From positions 1 to 49,345 of IMG/VR virus record IMGVR_UViG_3300006750_000014: a stretch of DNA of 49,345 nucleotides; one strand, given 5' to 3'. The stretch comes from a virus. A program made the position numbers and the translations under genes. Positions 1 through 49,345 of the stretch are shown in pieces (positions within the stretch are counted from its first letter, which is position 1; each line of letters starts with the position of its first letter). The notes under the pieces are model-generated. The model saw only the letters and a list, made by a program, of their open reading frames with translations, was not told the origin of the DNA and did no database searches.

Positions 1-465
1 ACTGCTCATACAGATAGGTTCATCGAGCTAATGAAAGGAACAATCTCTGCTCTGGACAACCCCCCATATGACCTAGTAGACAGTGCTAAGTGGAGAGCTA
101 GGCAAGAACGTGAGTATTTAAGCGTAGAATTAACCTGTACGGAGATTGATGAATATGATACTAGCGATGCTAATTGTTCTTGTCGTGAATACATCAAAGG
201 GTTTAATTCACAATCTATCTCGATAGCGGCAAAAATTAATGACGTGAGAGAATGGACTATTAAAAAGGGTAAAAGCAAGGGTCAAACTATGGCTTTCTTA
301 AAAATAAGCGATGGAACCTGTGCCCTTGACAACGTAACCATGTTTTCAGAGGCTTGGGAGAAGCATCGAGAGGACGTAACAAGAGACAGCATATTGCTTT
401 TTCGTGGATCACGCGACCAAAATCGCGGAAGTTTTCTGGTAAAGCGTGTGCAAAAACTAACCTAA
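1..465 (+). CDS. dnaE: DNA polymerase III alpha subunit, C-terminal part (5' end outside window)
   Basis: The reading frame is open from base 1, so only the last 154 residues of a longer protein are here. The segment RQEREYLSVELT matches the stretch of bacterial DnaE just before the OB fold, where the family has an E-K-E-x-L-G motif. It is followed by an OB-like domain of about 75 residues (KGKSKGQTMAFLKISDG, then DNVTMFSEAWEK, then LLFRGS) ending in KRVQKLT. In DnaE this domain binds single-stranded template near the polymerase core. The catalytic palm lies outside the window, so activity cannot be judged. The gene heads the + strand block and is followed 22 bases later by a sigma-like gene, which suggests co-transcription. 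Identification rests on motif order only. Confidence 0.8.
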   Translation, partial: TAHTDRFIELMKGTISALDNPPYDLVDSAKWRARQEREYLSVELTCTEIDEYDTSDANCSCREYIKGFNSQSISIAAKINDVREWTIKKGKSKGQTMAFLKISDGTCALDNVTMFSEAWEKHREDVTRDSILLFRGSRDQNRGSFLVKRVQKLT

Positions 466-487
466 CAATATATAATAAAGGTATAGC

Positions 488-934
488 ATGGATAAACTAA
501 TTGAAGACAACATGCCTCTCGTGGCATCTATTGTCAATAAGTTTGAGCCCAGAAATCACACCGAACGACAAGACTTGCTTGACGCTGGTAGAATTGGATT
601 ATGGAAAGCACTACAGAAATATGATCCTTCTAAAGGAAATCTTATCTCCACCTATGCTTGGCGACCAATTCAGTGGGCAATTATTCGCGAACTTAAAGCT
701 CGACAACGACATAGTTCTATTGAAGATGCCCCTACTCCATCTATGATGACTCCTGAAAGAGTTTGGGAATACTTCACTTCCGATATGAATGACGAAGAAA
801 AACGATTGATAGAGTTGAGATGCCAAGGATACAAGTTCCGCGAAATCTGTGAGATTGTAGGCGATACGCCATCTGCTGTCAAGAACCGCTTCTATAAAGC
901 CTTACGTAAGATCAGAGAAGGAAACGATGCGTAA
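488..934 (+). CDS. Sigma-70 family RNA polymerase sigma factor (short, regions 2 and 4)
   Basis: The protein has 148 residues. Residues 1-75 look like sigma region 2: NMPLVASIVNKF, then DLLDAGRIGLWKALQKYDPSKG, then STYAWRPIQWAIIRELK, which is the core-binding and -10 recognition helix pattern. Residues about 97-143 look like region 4, with an HTH of the form EEKRLIELRCQGYKFREICE followed by SAVKNRFYKALRKIR. Regions 1 and 3 are missing, so the size is near that of small phage or ECF-type factors. The start has an AAAGG-type ribosome site. The stop overlaps the next gene start by 8 bases. It probably directs host RNA polymerase to a phage promoter class. Which promoters it reads cannot be told. 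A second sigma-like protein is encoded at 44710-45303 on the other strand. Confidence 0.85.
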   Translation: MDKLIEDNMPLVASIVNKFEPRNHTERQDLLDAGRIGLWKALQKYDPSKGNLISTYAWRPIQWAIIRELKARQRHSSIEDAPTPSMMTPERVWEYFTSDMNDEEKRLIELRCQGYKFREICEIVGDTPSAVKNRFYKALRKIREGNDA

Positions 935-2579
935 AAAGAAAATCCTAGTTGTAACAGAATCACACAAATTAGCTTCTGGATTTGGAGTATATGGGATAGA
1001 GATCCTTAAGAGGCTGCATAAGACGGGGAAGTACGAGCTTGCTGAGCTAGCCTGTTATTGTAGTCCTACTTCGGTAGACCAGCAGTCAGATTGGCTCACC
1101 TATGGGGTGGCTCCTATGGAGGGAGAGGAAGGCTATGCCAAAGAGCATACAGCCCAGCCTCAAGTCCAATGGGGCATTGTTCGTTTTGAACGTGCCTGTC
1201 TAGACTTTAAGCCTGATATTGTGATTACTTATCGTGACCCTTGGATGGATGCCTATATTGCAGATAGTCCATTCTTACCCTTCTTTCACTGGGTTTGGAT
1301 GCCTACTATTGACTCTGAGCCACAAAAGCTAGAGTGGCTATACCAACTCTTCAATAGATGTGATGGCCTTATGGCTTACTCAGAGTTTGGTATTCGTGCC
1401 TTAGACAAACAAACTCAAGGTCGCCTTAAGCCCGTAGGATGTGCTTCTCCAGCTATGGAAGAAGATATCTTTGGTTTAATTCCTAATAAAAAAAACCATA
1501 AACGATCATTTGGCCTTGACCCAGATAGCTTCATTGTTGGAACAGTAATGCGTAATCAAAAACGCAAGATGTTTCCTGAGTTAATGCAATCATTTAAGGA
1601 CTTCTTAGATCAGGCCCCTCCAGAGATAGCTGAAAAAAGCTTTCTATATCTACATACAAGCTACCCAGAAAAAATGGGCTGGGAGATAACCTCTTTGGTA
1701 CACGAGTATGGGCTAGGATCTAAGGTTTTATGTACCTATAAATGTAGAGGTTGCGGTAAGTTCTTCCCTTCTCACTTTCGTGATGCCATTACTATCTGTC
1801 GGTTCTGCAAGCACCAGAGTGCAGTAATGCCAGGAGTGTCTACAGGAGTATCCCGAGAGGAGCTAATGCAAATCTATAATCTTATGGATTGCTATGTACA
1901 GTATGCTATTTGCGAGGGCTTTGGTATGCCTCAAGTCGAAGCAGCAGCATGTGGGGTTCCTGTTGTGGCTATAGACTATAGTGCTATGGAAGATATAGTG
2001 AAACAAGTAAAAGGAGTTCCTATCGCTCCTTCCCTGGCTCGCGAAATGGAAACAAACGCTAATCGTTCAGGACCAAACAATAAAGAATTAACAAAAGCTT
2101 TATTGCTCTTGGCGTGTCAAGACAAAGATAAAGCAAAAAGGCATCGCTTAGAAACACGCAAGGGGTGTCTTGACAGATACACCTGGGATAATGCGGCAAA
2201 GGCTTGGGAGAACTATATAGATAATGTAGAGGGGAAGGGCCTAGAAGGTCAATGGAATTCTCCTCCTACAATGGCTGTTCCTCCAGATGAGCCCCCAAAG
2301 AACATGACTCATCACCAATTTGCGGAATGGGTTTGCACTCGTCTCATCCAAGACCAATACTCTGCGTTTAACTATAGGATGTTATTAATTTCTAGAAGCT
2401 TAAACTTTGGAGCAGACTTTGGCAGTGGACAACTTAAGTCCTGCACTCAAAAATCTGTGTTTGAAGAACACCTTCCTTTAGCACACCGTCGCTATCTATT
2501 TGATGCCTTGCGAACAGGGCAGGCACAGGAACATCCTCATAAATTTATAGAGGAAGCTCATAGGAGGCATAAAAAATGA
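927..2579 (+). CDS. GT4-like glycosyltransferase with inserted zinc ribbon and C-terminal extension
   Basis: This 550-residue protein has a GT-B fold signature. The N-terminal segment KKILVVTESHKLASGFGVYG is typical of the acceptor domain. The donor-site block at about residues 328-357 (EGFGMPQVEAAACGVPVVA) carries the E-x7-E-like pattern of family GT4, which moves a sugar from a nucleotide donor with retention. Between the two, at about residues 268-300, is a four-cysteine zinc-ribbon-like insert (CRGCGKFF ... CRFCKHQ) that ordinary GT4 enzymes lack. A further 110 residues follow the GT domain and show no motif I recognise. The start overlaps the sigma-factor stop, and the stop overlaps the next start by 4 bases, so translation is probably coupled. 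The acceptor is unknown. Confidence 0.8.
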   Translation: MRKKKILVVTESHKLASGFGVYGIEILKRLHKTGKYELAELACYCSPTSVDQQSDWLTYGVAPMEGEEGYAKEHTAQPQVQWGIVRFERACLDFKPDIVITYRDPWMDAYIADSPFLPFFHWVWMPTIDSEPQKLEWLYQLFNRCDGLMAYSEFGIRALDKQTQGRLKPVGCASPAMEEDIFGLIPNKKNHKRSFGLDPDSFIVGTVMRNQKRKMFPELMQSFKDFLDQAPPEIAEKSFLYLHTSYPEKMGWEITSLVHEYGLGSKVLCTYKCRGCGKFFPSHFRDAITICRFCKHQSAVMPGVSTGVSREELMQIYNLMDCYVQYAICEGFGMPQVEAAACGVPVVAIDYSAMEDIVKQVKGVPIAPSLAREMETNANRSGPNNKELTKALLLLACQDKDKAKRHRLETRKGCLDRYTWDNAAKAWENYIDNVEGKGLEGQWNSPPTMAVPPDEPPKNMTHHQFAEWVCTRLIQDQYSAFNYRMLLISRSLNFGADFGSGQLKSCTQKSVFEEHLPLAHRRYLFDALRTGQAQEHPHKFIEEAHRRHKK

Positions 2580-3655
2580 TAGATATACTCTATATAGGAC
2601 CATACAGACAAAATGATGACTGGGGCTACACAAGCAAAGCCCTTGCTACTTTACTGGCAGCACAGGATGTTAATCTAGTGCTTCGTCCCGCCTGGTTTAC
2701 TGACGAAAAAGATTCCAAGGACGTTGAGACGTTAGAAATTTACGAGGAGAATAAGCTATCGACAAAAGACATATTAATACAGCATGGCCTACCATCATTT
2801 ATTAATTATAATGGTGATTTTAAAACCAACATAGCGGTCCTCTCCGTAGATAGCCGCATTGATAATACAGACTGGATTTACCATTTACAGTTGATGGACA
2901 AGATCATTGTGTTCTCTCAGTCAGAAAAGCAACTGCTAGTATCTTCGGGGATTGATTGCGATAAAGTCTTTAATTTTGACTTCCCTCCTCTACACATGAT
3001 TACTAAAACTCATCATCTAGAGTTGCCATCGTCAAACACATGCTTCTATACAGTAGGAACGCTAGATACTAGGTCGGGGCTAGAAGAGATGCTGACCGCT
3101 TATCTTGCCTCCTTTAGTGTTCATGACTCAGTTCAATTTGCTGTATGCACCAGAGAAGACTTGTCTCAATCTATCCAAGATAAAGTGTCTGAGCTGAAAA
3201 GCTCCTTGGGCATATATTCCTTAAGTGAATACTACCCAAATGTTGTTGTTATTAATAATTCATCCAACGAGATAGTGAACTTCCTTCATCAAAAAGGAAA
3301 TTTCTATGTTGATGCAGGATATAACTATACTCCTAATCAAAATCTTTTAAGAGCAATCGTTCACGGAAGTATTCCAATTGTTCCTGAGACAGCAGCTATA
3401 CTTGGTGATGACTATGATTTCTACGTTGAAACATTTGAAGATGTACCAGTATATCCTCAGCGGCAAATTGATCACCTGTGGAGTGCTGAGTTTCTATGGA
3501 AAAAACCAAAGATTGCGAGTATAATGTCTTGTATGAAGAAGGCAGCGTTTGAAAAAGAGGAGTTTGAAAGAATTCAACAGGGACTAGCGGCCTTTAAGCA
3601 GCAGTTATTTACTGTGCCAAACAATGAAATAAAGGGCTTCTTATGTATCAATTAG
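2576..3655 (+). CDS. Probable GT-B glycosyltransferase-like protein
   Basis: The protein has 359 residues. It opens with IDILYIGPYRQNDDWGYTS, a strand-loop-helix start like GT-B glycosyltransferases that build glycans. The middle part KIIVFSQSEKQLLVSSGID resembles the segment in which such enzymes lead into the donor domain. The C-terminal half has RAIVHGSIPIVPETAAIL, where GT-B proteins carry the nucleotide-sugar loop, but the usual pair of glutamates is not clear. It may therefore be a divergent or inactive member. It overlaps the genes on both sides by 4 and 13 bases, which places it firmly in the glycosyltransferase operon. The assignment comes from fold-like patterns and context, not from a decisive motif. 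Confidence 0.55.
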   Translation: MIDILYIGPYRQNDDWGYTSKALATLLAAQDVNLVLRPAWFTDEKDSKDVETLEIYEENKLSTKDILIQHGLPSFINYNGDFKTNIAVLSVDSRIDNTDWIYHLQLMDKIIVFSQSEKQLLVSSGIDCDKVFNFDFPPLHMITKTHHLELPSSNTCFYTVGTLDTRSGLEEMLTAYLASFSVHDSVQFAVCTREDLSQSIQDKVSELKSSLGIYSLSEYYPNVVVINNSSNEIVNFLHQKGNFYVDAGYNYTPNQNLLRAIVHGSIPIVPETAAILGDDYDFYVETFEDVPVYPQRQIDHLWSAEFLWKKPKIASIMSCMKKAAFEKEEFERIQQGLAAFKQQLFTVPNNEIKGFLCIN

Positions 3656-4593
3656 AGAATATTATTAGAACAGCTACTCGATCCTCAGACGATAAGCTCA
3701 ACATTATTGTAATGTGTGATAACGAAGAAGATTATATCTCAGCTTTGTGCCAGACGGGACATAATTTCTTTCTTTTTACAGAACAATATCATCTATCACA
3801 ATGGAAAAGAGAGGTTAAGCATACTCCTCTGAATCTAAGAATATGCAGAAATCCCCTCTTCTCATTCGAAAGAGCGTATGATTTAATCATTTGTTTTAAT
3901 AGGCTTGGACAATGGGAGACTGCTTCCGGTCTATCGAGAGCTTGGCATATTCCAATCGTTACTGTTGATATAGTAAGCAATGCTACCAAGCTTCAACACC
4001 CCTTCTTTGCTAATCTAAGCATTGATAATCCAGAGGCAATGTATCAACGGGGGGGGATTGTTACCGTAGGGTCTAGCAAATCAATCACACAGGGCTGGAC
4101 CTCCACCTCAACTTCCGTCTCTACTACCATACCTATTCCTCATAATCCGATAGAGAGAAAGGTCAATCCTAGAGCTAATACAAAAATTGCAGTGGATAAG
4201 GATTTACCAGAAGAGTATATAAAGAGCCTGCCTCTTGCTTTAACTGATATCAGGTTTACCACCTCTTTGTCCGAAGCGGCCTTCTATCTTCACTTATGGC
4301 AAACCATTACTCCTAAGATGCTAGAGGCTATGGCTCTAGGAATTCCGGTAGTCACTCTTAAAAGCTCTGACTTTGATATCTTTCTAGAGAAAGGAGCTAT
4401 TATTATAATTGAAAATCTAAACTCTCTTATGCAGCCAGACATTGTTCAGCAAATACTAGAGTTTGATAAAACACAGCAAGTTATAGAAAATGCTCTTTCG
4501 ATAGCGACCGAAGGGCATAGTCCAGATAAATTCGTTCAGTTGTGGAACGATGTATTCAATTACGCTAGAAACTCATTCTACCTGAGAGGATAA
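3643..4593 (+). CDS. Probable GT-B glycosyltransferase-like protein
   Basis: The protein has 316 residues. The clearest element is TITPKMLEAMALGIPVVTL at about residues 222-240. This matches the donor-site helix of GT4 and related enzymes, in which a glutamate sits before A-M-A-x-G-x-P-V-V. The N-terminal half has alternating strand-like and polar segments (LNIIVMCDNEEDYISAL, DLIICFNRLGQW) in keeping with a Rossmann-like domain, but it is shorter than in typical enzymes. The product may need a partner or be a regulatory subunit. It overlaps the preceding gene by 13 bases and ends one base before the next start. The donor and acceptor are unknown. Confidence 0.55.
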   Translation: MYQLENIIRTATRSSDDKLNIIVMCDNEEDYISALCQTGHNFFLFTEQYHLSQWKREVKHTPLNLRICRNPLFSFERAYDLIICFNRLGQWETASGLSRAWHIPIVTVDIVSNATKLQHPFFANLSIDNPEAMYQRGGIVTVGSSKSITQGWTSTSTSVSTTIPIPHNPIERKVNPRANTKIAVDKDLPEEYIKSLPLALTDIRFTTSLSEAAFYLHLWQTITPKMLEAMALGIPVVTLKSSDFDIFLEKGAIIIIENLNSLMQPDIVQQILEFDKTQQVIENALSIATEGHSPDKFVQLWNDVFNYARNSFYLRG

Positions 4594-4594
4594 A

Positions 4595-4990
4595 ATGCAC
4601 AAAGAAATAGAGCTGGTTGTAGCTAAAAACAATTCAGGAACTCAGATTTCAGAAGAAGAATTCGCACTCGCCCCTAATTCATTTTTTCAGAAGATCTGTG
4701 TTCAGGACGTATTAGAAATGTCTGAAAATCCTGATATCCTAGATTCAATTACAGAGAAGGTTCGTAAAGGGGGAAGTCTAATCCTTGAGGGAATAGACGC
4801 ACTAGATATATGCCGCAGGGTTCATTATGGGGATATGTCTTTAAAAGAATCAGCGACTAATTTTTTCTCTAGAGTCAATAATCTGAATTCTGTGGCTACT
4901 TTGAAAATATATTTTGCACAAAAGAAATGGCCTGTTAAATTCGCAGGACTAAATAATGGCCGTTACCTAATGGAGGTCACAAGAACATGA
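4595..4990 (+). CDS. Methyltransferase-like remnant (no SAM-binding motif I)
   Basis: The protein has 131 residues. Residues about 30-65 (QDVLEMSENPDILDSITEK, then RKGGSLILEG) resemble the middle of class I methyltransferases: the loop after strand 4, then the K-x-G-G-x-L-I strand 5. The N-terminal strand with the glycine-rich S-adenosylmethionine loop is absent. It is therefore either a degenerate protein that kept a structural role or a subunit working with a neighbour. Many glycan gene clusters include small methyltransferases, which fits the context, but the fold is inferred from one local pattern only. The stop overlaps the next start by 4 bases. Confidence 0.4.
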   Translation: MHKEIELVVAKNNSGTQISEEEFALAPNSFFQKICVQDVLEMSENPDILDSITEKVRKGGSLILEGIDALDICRRVHYGDMSLKESATNFFSRVNNLNSVATLKIYFAQKKWPVKFAGLNNGRYLMEVTRT

Positions 4991-5841
4991 TAGACGAACA
5001 GGCTCAAGAGGTTCAAGAAGACGTAGAGATTAGTCATATCCATACCACCTGTAGAAACTGCGTCTTTGCTAAGTTTGAGAAGGACCGTCAGAAGGGATGC
5101 TCTCTTGACAAGATAAAAGATTATAAAGAGGCAGGTATTGAGGTGCTAGAAGTATTCGATGAATCTCATAAAGAGTTCTATCTAATAAATGGTAGATTCT
5201 GTTTATTTTATCGTACCCAAGAGCTTATGAAAGACTACCCTCGTAGTAGCTGGGAAGATATAGCCCGCATGACTACGAAGTGTCCCTATCAGGCCATCAT
5301 CTTTTTTGAAAAAGGAAGCACCCTCCTACAACTAAAGGATATATTACACAATCTAAAAACCCAAGAGGTTGTGCCTAATATGGTGACCGTTATCAATCAG
5401 CAGTATATAGACTTTGTTAAAGATCCTGAAAATAATATTCAGCCTAGTAGCATTTTAGAGGCGATACAGGACCAAGAGTTTTATCAGTATTCATGCAAGA
5501 ATGTTTATGATGACAGCTTAAGTGATAGAAGCTGGATTGATCTAGTGTTTGATTCTACCGGAGATCTATCATATCCTTTTTATGTTGTCTTCCGTTCCTC
5601 CTTCAAAGTGCCCGAAGACTTTAGTAAAGAATTGAATGATGCAATTCTAATCAAGATGATGCAGGTGGGGTTTGGAAAACCAGTAGACGACCTTAACGGA
5701 ATGATTGTCAATCGTACCGCCCATAAGAAGCATGGAGGGAATGCTTTTGGTATTCATTTAGAAGACAAGATAGAGAAGTTTGAAGCTAACGGAACCAACT
5801 TTATTTGCGAGGCGAAAGAAATATGCCCATGCCTAGAATGA
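4987..5841 (+). CDS. Cysteine-rich N-terminal domain protein in glycan operon, possible GT-A-like
   Basis: The protein has 284 residues. The N-terminal third carries cysteines at about residues 22, 25, 38 and 72 (TTCRNCVFAK ... KGCSLD ... NGRFCLFYR), a plausible zinc site. Downstream, QAIIFFEKGSTLLQLKDIL followed by NMVTVINQQYIDF looks like the first beta-alpha-beta units of a family 2 (GT-A) glycosyltransferase, where a helix of similar length follows the first strand. I see no clear D-x-D metal motif. The gene lies between a methyltransferase-like remnant and another possible GT-A piece, and its stop overlaps the ATG at 5838. The function is inferred from context and remains open. Confidence 0.4.
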   Translation: MIDEQAQEVQEDVEISHIHTTCRNCVFAKFEKDRQKGCSLDKIKDYKEAGIEVLEVFDESHKEFYLINGRFCLFYRTQELMKDYPRSSWEDIARMTTKCPYQAIIFFEKGSTLLQLKDILHNLKTQEVVPNMVTVINQQYIDFVKDPENNIQPSSILEAIQDQEFYQYSCKNVYDDSLSDRSWIDLVFDSTGDLSYPFYVVFRSSFKVPEDFSKELNDAILIKMMQVGFGKPVDDLNGMIVNRTAHKKHGGNAFGIHLEDKIEKFEANGTNFICEAKEICPCLE

Positions 5842-6284
5842 CCTTTTTGGTTAATAATGACTACGAGCTACCTGAAGAGTATATTGTTATTCGCAACGAA
5901 AACAAGTTGCCAGAGCATGAGTTCTTTAACAAGCATACAAAGGCTCTTTTTAATCCCACAGAAAAAATAAACCCTGTGGCTTTTATTACGCAAGACACTA
6001 AGATTACAAACTCCTCTTTAGAGGCAATAGTGATTGACTTATTTAGCCGTTGCCCAGAAATAGGGTTCGTATATACAGATGCTCTAATCAAAACAAGAGG
6101 GCAAGAGTTTGTAGACTTCTTTAGCGGACGAGACTTGCCAGACGAAAGCTTCTTTGCTAATCTGACAATCCCCATCAATTTTGATGAGGGGTCCGACTCT
6201 AAAATTAGAGTGATGCAGTATATGATGCAAGCGAATAGATTATTTATCCATTTACCAGACCCTTTAATTACGGTATATAAGTAA
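5823..6284 (+). CDS. Small protein of glycan operon, possible GT-A (family 2) domain piece
   Basis: The longest frame would start at a TTG at 5805. ATG at 5823, with GAGG 10 bases upstream, is the better start and gives 153 residues. The segment SLEAIVIDLFSRCPEIGFVYTDALI resembles the part of family 2 glycosyltransferases that ends in the metal-binding D-x-D-like turn. The end, RLFIHLPDPLITVYK, is like the closing strand of such domains. The protein is too short for a whole enzyme, so it may pair with the product of 4987-5841, as if one GT-A protein were split in two. It overlaps that gene by 19 bases. The last base of its stop is the first base of the next ATG. Confidence 0.4.
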   Translation: MPMPRMTFLVNNDYELPEEYIVIRNENKLPEHEFFNKHTKALFNPTEKINPVAFITQDTKITNSSLEAIVIDLFSRCPEIGFVYTDALIKTRGQEFVDFFSGRDLPDESFFANLTIPINFDEGSDSKIRVMQYMMQANRLFIHLPDPLITVYK

Positions 6285-6988
6285 TGAGCATTCGTCATAT
6301 TCATAAGCCTCACGAATTACCTCCTATTGATATTGTAATTCCTGCGGCAGGACTAGGCCGTCGTATGAAGTCTTATGGGCCAAAGCCCCTAATCCAGATC
6401 AAGAACAACACTACAATACTAGCTAACCAGCTTAAGCTATTTCGCAAGGTACTTCCTGCCTCTAATATTATTCTTGTTACAGGCTTTGATGCTGACCGGC
6501 TAATGAATAACACCCCAAGCGAAATTGTTAAAGTAGAAAACGAGCGATACGAGGATACAAATGTAGTGAGGTCTTTGGGAATGGGTCTTCGGGCTTGCAA
6601 GAGAGATGTTCTTGTGGTATATGGGGACTTAGTATTTAATGAATATGCCTTACGTACTATAGACTACAACCATTCCTCTATTCTTGTAGGAGATGAAATA
6701 ATGGGAGATAAGGAAGTGGGATGTATTGTAAATAAAAAAGGAGGATTAGAGAACATGATGTATGACCTTCCTGTTAAGTGGGGTCAGATGGGGTTCTTTA
6801 AGGGTCGCGAGCTTAAGCTTCTAAAAGAATTTTGTTGGAATCCTATCTACTATTCTAGATTTGGATTTGAGGCCATCAATCATATTGTCTCAAACGGAGG
6901 CAAGGTGGCTGGTTGTTATGACAAGAAAGCAAGGGTAATTGATATTGATACTAATAAAGATTTAGAAAGGGTAGGGACGGTTATATGA
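6284..6988 (+). CDS. Sugar-phosphate nucleotidyltransferase
   Basis: The protein has 234 residues. It begins with the family signature: PAAGLGRRM at residues 20-28, followed by a lysine in GPKPLIQI. Here the glycine-rich loop binds the nucleotide triphosphate. VVYGDLVF at about 112-118 supplies the aspartate expected to bind magnesium. VIDIDTNKDLERV near the C-terminus gives the second acidic pair seen in this family. Such enzymes join a sugar phosphate or a choline-like phosphate to a nucleotide, making the activated donor that glycosyltransferases use. The length suits a minimal catalytic domain without the left-handed beta-helix. Its place among glycosyltransferase-like genes suggests it supplies their donor. 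The exact substrate cannot be read from sequence. Confidence 0.8.
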   Translation: MSIRHIHKPHELPPIDIVIPAAGLGRRMKSYGPKPLIQIKNNTTILANQLKLFRKVLPASNIILVTGFDADRLMNNTPSEIVKVENERYEDTNVVRSLGMGLRACKRDVLVVYGDLVFNEYALRTIDYNHSSILVGDEIMGDKEVGCIVNKKGGLENMMYDLPVKWGQMGFFKGRELKLLKEFCWNPIYYSRFGFEAINHIVSNGGKVAGCYDKKARVIDIDTNKDLERVGTVI

Positions 6989-7830
6989 AGGTATTTATTT
7001 CCCAGCATCCAGACCTAAGAGTTTATGGGTTAGCCCAAGCACTAAGGACTGTGATTCCACATACTTTCCTGTGGAACGATCAAGAGATGCCTCTATTCGA
7101 TTTGATGCAGGACCAAAAGCCTGATATTCTTTTCTACCATGATAGGGATGCTCTAGATAGATCTATAGAATTGGCTCAAAAGGAATTTCCAGACACTAAG
7201 TTTGTCTTCTTCCAATTTCAACCTACTTTAAGTACCGCTACTCCTAATCTTAGAATAGGTATGACTGATGAGGTATCTAATGGTGCTGACATAATGATGG
7301 GCTACTCTACGGACATGGTGGACATGACTGGCGGTCAAGAGGCTCCTAGTTTTCTTACCGATGTAGTAGCCATAACAGACAACACAGACATAAAGAATGA
7401 ATTTGAAATGTTGGCATTGAGGGTATTAAGCCACCAATTTCAAACTAAAATTTATGGCAACACTCGCGTACCAATCCCAAACTACTTGGGGCAGCTTAGA
7501 CCCGACGACTATAAGAAAGCTTTTGCTTCCGCAAAGGTCTTTGTCTCATTTGATGAGCAGAGGGTTAATGATGCCTGCTATAATAATTGCACTCCTCTTG
7601 TTTTTTCTAGACAAAAAAAGGAAGAGCACAACTTCAGCAGCATTGAGGAATTGATTGAAAAATGCCAAGAGGCTATTAAAGGCAAAGAGCTACTCGCAGA
7701 CAAGGTGGTCATGGCCTACCAAGATACTTACCACCACACCTTATCTGAAATATTTGATAAGCTGGGCCTTGAGGAACTAAGAGAAATAACCAAACAAAGG
7801 ATATACCAATATGATAGGCGTAATTGTTGA
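6985..7830 (+). CDS. CgeB-like / GT-B glycosyltransferase-like protein
   Basis: The protein has 281 residues. The N-terminal part MKVFISQHPDLRVYGLAQAL, then KPDILFYH, then KFVFFQFQPTL, follows the layout of GT-B proteins of the CgeB type. The C-terminal part has KIYGNTRVPIPNYLGQLRP, then DDYKKAFASAKVFVSFDEQ, then NDACYNNCTPLVFS, which corresponds to the donor domain where these proteins place the R-x2-E-x2-A-C-G segment. The usual glutamate is replaced here by N-D. It may be a diverged enzyme. It overlaps the nucleotidyltransferase gene by 4 bases and the next gene by 20 bases. Confidence 0.5.
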   Translation: MKVFISQHPDLRVYGLAQALRTVIPHTFLWNDQEMPLFDLMQDQKPDILFYHDRDALDRSIELAQKEFPDTKFVFFQFQPTLSTATPNLRIGMTDEVSNGADIMMGYSTDMVDMTGGQEAPSFLTDVVAITDNTDIKNEFEMLALRVLSHQFQTKIYGNTRVPIPNYLGQLRPDDYKKAFASAKVFVSFDEQRVNDACYNNCTPLVFSRQKKEEHNFSSIEELIEKCQEAIKGKELLADKVVMAYQDTYHHTLSEIFDKLGLEELREITKQRIYQYDRRNC

Positions 7831-8257
7831 TGAGGTCGTGGGCTCGCCCCAAAACCACTTTATGTTTAAGGCTCTGAATGAGCTATCAAAAACCCAGGAT
7901 GTATATTTATTTACCAGCGGCTTGAAGCAGTTGCCGATGGAGAATAAGTTTGCTATTATGCAGCAGATAGAAGCACTTCATCATCCAGGCATACTGATTG
8001 CTACTTCAATGCTATCTGCACAAGTAGCTGCGAACTGCTTAACCGCAACTAAGAAATACTACTATATTTGGCATTTTGAATGGATGCAGCTACAACAGTT
8101 TGGTTTTCAACAAATTAATAAGATTTTTTATCATGACGAGATGGAGATAATTGCACGCGGTAAGACCCACTATAATCTATTTAGTCAGCTATTTAAACAG
8201 CCTGCGGGGATTGCGTATAATTGGGATAGAGAATCGCTTGAGGAGGTGATACTATGA
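7811..8257 (+). CDS. Small GT-B N-terminal-like protein, function unknown
   Basis: The protein has 148 residues. It starts MIGVIVDEVVGSPQNHFMF and continues with DVYLFTSG, GILIATSMLSA and KKYYYIWHFEW, a strand-helix alternation like the acceptor half of GT-B glycosyltransferases. There is no donor domain, so it cannot be a complete enzyme by itself. It might associate with the preceding protein, which it overlaps by 20 bases. It is the last glycan-type gene of the + strand block and overlaps the endonuclease gene start by 4 bases. The call is a weak fold-level guess supported mainly by position. Confidence 0.4.
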   Translation: MIGVIVDEVVGSPQNHFMFKALNELSKTQDVYLFTSGLKQLPMENKFAIMQQIEALHHPGILIATSMLSAQVAANCLTATKKYYYIWHFEWMQLQQFGFQQINKIFYHDEMEIIARGKTHYNLFSQLFKQPAGIAYNWDRESLEEVIL

Positions 8258-9054
8258 CAACCCTAAGAGAAGAGTTTTTCGCAGAGCCAGATAGTGTTCG
8301 TTTGAAGCACTATAATAAATGGTATAATAAGGACCAATTAAGCTGGGGAGAGGTTGCCAAGCTAGTGGGGACATATCCAAACAAGGTTCGTAGAGATGCT
8401 ACTAAGCTTGGAGTTCAGTCTAGAGACAAAAGAGAGGCTCAAAAAGTGGCCATCTCGGAAGGTCGAAACGAGCATCCCACAGAGGGTAAAACTCAATCAC
8501 AAGAGACTAGAGCTAAGATCAGTGAAAGTCAAGGAAAAGTATGGGATGGATTGACTGAAAATGAAAGAAATGATCGGTCAAATATAGGCAAAGAAGCATG
8601 GAATAAAAAGACCCCCAGTGAGAGGGCGACCTTTTTTAAAAAGAGCAGCGAGGCGATCCAGCAGGCATCCAGAAATGGATCTAAGGCGGAGAACTTCCTG
8701 TTCGAAAAGCTCACTCAGGAGGGATATAGAGTAGACAAGCATAAAGAACATATCTTGCAGAACGAAAGGCTACATATAGACCTGTATGTTCCTTCATGTC
8801 GGGCTGCAATCGAGGTGGATGGGCCTCTACACTTTGAGCCCGTGTTTGGAGAAGACAAGCTTGAGAAGAGGCAGGCAGCAGATCAACAGAAGAATGGCCT
8901 GATTTTGTCTTCGGGAATGGTACTTATCAGAGTAAAATTAGTTAAGCGAGAATCTCAACGCTACATGAGAGAACTCTGGTCTAGCGTTGAAGAGGTTCTA
9001 GCTAAAGTAAAGAATAAGTTCCCCCCTGAACACGAGAGGTATTTTGAAGTATGA
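8254..9054 (+). CDS. Vsr-like PD-(D/E)XK endonuclease with NUMOD3-like and HTH segments (free-standing homing endonuclease candidate)
   Basis: The protein has 266 residues in three parts. Residues about 15-60 (NKWYNKDQLSWGEVAKLVG then KVRRDATKLGV) look like a helix-turn-helix. Residues about 75-90 (EGKTQSQETRAKISESQG) match the NUMOD3 repeat that binds DNA in homing endonucleases. Residues about 147-230 look like a very-short-patch-repair or EDxHD-type nuclease: KAENFLFEKL, then HIDLYVPSCRAAIEVDGPLHF, then a basic helix and VLIRVK. The aspartate in HIDLY, E-V-D and the histidine in GPLHF are the likely catalytic residues. It sits, overlapping by 4 bases on both sides, between glycan and DNA-metabolism genes. 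No intron or intein was seen near it, so it would move as an intergenic element. Confidence 0.7.
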   Translation: MTTLREEFFAEPDSVRLKHYNKWYNKDQLSWGEVAKLVGTYPNKVRRDATKLGVQSRDKREAQKVAISEGRNEHPTEGKTQSQETRAKISESQGKVWDGLTENERNDRSNIGKEAWNKKTPSERATFFKKSSEAIQQASRNGSKAENFLFEKLTQEGYRVDKHKEHILQNERLHIDLYVPSCRAAIEVDGPLHFEPVFGEDKLEKRQAADQQKNGLILSSGMVLIRVKLVKRESQRYMRELWSSVEEVLAKVKNKFPPEHERYFEV

Positions 9055-9806
9055 GTAATATAAAAGATGAAGATTTAAGCGTTGTAGGCATCATTGATGA
9101 GGTTATTGAAGACGAGGCTATTACTACCAACTCTTCTACCGAGCCTCAACACAAGTGTACTGATTCTGATTGGGTTGAGCATATCCTTGATCAGCTTGCA
9201 GACCATGAGCTTTCATATGGAAGTCCTACTACTGATGGACTACGACGTGTAGCTGAAGCGGTATTTGGCCAAATCCTTTTATCTGATACTCACATCCTTG
9301 AGGTTCCAGCCCAAGCCCTTACTGGTAAGTGTACTGCTAAGCATAGACTTGTCTTTGAAAGAAATGATGGTAAAGGAACCCTGGATGTTTCGGCCTGTGT
9401 CGATGTTGTCGGCAGTAAGTTGCCCTCTCCTTTTAATCAGCATATTGTTGCTACTGCATGTACAAGAGCGGAAGGCAAGGCTTTGCGTCGTGCTTTAAAG
9501 ATTCGTGTACAAACAGCAGAAGAGATAATAACAACCGAAGATCCTGATGAGGATGTTGGTGGAGAACCTATTAACGATCAGCAAATCCTGGCTATAAACC
9601 AGATGTGTAAGCGTAATAACGTCAATGCGTTGGCCGTTATTCAAGAAACAGCGAAAGCTGCAAAGAAGCTCAGAGATGTTAAAAACATTGAGGGGCGATT
9701 TATTCTGACTAAGTTGGCAGAATATCAACGTAACCAGTCTACTATCAGTGAAGATCTAGTAGGCTATGATGAAAACTGGAAAGAATCGTTCGACAAGAAG
9801 AGGTAA
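9051..9806 (+). CDS. Putative single-strand annealing / recombination protein (RAD52- or DdrA-like)
   Basis: The protein has 251 residues. Residues about 60-160 contain TTDGLRRVAEAVFGQILLSD, then TAKHRLVFE, then VATACTRAEGKALRRALKIR. The last element resembles the T-R-A-x-A-R-A-L-R helix near the end of the annealing domain in RAD52/DdrA-type phage proteins. The C-terminal part (INDQQILAINQMCKRNNV then IEGRFILTKLAEYQ) resembles the small helical tail found on phage annealing proteins. The N-terminal 40 residues are acidic and probably disordered. In phages such genes lie among replication genes and pair complementary strands. The next gene encodes a zinc ribbon, also often near recombination genes. 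The family link is based on a few motifs and is tentative. Confidence 0.45.
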   Translation: MSNIKDEDLSVVGIIDEVIEDEAITTNSSTEPQHKCTDSDWVEHILDQLADHELSYGSPTTDGLRRVAEAVFGQILLSDTHILEVPAQALTGKCTAKHRLVFERNDGKGTLDVSACVDVVGSKLPSPFNQHIVATACTRAEGKALRRALKIRVQTAEEIITTEDPDEDVGGEPINDQQILAINQMCKRNNVNALAVIQETAKAAKKLRDVKNIEGRFILTKLAEYQRNQSTISEDLVGYDENWKESFDKKR

Positions 9807-9809
9807 GAA

Positions 9810-10202
9810 ATGACTGTTGCTAGAGTTAAGATAACTGATGCTATCTGGATGGATGTAGACTCCGATAAAGAAGTTGACTTGTTCAAGGGTATGGCCCGTG
9901 TCCAAGAAATCTTCCAGCATAGCCAGTGTGGAAAATGTGGAAACAAGGATGTGAGATTTGTTTGTCGTCAAGATAAAGATGACAATGACTGGCTAGAGAT
10001 AGTTTGCCAAAGCATTCAATGCAGAGCAAAGCTAGTCTTTGGTCAAGTCAAAGGAAAGGGTGGAGAGATTTACCCTAAGCATAGATGGAGTCTACTATCT
10101 GATACGCAGAAGCAAGGACGAGCAGATGAAGAGGCTTATGCAGAACAACACTCGGGCTTCTTGCCCAATAAGGGTTGGTTCGTATATAAAAAGAAGGACT
10201 AG
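9810..10202 (+). CDS. Zinc-ribbon protein of unknown function
   Basis: The protein has 130 residues. Two cysteine pairs, QCGKCGNKDVRFVC at about residues 39-52 and VCQSIQCRAK at about 66-75, form a zinc-ribbon pattern. The segment RWSLLSDTQKQGRADEEAYAEQ and a final KGWFVYKKK follow. Small zinc ribbons of this kind occur in phage replication or recombination regions and probably bind nucleic acid. The gene starts 3 bases after the putative annealing protein and is the last gene before the terminator at 10255. I do not recognise a specific family. Confidence 0.65.
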   Translation: MTVARVKITDAIWMDVDSDKEVDLFKGMARVQEIFQHSQCGKCGNKDVRFVCRQDKDDNDWLEIVCQSIQCRAKLVFGQVKGKGGEIYPKHRWSLLSDTQKQGRADEEAYAEQHSGFLPNKGWFVYKKKD

Positions 10203-10254
10203 AAGTAGTCCTGTTGCGACTGGCGGTGTGACAACCGTGACGTCGGGCAAGTGG

Positions 10255-10298
10255 GGGGTCGGGGTCAAAAGAATTTAAATGACCCTGGCCCTTTTTTT
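10255..10298 (+). terminator. Rho-independent terminator closing the + strand block
   Basis: A 12-pair stem (10255-10266 with 10281-10292, three G-T wobbles) encloses a 14-base AT-rich loop and runs into a tract of seven T residues. It lies 52 bases after the zinc-ribbon gene stop. The T tract is on the + strand only, so it stops rightward transcription. The converging - strand gene ends at 10297, inside this element. Confidence 0.85.
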
Positions 10299-10566
10299 AA
10301 TCTTTGCCCTGTTCTGGGTCAGCCTTTTTTCTATACGGGAAGATGCGATTTAAGAATTGACGCCTCTTATGACAGCCGCACCAACGCATCCCACTTGCTT
10401 GCTGAATGCCTTCTTCTGTCAAGCCGAACTTCTCGAATACCTTATGTAAAGTATCTCCCACTCCTTGGGAATCTTTGGTGTGGATATTGTCTAAGCGTAT
10501 GTCTTCGTTTTTCTCAAGATGAGCCACCACCTCATCTATTCTTTCAGCGATAGGCTTCTCATTCAT
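10297..10566 (-). CDS. Small conserved-looking phage protein with C-G-C motif, unknown function
   Basis: The ATG at 10566 has GGAG a few bases upstream and gives 89 residues. A longer frame starting at 10626 would overlap the tail-tip gene and lacks a better site. The first half is acidic and helical (PIAERIDEVVAHLEKNEDI). The second half has GMRWCGCHKRRQFLNRIFPY, a compact cysteine and basic cluster that could bind metal or nucleic acid. It is the last gene of the morphogenesis block, directly after the tail-tip gene, where phages often place small tail accessory or lysis-related proteins. No transmembrane segment is present in the chosen form, so a holin is unlikely. Confidence 0.6.
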   Translation of the reverse strand: MNEKPIAERIDEVVAHLEKNEDIRLDNIHTKDSQGVGDTLHKVFEKFGLTEEGIQQASGMRWCGCHKRRQFLNRIFPYRKKADPEQGKD

Positions 10567-10582
10567 AATCTTCTCCGTTAAA

Positions 10583-13500
10583 TTATCCCTGAGTATCAGG
10601 ACCACAAACACATAAAGACAAGTCACCCGTAGGCATAACCATTACTAACTCACTGCACTCTGTAATAAACCCCGTCAGATTTGCACAAGTATAGTTTACG
10701 TCCTTCACATATCCAGACCCGTCTTTATTCACATTGATACCACATATGTAGTTAAGGCTCCAAGTGCCTGTAGCATTATCAATAAGTCTTGGCGAGCCAG
10801 TTATAGAAACATATACATCTCTTGAGCAAGAATCTAAGTGTCCGCTGATTGCAAACCCAAGCCCATTTCCAGCAAGAGGCTTACAGCCAGAGCCGGGTAG
10901 GCCAAGGATATTTTGAAAGAGCAATCTCTTAGTATCATGTATTTCATCAGTTACGTTTCCAACGGAAGTAACCGTACGTTCATCATCGTTCTCTCCCCAT
11001 CCACTAAACGATCCCACATTAAGACGGTTGATCGGATAGGCATAATATTTACAGTCTACATTATCATAATATGTAGGAATTTTACCAATCCCTGTAGGAG
11101 GAGCAATAGTCCAAGGCCATGCTACATCTACTAGCTTACTAGTCACCGTTGTTCCATCAGCTTTATACATTGTGCTGGAATTATTAACGGTCGCTCCAGA
11201 AGAGGATAATAAACAAAAGCCTGTTGGGGTAACATGAACAGGTCTAGGGGGCTGAGGAGTAGTCCATACTCCTCTGTCTCGATCCAGACGAAGATCAAGA
11301 GGAGCTAATGGCCATGACTTTGGATCTTGCAGCCATCCATCCATAAACTTATCATGCAAAGTAGAAGTCTGAAAACTCCCCGCTCGTGCATCAGCAGGAG
11401 CATCTGCCTTGTTTGGAACGGGCTTGCCTTCAAGATCATATCCCCACTGTTGAATAAGCAGAGGACCACGAAGTGCAAAAAAGCGATAATCGCTAGAATA
11501 ACCCTCTGCATTATCAGCCCCCTCTGTTATTGCCCATCCACTTTGAGGAGGGGTGGAGCCGCGAGCTAAAATCTCAATATCATGCCCACTCAAAGCGGTA
11601 TCAGAACGATCTGTTGGTAGAGAAGAACTAGGATTTGCTAAAGCGTCTAGATAATCTAAAGTGACTGCTAAGCCAGTATAGCTTCTAACGGGAGGATCGG
11701 ACTGTCTAGCGTGACCGGGAAAGTCTGTACAATAGCCTCCTCCCCAAGAAGTATATTGAGAAAGATTCCCATCCCCAGCCTTTGACACAGGGCGTAGTAA
11801 TCCATCCATACTCATTATTGCTGACTTAGCATATACGGCATCTGTTGAGATTCCTAGAGTTAGCTCACGAACAGCGTGACTAGCTAGCTCGTTTCTATAG
11901 CCCGGCCCCACATCAAGATATCTACCAACAAAAGTATGATGAGCACTCTTAGGAACTCTATCGGTGCGTCCAAGCTGATTCAATAAGATTTGTCTTCCAC
12001 GGGCAATAGAGGCTCCTACTTGCCTACGCAATGCATTCTGAGCACGTATATTCCTCATGTTGCTTAGACGAGTTTGACCAACCTGCTTTAATCTCTCCGC
12101 ATTATCTTTATTAAATCTACCAAAAGTAGGAGTATATGTACTGAATTGGTATTCGGTAGTAAAGCCACCCGCTCCAGCATTCACTGTTATATTAGTGACA
12201 TTCGGACCAAATTCTCCGGTCCATTCATTCATATCTATAGATATATGAGGTATGATTGGACTACATTGATATAAGCTCTGAACTCTGGTCCCAAGGTATT
12301 TCTGGGTGCCCTGTGAGTGAGGAGGGCTTGCTGAATCTACTGAAAACAGCTCAGCACCAAGAGGAATATTAGGAAGGCCCGCAACAGTAATCGATCCTCT
12401 TTCGCCTTTACGCATTTGAGTGACTGAATCGCTCACCTTGTTATAGGCGGCTTGATTCATGATAGTATCGCTACCATACTCCCACGGAACAAAACCATCG
12501 TCTGTTTCTAGATCAACCTGCCCTGGCAATCCAGCTACCCCCCAGGCACCATACACCTGAACATGATTCAATGTTGGAGCAAGGGCAGCACTTGGAGCTA
12601 ATGCAAAGTGGAGAGCACCTAAAGCAAACTGTCCTCGATCTTGAATCAATGGATTAGCATTAATAAGAGCCTCATCATCTAATAGAATATCAAGGCCCCC
12701 GAAGGCTTCAATAAAATTATTGGTATCGCTAGTATTATTGGTAACAGGAGCATTGGTTTTTAATAAAAAGGAAATAGTAGAGGCTGCTGGAACAAGAGGA
12801 GTGCCCATTACCCAACGCTCATCTACCTCTGCCTTAACCCATAGTTCACCTACTCCATCTGTTATGTAATTATCATCTCCTAGCTTAGAAGGGTCTGCCG
12901 TATAAGAGAAAGCACCTCCTCCAATTCTCTGTGCTGAGACAAGAGGGAACTTAACAATAGGCTGATACTTTCCGGTCTCATCGCGGAAAAAATCTGTAGA
13001 TGTGCTGTCATGAGTTAAGCCAATCACTGTAGTTACATCATCATTAACCCAGCACCCCTCAGTAGAAGGCTCATGAGAATACCTTAGCTTTGATGATTCT
13101 GGATCTGTTGTAAAGCAAACAAAAGAGGTGGCATTTACCAACCACTGCTTACCATAGAACTCATCAGCATATGTTCGAACAAACTCATATGCCATCTCTA
13201 AGTCTTTGGCTTCTGCCTCATTAAATGCCTTGTCTAAGCTGTTAGCGTCAGGCCCGCCAATACTAATAGCTGCTGCTGGCAGCTTCTCGTTTAACGCATC
13301 CATTAATAATTGCTGACGGAACCTTTTATGTTGTTTGATTGTCCTTAACCATACAGCGAAATCTCCATCTATAAAATGGGTTACTTCTTTCCATGCATCA
13401 ATATCACTTAAAGCCGCACGCAATTCTCTCTCTGTTATCCATTGGAATTGAGCAGCAAAAGGAGTATTTAAAGAGACATTTAAACGAGACAAATCCATGC

Positions 13501-14752
13501 GGACACTATACTCATCGTTTGCTACAGTAGCATGGATCAAGTCTCCATTTATATCTAGCCCCCAGAATGGTAGCATATTAGAAGCGGAAGCCTCAAAGTG
13601 CTGACGCAACTCTCCACCTATAAGGTAGGTAGAAGTGCTTTCATTCCGTATCTCTTCACCTTTAGTATAAGCAAGAATACCCCCATTGGCTTTGGCAACA
13701 GCGGCTTGCTTAGCGGCTATAAAATCATCTATAACCCCCAAGGTAGGTTGGGTAGAACGCACAGCAACACGGACTTTTATCATCTTGAATACATTACCGG
13801 CATTGCGGAACGGTAATAGCTCAACATAATAATCGCACCCCGCGTCCTGACATACCTGACTTATCATCTCCATTAGGCTGATATTAGGCCCAGAGATTCT
13901 ATAGTACAAAGGAGTAAAAGGGATCTCTCTAATATCTATGAGATAAAAAGAGGCATTTAAGTTTGCGTTAGGGATAGTCTGAAAGACAGGATCGGTAATT
14001 ACCGCGTCTCTTTCAATAATACCATATCCATCATCTGCTGGATCAGGGCCTACGTAGAGAATGCGAGCGTCACGGCACCAGTCGTCATAGAAAAACGATG
14101 CCATAGGTCTATTGTTTGCTGCTGTTAATGTCGAGATAGCACAACGAACATCGTTCCAGACCATTCCTCTAGAGTTGGCTTGGTTGCCAATAGTATTAAG
14201 CCATGAGACTCCTCCTATAGCTTGAGCAGGAGAAGATGTGCAGGTATCGCCCAGACTTTCAATAAACCCATAGGCATTGATTAGGTTCCATACGCCAGAA
14301 GTTTGGCCAGGAAAATTATTAACAATTACCTGAGTATTTTCGATAATTACGCGAGGATCAACAAGCTTAACAGTATAGACAGGATTTCCATTGGCATCGT
14401 TTTTTTGAGTCCATCCTTCAACTATACCCGCATACTCAAAGCCTCCGCGATCAGCTTCGGTAGCTCCATCGGGATCTTCTTCAACACGAAAATAAGCCGC
14501 TACTCCTGGCTCTGGAAAAGTAAAGCCTGGATCAGCTAAACTAGAAGAGGATTGTCTAGCTAGAGACTGATCCCACCAGACCCTTGGGCCTGCACAAGTG
14601 TCTTGTATAAGCTCAATGCTCATACTAGAAGACTGCTCATTCCATCCTGCTTGAGCATTAAAGCTTAATACACTACAACCGCAAAAAAGAACCTGTGGGA
14701 TAGGCCCATAGATTCTAGCGGGAGTACATAAATTTTGACCTAATACAGCCAT
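10583..14752 (-). CDS. Tail tip / tail hub-like structural protein (large)
   Basis: The protein has 1,389 residues. AGGA six bases before the ATG supports the start. It is third in order after the tape measure, where siphophages encode the hub and tip proteins. Residues about 100-135 (GFEYAGIVEGWTQK then NPVYTVKLVDPR) resemble the beta-rich entry to a baseplate-hub domain. A long middle part is mixed, and the end is beta-rich and rich in glycine, serine and cysteine (RDVYVSITGSPRLIDN, VMPTGDLSLCVCG). The size and low-complexity beta composition suit a protein that contacts the host. No enzyme motif was recognised. Whether it is hub, tip or fibre is inferred from gene order. Confidence 0.6.
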   Translation of the reverse strand: MAVLGQNLCTPARIYGPIPQVLFCGCSVLSFNAQAGWNEQSSSMSIELIQDTCAGPRVWWDQSLARQSSSSLADPGFTFPEPGVAAYFRVEEDPDGATEADRGGFEYAGIVEGWTQKNDANGNPVYTVKLVDPRVIIENTQVIVNNFPGQTSGVWNLINAYGFIESLGDTCTSSPAQAIGGVSWLNTIGNQANSRGMVWNDVRCAISTLTAANNRPMASFFYDDWCRDARILYVGPDPADDGYGIIERDAVITDPVFQTIPNANLNASFYLIDIREIPFTPLYYRISGPNISLMEMISQVCQDAGCDYYVELLPFRNAGNVFKMIKVRVAVRSTQPTLGVIDDFIAAKQAAVAKANGGILAYTKGEEIRNESTSTYLIGGELRQHFEASASNMLPFWGLDINGDLIHATVANDEYSVRMDLSRLNVSLNTPFAAQFQWITERELRAALSDIDAWKEVTHFIDGDFAVWLRTIKQHKRFRQQLLMDALNEKLPAAAISIGGPDANSLDKAFNEAEAKDLEMAYEFVRTYADEFYGKQWLVNATSFVCFTTDPESSKLRYSHEPSTEGCWVNDDVTTVIGLTHDSTSTDFFRDETGKYQPIVKFPLVSAQRIGGGAFSYTADPSKLGDDNYITDGVGELWVKAEVDERWVMGTPLVPAASTISFLLKTNAPVTNNTSDTNNFIEAFGGLDILLDDEALINANPLIQDRGQFALGALHFALAPSAALAPTLNHVQVYGAWGVAGLPGQVDLETDDGFVPWEYGSDTIMNQAAYNKVSDSVTQMRKGERGSITVAGLPNIPLGAELFSVDSASPPHSQGTQKYLGTRVQSLYQCSPIIPHISIDMNEWTGEFGPNVTNITVNAGAGGFTTEYQFSTYTPTFGRFNKDNAERLKQVGQTRLSNMRNIRAQNALRRQVGASIARGRQILLNQLGRTDRVPKSAHHTFVGRYLDVGPGYRNELASHAVRELTLGISTDAVYAKSAIMSMDGLLRPVSKAGDGNLSQYTSWGGGYCTDFPGHARQSDPPVRSYTGLAVTLDYLDALANPSSSLPTDRSDTALSGHDIEILARGSTPPQSGWAITEGADNAEGYSSDYRFFALRGPLLIQQWGYDLEGKPVPNKADAPADARAGSFQTSTLHDKFMDGWLQDPKSWPLAPLDLRLDRDRGVWTTPQPPRPVHVTPTGFCLLSSSGATVNNSSTMYKADGTTVTSKLVDVAWPWTIAPPTGIGKIPTYYDNVDCKYYAYPINRLNVGSFSGWGENDDERTVTSVGNVTDEIHDTKRLLFQNILGLPGSGCKPLAGNGLGFAISGHLDSCSRDVYVSITGSPRLIDNATGTWSLNYICGINVNKDGSGYVKDVNYTCANLTGFITECSELVMVMPTGDLSLCVCGPDTQG

Positions 14753-14760
14753 TTTAAATC

Positions 14761-16290
14761 CTAAGAGCTACAGTTATTGTAAGTAAAGGCGATAGTTTTT
14801 GTATATCGACCAATAGTAAAGTTCCAGTTCTGGCTCTGAGCTGATACAAATACCTGACTATTTGCACTAGCAAGATCTCCAGAGATCACTGCGATAAAAT
14901 CATCAACAGCACCAGTTGGAACAGGAGCATAAATTGCATCAACTGTAGAACAGTCTGTAGGAGGCAGGGTTACTAGCTCGATACTTACTGTCCTTGTGCT
15001 TGCTGTTATTGTCCCAATGTCTTGTAGAATTGGCCCTTGGGCTCGTCCTAATACTGTCTGAGTAGCAAATACATCTGATGCCAACGTGTCGTCAATAGAG
15101 ATGTTTTGGGAAAGTATGCATTCGCCAGTGATGCAGCCGCTTGGAATTGTATCAAACGTATAATCATAAGAGATTGTTCCTTCAATAGGATTGATGCCTA
15201 CCGAACGACTACGAACTGTTGCGTTAAGTGATCGGTTAAAACACGATCCACTAACAGCGGCGTATGCTGTCTTTGCCCTTTGAAATAACCTATCCTTTAT
15301 TATATTATAGTACCCCGAAGCAGCAGAATATTTGCTAGAACCAACATTAAAACCATTTTGACTACCTCCATCTCCAGTATACGTTATTGATGCTAAGCCT
15401 TCAATATTCCCATTGATACCAACAGTAGCAATTCCGTCTTCTTGGCCAATATTAATGTCAAAATTTTCAATAGCGTTATTAGGCAAACTGTCTGAACCGC
15501 TAGGAGTAACAATAAAAGTTTCAACAACTTGAATAGACCCGGCAGTTTTATCAGTAGAGACTTGGCGGAAATGATTAAACACATCCTGTTGAGAGAAGTA
15601 GGCTGTTCCAGGCAAACCTAGAACCCCTGTAAGGGTAACAAACTCAGCATCAAAGCCAAGCCTATCAATAGCATAATCACGGGCATCTTGCCACGGAATG
15701 TTGCCAACCTCAGTTCCAGTATAAGTTTTTCTTGCAACCACATTAACTGTATGAGTAACAGCCATTTTATGGCCAAACTTTTCATCAGTACCATCAAGTA
15801 GCTGCCAATCAAAAGGCATTCTTTCATCAGCGAAATCAACGTCCCATGTCTCAGTAGCACTCTCAATAAAAGGAGGAAAAGAAGTTCCATTATTAAATGT
15901 ATCGTTTCCGCTACCTAATTTAATGGTAGGCATAACAAAATCAATTTTATATGACGCACGACGAGTCATATTATCGCTTTCACGATCAAAGGCATATCCT
16001 TCTACTATCGGATAACCACTAATAATTGGACTGTCATTACAAGAAATGGCTAAAAGACGCCCATCTGTATCTAGAGCATCCTTTAAGAGTTCAATCTTTT
16101 CAGACACCCCAAGTATACCGCTACTTAACTGAGTAGTTCCCGTTAAGAGCAGATCTCCTTCTAGAGACACAGAATGAGTAATTCCATAGCCAGAGCCATC
16201 TGGAGTTTTTAGTGGTCGAGACTGAATCGAAAAGAAAGGTCTTGGCCTGAAGTTGTAGTCTCCATAAGCAAATGATAATCCGCTTGACAT
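14761..16290 (-). CDS. Distal tail-like structural protein
   Basis: The protein has 509 residues and lies directly downstream of the tape-measure gene, with 15 bases between them. In siphophages this position holds the distal tail protein, which joins the tube to the tip. The N-terminal part (YNFRPRPFFSIQSRPLKTPDG) followed by alternating beta-type segments rich in threonine, serine and glycine suits a tail structural protein. Several cysteines occur in the C-terminal part (SGCITGECIL, PPTDCSTVD). I see no enzymatic motif. It could also be a second hub protein. The assignment is positional. Confidence 0.5.
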   Translation of the reverse strand: MSSGLSFAYGDYNFRPRPFFSIQSRPLKTPDGSGYGITHSVSLEGDLLLTGTTQLSSGILGVSEKIELLKDALDTDGRLLAISCNDSPIISGYPIVEGYAFDRESDNMTRRASYKIDFVMPTIKLGSGNDTFNNGTSFPPFIESATETWDVDFADERMPFDWQLLDGTDEKFGHKMAVTHTVNVVARKTYTGTEVGNIPWQDARDYAIDRLGFDAEFVTLTGVLGLPGTAYFSQQDVFNHFRQVSTDKTAGSIQVVETFIVTPSGSDSLPNNAIENFDINIGQEDGIATVGINGNIEGLASITYTGDGGSQNGFNVGSSKYSAASGYYNIIKDRLFQRAKTAYAAVSGSCFNRSLNATVRSRSVGINPIEGTISYDYTFDTIPSGCITGECILSQNISIDDTLASDVFATQTVLGRAQGPILQDIGTITASTRTVSIELVTLPPTDCSTVDAIYAPVPTGAVDDFIAVISGDLASANSQVFVSAQSQNWNFTIGRYTKTIAFTYNNCSS

Positions 16291-16305
16291 TTTTTTTAAT
16301 CCTTG

Positions 16306-19300
16306 TTAAAGAGTAGGGTCATTACCACCAGCCATTTCCTTTATCTTCTCAGACAATTGACTCATGACATTCTTCAGAATTGTTGGAGTGGCTTCGGCTA
16401 TTAACTGAGCACCATTAAGAAGTACCTCAATCGGCTGTACCTTTGTTTCAAACTGAACTGTTAGTCCATTCATATTTTCTAGTTTCTCGGCAGCTTTTGC
16501 TAATGCTCCTACGTGTTGACCAAAAGTATTTTGTGCTGCCGCAAAGGTCTCTACAGTAGGCTTAATAGAATCTACCTGAGAGGTTGTTCCTCCGTCAGGC
16601 AAACGAGTGCCAAATCCTGAGTTTCCAGTCTTTGTCTCTTGCTTACGACCAAGCCTCTCTCTTAGAGCATTAAACTCTGAGTCTTCTCTAAGGTTTGTAT
16701 TTTTATCTGTATTCAACTGTTGGAATACACGATTTCTCTCTTCTCCTCTAAAGCTTCGGATAAAAGCTTTTTGGCTAGATGCGTGCTGACCGCTAACAGT
16801 ATCTAAGACACTCTTAGAGGTGGCATCCAAGCCTCCTTTGGCTCCTAGCCCTCTACCAACTATTCTTCTTGCCACCGTATTATTCTCAAAGGTTGGCTGG
16901 ATTCCTCCTAGTCTTGAAGGCTCAAGCTGCTGCTTGCGAAATACTGAGAAGTCTTTAGCTTGAGCAGCCTGCCCTCTAACAGAGCTTAGACCGCCAAATC
17001 TCTCTCTTGCTGCTGCCTGTTGCTCGGCACGAGCATCTCTTCTTCCTTGCATAACTTTTTCATGCCTATCTCTTCTGGCTTCCTTTAAACGCTCAAACGG
17101 AGTAAGAGCTAATCTTCTCTCTTTATTGAATTTGTCAGCCCTGGCACGCTCGACTTCAGCGTCCGACTTCGGCTTCTTTAAAATACGGTTTTGTGGAGTA
17201 GGAGATAATCCTCCAAGTGCAGCGGGACTAGAAGGGGTTGCTGTCGAAGGCTTAGCCGAAGGTTTATTAAGAACTGCCGCCCTACGTTTTTCTAGATCGG
17301 CTGCCCTTCTATCTCTATCAACTTGTGCTGGATCAGGACCAGCAGGCTTGATTTTTTTTGCGGCCTCTAGAGCGGCTTCTTTCGCTTTCGATTCTGCCTC
17401 TTCTGCAAGCTTTTCATACTCTTGAATCCCTTTGATATAAGCGGCCTCAGCAGCTTTAACGGCCTTGGCAGCGGCTTCAGCAACTTTAACTGCCCTTCTC
17501 TTTGCACCTGTATCTTTTCGACCTTTACCAATTCCGGCGACCTTTTTATCGGCTTTAGCTTTGGCAGCTCTAGCCTCTTTTAGTTCAGCAGCAGCCTTGG
17601 CAGCGGCTTTAGCTTTGGCGGCTTTAGCTACTTTTAGTTCAGCAGCAGCCTTGGCAGCAGGCCCAGAACCAGCTCCAGAGCCTCCTCTCTCATTAGGAGT
17701 CCCTCTACCGCCTCCCACGTCTTGCAAAACCAGATCTCGCAAACCGTCCAGACCCTGTAATAGTGCCTCCTGCTCATTAGGAGTCCCTCTATATGGACGA
17801 TTCAGAGCCGCCAAGGGGCCAGAGCCCGAGGGCGAAGTGCCAGCGGTTTGTCGAGAGTTATCCAAGGTTTGTTGCAAGGCAGCTCCGAGATTTGTTGAGA
17901 GGGGAGGAGCAGGAGCGGCAGTACTTCCTACTCCAGAATGCGAAGTTCGGTATGGTCCGAACACATCGTCTGTATTAGTAATATTACCTTGACCATCGAG
18001 GATCGGCTTCACAGGCTTAATGCCAGCGGCTTGTCGAGCAGCAGATATATCTCTAGCATTGGCAGCTATTGCGGCAGGGGTGATTTTGCTTGGGTCTGTT
18101 CTGTGAGTTGTTGGGCGGGTTGGTTTAGCTGGTGCAGTATCATCAGCGGTTATAGCATCAACTCGTGATTTAAACTCAATAGTAGCAGCGTCCCTTAGCT
18201 CCTCAAAGGCAAGAGAAGCTTGTAGTATTTTAATAGCTGTTAGCTCCAGCTCTGTGCGGAACTTCTCCTGCTGACTTATGATTTGTTTAGAGTTAGCATT
18301 AACTACTCTTGTAATAACCTCCTCTTGTGCTACACGAAGTCTCTCCCCCTCAGTAAGAAGACCTTTTTCGTCGTTAGTGGTGCCCTTTGCGGTCCCGCCA
18401 ACACCAAACAAGCGACCTCCTAGCAGATCTCCTTTGGGGCGAGTGCCTCCGAGTCCATCAAATAACTTTGCAAACCCTCCCCCAATAGCCTTGGTAGCAT
18501 TCGCTAATACCTGCTCAAGCTCTGCCTCATTTAGTTGGAAAGCATCTTTAACTTGACCAGGATCAGCTAGGATAGCTGACGCTTCCTCAAATTTTAATGG
18601 TTGGTTTCTTGATGCTTTTTCGGCTGCAAGAGTCGGCTTTAAAAAATCAAAGAAAGCCTTTCTTCTATCTTCTGGATTTTTAGCACTACCAACCTTTGAA
18701 GCAAATAGCTGAGCACGCTGACGTTGATTCAGACGACTCTCTTGGATTTTAGCTAATTCGCTTTCTATTGCTCCTAGTCGGACTACATCAGTACTTAATG
18801 TATCTAGAGCCTTATTAGTGCCCTCAAGAGCCTTAGCGTTTTCACCAAGTCTCTTGACTAATTCTGTCTGCCTATCAAGACCCTTTGTGCTTAATGCATC
18901 TGGAGAATCTTGCAGTGCTTTTAGCTCATTCTGTGTGTTTGTACGGCTTGCTTCAAGACTAGAACGACGGCCCAGCAATGATCGAGAATCAAGGACATTA
19001 AAGCCTGCCCCCGCTCCCGCTAGTCCTCCAGCAGCACCTCCGGCATTTACTTGTGCTTCAAGAGTTTTTCTTAGTTTGCTTTCAGCATTAGCACGCACAT
19101 CGACAGAACGATTAATAAACTTATTGAAGCGTTCTTCAAAAGCTTGACGATTCTTTACGATAGTTTCTTCTGCCTGAGCACGATTGCGAAAAATTTCTAA
19201 CTGGAAATTAGCAGAAGATAAAACAGAATCATTAAACTGATTCAAGCTATTAGTTATAGACTCTGATCCAGCACGTAGCTTCTCTCCAAAGTCAGTGATA

Positions 19301-22300
19301 GCTGACTGTAGCTCTTTTCCTCCTCCGCTCGCCAAGGTCTTCCGAAGCTGTTCTATACCAAGTCCAGCGTCATCGCTTCCCTTCTGACGACCAGCAAAGA
19401 CATTTCTAAGACTAGCATCAATATCCTTTTTAACGCCTTCTGGTAATCCTGCAAAATCGGCTCCTGCAAACCTTTCAAAAGTCTTGGTTATATCGGTTAG
19501 ACTAATATCAGCCGTGCCAGAGGTTCCTGCATTTCGAGCTGCCAAATCATCAACAGTTCTCTTGAGAGTAAATGGTAGGTCTCGGGCAAATGTTAGGAGT
19601 GGCTTCAATCCATCGAAAGCGGCTCCTCCTCCTCCTCCAGCCACTACATTCTGTATGCGATTTATAGCACCCCCTATCTCAACGTTACTACGTCCAGCAA
19701 GATCAGTAAGAGGATTGACCCTCTTTTGAGGAGTTATAGTCTGGTCGGCTCCACCTATGCGTTTAATTTCTGATTCTATATTTCCCGACACTACCACTAA
19801 ATCAGAGACAGCACTTGCTACTCGACGAGAAAGCTGATCTATTGCTTGGCCGAAGGCATCAAATCCTTGAACCATCTTAGCAAGCTGCTTCGCAATCTTC
19901 TCAGCTTGGAATTGAGCTGCTATTAGCTCAACATTGCCGTTTTTTACGGCGTCTATATATCTATCTGTTGTAGCAACCATATCTAAGATATTTTGCTGAG
20001 AAGAAGAACCTAACGCCTCATTGAATGCCTTGGCTTGATCAGGATCAAGATTACGAATAGATTTAGTAATGCTTTCTATGCTTGAGGTATCAATGCCAAA
20101 ACCTGCAAAGCTTGTGTTCTTTCTGGACAATATATCGTTTGCTTGTGCTATAAAGTTTTGCTTAAAGGCTTCAACCCCATCTCCAACTGACCCACCCCTG
20201 TCTAATGATTTTCTAAAGGCGTCGTCCGAAGTTTGCAGAATAGTTTCAAAAAGCTCACCATCATCGTTATTTCCTTTTTTGATCTTCGCTATATCAGTAG
20301 ATAGTCTCTTAGCTGCCGCCATGCGATTAGAGGAGTTAAGTGTCTTGAATAATCTTTGCATACTCCCAGTGAAAGCATCTGTTGAACCCGTAACATCATC
20401 AGCACTTGCTAATGCTGACTGAAGCTCAGAAATATTGAGATCGGAAAGGTCTGGCAAAGACTCTAGTTCTTCTAAAGAAAATCCTGCTGCAATATTTTCA
20501 GTAAAAGCCTTAAACTGCTCCTGGGCTTTCTTAAGATCTTCATCATTAATCAAATTTAGAGATTGACCAATTGCTGCTCCTCTTTTTTGAGCTGCAACCT
20601 GCCTGCCTCTACTATCTTTCCTGTCTTGTGCTGCCTTAGAAAAGAGACTGAGACTAACATCTCCTACAGCCTTTATCTTATTAATAATTCCAGTCTCAGC
20701 AGATAAGCCAGTTCCTATGTCTATTATGCCCTGAAGCCCAATCCCTAATCCCTTAATACTAGGGAAAAGTAGCCCCGGCACTGAATTAAAAGCATTGGCT
20801 GCTTGCTGAGTCAAGCTTTCCATCCCCGCCAAAGTATCAGTTGTTCTTAGAACTTGCTTAGAAAGGCTTTCGGTAGCCTTAGCAAAATCGTCAATCTTTT
20901 CGACATTTTTAAAATCTGAGCCTAGTCTCTCTAGACTATCGCCAAATTTATCAGAAGCAACAGCCAAGGCATCAAGAGACTCGAATTTCACTTGCTCTTG
21001 AGCAGCCTTAAGGAGACCAATAGTAGCACCAGCCACTCCTCCAACAGCCGCACCAACAGCCGCACCAACGGGACCAGCTACAACCATACCAAGACCCGCA
21101 CCAAGAGCGGCTCCTTGAAGCCCTCCTTTTATACCGCCAAACACCTTAGCACTTTTTGCACCACCCGGCCCACGAAAACCTTTCGCTCCACCTACTTCTG
21201 TTCTACCAAATCCCTTACCAACAGCATCAGCAATAGGACCAATAGCAAGAGCTGCGATAGCACCGATAATCCCTGGCTTTAGAACCTTCCCTAAAGTAGA
21301 AGCAATGACTTTTATTCCCCCAGGAGGCAATAGTCCCTTGCCATTGGGTGGCAAAGGGGGTCTCGTAGCTAAGCCTACAAGACTTGACTTGCCAAATAGC
21401 CTAGTACTTCTACCAACAGGAGGCAAACCCCCTCCAGCAGCTAGTCTAGGTCTAATTCCTGCTCTATGGCGTTTTCTGCGTGCAGCAAGCCTTTCTCTAA
21501 CAGAGGCTACCCTGTCTTCTCTTGATCTTGTAAGATTATCTGCACGACGCTTTGCTCCCGCTCCTCTTCTTGCCGCTTCCCGGCCATCTGGGGTGTCCTT
21601 AAAAGCTTGGCCTGTTCTGGCTATCGCACGGTCGTTGGCCTGTCTCTGCTTGGAGATCTCTATCTCCTTTTGTCGTTCAATTATCAGTTGGTTTTCGGCA
21701 GTAGTCTTTTCTTTAAGCAGTTTTAATTCGAGTGCGTTTGCCTGCTGTATTTGAGCCTCTAGAGCCTTATTGCTTCTCGCTTGTCCAGCTTTTGAGTGAC
21801 CTATCGGAAAGAACGTTCTTTGCGATTCTAACACCGCAGTTTTATTAGAAGCAGCGGCCTGTCTCTTGGCTGCTGCCTTAGCCTTAGCCTTTGCCGCTCT
21901 CACTACACCTGCCTGCTCTGTTGCTTCTTTCTTTAGGGCTGCTCCTCCTCTTCTAGCTCCAGCAAAAGCTTGAGCTTCTGGAGATGCACCTAAACCAGCA
22001 GAGCCATCTTTCCCCGTTATTAGGCTTGACTTTTTAGCCATTGTATCAACACTGATGGCCGCTGCTTGAGCAGCAGCACTTAATTTCCCCATCGAGAAAG
22101 CACCGCTTCCCATTTGTGAACCAAGCAAAGAAATAGCAATAGCTGCACCACCAATACCATTAACAAAGCCTTCGAATGAGCTAAAGTCTAATCCTTGCAG
22201 TACGCTTAATGCTAAAGTTGCTCCAGTGATAACTTGGATTGCCCCACCATAGCCTACTCCTCCTCCTCCAGCAAATTTTGCACGGCCTGTACTGCTTGAT

Positions 22301-25300
22301 CTACCTACTGATCCACCTCTATTTGCGAATAGTCGAGGAGCTTCTTCAAAAACCCCAGAGTCAATAGCAGCAAGAGAATCTCCACGATTGATAATATATG
22401 AGCCTACAGGAAGATCTGCTTTAACTGTGTCCCGCGTACCAATACCAGGAACTTGAGATATATTAGCAGGATCAACATTAGCTAAGTTAGAAGCATCTCC
22501 ACCAGCATTAGTTTTATCTAGAGCCTTTTTGCCTCCTGCTTGAGCGACACCTTTACTGTTGACAGCAAACTCTCCCGGCGTCACTAAAGAGGGTATAGTA
22601 GGCACAACTGGCTGAGTACCGCCTCGATTCAGATCTAAACGAATCCCTTGCTTTTTCAAGAAGGCTCCTACTTGCTTTCCGCTAGTAGTGGAAGTTACTT
22701 TCATGCCAGCAGCATCAGCAGAGGTTAGAATTCTTGATGCGGAATCTGTCCCTCCCACCTTGCCCTGAAGAGGGGTGGAGTCATTAAGCCTTTTGCGTAA
22801 AAGGGCTTTTCCTTTTGCACCTCCAAAACCCCCAAGCTTAGAAAGAGCTGCTCCCTTAAGAGGAATAGCAGGAGGAAGGTCTCTAACTAGTTGGTTTACT
22901 GCCTTCTTTCTTAAATTGTCAGGCCCCGCAGAACGTTGGCTTAGCTTGGCGTCAATAAAGCTAATTCCTTTTAAGCCATCGAAGTTGTCCGCAAGCTTAG
23001 GGACAAGTCCTGTCTCAAAATCAAAAGGACGATTAATATCGGGCTTATTATTAAATTTGCCTCCTGTCTGAAAGGCTTCTAACACAGATTCAAACAAGCT
23101 GCCTTTTACTCCGCGATTAATACTGTCAAAGAAATCCTGGGGGGCCTTGCCAGGAACGGTTGGGACAGGCAAACCAAAGTCTTTAGCCAGAAGACTACTA
23201 GTTCCTTTAACAGCCTCAGTAATTCCTTTTTCTAAGGAGCTATCAAATGTCTTGGCAGTGTTCTCATTTAAAGCGGAGCGTTGGAGAGTAAGCGGTTTCC
23301 CTCCCTTGATAGCCGAAGTATTTCTTGATCCTTTCCCCAGAGCTTGAGAAGCCTTCTGAACTTCAGCAGGAGTTATGACATTTAGAGGCGGCGTAGCGAT
23401 ACCTTGAGGTCCATCTAAAATAGCGGCACCAATTTTAGTTTGTGTTTTACTAGCCAGACCACCAGCCGCAAACTTCTGACGAGAAGATCCCCCCATACCA
23501 AACTTTGGACGAGCAGATCCTCCGCTTCCTAGCTTGGCTACTGTAGGTTTACGGCCTCGGCCTAGAGGAGTAGCTGTAGTTACTGCCACTCCTTTCATAG
23601 CTGCAATCAAAATAGGTATGCGAGCACTCAAGGTCTGTAGTACGGTAACGGTCTTAGAAGAAATAGAGCCTAAAGTCCCCATTCCTTTATTTAAAGCAAT
23701 AAGCTGGACAGTATTCTTTTGTATCTCTGCTGTATTAGCTGTTACAGCCGCCTTAGTAGCCTCTGCCTTAGCCTTTGATGCAGCACCACTAGCACCACCA
23801 GCTCCTCCTCCAATAACACTTTTTCCACCGCCCTTCCCGCCTTTGCCAATTCCTCCAATAAATCCACTAGCAAAACCAAAAGCAGCACCCGATAATTTCA
23901 GAGCAGCGAAGGTAGTAAGAAGAGGGATAGCTGGACGCAAAGCGTCGGCTAAAGTAATAAAAGCATTAGCAGCAGTGAGAGCAAACTTCGCTAAATTTTG
24001 GAATGTATCAGAACCAGCAATATCACGTATCAACTTGCCAAATCGTTGACGCAATGCATCAAGCTGCACAGAAAGAGTTTGTTGGGCTAGAACAACATCT
24101 TTAGTAATGCTTGCCGTTCCCGCCAAGGCTACTTTACGAGCCTTCTCAGCCTTTTCAAACTCAACGATAGCTGGGATCAAGTTCTTTAGCTGACGAATAC
24201 CGCCTAACTCTTCAACAATAGCACCAAACGTTACAGTATCGCCTCTCTTTTGTAAAGCACTTAGCTTATTAGATAATTCTTTGAATGAATTAAAAAAGCC
24301 AATGAACTGCCCTTCAGCATTAACCAGCTCAACATTAAACTGCTTCAAGAACTCAATCGTCTGAGGACGTTGAATACGAGCAAAGATAGTTCTTAGGCCA
24401 GTACCGATAGAGTCGGCACTTTCGCGAGTAGTAGAACGAACAGCAGTAAAGATTGAGATCAGCTCATTCAGTGCTTCTTGTGGCTTTTGGAACTCAGGAG
24501 TAGACGCAGCAAACACACCACCAGCACGACGGATCACAGAGATTAAGTCTTCCGACTCAACAGCGAACTTCTTAGATACTGCATTTAAAGAGCCAAGTAC
24601 CTGCTCGGTCTTATCAGCAGAGATATTAAACTGGTTTAAAGCAGCAATAACACCTTCAGTAGTTTGCTGTAGACTACCAAAAGTAGGAGCTAGTGATGCT
24701 CGTGCTACAGCACGTAGAGATGCACGCACCTGATCTAATGACTGGCCTGTTTGGGCAAAGGTACGAGCGACATCAAGTAACTCGTTAGCGTTCACACCAA
24801 GAGTTGTAGATAGGTTATCAATTGTGTTGGTAAGCCCCTGTAGGTCTTTACCTGCCTTGCCTGTAACCTGAGTAATCTTAATCAGCTCACGTTGAAAACT
24901 AATGGCTTGAGAAATACCTTGTTGTACAGCACGAACAAAACCAAAGATGGCTCCTGTCGCAATAGTAAAAGCTGCAAATCGACGAATAGCCAAAGCAGCA
25001 TCTTTACCGAAGGCTTCAATCTGAGAGCCGGTTTTTTTAGCAGCCGCTCCTGCCTTAGCAATACCCTTAGTGGCACCGGCTGTAGCGTTGCCTAATCTGG
25101 TAGTAGAACCTGCCATTCCAGCCATAGAATTCTTTGCTGTAGTAGCACTAGCCGTCAAACGCTTAAGATTTGCTTCTACAGAAGTAAGAGCAGCATTAAA
25201 GGCTTTAAGCTGACCAGCGGCCCCTTTAGTTATACTTATTTTTACTGGCACGTTAATGCCACGCAAGCCCTTGGAGATGGCTTTGCGAACTGTACCTATA

Positions 25301-25347
25301 TTCTTAGGTCCACTTAGAACGACTTTTGCATTAATATTGAATGCCAT
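16306..25347 (-). CDS. Tail tape measure protein (3,013 residues)
   Basis: Its length and place between the chaperone-like genes and the tail-tip genes identify it. Residues about 130-420 match the TP901-type tape-measure core: FQRELIKITQVTGKAGKDL, then GVNANELLDVARTFAQTGQ, then SADSIGTGLRTIFARIQRP. Hydrophobic glycine/alanine stretches near residues 1360-1380 and 1420-1450 could insert in membranes during DNA entry. Residues about 2560-2650 are an alanine-lysine-glutamate-rich helix (AAAKAAAELKEARAAKAKA), preceded by a short G-T-P-N-E repeat. At about 0.15 nm per residue this length predicts a tail near 450 nm. I saw no peptidase or muramidase motif, though such a domain could be missed. A terminator-like hairpin lies just upstream of its start. 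Confidence 0.93.
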   Translation of the reverse strand: MAFNINAKVVLSGPKNIGTVRKAISKGLRGINVPVKISITKGAAGQLKAFNAALTSVEANLKRLTASATTAKNSMAGMAGSTTRLGNATAGATKGIAKAGAAAKKTGSQIEAFGKDAALAIRRFAAFTIATGAIFGFVRAVQQGISQAISFQRELIKITQVTGKAGKDLQGLTNTIDNLSTTLGVNANELLDVARTFAQTGQSLDQVRASLRAVARASLAPTFGSLQQTTEGVIAALNQFNISADKTEQVLGSLNAVSKKFAVESEDLISVIRRAGGVFAASTPEFQKPQEALNELISIFTAVRSTTRESADSIGTGLRTIFARIQRPQTIEFLKQFNVELVNAEGQFIGFFNSFKELSNKLSALQKRGDTVTFGAIVEELGGIRQLKNLIPAIVEFEKAEKARKVALAGTASITKDVVLAQQTLSVQLDALRQRFGKLIRDIAGSDTFQNLAKFALTAANAFITLADALRPAIPLLTTFAALKLSGAAFGFASGFIGGIGKGGKGGGKSVIGGGAGGASGAASKAKAEATKAAVTANTAEIQKNTVQLIALNKGMGTLGSISSKTVTVLQTLSARIPILIAAMKGVAVTTATPLGRGRKPTVAKLGSGGSARPKFGMGGSSRQKFAAGGLASKTQTKIGAAILDGPQGIATPPLNVITPAEVQKASQALGKGSRNTSAIKGGKPLTLQRSALNENTAKTFDSSLEKGITEAVKGTSSLLAKDFGLPVPTVPGKAPQDFFDSINRGVKGSLFESVLEAFQTGGKFNNKPDINRPFDFETGLVPKLADNFDGLKGISFIDAKLSQRSAGPDNLRKKAVNQLVRDLPPAIPLKGAALSKLGGFGGAKGKALLRKRLNDSTPLQGKVGGTDSASRILTSADAAGMKVTSTTSGKQVGAFLKKQGIRLDLNRGGTQPVVPTIPSLVTPGEFAVNSKGVAQAGGKKALDKTNAGGDASNLANVDPANISQVPGIGTRDTVKADLPVGSYIINRGDSLAAIDSGVFEEAPRLFANRGGSVGRSSSTGRAKFAGGGGVGYGGAIQVITGATLALSVLQGLDFSSFEGFVNGIGGAAIAISLLGSQMGSGAFSMGKLSAAAQAAAISVDTMAKKSSLITGKDGSAGLGASPEAQAFAGARRGGAALKKEATEQAGVVRAAKAKAKAAAKRQAAASNKTAVLESQRTFFPIGHSKAGQARSNKALEAQIQQANALELKLLKEKTTAENQLIIERQKEIEISKQRQANDRAIARTGQAFKDTPDGREAARRGAGAKRRADNLTRSREDRVASVRERLAARRKRHRAGIRPRLAAGGGLPPVGRSTRLFGKSSLVGLATRPPLPPNGKGLLPPGGIKVIASTLGKVLKPGIIGAIAALAIGPIADAVGKGFGRTEVGGAKGFRGPGGAKSAKVFGGIKGGLQGAALGAGLGMVVAGPVGAAVGAAVGGVAGATIGLLKAAQEQVKFESLDALAVASDKFGDSLERLGSDFKNVEKIDDFAKATESLSKQVLRTTDTLAGMESLTQQAANAFNSVPGLLFPSIKGLGIGLQGIIDIGTGLSAETGIINKIKAVGDVSLSLFSKAAQDRKDSRGRQVAAQKRGAAIGQSLNLINDEDLKKAQEQFKAFTENIAAGFSLEELESLPDLSDLNISELQSALASADDVTGSTDAFTGSMQRLFKTLNSSNRMAAAKRLSTDIAKIKKGNNDDGELFETILQTSDDAFRKSLDRGGSVGDGVEAFKQNFIAQANDILSRKNTSFAGFGIDTSSIESITKSIRNLDPDQAKAFNEALGSSSQQNILDMVATTDRYIDAVKNGNVELIAAQFQAEKIAKQLAKMVQGFDAFGQAIDQLSRRVASAVSDLVVVSGNIESEIKRIGGADQTITPQKRVNPLTDLAGRSNVEIGGAINRIQNVVAGGGGGAAFDGLKPLLTFARDLPFTLKRTVDDLAARNAGTSGTADISLTDITKTFERFAGADFAGLPEGVKKDIDASLRNVFAGRQKGSDDAGLGIEQLRKTLASGGGKELQSAITDFGEKLRAGSESITNSLNQFNDSVLSSANFQLEIFRNRAQAEETIVKNRQAFEERFNKFINRSVDVRANAESKLRKTLEAQVNAGGAAGGLAGAGAGFNVLDSRSLLGRRSSLEASRTNTQNELKALQDSPDALSTKGLDRQTELVKRLGENAKALEGTNKALDTLSTDVVRLGAIESELAKIQESRLNQRQRAQLFASKVGSAKNPEDRRKAFFDFLKPTLAAEKASRNQPLKFEEASAILADPGQVKDAFQLNEAELEQVLANATKAIGGGFAKLFDGLGGTRPKGDLLGGRLFGVGGTAKGTTNDEKGLLTEGERLRVAQEEVITRVVNANSKQIISQQEKFRTELELTAIKILQASLAFEELRDAATIEFKSRVDAITADDTAPAKPTRPTTHRTDPSKITPAAIAANARDISAARQAAGIKPVKPILDGQGNITNTDDVFGPYRTSHSGVGSTAAPAPPLSTNLGAALQQTLDNSRQTAGTSPSGSGPLAALNRPYRGTPNEQEALLQGLDGLRDLVLQDVGGGRGTPNERGGSGAGSGPAAKAAAELKVAKAAKAKAAAKAAAELKEARAAKAKADKKVAGIGKGRKDTGAKRRAVKVAEAAAKAVKAAEAAYIKGIQEYEKLAEEAESKAKEAALEAAKKIKPAGPDPAQVDRDRRAADLEKRRAAVLNKPSAKPSTATPSSPAALGGLSPTPQNRILKKPKSDAEVERARADKFNKERRLALTPFERLKEARRDRHEKVMQGRRDARAEQQAAARERFGGLSSVRGQAAQAKDFSVFRKQQLEPSRLGGIQPTFENNTVARRIVGRGLGAKGGLDATSKSVLDTVSGQHASSQKAFIRSFRGEERNRVFQQLNTDKNTNLREDSEFNALRERLGRKQETKTGNSGFGTRLPDGGTTSQVDSIKPTVETFAAAQNTFGQHVGALAKAAEKLENMNGLTVQFETKVQPIEVLLNGAQLIAEATPTILKNVMSQLSEKIKEMAGGNDPTL

Positions 25348-25362
25348 GTGCTACCTCTAAAC

Positions 25363-25408
25363 AAAAAGCGACCTATCTTGAAATACCATGCATCAAAATA
25401 GATCGCTT
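25363..25408 (-). terminator. Hairpin terminator between chaperone-like gene and tape measure
   Basis: On the - strand a 16-pair stem (25393-25408 with 25366-25381, two G-T wobbles, no mismatch) holds an 11-base loop and is followed by a run of five T residues. It sits in the 72-base gap before the tape-measure start, so it would reduce read-through into the tape-measure gene rather than end the block. Confidence 0.75.
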
Positions 25409-25419
25409 ATCCAGGTTTA

Positions 25420-26334
25420 TTATTCAGCGATAGCAGTTTCTTCTACTTCCGCTTTTGTCTTCTTGCTTGTCCGTTTTTTTGGGGGAGACTTTTTCTTTTT
25501 TACCTTTTCTTCGAACTGGTCTGTATCAATTGGCTCGCCCTTGTCGTCTAGGAACGGCTCTGCTACGATATCAAACTCTCCCTCCTCGTTAAGTTCGCGA
25601 CCCTTTGAGTCAACAAAGACATGCTCTGTCTCAGAGGTCCACTTAATAAAGTTCCCAACCTCGTCAATATGTCGCCCTTTCGTATCGGTCAGACGACCCT
25701 CTTTGTCTACAAGGCGAAGCCCATCATCAACAAACTTAAACTTTTTCAGGAATTGGTTCTCAGGGAGCTTGGCATCTACCTCTTCTGTATCCGAGATAAG
25801 ATAGAAAAATTCATTGGCACCATATAAAGCAACAGGGTCTTCCTGTTTGACCAAATATTCATCCAAGCCCTTTGGAAAGTAAGGTTCTCCCGTCTCAGAA
25901 TACACCAAACAGTTAGCAAAAAGATAGTTAAATCTTGTAGCATCAGCCTTGCCCTCGCATGAGTTAGAATCAAGCTCAGTACGAGAAGAGAGAAGCTCTA
26001 TCATATCGGCCCTTTTTTCCCTCATTGCTAAAGCGATACTCTTCGCTTCTGACAACTTAATTCCGCCCTTTGCCAGCTTATATTCCATATCTATTATATC
26101 TACACGGAGCTGCTGATACTTGGCTTCTCGATCATCACTCCACATTTTACGCTTACGTAGCTCGGCTTCTAATTGATCCCTTAAAAGAGAGCCTGCTTCT
26201 AGTTCCTCGTTAAACACCTTACGGCGTTGCTCATTAGCTTTCACCAACTCTTCCATCTTGGGACGACGAACAGCATATTCAACTCCGTCTACCTCGAATG
26301 TTCTCTTGTCAGCCTTTTCGGTAATTTTACCCAT
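25420..26334 (-). CDS. Candidate tail assembly chaperone-like protein with D-x2-G repeats
   Basis: The protein has 304 residues. It lies immediately before the tape measure, the usual place of the tail assembly chaperone, which coats the tape measure while the tube forms. It begins with DKRTFEVDGVEYAVRRPKME, a pattern like phage proteins that handle tail proteins, and has a coiled-coil-like middle (LRDQLEAELRKRKM). Residues about 209-275 hold a short repeat of the form D-x2-G-[RE] every 7-16 residues (LVDKEGRLTDTKGRHIDEVG), and the end is very lysine-rich. There is no second overlapping frame that would show the frameshift typical of many tail chaperones. The role is inferred from position. 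Confidence 0.45.
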   Translation of the reverse strand: MGKITEKADKRTFEVDGVEYAVRRPKMEELVKANEQRRKVFNEELEAGSLLRDQLEAELRKRKMWSDDREAKYQQLRVDIIDMEYKLAKGGIKLSEAKSIALAMREKRADMIELLSSRTELDSNSCEGKADATRFNYLFANCLVYSETGEPYFPKGLDEYLVKQEDPVALYGANEFFYLISDTEEVDAKLPENQFLKKFKFVDDGLRLVDKEGRLTDTKGRHIDEVGNFIKWTSETEHVFVDSKGRELNEEGEFDIVAEPFLDDKGEPIDTDQFEEKVKKKKSPPKKRTSKKTKAEVEETAIAE

Positions 26335-26345
26335 TTTAATACTCC

Positions 26346-26660
26346 TCAGTTATCCTTGGTTGTTGATTTAAAATTCATCACAAAACGATTCCATGATAGC
26401 GTATACTGGGCTATCTCGCTTAGTGCTGCTCTCAGATTCGAGTTGCCAGCATCAAGTAGGCGTGTTCGAGCCGATTGCCATGTTACACGGAACTCCTTTT
26501 GCTCCTCTGTTAGTTCGTTGTATTCGAGGCCGTGACCCCATAGATCTCCAAACTCTTCTTCTAAAATAGCTAGTGAGCCAATAATAGTTGTATCAAATTT
26601 TCTTGTAATATTATTTAAGAGCCGCTTCTTTGAGGCTTCGTTATAACTTGGATTAGCCAT
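26346..26660 (-). CDS. Small protein of tail assembly region, unknown function
   Basis: The protein has 104 residues and is helical throughout (NEASKKRLLNNITRKFDTTI, then GSLAILEEEFGDLWGH, then LTEEQKEFRVTW). It lies 11 bases after the preceding gene and 11 before the next, in the stretch between tail tube and tape measure. This is where a short chaperone form is found in other siphophages. No frameshift site linking it to the next frame is apparent. Its job is inferred from position only. Confidence 0.45.
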   Translation of the reverse strand: MANPSYNEASKKRLLNNITRKFDTTIIGSLAILEEEFGDLWGHGLEYNELTEEQKEFRVTWQSARTRLLDAGNSNLRAALSEIAQYTLSWNRFVMNFKSTTKDN

Positions 26661-26671
26661 ATCTATATCCT

Positions 26672-27736
26672 TTATCTTTTCTCAGACATTTGTTTCATAG
26701 CCTGATTCCTTAGATCTAACTTGACATCAGGTAATTGAGATTCTTCTAACTTCCCACTCTTTTCTATTGCCTTGATTCTATGTTCTAGCTTCATACGAGA
26801 GTTAAGATCATTAAGCTCTTTGATCTTCTCAGCCTCTTCTTTAGAGTCTGCTACCACGAACATCTCTCCTGCATTTCCTATATTGTGCTTACCTACACCC
26901 TTATTACCAAGAAGCTGTTCTACCTCTCTTTGTGTTCTGTCTTTCTCTGCCTCGCGTCTACTCTTTGCCATCCAGCCATCAAACATATCATCGTCTTCAA
27001 TAACCTCTTCTGATGGTCTGTCTGGATTTTCATAAGCCGAATCATACATACGAGAGTAAAGTATGATAGACTTTTGGTCTTCCTCTAGCTCAGAGGCGGA
27101 AATACCAAACATATTCTCTTTGCCTAGTACCCAAGCGGATCTAAAAGGTTCTGTTCTAGCTATCTCACGGAATTCTTCTTGCGAAATCACATTGCGGTCA
27201 TGAAAGCCAGTGAAGGCTGTAAGGATACCTCCGTCTGATTCCCAAAAATTTTCATATGTATATACTGGATCATCGGATGAATCGCGAATACATAAAGCAA
27301 TTAAAAAATCGCGACGTAGTAGCTCACAGTGGTATTCAAAGGTCATAGTCTCCAGAGAAAACTTTTTTGTATATGCTTTCTCGATAGACTTATTGGCCCC
27401 TTTGATCTTACGTCTAAGAGCCTTCTGATCTTTCTTATTATAGACGGCTTTATATAATTGAATTTTTAAGTCTTCTAGATATGTCTTATAGTCTTCTAGC
27501 TGTTTCTCATGCAATGGACCCCAAATCTGAGTCTTCTGTAGCATAAAAGTGGCTTGGTCACGACTGATCAAGCTGTCATATTTGACATTATTGAGATTTT
27601 CTGTATAGAAAAGATCAGCTAGAGCACGTTGATCTTTAGTTGGCGGTATTTGTTTATAAAGCTGTTTACCTACCTTAAGATAAACTACGCCAGTTAGCAG
27701 CCTATTAGTTATTAGTTGTTTCTTGCTCTTGTCCAT
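26672..27736 (-). CDS. Helical tail-region protein, unknown function
   Basis: The protein has 354 residues. It is charged and strongly helical: QLEDYKTYLEDLKIQLYKAV, then KALRRKIKGANKSIEKAY, and a highly acidic and basic C-terminal half (RREAEKDRTQREVEQLLG). The start at 27736 has AGGA about 10 bases upstream and follows the terminator hairpin after the tail-tube gene. It is the first of three genes between tail tube and tape measure, so it could be a tail assembly chaperone. I recognise no family motif. Confidence 0.4.
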   Translation of the reverse strand: MDKSKKQLITNRLLTGVVYLKVGKQLYKQIPPTKDQRALADLFYTENLNNVKYDSLISRDQATFMLQKTQIWGPLHEKQLEDYKTYLEDLKIQLYKAVYNKKDQKALRRKIKGANKSIEKAYTKKFSLETMTFEYHCELLRRDFLIALCIRDSSDDPVYTYENFWESDGGILTAFTGFHDRNVISQEEFREIARTEPFRSAWVLGKENMFGISASELEEDQKSIILYSRMYDSAYENPDRPSEEVIEDDDMFDGWMAKSRREAEKDRTQREVEQLLGNKGVGKHNIGNAGEMFVVADSKEEAEKIKELNDLNSRMKLEHRIKAIEKSGKLEESQLPDVKLDLRNQAMKQMSEKR

Positions 27737-27754
27737 ACTTTCTCTGTCCTAAGA

Positions 27755-27788
27755 GAAAAAAGGGAAGGGGCCGAAGCCCCAACCCCTC
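27755..27788 (-). terminator. Terminator after the tail tube gene
   Basis: On the - strand the sequence reads AGGGG, TT, GGGGC, then a TTCG tetraloop, GCCCC, TT, CCCT, then six T residues. The GGGGC/GCCCC stem closed by TTCG is exceptionally stable. The AGGG/CCCT pairs extend it across a T-T internal loop. It lies about 30 bases after the tail-tube stop codon. Confidence 0.88.
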
Positions 27789-27816
27789 AGCACGTTGTCA
27801 AACGTCTGGTGCTAAA

Positions 27817-28962
27817 TTAAGCAGCACCTTGAGTTGCAGCAGCCATAAATCCAGAGCGGACAGCCCACCAGCCAGTACCGGAATCATTAAAAGTATCACC
27901 GGAGTGTAGCACAGTAAAGTCATTAAAGGTTGTGTAGGAGTAGGTAACTGTTACGTTTCCTCCACCAGCATCACCTCCACCGTAGGATACAGAAGCTAAT
28001 TTATTCTTAGTTCCCAAGTTAATTCGCAGACCTTCGCATGTGGTCAAACGGATTGGACGATCAGTCAAGTTCTCAGCAGCAACACATGCACCAGCACCAG
28101 CACAATCGTCGATAGCTGTTACATCATCGCCAGAGACAGAAGTCACTTCAATATCTGTAGTTACTTCTACTGGGAACGTCACAGTCTTAGCATATGGGCT
28201 TCTAGCTCCCAGCTCAAACAAGTCTTCACGAGCCAAGTCGGTAGATACCGTGATAGAGGCAACGTGACATTGGCCTGATTTGACACCACTAGCTGTTACC
28301 CCGAAAACATCTCCAGGTAAACGAGTGTAGTCTGCGTCGTTTGCTTGAGCAAGAGTCGTCGCGAAGTTCATATTCTCACGACGGTTAACACCACCAGAGC
28401 CAACCGGGGCATCATCATTAGAAGCAAAGTTAGGCGAGCCTGTAGCCGCAGCAAGAGCCCACGGAGCAGTACAGGAGCCCGCATAAGTATCCCAGATCTT
28501 TGTGTTGCCAGCAAGGGTAAGATCTTCTGAGAAGTTGTCTTCAAGCGGGAAATTGTAAGTTACAGAAGAAACGGTAAGCCCAGACATTTCTACGTATATA
28601 TTTGGGGACGCCGATACAGCATTGTTTGTTTCAGGCCAAATACCTAACTGCATAATTGTCTCGGCAGGAGCACGCTCTGCAAGAGTAGGACCAGCTAGAT
28701 CGGCTCCATCAGCATCAGTTGCCGTAGCAAGACAGAACAGTGCTGGGTATCCGTCTAAAACCTTACTTAGTGTAACCTCAACATCTGGAATACCTTCGAT
28801 ATTTTCGAAGAGGGCTAGTTGGCCCAGCTCAAAAGCTTGCTCCAAATTAAAGGTTGTCGTAATAGCTACGGATTGGATACCGTGACCTTCACGAAAAACA
28901 GTCGTTCCCGGCTTACGGAACGATACCTGTTGAATTGGGTAGTAAATTCTATTATTAGCCAT
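27817..28962 (-). CDS. Major tail tube protein
   Basis: The protein has 381 residues with TAGGAG just before the ATG. It begins MANNRIYYPIQQVSFRKPG and IQSVAITTTFNLEQAFELGQ, which resembles the entry of siphophage tail-tube proteins. The rest alternates beta strands and glycine/alanine-rich loops, and hydrophobic or aromatic residues close the chain (TGWWAVRSGF). Its place after the connector genes and before chaperone-like genes and the tape measure, and the strong terminator right behind it, both suit a protein made in many copies. A cysteine cluster (DDCAGAGACVA) near residue 290 is unusual for tail tubes. Confidence 0.72.
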   Translation of the reverse strand: MANNRIYYPIQQVSFRKPGTTVFREGHGIQSVAITTTFNLEQAFELGQLALFENIEGIPDVEVTLSKVLDGYPALFCLATATDADGADLAGPTLAERAPAETIMQLGIWPETNNAVSASPNIYVEMSGLTVSSVTYNFPLEDNFSEDLTLAGNTKIWDTYAGSCTAPWALAAATGSPNFASNDDAPVGSGGVNRRENMNFATTLAQANDADYTRLPGDVFGVTASGVKSGQCHVASITVSTDLAREDLFELGARSPYAKTVTFPVEVTTDIEVTSVSGDDVTAIDDCAGAGACVAAENLTDRPIRLTTCEGLRINLGTKNKLASVSYGGGDAGGGNVTVTYSYTTFNDFTVLHSGDTFNDSGTGWWAVRSGFMAAATQGAA

Positions 28963-29021
28963 TTATCTTCTCCTAAATTGAAAAGTATAACCTCGTTGTT
29001 AAATACACCATTTTTATGATT

Positions 29022-29969
29022 TTAGGCAATAATGACCTCAAAAGTAACCCTTACAGTACCTTGGTGTAAGCGGCTATTATGAGACTCCATTTCAGTCACA
29101 AGAGTCTTATAGATTCTAGCCATTTTCCAACGGTAATCATCGACTAAATAGGGGTAGGGAGTTGGATCTGTTGATCTCATCCCACGATGATCTAATGAAA
29201 ATGGGATGGAGTTATTGTCGTATAACCATATTGTTCTGTCTTGTTGTAGGGACAGTATATCTATAAGCTGGTTTCTCCACCAGCGAGATTCAGCAATGAT
29301 ATGAAAATTCACATCCTGATATACATACTGTCCAACGCTTCCCTGTTGGTAAGGCTTAAACTGACGCCTCGGGACAGCCTCTATCACAACGGCGGGCATT
29401 TGTACTCTATGATTGCCCAAAATCTGCCAGTTGCCAGACCCTATGTGATGAAAAGTGGAATCTTCAACTCGATGAGAGTTGTATTGTAGCTCATCCCACC
29501 AAGGGGCTTGGTCTGCTATATATACCTGTACATTACGATAGCTGTGTTCTACCTGAACTGTGGAGGTAGTAGCTATAGCGGTATCTAATACTACTCTTCC
29601 AAGGGGATAATTATAGTGATGGCCAAAAGTAGCATCTCCAGTTGCATATAAAGTACCTCCAATATATATCCCAGAAATATCAACGGGCTGTTCTCCAGTC
29701 CCTCGTTCTATCCCCGTTTCCCAAACCCAGTCTTTTCGAGCAGACTCCCATACCTGACCGTCTGTATAGGAGGGGTCATCAACAGCTCGCAGTCTATCGT
29801 AAGTCCCTCCATATGCACCTGATGTAGGAATAGTAGCGTTACTAAAAGCACCAATACCTAAAAAAGACCAATCAAAATAAGTCTTTAGGTTGCTTTCAAG
29901 CTGAGACATCAGTAGGGTTTCCCCTACATTATCAACATTATTAAATGAGGTGTAGTCTTGTGCTGTCAT
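29022..29969 (-). CDS. Neck or tail-completion-like structural protein
   Basis: The protein has 315 residues and lies between the connector genes and the tail tube, where tail completion or tail terminator proteins are encoded. Aromatic-rich strands dominate (KTYFDWSFLGIGAFS, then KDWVWETGIERGTG, then YKTLVTEMESHNSRL), and VRVTFEVIIA closes the chain. I cannot link it to a named family. It overlaps the next upstream gene by one base. Confidence 0.45.
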   Translation of the reverse strand: MTAQDYTSFNNVDNVGETLLMSQLESNLKTYFDWSFLGIGAFSNATIPTSGAYGGTYDRLRAVDDPSYTDGQVWESARKDWVWETGIERGTGEQPVDISGIYIGGTLYATGDATFGHHYNYPLGRVVLDTAIATTSTVQVEHSYRNVQVYIADQAPWWDELQYNSHRVEDSTFHHIGSGNWQILGNHRVQMPAVVIEAVPRRQFKPYQQGSVGQYVYQDVNFHIIAESRWWRNQLIDILSLQQDRTIWLYDNNSIPFSLDHRGMRSTDPTPYPYLVDDYRWKMARIYKTLVTEMESHNSRLHQGTVRVTFEVIIA

Positions 29970-30625
29970 TACTTAAAGCCTCTGGTAACTTCTCGTCTAA
30001 CTATGTTATCTATTTCTGTATCAATCTCTTGTAAAGCTCGCAACACAAAATTGTCTCCTGCTGTTCCCGCGAACTGGTCAGGGACTTTCCACGAACCACC
30101 TGAACGACCAACCATAATTCCAAGTCCGGTTCTGCTTCCCCTCTTAGTCGAATCTGTAAAATCATAGTCTCTTACAATCACATTACTTCCTTCTAGCAAT
30201 AAGAAGCGTAGCCAATCAATTAGCCCTCCACCCTTACGACTTGAGTAGGAATATGTTGCATCTGGCAAGGTTAGCACATCACTATAATCGTCTTCTATCA
30301 TACCAATAGACAAAGTTCCAAATCTTCCTTCTCCTTGAAGAAACTTTACCGTAACGCCGCTCATCCATTGCTCTATAACTGTATCAATAACTGAGGGGTC
30401 GGGAACTCCTAGTTCTGCTTGTAGCTTACCACCAAAGAAAGATTCGTATTCAGGAGAGCCAACAATTGCACTTCTTAGAAGCTTCTCTACATGCTCTTTA
30501 ATATTGCGACTAACTTTTACGGAATTTCTTTTGACTATACGAGTAATTTCCTTATTCACATTAGAGAAAAGTTGTCCCCTAATTCCCGGCGTAGTAATCT
30601 CTAAACTTCCTATAATAGTAGCCAT
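29969..30625 (-). CDS. Head-tail joining-like structural protein
   Basis: The ATG at 30625 overlaps the TAA of the preceding gene as TAATG and gives 218 residues. A longer frame from 30679 exists but would overlap that gene by 55 bases. The middle has an amphipathic helix (IKEHVEKLLRSAIVG) and a glycine-rich, beta-type C-terminal half (TGLGIMVGRSGGSWKVPDQF) that ends IVRREVTRGFK. This layout and position suit a neck or minor tail component such as the HK97 gp10-type proteins, which is inference. Confidence 0.5.
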   Translation of the reverse strand: MATIIGSLEITTPGIRGQLFSNVNKEITRIVKRNSVKVSRNIKEHVEKLLRSAIVGSPEYESFFGGKLQAELGVPDPSVIDTVIEQWMSGVTVKFLQGEGRFGTLSIGMIEDDYSDVLTLPDATYSYSSRKGGGLIDWLRFLLLEGSNVIVRDYDFTDSTKRGSRTGLGIMVGRSGGSWKVPDQFAGTAGDNFVLRALQEIDTEIDNIVRREVTRGFK

Positions 30626-31158
30626 TACCCAATCCTTTTCCACATACAGGCAACAAACTGATCTGAATCTAGGCCGCACGGCACAGGGTCGGTTATACGC
30701 TCAAATCTATGAGTGGCATAACCTGCTATATTAGTAGCTACAACAATCTCTTTTGCTCTCTTTAGCTTAGGGGTTCTGTCAGCGAAGGTCATAGTCTGAA
30801 TATCTCCATCTGGAGTATTGACCGAACCAACCTTGAAGAAATCTTTTTGATCCCAGATAACCATTAGGCTTAAGTCTTCTGATGACTCTACAGCCCTCTT
30901 TCCTCCCCCATTACACATAGGACAAATATTTCCAAAAGGAAAAGGTATCGGACCTCCATCCTGAAATCTATTTGCTGACTTATTTCCTATTGGATCAAAC
31001 ACACAGTTAGCACAGTCCTCATACTTAGTAATTCCATAGTGCAGAGTACATGGAACGGTACAAGAGTCATCATACAGCATAGCTGAGATGGCGTTGCTAA
31101 AAATTGTTTTGAGCCCCGGCGTAATGACGCCAGAATAGGGATTTATAGTCGTAGTCAT
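30625..31158 (-). CDS. Head closure-like protein with zinc-binding cysteine pairs
   Basis: The protein has 177 residues. Two cysteine pairs, EDCANCVFDP at about residues 48-57 and ICPMCNGGGKR near residue 80, form a probable zinc site of the C-x2-C, C-x2-C-x-G-x-G type. I associate this pattern with virion connector proteins of some tailed phages. The position between capsid and tail genes agrees with a neck role. The N-terminal part is hydrophobic-polar with two further cysteines (DSCTVPCTLHYG). The stop forms a TAATG overlap with the next gene. Confidence 0.5.
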   Translation of the reverse strand: MTTTINPYSGVITPGLKTIFSNAISAMLYDDSCTVPCTLHYGITKYEDCANCVFDPIGNKSANRFQDGGPIPFPFGNICPMCNGGGKRAVESSEDLSLMVIWDQKDFFKVGSVNTPDGDIQTMTFADRTPKLKRAKEIVVATNIAGYATHRFERITDPVPCGLDSDQFVACMWKRIG

Positions 31159-31160
31159 TC

Positions 31161-31379
31161 TTAGCTCGCTGTATCACCAGTATAGTAACGAGGATCATCA
31201 AATCTACCGCTATAAGCAGCGTTGATTACTCCTGTCTCTACTCCTGTTACAGTGATTGGGTAACCGCTGATAGAATATTCAGGCCCTCCCCAAACTCCTG
31301 CCTTTGGAGCCTGTACTTGGACAGTTCCCTCTTGATGAGGGGTATCGCTACCTTGGGGTTGAAAAATAATAATTGCCAT
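31161..31379 (-). CDS. Small structural-region protein, unknown function
   Basis: The protein has 72 residues with CGGAGATAAACA before the ATG. The short chain is beta-type (GTVQVQAPKAGVWGGPEYSI then PITVTGVETGVI). It lies two bases upstream of the zinc-motif connector gene and 13 bases after the preceding one. It may be a small virion or assembly component. No motif was recognised. Confidence 0.5.
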   Translation of the reverse strand: MAIIIFQPQGSDTPHQEGTVQVQAPKAGVWGGPEYSISGYPITVTGVETGVINAAYSGRFDDPRYYTGDTAS

Positions 31380-31392
31380 TGTTTATCTCCGA

Positions 31393-31944
31393 TTAGTAAG
31401 TGCCGCCACGATGCGGATTATTAGTGTCCAAGAACCCATGACCGCGAAGGTTGGTGCCTGGGTCAAAATCATTTGATGCGAAGGGTGACATCACGGCCCT
31501 AATAATAGTTCCGCCCTCATAACTAAAGTTATATTCTTTTTTAAGAGTCTCATATGCAGCACAGGGACCAGCCGTTAATAGTTCTGCTAAGAACTCTCCG
31601 TATTTATTTAATTCAATCACGGCAGGGCCGCACCTCGCCTTCACCCCCTGCATTAGAGCGTTGGTTCTGAAGTTTCCTTCGTCGGCCAAACATGCTGCCC
31701 TCAATACCATGAAATTAATAAACTCCTGACCATCAGCAGTTGTACTAATAGGATCAGGAGAAATTGTATTTGCTTCTACATCAACAGTATAGGTGCTAGT
31801 GAAATTGATATCAATAGGCAGGAAGTATGCGGCAGTAATCAGAAGGTCTTGTAGTCTTTTTGTTGTATACGTGCCCGTTCCACAGCCAGCATCATTTAAT
31901 ATAGCACGTAGCATTAATAAGCCTGTTTGTTCCCATGTCGCCAT
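31393..31944 (-). CDS. Head-tail connector-like protein
   Basis: The protein has 183 residues. It opens with a helix (WEQTGLLMLRAILNDAGCGT) and continues RLQDLLITAAYFLPIDINF. This helix-rich first half ending in hydrophobic strands resembles phage adaptor proteins that join portal and neck. It is the second or third gene after the major capsid gene, the normal place of a connector. No enzymatic residue pattern is visible. Confidence 0.5.
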   Translation of the reverse strand: MATWEQTGLLMLRAILNDAGCGTGTYTTKRLQDLLITAAYFLPIDINFTSTYTVDVEANTISPDPISTTADGQEFINFMVLRAACLADEGNFRTNALMQGVKARCGPAVIELNKYGEFLAELLTAGPCAAYETLKKEYNFSYEGGTIIRAVMSPFASNDFDPGTNLRGHGFLDTNNPHRGGTY

Positions 31945-31949
31945 AATTG

Positions 31950-32276
31950 TTACCTATCTGTTACGTGGAGTAAACCGTCGCCTTCTAGAATCTGGCCACT
32001 AGTAGTGGTAACTAGGGTCTCTATACGATAAGTCCTCTCTGATGTTCCAGCTTCAATCCACATAACCACTCGTGAGTCTGTCCCTAGTCCATCAATGATC
32101 CCCGTCTGACTAATAGTCAGATCGGTTCCAGTCTCGCCAACATTCGCTGATACAATACTATTTATACCAGAGATAGTTTCGCTACTGCCTACGGTTAGAA
32201 GTTTGCTAAATTCCATTAGGAACCTGCGTTTTTCAGAGGGTTGCTTACACAACCTTTCGTCTGCTGTTACGCTCAT
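31950..32276 (-). CDS. Small head protein, unknown function
   Basis: The frame gives 108 residues from an ATG at 32276 directly abutting the stop of the upstream mini-gene. An ATG at 32216 (MEFSKLLTV), preceded by AGG, is another possible start and would give 88 residues. The C-terminal part is beta-type (DLTISQTGIIDGLG then RVVMWIEAGTSERTYRI). It lies in the group of small genes between capsid and connector. A role as a minor head or joining protein is inferred. Confidence 0.5.
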   Translation of the reverse strand: MSVTADERLCKQPSEKRRFLMEFSKLLTVGSSETISGINSIVSANVGETGTDLTISQTGIIDGLGTDSRVVMWIEAGTSERTYRIETLVTTTSGQILEGDGLLHVTDR

Positions 32277-32414
32277 TTAATTACGCTCTCTTAAGTTCCA
32301 GGTTATGCCATCTTCATCTCTAAGCCATATCACGCCGCAATCATCTATACACCATAGTACACCACGGGCACCTAGCATCCATTCTTGATCTGCCTCTTCT
32401 TCCCATAACAACAT
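32277..32414 (-). CDS. 45-residue protein in head gene cluster
   Basis: A short frame of 45 residues starts at an ATG with a clear AGGAG six bases upstream and ends directly before the next ATG, so it fits exactly between the terminator after the capsid gene and the next gene. The product is acidic and tryptophan-rich (MLLWEEEADQEWMLGARGVL), with five tryptophans in 45 residues. The tight spacing and ribosome site argue that it is translated. Function is unknown. Confidence 0.6.
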   Translation of the reverse strand: MLLWEEEADQEWMLGARGVLWCIDDCGVIWLRDEDGITWNLRERN

Positions 32415-32427
32415 ACTGTTCTCCTAG

Positions 32428-32465
32428 AAAAAAAGCCGATGGCAGCAAAGTGCCACCAGCGGCTT
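32428..32465 (-). terminator. Terminator after the major capsid gene
   Basis: On the - strand AGCCG pairs with CGGCT and, inside a small internal loop, TGGCA pairs with TGCCA. A tract of seven T residues follows. It lies about 30 bases after the capsid stop codon and before the 45-residue gene. The downstream genes have no obvious promoter here, so it probably leaks. Confidence 0.82.
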
Positions 32466-32493
32466 GATTATAAAAAACGCTTTTGGATATATC

Positions 32494-33492
32494 TTAGAAG
32501 GAGCCAATAAGAACTCTTCGGTTATCCAAAGCTGCGAAACCATGTTCGCCCCATCCATAAACACCACCACGGCGTTGACGGTGAAGGGTATCGTCTTCAA
32601 AGATCTGAAGGCCAGCACGGACAGGCATTACAAAGCTGTCGTTCTTGCTGCGATCCAAGGCAACTACGATTTCTGAGTCACCAGCAGGAAGAGTTCCTGA
32701 AAGATCACTCTCATAGAAGACCTGATATTCTTGCTCGTCGCCAAGCTCATCAAGATCGTGAAGGTTTACTTGGAAGATGCGGACAAGCATACCACCATCT
32801 TGAGTGATTAACTCACGACGGGTAATTTCATCTACTTCGTCTACACCCCAGTTGCGAATATCTTCAATAGCTTCTGGACTGACAAACAAGTCAGTGCATT
32901 GACCGCGACTGATAGAATTCGAGTTTCCACCGCCGTTACGACGCATGGTAACCTTCAATAGAGAAACCAATCTCTTAGAGAATTGGCCATTAGCGGCATC
33001 TGGATCATAAACCAAGATGTTACGATCAACGCCTGCGGAGATAAGTGTGTGCCACCCATCATCATTCATTTTCTTGGTAAACTGTGAACGCATAACGTCC
33101 AATGCTCTACCAACAACATCCCAGCGAGCGTCACGAGCATACTTCAACAACCAGTCGATTGATGCACCTACGTCGTAGGTTGGGACCATCACGTAATCAC
33201 CTTCTACGTGACGTTCTGGAATACGGCCATGATTAGGAATCGTGTATGCCACGAAATCCTTCTCAGTACCAGGAGCCAGGAAGTCAAGCGGGAATTCACT
33301 GGTAGCACCAGGAGCTAGATTAACGACTTCGAAGATACCATCAAGGATATCGCCGCTCATCACGCCCTTACGCAATGGAGTTTCCAATGCCTTAGCTATT
33401 TCAGCTACTCCAGCCAAAGATTCTTCCTTCTTTTGGCTACCGGATTGACGAAGCACTTCCGTCATTTCTGGAGTATAGTCAAAAAATTTCAT
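32494..33492 (-). CDS. Major capsid protein
   Basis: The protein has 332 residues with TTAGGAG before the ATG. Gene order is the classical one: portal, protease-scaffold, small decoration-like protein, then this gene, then connectors. Its length suits an HK97-fold coat subunit. Features include a polar N-terminal arm (ESLAGVAEIAKALETPLRKG), VSPEAIEDIRNWGVDEVDEI, which resembles the spine or P-domain helix, and a C-terminal GWGEHGFAALDNRRVLIGSF. A terminator directly behind it is typical of the most abundant virion protein. I did not see a convincing protease cleavage site in the arm. Confidence 0.8.
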   Translation of the reverse strand: MKFFDYTPEMTEVLRQSGSQKKEESLAGVAEIAKALETPLRKGVMSGDILDGIFEVVNLAPGATSEFPLDFLAPGTEKDFVAYTIPNHGRIPERHVEGDYVMVPTYDVGASIDWLLKYARDARWDVVGRALDVMRSQFTKKMNDDGWHTLISAGVDRNILVYDPDAANGQFSKRLVSLLKVTMRRNGGGNSNSISRGQCTDLFVSPEAIEDIRNWGVDEVDEITRRELITQDGGMLVRIFQVNLHDLDELGDEQEYQVFYESDLSGTLPAGDSEIVVALDRSKNDSFVMPVRAGLQIFEDDTLHRQRRGGVYGWGEHGFAALDNRRVLIGSF

Positions 33493-33509
33493 TTCTTAAT
33501 CTCCTAAGA

Positions 33510-33965
33510 TTAAACAATATTAATTTCTACTTTCGCGAAACCATCAGCATCTAAAACGGATAGCCAACGGCCAACCTTAACGCTACTAGCTTGCTCATTA
33601 CCACAGGTCAAAGTACCATCTAATGCAAAGTGAGCACCACTACCAATAACTGGAGTACCTGAAATTTGGTCGGTCACAACCGTACCACGACGAAGCAAGG
33701 TGACTTTACCACCAAGCTGCATTTCGTCTTTATTTGCGTTGTATTGTTGACGGGTAAGGTCAATATTAACAACGTCATTCAATAACAAACCCGCAGGTTC
33801 GTCTTCATATGCAGCAACGTCAGCAACTAAGGCCGCAGCGTCGTCCATAGCAGCACCGGAACCTCCAGTGCTATGAGCAACAATAACGCCTCGTTCTGCA
33901 ACAGCATCGCTTTTAAAAAAGCTGATATCTGTTAGATGTTCTACACGATCACCTTTTAGAGCCAT
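33510..33965 (-). CDS. Capsid decoration-like protein
   Basis: The protein has 151 residues with AGGAG upstream of its ATG. It is beta-type and alanine/glycine-rich (GVIVAHSTGGSGAAMDDAAA, then QLGGKVTLLRRGTVVTDQ, then SSVKVGRWLSVL). Its position between scaffold and major capsid gene is that of lambda gpD, the trimeric decoration protein. The size is a little larger than gpD (110 residues). No diagnostic motif was found, so the call rests on position and composition. Confidence 0.6.
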   Translation of the reverse strand: MALKGDRVEHLTDISFFKSDAVAERGVIVAHSTGGSGAAMDDAAALVADVAAYEDEPAGLLLNDVVNIDLTRQQYNANKDEMQLGGKVTLLRRGTVVTDQISGTPVIGSGAHFALDGTLTCGNEQASSVKVGRWLSVLDADGFAKVEINIV

Positions 33966-33983
33966 TTTATATTCTCCTAAAAC

Positions 33984-34640
33984 TTATTCGGATGCTTTTT
34001 GGTTCATAACAACTTCGCTCACCCATTGCTCAAGACCAGCACGAGCAACAGACTGTTCATCTTCGCCTTCGCTAGATTCCGAAGCCATAGACGTGTTATC
34101 TTCTTCTACAGAATTTTCTTCCACTACTTCGGAAGCTGTAGTTTCTTCCTCTACGGATTCTTCTTCAGAAGACTCAGTAGTGGATTCGGAAGCCTCGGTA
34201 GATACGGCAGGCTTCAGGTCAGAGACAGTCTTAACGATTACGTCAAACTGTTCATCATTGAGAGAGGAAAAGGTTTCAAGCTTAGCAGCTACTTCGTCAG
34301 CAGGAATGCCAGCTTCGATGAGAGATGCTTCTCTCTTCTTCTTTTTCTCTTCTTCTTTCATCTTGTCAAAATTTGCTTGAAGTTCTTCAAGCTCAGTAGA
34401 TTTAGCTTCTACGTCTGTTCCCAAAGTTTCAACCTTGCTTGTTGCCTCGCTTAGTTTTCCTTCTAGATCAGCTTTGGCCTCATCTAATACAGCAATATTT
34501 GCTGTCAAAGCCTCAATCTTATCTTCATATTGGGAAACGTTCGCGGCAGAAAGCTTGTCAGCCATGTCTTTGTTCTCAGTGCGTAGAGAAGCTAGACTTT
34601 CCTTAAGCTCTCTGATTTGATCGTTTAATTGATCAGACAT
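33984..34640 (-). CDS. Nested in-frame scaffold protein (internal start)
   Basis: Inside the protease-scaffold gene an ATG at 34640 is preceded by AAGGAG with six bases between, the best ribosome site pattern seen in this block. It would make a 218-residue protein, MSDQLNDQIRELKESLASL onward, from the coiled coil to the acidic end. This is the arrangement of lambda C and Nu3, where the scaffold is made from an internal start in the protease gene. The start falls exactly between protease and scaffold domains. Expression is inferred from the sequence signal. Confidence 0.75.
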   Translation of the reverse strand: MSDQLNDQIRELKESLASLRTENKDMADKLSAANVSQYEDKIEALTANIAVLDEAKADLEGKLSEATSKVETLGTDVEAKSTELEELQANFDKMKEEEKKKKREASLIEAGIPADEVAAKLETFSSLNDEQFDVIVKTVSDLKPAVSTEASESTTESSEEESVEEETTASEVVEENSVEEDNTSMASESSEGEDEQSVARAGLEQWVSEVVMNQKASE

Positions 34641-35534
34641 TGTGTTCTCCTTGTGTGAGTTAATGTCAAAAGAATTACCTTCTGTACTTGTATTTACACC
34701 ATTATCATCTAAAAATAGACTTTTATCTTCTGAGGCGTTAGCGAACGAGAAAATATGGTCTTTATCAAAGATGATACTATCTGGATTTGCAGGCTTATCT
34801 ACAAACCCTTTACCACTAAAAGTGATGTCTCTAAGAACCCTGCCTACCTTATGATCTTGATAAGTTCCCATTCCACCATAAGCACGTAGATGCTGGGATA
34901 AGAAGGCGGTGTCAGCAGTACGAGCAACTACATGATTGTTACCGTCGGGATCAACTACACCATAATCGAATCCATGAAAGACACACTCCATAGAAACAAA
35001 CTTCTCACCAGCCTCAATTTGCTGAATAAGGTCTGTTGCTCTAGTCTGTAGCTCTGGATCGTTCCATCTCTTATATATAACAGATCCTACTAAGATATGG
35101 TATACATCTGGTAATTCAAGGTCGCTGGCTTTAGGGTTTTCGCTATCACCAATAAGATTAAAATCTGAGTCGATAGCCCAGCTATTGATAATCCCTCCTA
35201 CTATTTGTTTTTCATCATGCTCTATATTAGTAGGCTTAAAACGGGGAGTCTCACGAGCTGCCCAAACCTCATCTTTATCGAATATATCGTCATTCTTGTT
35301 CCATACAGTAGACACCAAGATAGAAAGAACGTGGTGTACATCTGCATCGTCAAGACCGGCAGTGACTAGTTCCGTTAGAGCAGCCGAAGCTTTAAGTTGA
35401 CTTTTGGAGCCAACCATCTGAGGATCATGAGTCGCTACAGGAGCGGTAAAAGCGATAGAAGATTGAGATCGGATTTTGTGCTCAAGCCCCGCTTCCCTTT
35501 CTGCTGGGAAAACTGTTGGGGGTTTTATTGCCAT
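33984..35534 (-). CDS. Prohead protease fused to scaffold
   Basis: The protein has 516 residues in two parts. Residues 1-290 look like a serine-type capsid maturation protease: KPTNIEHDEKQIVGGIINSW provides a histidine (106) and KFVSMECVFHGF provides a serine (181) in an S-M-E context. Both are typical of the prohead protease superfamily, though catalytic assignment is inferred. Residues 299-400 form a coiled coil (LNDQIRELKESLASLRTENK then KMKEEEKKKKRE). Residues about 440-500 are extremely acidic and serine/glutamate-rich, as in scaffolds. GGAG precedes the ATG, and the gene starts 3 bases after the portal stop. An internal start (next entry) would separate the scaffold. Confidence 0.85.
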   Translation of the reverse strand: MAIKPPTVFPAEREAGLEHKIRSQSSIAFTAPVATHDPQMVGSKSQLKASAALTELVTAGLDDADVHHVLSILVSTVWNKNDDIFDKDEVWAARETPRFKPTNIEHDEKQIVGGIINSWAIDSDFNLIGDSENPKASDLELPDVYHILVGSVIYKRWNDPELQTRATDLIQQIEAGEKFVSMECVFHGFDYGVVDPDGNNHVVARTADTAFLSQHLRAYGGMGTYQDHKVGRVLRDITFSGKGFVDKPANPDSIIFDKDHIFSFANASEDKSLFLDDNGVNTSTEGNSFDINSHKENTMSDQLNDQIRELKESLASLRTENKDMADKLSAANVSQYEDKIEALTANIAVLDEAKADLEGKLSEATSKVETLGTDVEAKSTELEELQANFDKMKEEEKKKKREASLIEAGIPADEVAAKLETFSSLNDEQFDVIVKTVSDLKPAVSTEASESTTESSEEESVEEETTASEVVEENSVEEDNTSMASESSEGEDEQSVARAGLEQWVSEVVMNQKASE

Positions 35535-35537
35535 ATA

Positions 35538-37694
35538 TTATGTCTCCGAAATATTATCAACATAGAATGAAACTCTTAGATCACGTACTTCGTCAATTGA
35601 GAATGACTTTTTACCTAATAATTCAAGAGCTTCTGTAGTCCAAGATTCAAATAGTGCATGGACATTAGGGGTAGGATTTTGAGACGCTGTGGCTAATGCT
35701 GCCTCAGTAAGCTCTCCTCCTATATCTAAATTACACAAAATCTCGAATTTTAGTTTCTCTAACTGACTAAATTGTTCCGCAGTTAGACTTCTTAAGTTGC
35801 TCTTTTGGAATGCAGCTATAACTTGAGGGTTAATAACATCAGAGATTTTCTTCTGTGCTGTCTTAGCCCACATCTCTACTGCCGCCTTATTCTTAGGAAC
35901 AAACTTCTTTGGTTTACGCGGTTTTGTGTCGCGTGTGTTCTTTGGTCTTCCTGGCGATCCTGGTTGTTTTTGACCAGCAGGAGGACGGCTCACTTTCATT
36001 TGTTGTTCCTTCATATCCATAAGGGATTTCTCACCACTCTTACGGTTGTCTAGTTCTAATCCCACTTCAGAAGGAGCAGACTGTCCTGTCTGCAAAGCAA
36101 TCTTTTTCAATGCATGATCTTGATCTACTTGATGATAAGGGCTAACCTTTTCCATGTCTGCATTCTCACGTCTCTTGTTTTCGTTAATAACACGACGATT
36201 CTCAATATTTGGCTTAGCTTTAATGTTGCGTTGTACAAACTCATCACTAATGATATTTCTATCAGCCATGCTCATTAACAAATTAGAGACTGCCATTGGA
36301 TCATCAAGATACATATAGTCAAACTCAACTTGTGCAGGCATTCTAAAGCCCATTGATTTTTGAACAATCTTTAATTGAGTTGTCCAAAAGTCAATTATGA
36401 TATTTCGCACATAGTTCAACCGCTCAGTGAGAGTCTTCAATGAAATGAAGTTATTGGTTGTACCAGAAGCACCAAAGGTTCCCGTCAGAGTTGGAGGAAT
36501 CCCTAAAGTAGCATAGATGGCCATAAGAGTCGAATGATATTTTTCTTCGCCTAAGAACTGGTGCAGATCACTACTTGTTTCTATAAGCTCAATGTCTGGA
36601 CCCCAAATGATGTCAATCGTTCCACCTCCGACATTCGCCCCTAGCATATCAGATAAAGTAGCTGATGTGGTTGGAGTCGGAGCTAGTTTATGTTCTAGAG
36701 AACCAATCTTCCAGACGCGAATCTTAGAGATAGCCCCATCTAGAGCGGCCTTGTCTGCGAGCTGTAATCTTTGATATAGATTTAAGGGCTCAAATGCAGA
36801 ATAGGTCATAGGGTCGGCCCATGTCTGCCAGTCATCCTTTTTATAGTGATACATATACGTCTTGTCAGGAGGTAGAATGATATCGCTATTGCTAGAAACG
36901 GCCTTGATAATATCTGGGGAAATATCCTCTAGTACTTTTTGTACTTCGGGATTATTAGAATCAAGTAGTCGTTGAATTTCACGCTTTAAATGATAAGGAA
37001 CCTTAAGAGTTAGGAGCTTATTTTTAGTTAGCGTTGCTAGAGGTCCACCAACAGGCTCAACTAATAGAGGGTCGATGAAATTATATTTCCACGGAATTTC
37101 CGCCTTTTGGAATTTTGCATCATTCTTATCCACTCTTATCTCAGCGGAACCTACGGACTTCTGCATGTCTAGTCGTTTTGACTTATTCATCTTAGCAGTG
37201 AACATTCGAACCGGGACATTCGCTTCTCTGAAGAGAAGATGCCCTAAACGCTCAGAAACAAACTTCCCGCTTACTTCATTGAACCAGTCGTTATAGAAGC
37301 GTTCAATACGGGGATTAGGATGAACTATTCTGATGCCTTGACATGCAAAATCTCCCATTAGGTCAATTGCATTATGAATTATCCCTATACGACGATAGAC
37401 AAAGCGTGAGTACGCCATAATGTCCTTTGGTTTTATAGGTGCTGCTTGACCAGGACGAAACCAATCGAAATCTACGTTTCTCAACCCTGGACGACCATCA
37501 GTATTTGAGGTTACACCTGAAAAGTCTCTACGATAATTAGCAACACTATAAGATGCCTCTTCTAAAGCTGAAGCATATGTATCAAAGGCTTTTTCTTGCG
37601 TAGCCTCGTTAGCCCAGCTTACTAGAGCTGGTCCTTGACCATCGACACCATCTCTGGCTCGACTCTTGGGATATTTATTAGCTTCTTTACTCAT
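35538..37694 (-). CDS. Portal protein
   Basis: The ATG at 37694, preceded by AGGGG, gives 718 residues. A frame extending to 37727 adds a weak N-terminus. The central part is portal-like: DFDWFRPGQAAPIKPKDIMA, YRRIGIIHNAIDLMGDFA, and later TLGIPPTLTGTFGASGTTNNF with FWTTQLKIVQKSMGFRMP, which matches the stem and crown region. Gene order (large terminase just upstream, protease-scaffold just downstream) is classical. The C-terminal 150 residues carry a basic, proline-rich linker (KQPGSPGRPKNTRDTKPRK) and a helical end, longer than most portals. Confidence 0.85.
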   Translation of the reverse strand: MSKEANKYPKSRARDGVDGQGPALVSWANEATQEKAFDTYASALEEASYSVANYRRDFSGVTSNTDGRPGLRNVDFDWFRPGQAAPIKPKDIMAYSRFVYRRIGIIHNAIDLMGDFACQGIRIVHPNPRIERFYNDWFNEVSGKFVSERLGHLLFREANVPVRMFTAKMNKSKRLDMQKSVGSAEIRVDKNDAKFQKAEIPWKYNFIDPLLVEPVGGPLATLTKNKLLTLKVPYHLKREIQRLLDSNNPEVQKVLEDISPDIIKAVSSNSDIILPPDKTYMYHYKKDDWQTWADPMTYSAFEPLNLYQRLQLADKAALDGAISKIRVWKIGSLEHKLAPTPTTSATLSDMLGANVGGGTIDIIWGPDIELIETSSDLHQFLGEEKYHSTLMAIYATLGIPPTLTGTFGASGTTNNFISLKTLTERLNYVRNIIIDFWTTQLKIVQKSMGFRMPAQVEFDYMYLDDPMAVSNLLMSMADRNIISDEFVQRNIKAKPNIENRRVINENKRRENADMEKVSPYHQVDQDHALKKIALQTGQSAPSEVGLELDNRKSGEKSLMDMKEQQMKVSRPPAGQKQPGSPGRPKNTRDTKPRKPKKFVPKNKAAVEMWAKTAQKKISDVINPQVIAAFQKSNLRSLTAEQFSQLEKLKFEILCNLDIGGELTEAALATASQNPTPNVHALFESWTTEALELLGKKSFSIDEVRDLRVSFYVDNISET

Positions 37695-37744
37695 GACGCC
37701 CCTGCTAAAGAAAGAATGGGATTGCAATACCTATTATTAGTACA

Positions 37745-37758
37745 CCAATACCTATTGG
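37745..37758. repeat. Palindrome at the large terminase stop
   Basis: The sequence CCAATACCTATTGG is a near-perfect inverted repeat overlapping the end of the large terminase gene in the 57-base gap before the portal. A similar AATACCTATT copy lies about 17 bases to its left. It could be a weak RNA hairpin or a protein site; nothing more can be said. Confidence 0.4.
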
Positions 37759-39842
37759 CCTCTACGTATTACCCCAACAGAGGCAGGAGAATAACTGGCC
37801 CATTCTTGAGATGCAGCATACATAGGCTTATTCTTGTCTATAGGCCCTGATCTTGCTTGAGCTACACGTCCGACACCCACATAAGCAGGAGGGGTAATCT
37901 CTCGCTGAATAGATCGTGCTACCATATTTGCCATAACAAGAGCACTATAGCGATCCTTCCGCATACTCCCCTTCTTGCCAGTATTCAGCTTTATTTCTGG
38001 AGTGCTGAACTTCTCGCGACCGGATGCGGTACGACTAACTGTGATAGTGGAAAGTTCTGTTTTAAGCTCCTCAACCTCAAGAACAACATCCTCCAAAGTG
38101 TCATAAAGTTTCAAAGCCTTACTATCACCTAGTCTCTCCTTGAGCATCCTGAACTGGATTTTGTCCTGCTCAGATACAAGGGCGAGAGTTACATTGTCAA
38201 AACGAGGAAATAAGAGAACTTTGTCTTCCATATCTTTTCTCAGACCGTGGTTTGCTTGAGAGGTCCATTTAGCGTCCGCAAATTGTATAAATTCAAGGAT
38301 ATGATCTCCGTCCAACACATCAGTATCTTGCTCTTTTTTATCATCAATTATTGGCAAGATAGGACGTTCTCCAGGGAGAATCTTGTCAGAGTCCCTTAGT
38401 CCTTCTGCAATAGCATATCCCCCTCCTTGAGCATCAATAGCTAGATGGACACAAGGGAAGGATCTATATAGGTCTCTGATCTTTCTAACACAAAAACTAT
38501 AGTAATCGTCGGACTCTGTAAGTCCAAGCTTCTTGCGTTCTTGGAAGTCCTTCTTGGTAGTAGTCCATACATAAGCAACTCTATGATGCTCTTCGTGGAG
38601 TTCAAGAATAACAAGAGCAAAGTTGTCATTTTCAGAGGCGGGGTCAATAGCAAAGACATACTGTTTTCCAGCACGCCCCCTAGTTACTACATCAAAGGGC
38701 TCATCGCACCATCTAGGCCAACCTACCCTTGCTATCATTTTCTCTGTCGCTGTGCAGCCCTCAACAAGGGTTCTTTTGAAAAACCCCTGAGAGTCTTTAG
38801 CAAAGCACGCACCATATTCCATTAGATAGATGCCGCTATGCATAGTCGCACGAGAACGAGACACTTGCTGATCATCCATAAAGCCTTCGGGAATCAGCTC
38901 GTATGGAATACGGATTACTGTGAACTGATCCTTGTCTAGACGTTGCATATACTCAGGAATTTGACTACCTTGAGATTCTACACCCTCTTCTTCGGATGCT
39001 TCGCTCGTATAGCCCTCTCCCGCAATCATCTTTTTATAGACCTTCCAATAGTCAGCATACGGCTCAAAGTCATAGCCTGCTGTGCCGGAAAGTATAGACT
39101 GGTTTTGATGGCGATCTTGATAAATCTCTTCTTCTTGCTCTGACCATACGCCATCCTCTTTCATAGCCTTACGCTTAGCTGCTTCCTTCACATTCTCTGC
39201 TGGATCTTTAGAAACAGAAGCGAAACCTGCCACAACTGTTTCATAAATCTCAACAGGTATAGAATTGAATTCGTCAGCAATAATCGTGTGGGCACGTAAA
39301 CCACGGATCTTGGTGCCATCCCCCAAAGGAACAGCGATAGTCCAGCTATCGTTTACCTTCATGGTACAGCGGTCAACATCACGACGTGGCCCACTAGCAT
39401 CGCTGCAAAGGCTACGGAAGAGGGGAGCGTTCTTCCAGATAACATCCATATACTCAAAGATCACCTTAGACTGTCGGAATGCAGCACCAACAATAACGAT
39501 CTTGGACCCCGGCACAAGCAAACAACGGAGCATACCGTATACGGCCAAAAGAAAAGACTTACCAAAACCACGGGAAGCGATATACATAGGGAACGCTTTT
39601 GTCCATAGCTCTTGCAGTATGACACACTGCTCTGGTAACAAGTCTATATTAAGAAGATTCTTTACTGTCCAGTGGATATATTCTGGGTTACGCATAATAC
39701 GTAATACATGAAGATGATAGTTCTCCTTTTCCCAATCGTTTAGATCATGAAGAGGATTACGTATCTTTGCCTCTTTGAGGTCATCACCGGAAACTCTTAG
39801 ATAAGAATATTCATAGCTGTCTACATCATAAATATGCTTCAT
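37752..39842 (-). CDS. Terminase large subunit
   Basis: The protein has 696 residues, longer than most. The ATPase domain has Walker A ASRGFGKSF at residues 89-97 and Walker B HTIIADEF with D190 and E191. The nuclease domain has FAIDPASENDNFAL (D400), HLAIDAQGGGYAI (D470) and MRKDRYSALVMA (D630), which fit the RNase-H-like acidic triad. It packages DNA into the prohead through the portal, whose gene follows. It overlaps the ERCC4 nuclease gene by 17 bases. The linker between ATPase and nuclease (about residues 215-300) is highly charged and longer than usual. Confidence 0.93.
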   Translation of the reverse strand: MKHIYDVDSYEYSYLRVSGDDLKEAKIRNPLHDLNDWEKENYHLHVLRIMRNPEYIHWTVKNLLNIDLLPEQCVILQELWTKAFPMYIASRGFGKSFLLAVYGMLRCLLVPGSKIVIVGAAFRQSKVIFEYMDVIWKNAPLFRSLCSDASGPRRDVDRCTMKVNDSWTIAVPLGDGTKIRGLRAHTIIADEFNSIPVEIYETVVAGFASVSKDPAENVKEAAKRKAMKEDGVWSEQEEEIYQDRHQNQSILSGTAGYDFEPYADYWKVYKKMIAGEGYTSEASEEEGVESQGSQIPEYMQRLDKDQFTVIRIPYELIPEGFMDDQQVSRSRATMHSGIYLMEYGACFAKDSQGFFKRTLVEGCTATEKMIARVGWPRWCDEPFDVVTRGRAGKQYVFAIDPASENDNFALVILELHEEHHRVAYVWTTTKKDFQERKKLGLTESDDYYSFCVRKIRDLYRSFPCVHLAIDAQGGGYAIAEGLRDSDKILPGERPILPIIDDKKEQDTDVLDGDHILEFIQFADAKWTSQANHGLRKDMEDKVLLFPRFDNVTLALVSEQDKIQFRMLKERLGDSKALKLYDTLEDVVLEVEELKTELSTITVSRTASGREKFSTPEIKLNTGKKGSMRKDRYSALVMANMVARSIQREITPPAYVGVGRVAQARSGPIDKNKPMYAASQEWASYSPASVGVIRRGQ

Positions 39843-40320
39843 GGATTTCTCGCATAATTTGATACGCCTGCTTCTCTGCTGTCATCTTATCTCCACAAAA
39901 ACGAACATCTATCCCGTATTCGCGTGCCGTCTTTATTACTTTCCAGATATATTTAACTGCTATACGAGGTTTGCCATTAGCCCAGCACATCATCTTACGT
40001 ACTCTGGCAGGCACTCGTGCAGAGAGAGGGTATCGGTCAACATCTTCTTCGGTAAACTCAAATATAATATAAGGGTGTTCTATATCCTTTAATCTTTTCA
40101 TACAGTCGCCCCAACGCTTTTCTACACAGTTGCGGGCGAACTCCTGTATTGTTTCTTTCCGCTCTATAGCTACAACTTCCTCTAAACCCTGAATACTATA
40201 GTCTCCAGTGTCTAGCTTAGTAACAAGAGTACCGGCACAGTAGCCATCAGGATCAAATGACCAGCCATGTGCCGGTTTCTCTCGCGTATCTCTAATTACA
40301 GTAAACTTATTCTCGCTCAT
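39826..40320 (-). CDS. ERCC4-domain nuclease
   Basis: The protein has 164 residues. The ERCC4 signature is present: RDTREK at 10-15 with D11, GDYS at 39-42, and AIERKET at 51-57, giving the E-R-K-x3-D-like metal site of XPF/MUS81 nucleases. The C-terminal part (RKMMCWANGKPRIAVKYIW then TAEKQAYQIMREIHEA) is helical. A single nuclease domain without the helicase or HhH part is common in phages, where it may cut branched DNA, perhaps clearing structures before packaging. It overlaps the protease gene by 14 bases and the terminase gene by 17. Confidence 0.82.
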   Translation of the reverse strand: MSENKFTVIRDTREKPAHGWSFDPDGYCAGTLVTKLDTGDYSIQGLEEVVAIERKETIQEFARNCVEKRWGDCMKRLKDIEHPYIIFEFTEEDVDRYPLSARVPARVRKMMCWANGKPRIAVKYIWKVIKTAREYGIDVRFCGDKMTAEKQAYQIMREIHEAYL

Positions 40321-41278
40321 CTATCTCTGGCTGTTTCATCTCACGGATCATGAACTTGAACTTTTGTTCTTTAGACTTGGGGTGGGATATACTAGCATGG
40401 TCAGCAACTTGTGCTTCAGGCTCAATACTTTTGATATCATCCAGACATGGAGCGACAACAGCAGGATCAAGTGCCCAAAGAACGTTTCGGGCTTCTGCCC
40501 ATTCATACATACGGCGAACTGGGACAATTAGATTGAATGTCTCACCAGCACCGCGTACAAGCATCCCTACGTACCTCACTTCTTCTTTCTTTGTTCCAGC
40601 TAGGAACACCCCGCCACCAGAAGAACCAGGGAATGCTGCACACGTTGTTTGGTCAAAGATAGTACCATCTCCAGTACCAAGCTGTAGTACACGTCCCACC
40701 TGAGACATAATACCGTTAGTCATGGAGTTCGCACCTGACTGACCTAAAAGAGAACCAACATGAAATAGTCGCGTCCCAATACCAACAGGGGCTTTTTTAG
40801 AACCAAGATGGAATGTGGCACTTGAACCCACAAACCCCTTCTTACGTACCAATAGAAGTGCTAGATCATGTCCGTCTTCGGAGTCACTATATAAGATGAC
40901 CTTTGCGTCCATCTTAAGCTCTCCAACCTTACGACCATCCTCTACAAGCTCTTTTACAATTTGAGCATCACGAAATTCTACGATAGTCGTTTTCTGTCCC
41001 TTGCTATCAATGATAGTGCGGGTGGTACGTAGATTAGTAATGACGTGGGCAGCAGTCCATACAAGATTAACCTTAACTGTCTCTTTGCCGCCATCTTTGA
41101 TTTTAACTTCCCTGGTAATAAGAACGCCCGACCCTTCAGATCCGCCGCTATTATATTGGTTCTTTGACTTGATCGTCACGCTTACGTCTTGAAGATGTTG
41201 AGCTACATCTTGTGCCATAGCAATAGAAGGAAGTATCATTGCAGCCATAACTATCAGGCTTATTGCAAAACGTCTCAT
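40307..41278 (-). CDS. Secreted trypsin-like serine protease
   Basis: The protein has 323 residues. Residues 1-22 are a signal peptide (MRRFAISLIVMAAMILPSIA then MAQ) with an A-M-A cleavage site, so export is likely. The chymotrypsin-fold triad is complete: TAAHVI with His78, DGHDLALLLV with Asp138, and FPGSSGGGVF with Ser220 in the G-x-S-G-G context. It resembles the protease domain of HtrA-type proteins, but no PDZ domain follows; the C-terminal 60 residues are polar and charged. AAAGGAG precedes the start. Its presence in the packaging gene group, overlapping the ERCC4 gene, is odd because the product should leave the cytoplasm. Confidence 0.85.
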   Translation of the reverse strand: MRRFAISLIVMAAMILPSIAMAQDVAQHLQDVSVTIKSKNQYNSGGSEGSGVLITREVKIKDGGKETVKVNLVWTAAHVITNLRTTRTIIDSKGQKTTIVEFRDAQIVKELVEDGRKVGELKMDAKVILYSDSEDGHDLALLLVRKKGFVGSSATFHLGSKKAPVGIGTRLFHVGSLLGQSGANSMTNGIMSQVGRVLQLGTGDGTIFDQTTCAAFPGSSGGGVFLAGTKKEEVRYVGMLVRGAGETFNLIVPVRRMYEWAEARNVLWALDPAVVAPCLDDIKSIEPEAQVADHASISHPKSKEQKFKFMIREMKQPEIDERE

Positions 41279-41297
41279 GGATTCTCTCCTTTGTGGA

Positions 41298-41669
41298 CTA
41301 AGCTCGTCGTTGACGTAGCTTATTAATCATTTTGTACTCTAGAATCTTAAGGAAGAAGGCTTCATAATGAACCTCTTTACCCTTAATTGATTCATGGCAA
41401 CGCTCACACAGCGTTATGCCGTTCGCCATAACAAAACGTAGGCCAGGATGTGCAGCCCAAGTTTTTATATGGTGAACTTGAATGCGGCGTTTAGAGCCAC
41501 AGTTTGGCCACTGACAACAGTGGTCGTCTCTATCCTTAACATCGTTCCTCCACTTGATATAGGTAGGATCTTGTCTTCTGTTCTGCCTATAACTTCTCTT
41601 GCTTCTTACTCTTTTCCCTTTTCCTCTTTTAGCCTTTGCAGCACGCTTGCTCTTTCTTTTTCGACCCAT
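41298..41669 (-). CDS. HNH endonuclease
   Basis: The best start is ATG 41669 with GGAG eight bases upstream (a GTG at 41678 is the other option), giving 123 residues. After a very basic tail (residues 1-33, rich in lysine and arginine) the HNH core has HCCQWPNCGSKRRIQVHHIK (HH at 66-67) and NGITLCERCHE with N83 and H92. Two cysteine pairs, C52/C57 and C88/C91, give a zinc site. HNH proteins next to terminase genes help DNA packaging cuts in several phages. It overlaps the GMD gene end by 41 bases. Confidence 0.85.
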   Translation of the reverse strand: MGRKRKSKRAAKAKRGKGKRVRSKRSYRQNRRQDPTYIKWRNDVKDRDDHCCQWPNCGSKRRIQVHHIKTWAAHPGLRFVMANGITLCERCHESIKGKEVHYEAFFLKILEYKMINKLRQRRA

Positions 41670-42795
41670 TGATATCACTCCAAACCATACGGTGTACTAG
41701 TTCATCAAAAGAAATCTCTGTTTCCCAACCTAAAGCAGTCTTTGCTTTATGGGCTCGCCCACACAGGTATTCCACCTCGGCTGGACGATAAAATTTCGGA
41801 TCAATAACCACATACGGTTCGAAGCCTGTAATGCCAATCTCATTGAATGCTCTTTCTAAAAAACCACGGACGGAACAAGTTTCACCTGTAGCGATTACAT
41901 AATCGTCAGGTACTTCACGCTGTAACATAATCCACATAGCACGAACATAGTCCTCTGCATGTCCCCAGTCTCGATACGCATCTAAATTACCTAATCGAAG
42001 CTTAGGGAAGCTGACCCCAAGATCCCAAAACACTTGGTCATCATCTCTAGTATCAAGGCAAGACCATCGCTGAGGGGTTTCTCCCTCTACTCGTTCAAAC
42101 CAATGATAAAAATCAGCTAACCACTTAGTAATCTTTCGCGTAACAAATTTCTCTCCACGCCTCTCCGATTCATGATTGAAGAGGATACCACACGAAGCAT
42201 GTAGCCCATAACCTTCACGATAAATTCTCACTAAATCGTGAGCAGCTAGTTTAGCACATGCATAAGGCGATTGTGGAGCGAAGGGAGTATCTTCGTCCTG
42301 ATAAGTAGCTGTGGGTTCTTCTTTTAGTAGGTGTTTCCCCATCTCGCTCAGCGAGCTATGGTTCACTGGAGGAATATCTGGATGGGGACGATATGTGAAA
42401 TTCTGTCCAAATAACTCGCTTGTAGAAGCTTGATAAAACTTCGTTCGAGGGCTATACTTCCTGATGGATTCAAGAAAATTAAGTGGACCTTTCGCATCTA
42501 CGTCAAAAGTATATGACGGCTGATCGAAGGATGTTCCCACATGCGACTGTGCCGCAAGGTTATAAATCTCATCGAAGTTGCCGTTTTCCACTATTGAATA
42601 CACCGAAAGTGGGTCGCAAACTTCCCCTTCCACTAGGGTAACCTTTGGATTCTTGATCAAGTCCTTCAGTCTCTCTAGATTACAAACACTAGTTCGACGT
42701 ACCAGCCCAACTACCTCATATCCTTTTTCCAGTAAAAGTTCTGCTAAGTAAGAGCCATCTTGCCCTGTTATCCCCGTTACTAATGCTTTCTTCAT
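41629..42795 (-). CDS. gmd: GDP-mannose 4,6-dehydratase
   Basis: The protein has 388 residues. The extended SDR signature is complete: TGITGQDGSYL at 7-17 (G-x2-G-x2-G), STSELFG at 124-130, SPYACAKLAAHDL with Y178 and K182, and LFNHESERRGEKFVTRKIT, a near-diagnostic GMD sequence. WGHAEDYVRAMW and ATGETCSVRGF support it. It converts GDP-mannose to GDP-4-keto-6-deoxymannose, precursor of fucose, rhamnose or perosamine. A stretch of about 30 residues between SELFG and Y178 is longer than in bacterial enzymes. No reductase or aminotransferase to finish the pathway is in this window, so it may use host enzymes. Confidence 0.95.
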   Translation of the reverse strand: MKKALVTGITGQDGSYLAELLLEKGYEVVGLVRRTSVCNLERLKDLIKNPKVTLVEGEVCDPLSVYSIVENGNFDEIYNLAAQSHVGTSFDQPSYTFDVDAKGPLNFLESIRKYSPRTKFYQASTSELFGQNFTYRPHPDIPPVNHSSLSEMGKHLLKEEPTATYQDEDTPFAPQSPYACAKLAAHDLVRIYREGYGLHASCGILFNHESERRGEKFVTRKITKWLADFYHWFERVEGETPQRWSCLDTRDDDQVFWDLGVSFPKLRLGNLDAYRDWGHAEDYVRAMWIMLQREVPDDYVIATGETCSVRGFLERAFNEIGITGFEPYVVIDPKFYRPAEVEYLCGRAHKAKTALGWETEISFDELVHRMVWSDINGSKKKEQACCKG

Positions 42796-42817
42796 AGTGT
42801 CCTAAACCTCCAGATGA

Positions 42818-43930
42818 CTATTCAAGTTCCTGTAAATACAATTGTTGTTTATCACTCAATAATAATATAGTCCATAAAAGTATCCTTTGGCCCAGCTCTC
42901 CACTGATATACTGATCCATGAAAGACTTCCCTCTCTCGGAAATCGCCAACTGTTCTTCAGGATCGTTTTTCAACCATTCAAAAACCTCTGGAATCTGATC
43001 TATATTGATCTCAACACAGTCCTTGCCAAAGTCCAATAGTGGGTAATACCACTCCATGAATTTGAAATCAGGGTTCCGAATCTTAATTGGTACGCTGTTA
43101 GAGCCAAGCTGCCACGGCAAGCGTGCCCAAGCACAAACATGCCCGTCAATACATAGCTGGAACTTATACTGGAGCTGCTCACGCAACTCTATCCTCTTCT
43201 CTCGAAAATAGACCTCATCCCCATCGGCTAGGCTAGGGAAGTGCTCACAAACCTCCTTATAGACCTTATTAAACTTCTCTTCACCATAATCCTTTGGAGG
43301 AATAACACGAGCGAAGATAGGACATTCTGAACCCTTAGAATATTCCGCAATCTGAAGACGCTGGTTCGATGCCATGCCCTTACCGTTCCAATATATATTA
43401 GTGAGGGAACCAACGAAACACAACTCATCCTTCTTATGAAGTAGAGGAGTGTCATACATTGCCACATGCTCCATTTCGGCATAACCCACTAAATTGTTCA
43501 CAGAGGGGACCAATATATTGTTGGAGCTTTGTTCCTTTGAGAAGGTTAGTGAGGGGATTCTCTGTCTAGGGGCGGTAGACATATCAGAAAAAGAAAAGGG
43601 AATAATAAGATCAAGGTCTTCCATGATCTCTGGAAATCTCTTGTGAAGAGTGTCCATCATAGAGGCGATGGCCTTACATCTCACATTGACTAGCTTGCTG
43701 CTTTCGAAAGAGTCGAAATTCTTTAGATTGGCCATTTTCCCCTGTTGAAACCGCACCAAAATATCGTTTGTGCCAAACTTATAATTTTCCTCTATGTCAT
43801 GGGCCGAGTAACCTTTAAAACTAGATACTTGGCTTCGACACAGAGCATCAATCTCTTCCGGTATCTCTAATATCTTCCGCTTCTCTTCAAGCGGCATATG
43901 CCTAGTCATTGTGAATATCTGGTTGTACAT
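42818..43930 (-). CDS. GT90-family (CAP10-domain) glycosyltransferase
   Basis: The protein has 370 residues. It carries the CAP10/POGLUT signature at residues about 250-310: REQLQYKFQLCIDGHVCAWA, then RLPWQLGSNSVPIKI, then EWYYPLLDFGKDCVEI, where the family has a K-Y-x-x-x-x-D-G-x, R-L-P-W and E-W-x-Y-P-L-x pattern. CFVGSLTN at 171-178 is the preceding conserved strand. These enzymes move glucose or xylose to proteins or to cell-surface glycans. The start at 43930 has GGAG ten bases upstream. It overlaps the small-terminase candidate by 29 bases and lies just upstream of GMD. Confidence 0.85.
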   Translation of the reverse strand: MYNQIFTMTRHMPLEEKRKILEIPEEIDALCRSQVSSFKGYSAHDIEENYKFGTNDILVRFQQGKMANLKNFDSFESSKLVNVRCKAIASMMDTLHKRFPEIMEDLDLIIPFSFSDMSTAPRQRIPSLTFSKEQSSNNILVPSVNNLVGYAEMEHVAMYDTPLLHKKDELCFVGSLTNIYWNGKGMASNQRLQIAEYSKGSECPIFARVIPPKDYGEEKFNKVYKEVCEHFPSLADGDEVYFREKRIELREQLQYKFQLCIDGHVCAWARLPWQLGSNSVPIKIRNPDFKFMEWYYPLLDFGKDCVEINIDQIPEVFEWLKNDPEEQLAISERGKSFMDQYISGELGQRILLWTILLLSDKQQLYLQELE

Positions 43931-44726
43931 CTTTTACAGTCTCCGTATTTAAAAGTGGTTGATCCACAAGCCCATCTTCAAATTCATGATATTCAGATAA
44001 TCGTTCACGGGCTTTGTTCGCCGCTACCCGATTAACCTCCATATCGAATCCTTGCTTGTCCTTTACTTCAAGATCATCTAGTTGACGCATCCAAATTAAA
44101 AAATTAGTATTAGCGTCTTCTGCGATTCTCTTACGTTGTTCACGAGTACCCTTAATGTCCTTTAAAAGCCGCTCTTGTTTTGTAAGAAGCTTCTCGTGCT
44201 CTGTGATGTAGGAGCTTTTGCTACCTATCATCGCCCCCAATTGAGTTTGAAACATTGCTAGTGCCTGTGTGTCCTGAAATTCGGGAGGTTTATCCATTTC
44301 CTCATTAATAAGCTTTTCAAGATCAGCAATGTTCGTTACAATGTCTTGGCGGTCTTCCATAGACCGATTAACCAGGATTGCAGTGCGGCACAACTCTACG
44401 ATCTGCATCTCTTCAGTAGCTACAACGTCTTCGTTGAATTGCTTGTAGAGGTCGATCCATTTGTGCTCAAAGAATACGATTTCGTTATCATTGAATTGCT
44501 TCCGCATCTCTTTGAAATAATAACGGTCCCGTAAAGTAGATAGAAGGTGCTCATCATCAGTTAAATCTCTGGCCTTGAGATTCTGCTTGTCGATATACTT
44601 CCTGATAGGGTGGATGGTCCTATTTAGATGGCGGGCCATTTCTTCTAGACTTAGATCGAAGCAGTTTTGTTCTATATAGCTCATCTCGGCCTTAGAGAGC
44701 TTTCCGCGTTTACGGGTCGATGCCAT
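43902..44726 (-). CDS. Candidate terminase small subunit (HTH plus coiled coil)
   Basis: The ATG at 44726 gives 274 residues; a GTG at 44732 would add two. Residues about 10-45 (GKLSKAEMSYIEQNCFDLS then EMARHLNRTIHPIRKYI) form a helix-turn-helix of the type found in small terminase subunits, which recognise the packaging site. The rest is long-helical (NIADLEKLINEEMDKPPEF, KLLTKQERLLKDIKGT), as for oligomer formation. It lies upstream of the packaging genes, but five unrelated genes separate it from the large subunit. It could also be a transcription regulator, since its N-terminal HTH resembles the protein at 45905-46171. Confidence 0.55.
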   Translation of the reverse strand: MASTRKRGKLSKAEMSYIEQNCFDLSLEEMARHLNRTIHPIRKYIDKQNLKARDLTDDEHLLSTLRDRYYFKEMRKQFNDNEIVFFEHKWIDLYKQFNEDVVATEEMQIVELCRTAILVNRSMEDRQDIVTNIADLEKLINEEMDKPPEFQDTQALAMFQTQLGAMIGSKSSYITEHEKLLTKQERLLKDIKGTREQRKRIAEDANTNFLIWMRQLDDLEVKDKQGFDMEVNRVAANKARERLSEYHEFEDGLVDQPLLNTETVKDVQPDIHND

Positions 44727-45303
44727 TTTCACTCAATATTAGTCGGATGTGGTTTAGTAAGGTCTCACGTTTAGCTTTGGGCAGTCTTAATTTATTAACA
44801 AATCTAAGCCAGTCTTCTCTCATGAAGATAGGAATAGCTTTGTCTATCATTGAATAAAGCTCATTCGAAAGAGCTGTATCCTCTACACTATGAGGCTGAC
44901 CCTGTAGCATGTCTTCTCCCTGCTTGGTAGACATGAGATTCTTTTTGAGTTCGTTCCTCGTCTCATGTCTGGCGTAAGGCTCACAGTTCATAAGGTTGTC
45001 ATGAAGCGTGCATTTGCGTTCTATGTACGCATCAAAGGGGCAGTGGTCGCAGGGAGTATCGGGCCGAGCATAATTATTACGTTTAAGATTATAGAGGCGA
45101 TTACGGACGTGGACCCAAAGAAAATTTTCTAAGGGACGCACGCCATCGTAATTCTCTATGCCCTGCCATGCGAAGAGAGCCGCTTCTTGCTTCATATCGT
45201 CGATTTCATAGTAACCGAACTTAAACGTTGAGGCCAGCTTATTCGATATTCTCTCGATTATCTGGAGGACTTGCTCCTCCGTGTACCCCTTCGGAATCTT
45301 CAT
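44710..45303 (-). CDS. Second sigma-like factor (region 2) with cysteine cluster
   Basis: The ATG at 45303 has GGAGG 12 bases upstream and gives 197 residues; an ATG at 45324 would add seven. Residues about 15-70 look like sigma region 2: EQVLQIIERISNKLASTFKF, then YEIDDMKQEAALFAWQGIEN, then ENFLWVHVRNRLYNLKR. A following cysteine/histidine cluster (DTPCDHCPFDAYIERKCTLH) may bind zinc and is not a sigma feature. No clear region 4 HTH is present. Phage late sigma factors such as T4 gp55 are also short and of this type, so a late-gene role is reasonable but inferred. It overlaps the next gene by 17 bases. Confidence 0.65.
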   Translation of the reverse strand: MKIPKGYTEEQVLQIIERISNKLASTFKFGYYEIDDMKQEAALFAWQGIENYDGVRPLENFLWVHVRNRLYNLKRNNYARPDTPCDHCPFDAYIERKCTLHDNLMNCEPYARHETRNELKKNLMSTKQGEDMLQGQPHSVEDTALSNELYSMIDKAIPIFMREDWLRFVNKLRLPKAKRETLLNHIRLILSENGIDP

Positions 45304-45490
45304 ATACTTTCTCAGCCTCCACATTATCTAGTTCAAACTCGATGCCTTCACTAAACGTAAGAGTAGCCAAGGTAAGATAAGGTTCCATGACGATATTACA
45401 AGAGATAATTCCCTCTACAGGCTTACCTGTTTCTTTGTCGATAACTTTGGTATTTTCATCGTTACCATCATAAACTATCTTAAGCTTCAT
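45239..45490 (-). CDS. Small acidic protein, unknown function
   Basis: The ATG at 45490 with AAAGGA 11 bases upstream gives 83 residues, MKLKIVYDGNDENTKVID onward. An ATG at 45520 with AAGGA close by would add ten. The chain begins with strands and ends with an acidic tail (EAEKVYEDSEGVHGG). It overlaps both neighbours in the order coiled-coil protein, this gene, sigma-like gene. No family recognised. Confidence 0.6.
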   Translation of the reverse strand: MKLKIVYDGNDENTKVIDKETGKPVEGIISCNIVMEPYLTLATLTFSEGIEFELDNVEAEKVYEDSEGVHGGASPPDNRENIE

Positions 45491-45812
45491 TGGTTGTTTG
45501 ATCCTTTGGCTTAGAGGCATGAATTTCCTTGGCTACTTCACCCTTGTCATTTTTAATGATAACGGGCTCCCCTTCTTTTGGGCCTTTACTCTTAGCCTTA
45601 GCCCCGGCTTGCTTGATAAGCTTGGCGGTCTTTTTCTTGGACTCTTCTAGCTCCTCGTTCAGCTTGGCATTTTTATCAAGTAGAGCAGAAATGCTTTGGT
45701 CTTGATCGTCCAGTTGTGCTCTCGCGGTAGCGAGTTCCTGTTGTACCTGGGCATGTAGCTCTACGGATTCCCTCGCTCGTAGTTGCGAGGCTTTAATATC
45801 TAACAGTGCCAT
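45480..45812 (-). CDS. Small coiled-coil protein, unknown function
   Basis: The ATG at 45812 with GGAG nine bases upstream gives 110 residues; an upstream ATG at 45827 lacks a good site. It is the first gene of the leftward block. A heptad-like region (ASQLRARESVELHAQVQQEL then ISALLDKNAKLNEELEESKK) is followed by a lysine-rich stretch (KAKSKGPKEGEPVIIKNDKG). It is probably a structural or regulatory small protein; no family recognised. Confidence 0.65.
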   Translation of the reverse strand: MALLDIKASQLRARESVELHAQVQQELATARAQLDDQDQSISALLDKNAKLNEELEESKKKTAKLIKQAGAKAKSKGPKEGEPVIIKNDKGEVAKEIHASKPKDQTTNEA

Positions 45813-45827
45813 AAATTTTGTCTCCAT

Positions 45828-45904
45828 GTTATGCGAAAAGTTGTCAACTCAACTATAATAGTATATACGTCACACCAGCAACTTTTTCTAGGAGACAGAG
45901 GAAA
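45828..45904. promoter_or_regulatory. Divergent control region with inverted repeat
   Basis: This 77-base gap separates the leftward block from the rightward control genes. It contains AGTTGTCAACT (45839-45849), a palindrome with a central T. An outer inverted pair, GAAAAGTTG near 45836-45844 and CAACTTTTTC near 45880-45889, frames an AT-rich core with TATAAT at 45854. No clean -35 box at 16-18 bases was found for either direction, so the promoters may depend on a phage factor. The palindromes could be operator sites for the adjacent HTH protein. Confidence 0.5.
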
Positions 45905-46171
45905 ATGAATATCAAATGGTCAGATGCAGAGAAAAACTTCATTCGTGAGAACGCTCATAAACTAAAAGATAGTGAGATTGCGGCTGATCTTACAGCTAGT
46001 AGTGGACGGATGGTTACCTTGCAGAGTGTTAGGAAAATGAGACAGAAATTAGGGATTAAAAAGAAGTCAGGAAGAGGCGTTTGCGGTGTAGTTAACGTCG
46101 GAGGAAACAGTACCGACCATGACTCCGTTTCAGCACCAGAGAATCACATCTATCAGCTTATCAATTCGTAA
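45905..46171 (+). CDS. Small HTH DNA-binding protein
   Basis: The ATG at 45905 follows GGAGACAGAGGAAA, giving 88 residues; upstream frame is not supported. Residues 5-55 (WSDAEKNFIRENAHKLKDSE then IAADL, and VRKMRQKLGIKKKSGRG) form a helix-turn-helix with a basic recognition helix, of the kind found in small phage regulators. The same A-E-x3-I-x2-N-x6-E-[IM]-A pattern begins the candidate small terminase at 43902-44726. It faces the leftward block across the inverted-repeat gap, so it may act as a regulator there. Confidence 0.7.
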   Translation: MNIKWSDAEKNFIRENAHKLKDSEIAADLTASSGRMVTLQSVRKMRQKLGIKKKSGRGVCGVVNVGGNSTDHDSVSAPENHIYQLINS

Positions 46172-46322
46172 GCTCCAGCGTGGGCTAAGGGTTGCTTATC
46201 ATCAACAGGTTGCTCCTGAGAGTAACTGGAGTTGGAAGATTGAAGAAATTATGAGGTTGAAAGATGAGCTTGAAACTCTTACCGGCTCTCGTGCCCCCTC
46301 TTCCCCCAAGTGGCCCCTGTAA
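46119..46322 (+). CDS. Possible small gene, unknown function
   Basis: A 67-residue frame starts inside the preceding gene in another frame and continues 150 bases past its end (KIEEIMRLKDELETLTGSRA). No ribosome site is at proper distance: GGAGG lies 14 bases away. It is listed only because it covers otherwise empty sequence and has a plausible helical part. It may be spurious. Confidence 0.3.
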   Translation: MTPFQHQRITSISLSIRKLQRGLRVAYHQQVAPESNWSWKIEEIMRLKDELETLTGSRAPSSPKWPL

Positions 46323-46419
46323 GAATGGTCGTGTCAGAAAATGATGCGGCCTTTTTTCTTATCTAAAAAGTGGTCCTTTCAGATGGGCTAGAGCTGATTC
46401 GGAAAAGTGGTCCTTTCAG
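46321..46419 (+). repeat. Three iteron-like direct repeats
   Basis: AAAAGTGGTCCTTTCAG occurs exactly at 46366-46382 and 46403-46419, 37 bases apart. A related copy with 13 of 17 matches lies at 46321-46337, 45 bases before the first. The copies are in one orientation. The spacing is close to three to four helical turns. They could be binding sites for a replication or regulatory protein. Confidence 0.65.
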
Positions 46420-46585
46420 GGAGAGCTAGAACTTGTAGCCGGAACCACCTAGCGATTTTCGCCCCCCTATCCCCCAAAATGACTAGATTGAAAAAACCCC
46501 CCCTTTCGCAAATGCCGTGCCAATCGTAAACAAAATACCCATATAAAATACTTTGATAATTATCTCGATTTAAGTGGATTACCTA
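46420..46585. other. Noncoding stretch before first early-type promoter
   Basis: No credible gene is seen. It includes C-rich runs near 46462-46503, the conserved CGCAAATGCCGTGCCAA block at 46507-46523, and an AT-rich part near 46540-46570 just before the first consensus promoter. Confidence 0.5.
46507..46523 (+). repeat. Conserved upstream block, copy 1
   Basis: CGCAAATGCCGTGCCAA lies 79 bases (start to start) before the -35 box at 46586. The block recurs at 48820-48836 ahead of another promoter and at 49319-49335 at the window end. Confidence 0.6.
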
Positions 46586-46613
46586 TTGACAAAATGCCGA
46601 TACTTAGTATAAT
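46586..46613 (+). promoter_or_regulatory. Sigma-70-type promoter for 46652 gene
   Basis: TTGACA at 46586-46591 and TATAAT at 46608-46613 with a 16-base spacer are both perfect consensus boxes. The expected start is near 46620, and a short leader carries CACTAAGGAAAAC before the ATG. Confidence 0.88.
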
Positions 46614-46651
46614 GAAGAAGTACAAAGCACAACCCACTAAGGAAAACTAAA

Positions 46652-46873
46652 ATGCAATCTTCTCAACCACTTGTTAATTTTAAGCACGAAGTAATCGAAC
46701 TAGGCCACACTAGCCTATCGAAATTGTTGGTTGTGATGCGTGGCTATCAATCACATGGCTATACCGAGAAATGCCCCGTATGGTATACCGATGGTGTTCA
46801 TCGTGTTATCATGGAAAACAAAGATAAGGAAAACTTTCTATATAATCCAAATTGGTCGCGTCCTACCCATTGA
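46652..46873 (+). CDS. Small early-type protein, unknown function
   Basis: The protein has 73 residues (MQSSQPLVNFKHEVIELGHT, then LLVVMRGYQSHGYTEK, then WYTDGVHRVIMENKDK). It has its own consensus promoter and an AAGG ribosome site. Its stop codon TGA lies inside the -35 box of the next promoter. The mixed strand-helix pattern suggests a small folded protein. Its job is unknown; early phage genes of this size often alter host functions, which is only analogy. Confidence 0.75.
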   Translation: MQSSQPLVNFKHEVIELGHTSLSKLLVVMRGYQSHGYTEKCPVWYTDGVHRVIMENKDKENFLYNPNWSRPTH

Positions 46874-46898
46874 CAACCATCACCTGATACGGTATAAT
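46870..46898 (+). promoter_or_regulatory. Sigma-70-type promoter for 46938 gene
   Basis: TTGACA at 46870-46875 and TATAAT at 46893-46898 are separated by 17 bases, a perfect consensus. The -35 box contains the stop codon of the preceding gene. The spacer ACCATCACCTGATACG is shared with the next promoter. Confidence 0.9.
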
Positions 46899-46937
46899 TC
46901 AACCATGTTAAGCCACAACGCCACTAAGGAAAACAAA

Positions 46938-47069
46938 ATGATTCAAGCCACACTCATCATCGGCACACGTAAGGTAGAAATGAAATTCTCGTCGTATGGG
47001 CATCTTGAGCGATACGCTCGAACATTGGCTATCGTATCGGTAAAAAAGATTCACTATTCTACAAAATAA
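46938..47069 (+). CDS. 43-residue early-type protein, unknown function
   Basis: The product is MIQATLIIGTRKVEMKFSSY followed by a basic, tyrosine-rich end. The start follows CACTAAGGAAAACAAA, the same leader as in the preceding unit. A longer frame begins upstream but would pass through the promoter. It is transcribed from its own promoter at 46870. Confidence 0.7.
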   Translation: MIQATLIIGTRKVEMKFSSYGHLERYARTLAIVSVKKIHYSTK

Positions 47070-47081
47070 TCAAAAGACCTA

Positions 47082-47110
47082 TTGACAACCATCACCTGAT
47101 ACGATATAAT
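47082..47110 (+). promoter_or_regulatory. Sigma-70-type promoter for 47147 gene
   Basis: TTGACA at 47082-47087 and TATAAT at 47105-47110 with 17 bases between. From -35 to -10 it differs from the 46870 promoter in one base. The 21 bases at 47068-47088 ending in this -35 box recur exactly at 47270-47290 ahead of the next promoter. Confidence 0.9.
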
Positions 47111-47146
47111 TAAAACATACAAAACAACGCCACTAGGAACGACACG

Positions 47147-47269
47147 ATGCCAGACGGAATGAAACGACGACGACGACGATTTAACCCACAAAGTGGACAG
47201 CAAGATACCGCCCGCACAAAGTGGTACGCCAAACACCGACAGATCCGATTCACAAAAAGATTCGGATAA
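47147..47269 (+). CDS. 40-residue arginine-rich protein
   Basis: Too short for usual gene-length limits, but supported by its own consensus promoter and a CACTAGGAAC leader. The product starts MPDGMKRRRRRFNPQSGQQD and remains strongly basic to its end, with five arginines in a row. Such charge suggests nucleic-acid or RNA polymerase contact, which is inference. Confidence 0.65.
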   Translation: MPDGMKRRRRRFNPQSGQQDTARTKWYAKHRQIRFTKRFG

Positions 47270-47283
47270 AATCAAAAGACCTA

Positions 47284-47312
47284 TTGACAAACTCGCAGCG
47301 ATCTGATATAAT
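47284..47312 (+). promoter_or_regulatory. Sigma-70-type promoter for 47352 gene
   Basis: TTGACA at 47284-47289 and TATAAT at 47307-47312 with a 17-base spacer. The leader CACTACAAAGGAAAC precedes the ATG at 47352. Confidence 0.9.
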
Positions 47313-47351
47313 TCAGATATACAAAACAAAACACTACAAAGGAAACGAAAC

Positions 47352-47651
47352 ATGCCACAATTAGCCTTAACTTCGACGACTCCCGTTGGTTCAGTTCAGA
47401 TTCAACTACGCCACGCCCCATTCTCCAGCGTGCTACTTGTTAGTGCCGCAGAATGGGCGGAGTTTGGATTGCAGGACAAGGAAACATACAACGCGAAAGT
47501 ATTGGTAGAAAACCGCTCTACCGAGGGGTGCTTTAGCTTCTCTTGGAAGTACCTCGTTTACGATGGTGAAACCTTTCCTAATCCAACCATCGACCATAGC
47601 TTCACGGAGCTAGAAGTTTTACAATCAAAAAGAATGAAATATTTAGGCTGA
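47352..47651 (+). CDS. Small early-type protein, unknown function
   Basis: The protein has 99 residues with AAAGGAAAC before the ATG. The chain is beta-rich at first (LTSTTPVGSVQIQLRHAPFS), then has NAKVLVENRSTEGCFSFSW and an acidic-basic end. It has its own promoter. No family was recognised. Confidence 0.75.
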   Translation: MPQLALTSTTPVGSVQIQLRHAPFSSVLLVSAAEWAEFGLQDKETYNAKVLVENRSTEGCFSFSWKYLVYDGETFPNPTIDHSFTELEVLQSKRMKYLG

Positions 47652-47699
47652 TAATAGTCCTTTATCAACCCCCTCTCTTGAGCTATAAGGTAAAAGAAA

Positions 47700-47990
47700 A
47701 TGAAAAGAACAACCCCCCTCAATATAGCTATTGCTAACATCACCTTATTGGTGGGTAATGTTATTGATGGATACCCCCAGATACAACTACGTTATGATCA
47801 GATCTTCGATGACATACTACCCATTGTGACTAGTGAACTATCCTATCTCAATTGGGAAGGGGATACCTCCAATGGGGTAGCTGATGATCTCTGCCACGGT
47901 ATACTAAAGAGTAGGTATCATGGTGATAAGCTGACCACCACTCAGGTGGGTAGTGCTCTATCCTCTGCTATGCAAGCAATGGCTCTGTAG
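47700..47990 (+). CDS. Small protein, unknown function
   Basis: The protein has 96 residues with AAGG about nine bases before the ATG. It starts MKRTTPLNIAIANITLLVGN and continues with a helical part (YDQIFDDILPIVTSELSYL) and an alanine/serine-rich end (TQVGSALSSAMQAMAL). It has no consensus promoter in the 48 bases upstream, so it probably shares the transcript from 47284. The hydrophobic N-terminal stretch is short for a membrane anchor. Confidence 0.6.
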   Translation: MKRTTPLNIAIANITLLVGNVIDGYPQIQLRYDQIFDDILPIVTSELSYLNWEGDTSNGVADDLCHGILKSRYHGDKLTTTQVGSALSSAMQAMAL

Positions 47991-48147
47991 GTGGGTGGGT
48001 GCCTACCCTCCAAGGGGGGAGAGGGTAGCATCTACCACACACCACACACCCTGCTGCTGGGGGTACGTACCACCCCTGGTAGCTTCCTACGCCCGCCACA
48101 TGGGGGGTGTACACAGGGGTATGTATGTACCCATGCAGGCATCTACT
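47991..48147. other. Hairpin-rich noncoding stretch
   Basis: No credible gene. CTACCCTC (48003-48010) pairs with GAGGGTAG (48021-48028) around a ten-base loop. GGTACGTACC at 48062-48071 is a perfect palindrome. TGGGGGGTGTACA at 48101 forms an imperfect inverted pair with TGTACCCCCCA at 48147, reaching into the repeat array. CTACC/GGTAG words recur throughout. No T tract marks these as terminators. Confidence 0.6.
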
Positions 48148-48819
48148 GTACCCCCCAAAAGATATTGACGTAACCCGTTGGTATCAAAGGACTTACGACG
48201 AAAACCGCCCGGTCGTCGCCCTAACTCCTTTCATAGTAACGACTTACGACGATTTTTTGTGGGGGGTGCTATCCCACCCGCATTCTATTTGCCCCCCTCT
48301 AATGGGGCTAAGCATAGAAATATAATTTATTCGGCCATATAGCGATTCTGTTCATACCCCTCTAATGGGGTCTTGCACAAAAATAAAATAAATTCCACAA
48401 GCCTCCTACCCTACTATTAGCTTAATCGTACCCCCCAAAAGATATTGACGTAACCTGTTGGTATCAAAGGACTTAGGGCCAAAACCGCCCGTTCGTCGCC
48501 GTAAACCCTTACTATCAAAGGACTTACGACGATTTCTTATGAGGGGTATTGTGCCCCCCGCATTCTATTTCACCCCCTCCAATGGGGTCACGCACAGAAA
48601 TAAAATTTATTCGGCCATATCGCGATTCTATTCTACCCCCTCTAATGGGGTCACGCACAGAAATAAAATTTATTCCATGAGCCTCCTACCACACTATTGA
48701 CTTAATCGTACCCCCCAAAAGATATTGACGTAACCTGTTGGTATCAAAGGACTTAGGGCCAAAACCGCCCGTTCGTCGCCGTAAACCCTTACTATCAAAG
48801 GACTTACGACGATTTCTTA
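48148..48819. repeat. 280-bp tandem repeat array (two full units and one partial)
   Basis: Units begin at 48148, 48428 and 48708 with GTACCCCCCAAAAGATATTG, so the period is exactly 280 bases. The third unit is cut after 112 bases, where CGCAAAT sequence takes over. Units 2 and 3 are identical over these 112 bases, while unit 1 has diverged. Each unit carries GGTATCAAAGGACTTA-type elements, some in inverted pairs (48177-48200 with 48214-48240). Each full unit also has two CCCCTCTAATGGGG hairpins 63 bases apart (48293, 48356, 48573, 48636), each followed by an AT-rich segment. No credible gene lies in it. Confidence 0.85.
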
Positions 48820-48836
48820 CGCAAATCCCGTGCCAA
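48820..48836 (+). repeat. Conserved upstream block, copy 2
   Basis: CGCAAATCCCGTGCCAA follows the truncated third repeat unit and precedes the promoter at 48877 by 57 bases (start to start). Sixteen of 17 bases match the copy at 46507. Confidence 0.6.
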
Positions 48837-48876
48837 AAGTATTTTGAGTTTATTTCGATATTTAACGATGTTCCGC

Positions 48877-48904
48877 TTGACAGATTGCCGATACTCTCTA
48901 TAAT
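48877..48904 (+). promoter_or_regulatory. Sigma-70-type promoter for 48947 gene
   Basis: TTGACA at 48877-48882 and TATAAT at 48899-48904 with a 16-base spacer. The spacer shares TTGCCGATAC-like sequence with the promoter at 46586, so the two appear related by duplication. Confidence 0.87.
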
Positions 48905-48946
48905 GGAAGCATGTTCACAACGTTTCTTTCTTCTGGAGTTTCTGCC

Positions 48947-49189
48947 ATGACTAGCCGCCAAGACCCCCGCGAAGCCTTCCCCGTTGACATCGCCGCAGAG
49001 TTCGAGGATTGGTGCGACCGCATCGACCCCCCTACGGTGGAGTGCGAAGCCCCCTTCGCATGGACGGAGGACGACATCGACTGGCACGAGGGGATGCGTT
49101 CCGACAACCTCTATGAGGACATCACCGATGGGGATGGTTGGGATTGTAACGACTTCAATTGCCAAGAGTTCGAAGATGGCTATTATTAG
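48947..49189 (+). CDS. Small very acidic protein, unknown function
   Basis: The ATG at 48947 has TGGAG eight bases upstream and gives 80 residues; an ATG at 48911 in the same frame is too close to the transcription start. The product is strongly acidic: MTSRQDPREAFPVDIAAEFE, then DWCDRIDPPT, then EDDIDWHEGM, ending in D/E-rich sequence. Its coding sequence is richer in G and C than other genes here. Acidic phage proteins of this size often mimic DNA, which is analogy only. Confidence 0.7.
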   Translation: MTSRQDPREAFPVDIAAEFEDWCDRIDPPTVECEAPFAWTEDDIDWHEGMRSDNLYEDITDGDGWDCNDFNCQEFEDGYY

Positions 49190-49208
49190 CCAAAAAAGGG
49201 GGTATTAT

Positions 49209-49345
49209 ACCCCCCACAAGAAATCGACGTAAACCCTTGGTATATAACGACTTACAGCGGCGGGCGGCGGCGGCTCGCCCTAAGTCCTTTCATACCAACG
49301 ACTTACGACGAAAAATTACGCAAATAGCGTGCCAAACAAAAAACT
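49209..49345. repeat. Diverged partial copy of the repeat unit and third conserved block
   Basis: ACCCCCCACAAGAAATCGACG at 49209 onward recalls the repeat start. GGTATATAACGACTTA (49239-49254) forms an inverted pair with TAAGTCCTTTCATACC (49281-49296) around a GC-rich loop. ACGACTTACGACGA follows, then the conserved block CGCAAATAGCGTGCCAA at 49319-49335. By analogy another promoter should lie just past the window end. Confidence 0.7.

Follow-up and report, generated by a model that had tools for sequence, protein, structure and literature searches.

The window (the whole stretch of viral DNA analysed) is a virus record, linear and 49,345 bp long, so its right end is simply where the contig stops. 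Near this end lies an array of small early genes that diverge from a late operon whose head encodes a sigma-70 region-2-like protein (F0, 44710..45324, - strand; PF04542, E 2.9e-4, below the curated cut-off, with a member of alignment A4 matching the same family at 1.1e-5). F0 is accompanied in nearly all late-operon heads by F1 (43902..44732, - strand), a conserved protein whose N-terminal helices were read as helix-turn-helix and are followed by a long coiled coil; a fold search with the F1 model returned no match at E <= 0.001, and weak small-terminase and coiled-coil hits. The array is adjoined by F18 (45818..46171, + strand), a small HTH-like protein with a basic tail; the 29 loci that carry it belong mostly to the window's clade. 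F25 (48911..49189, + strand), a small early ORF present in 8 array-bearing contigs, lies between the repeated elements designated D3 and D4 below. Elsewhere in the window, a single ORF of 3,013 aa spans 16306-25347 on the - strand.

The 280-bp tandem repeat reported in the preliminary description was recovered by TRF (period 280, 2.4 copies, span 48148-48819). Unit 1 (48148..48427, 280 bp) and unit 2 (48428..48707, 280 bp) match at 233 of 280 positions (83% identity) and differ at 47, and unit 3 (48708..48819) is truncated, its homology to unit 2 ending after 112 bp. Over these 112 bases, counted from the unit starts, units 2 and 3 are identical, as had been described, and the identity runs 7 further bases leftwards. 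The 47 differences between units 1 and 2 and the divergence of units 2 and 3 past their shared stretch argue against a plain assembly stutter. A diverged fourth copy (74% over 111 bp) was found at 49207-49317, outside the span first described. The first ~115 bp of each unit consists of two near-palindromic modules and a GC-rich linker; the inverted elements noted earlier in every unit are these modules, eight of which were counted within 48171-49305. The remaining 165 bp of units 1 and 2 is a spacer carrying CCCC-N6-GGGG hairpins at 48294-48307 (unit 1), 48357-48370, 48574-48587 and 48637-48650. These hairpins, of the form CCCCTNNAATGGGG and also pointed out earlier, occur four times against 0.14 expected in shuffles and are confined to the spacer; no other IMG/VR contig matched the pattern used, and they are so far private to this virus. 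The repeats had been described as holding no gene; the sole ORFs inside them are 70-80 aa long and start with GTG or TTG. The 280-bp tandem array is a local peculiarity, and the recurrent element is the doublet of modules, not the period.

Each module is a near-palindrome of ~35 bp, TAAgtCsTT-N7-AAsGacTTA (consensus of a 64-module alignment, nGnCGTAAGTCCTT-N7-AAGGACTTACGnCG), and a doublet is two modules with a GC-rich linker between them. The half-sites, 11 bp each around a 7-bp centre, are unequal (C-type and G-type); two G-type halves within one module are nearly absent (5 seen vs 35 expected), and the centre triplets show purine/pyrimidine alternation in 263 of 388 modules. Module-to-module spacing was 52-53 bp (five helical turns) in 141 of 211 close pairs and, in an independent set of 50 loci, in 68 of 74 doublets. 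Of the doublets, 5.6% fell within ATG ORFs of 100 aa or longer, vs 43.7% of random windows. They recur in the early-gene regions of large phages, among small genes that diverge from an F0-headed late operon, at a median interval of 1,271 bp (~1.3 kb).

Four doublets lie in the window: D1 (48171..48246, cores 48171-48195 and 48222-48246 plus linker, half-site polarity '<>'), D2 (48451..48526, cores 48451-48475 and 48502-48526, polarity '<='), D3 (48731..48806, cores 48731-48755 and 48782-48806, polarity '<=') and D4 (49230..49305, cores 49230-49254 and 49281-49305, polarity '>>'). The polarity of D1-D3 is atypical, and D4 alone among the window copies is typical.

The 27-base single-module pattern was matched in 85 viral-contig stretches in IMG/VR vs only 8 in bacterial or archaeal genomes, and a second module pattern in at least 120 viral stretches in IMG/VR. 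With a weight matrix, 554 modules were recognised across 127 loci, called as 194 doublets and 166 single modules, and zero modules in mononucleotide shuffles at the score threshold; as the loci were picked by module patterns, these module frequencies are selected, and the flank statistics are not selected for. Listed matches in larger virus records cluster, for example at 116-123 kb of a 126-kb record. A 157-kb relative encodes a DNA polymerase, a ribonucleotide reductase, a UvsX-like recombinase and a DnaB-like helicase. Among other gene content, the array genes of L136, L137, L139, L143, L144, L147 and L148 include DUF932, GP88 and L5 gp82-like families (the latter two named after phage proteins), and tmRNA genes occur in large array-bearing phages (L136, 74-341; L140, 19620-19947), with predicted tags AKTTSFALAA and AEPCLALAA. 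The preliminary description had proposed a BLASTN search of phage genomes; when the region was compared with 50,697 phages by distant BLASTN there was no match, and the consensus doublet matched annotated phages at E of 3 or worse only. Searches of the literature on repeated palindromic phage and viral elements and on planctomycete phages, with subscription journals mostly outside their coverage, found no such element described.

Distances from the doublet core to the -35 box of sigma70-type promoters, which were called by consensus only, peaked near 20, 31, 41, 52, 62 and 71 bp. At a period of 10.5 bp the Rayleigh test gave R 0.71 (p ~3e-14, n=62 contig-distance values) and, in the independent set, R 0.68 (p ~4e-6, n=27); these p-values assume independence, which kinship among genomes lowers. 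Of 67 oriented doublets, 51 have their promoter-side module pointing at the promoter and 2 have it pointing away, with 18 toward and 1 away in the independent set. For half of the doublets or more, the motif used recognised no promoter within 130 bp. Because dozens of uncultivated virus contigs carry the element, set at a fixed helical angle to their early promoters, the repeat looks like a local tandem copy of a gene-control site that lacks a name, rather than a chance repeat. The earlier placing of the array in a phage control region, with a link to a regulator, agrees with doublets that are intergenic, polar towards early promoters and helically phased to them.

Within the window, D3 is the sole copy followed by a complete sigma70-type promoter, a perfect TTGACA-N16-TATAAT at 48877..48904 (+ strand), 70 bp from the D3 core; its helical phase relative to D3 is that seen in the relatives, and the polarity of D3 points away from it. 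After D4 the contig ends within 40 bp, before any sigma70-type promoter could appear, and D1 and D2 are adjoined by neither a sigma70-type promoter nor a sigma54-like motif. With D1 and D2 lacking promoters and D3 reversed, the general case rests on the relatives, and the tandem copies may be partly inert. Perfect TTGACA-N16-18-TATAAT promoters stand at five sites in the window (46586, 46870, 47082, 47284 and 48877), each on the + strand. In array-bearing loci, the spacer of such promoters contains CGAT in 85% of those close to a module and in 57% of the others, usually at a nearly constant position within the spacer.

A second promoter-like motif adjoins some doublets on the opposing strand. 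Of 644 flanks, 36 have GG-N10-GC reading into a module at 14-15 bp, with 0-3 at other offsets, and the independent set holds 15 sigma54-like motifs at 14-16 bp. In the TTGGCAC-N5-TTGC context, 43 sites were found vs 2.8 expected by shuffle, 25 of them with a module within 25 bp downstream; at loci with F0, 9 of 10 sigma54-like motifs are on the late-gene strand. The window carries two such -24/-12 motifs, one at 48821..48836 (- strand; TTGGCAC-N5-TTGC, with GG-N10-GC) reading into D3 and one at 49320..49335 (- strand) reading into D4, each 14 bp from the core. In sequence the motif conforms to a sigma54-type promoter, and we infer that it may be a working one; to our knowledge, phage use of sigma54-type promoters would be unusual.

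On balance we lean towards reading the doublet as a paired, polar operator or upstream site for a regulator, probably DNA-bending, of early promoters. The two imperfect palindromes of 35 bp, set 52-53 bp apart on one helix face and each built of unequal 11-bp half-sites about a flexible 7-bp centre, would both be bound by a dimeric, probably DNA-bending protein of phage or host origin, and from its fixed helical face the bound protein would control the adjacent early sigma70-type promoter. Binding, regulation and the direction of its effect are what we infer from the sequence statistics. Since the opposing sigma54-like promoter would be expected to start at the doublet edge, transcription coming from the late direction could be blocked or gated by the same complex. 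In the window, tandem duplication has copied the unit without its genes. A tentative and rather doubtful extension would make each doublet a node of a regulatory class so far without a name, coupling an early sigma70-type promoter to an opposing late-direction sigma54-type promoter every ~1.3 kb across the early region, so that one protein would switch the whole of it from early to late transcription.

The many copies in short intergenic spaces, polar to transcription and present at about one per ~1.3 kb, would also suit a silencer or roadblock, in which a phage repressor, occupying many of the doublets between genes, halts elongation between early units in the manner of stoperators, a logic that matches L5-like repressors (PMC9283540). 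Such a roadblock needs no helical phasing to a downstream promoter, however; the one large relative surveyed has lytic-type replication genes, and among 99 array ORFs, drawn from six genomes, no regulator or repressor was recognised, so that we regard it as unlikely. F18 was considered as the binder of the doublets and set aside as a general one, because five array loci (L066, L090, L047, L144 and L139) carry the late-operon head with no F18 match.

The preliminary description had also raised a structured RNA, and a hairpin acting as terminator or insulator where transcripts end, or where sigma54-type transcripts begin, would fit doublets that lie between genes and upstream of the next promoter. 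Single strands fold at z about -2.1 and -2.4 vs shuffles, as any palindrome does, and in one Planctomycetota genome the first letters of several tRNA terminators resemble TAAGTC. In the 64-module alignment, however, standard pairs fill 75.6% of stem cells vs 79.8% in shuffles, and 500 of 500 shuffles were at least as high. The stems are systematically mismatched at three positions and lack compensatory covariation (observed values lie below all or nearly all shuffles); these pair counts, with stem positions that anti-covary, do not support a conserved RNA hairpin, and the modules are read as DNA because selection on an RNA stem would give the opposite of the observed pairing. The RNA covariance search that had been suggested matched no Rfam family at gathering or relaxed thresholds. 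A run of at least four Ts follows the doublet in just 34% of cases in the gene direction and 13% in the other, and an RNA element offers no explanation for the helical phasing. An RNA terminator or insulator is accordingly quite improbable.

Single modules also occur in Planctomycetota genomes, where they are commoner than in a control family. Of the bacterial MAGs with a module, three are Planctomycetota and the others are labelled Flavobacteriales, Thalassolituus, Acidobacteriota and Flavobacterium. A planctomycete host is hinted at. Several of the single modules follow closely after a tRNA 3' end, and single module-like sites lie within a few bases of the 3' ends of several different tRNAs in Planctomycetota genomes (L163, L164, L165, L166, L170, L185, L188, L159, L209, L213, L214, L217 and L221). 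The L213 and L214 loci have near-identical tRNA-Leu 3' regions, including the module and the sequence beyond it, with tRNA 5' parts that apparently differ, and could be the two ends of one integrated element. The paired-operator reading does not explain these single sites; given the similar start of several tRNA terminators in one such genome, the chromosomal sites may be terminators or attachment sites.

Site-specific recombination sites, attC-like or lox/dif-like and parting exchangeable early-gene cassettes, would account for the 11-bp unequal arms, the 7-bp centre that varies by copy and the small-gene arrays. Some single sites in chromosomes also neighbour tRNA 3' ends or an ORF that was read as encoding a tyrosine integrase (two of the tRNA-adjacent loci have such an ORF). 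Alignment breakpoints fell near doublets in 16.4% of cases vs 11.4% by chance, a slight excess that gives no clear signal of cassette exchange. Against recombination, no integrase was recognised in the 99 array ORFs, and recombination needs no helical phase to promoters; we consider it very doubtful. A replication, partition or packaging site, which the iteron-like, repeated and intergenic palindromes might suggest, is highly improbable, as many copies over several kb at ~1.3-kb intervals are polar to promoters, no feature was found in its support, and the spacing beside early transcription units fits promoters better.

A short DNA signature marks the early control region in many different large phages, uncultivated and for the most part unannotated, and could be used to locate this region and the regulator acting there. 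The promoter architecture predicted from it combines helical phasing, polarity and opposed sigma70-like and sigma54-like promoters.

Several known systems share parts of this layout. REP/REPIN elements and MITEs are short paired palindromes, intergenic and in many copies, and the doublets resemble them in all these respects, but differ in having copy-specific centres, a fixed promoter distance and polarity, and no transposase recognised among the array ORFs. Integron attC sites and tyrosine recombinase cores have unequal inverted arms about a short variable centre. The modules share this arm-centre-arm layout and the setting of tandem small genes, whereas the arrays have no recombinase among their ORFs and no clear cassette exchange, and the polarity of the doublets follows promoters. 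Class I activator sites and sigma54 enhancers (CRP, NtrC) are paired palindromic dimer sites upstream of promoters on one helix face. The doublet palindromes are likewise paired on one face; in contrast to sigma54 enhancers, the doublet sits at the expected start of the sigma54-like promoter and not upstream of it. We know of no activator for the doublet, and of no activator site with its sequence, half-site code or linker. The stoperators of cluster A mycobacteriophages occur in many copies at promoters and in short intergenic spaces, in an orientation correlated with transcription, and are single 13-bp asymmetric sites bound by a monomeric L5-type repressor (PMC9283540). The doublets are similar in lying in short intergenic spaces with an orientation that correlates with transcription. 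Their mode of action would bear some likeness to that of stoperators, but they are not stoperators, their sites being 35 bp and mostly paired, and they differ further in comprising two near-palindromes at five-turn spacing, joined by a GC-rich linker and helically phased to promoters.
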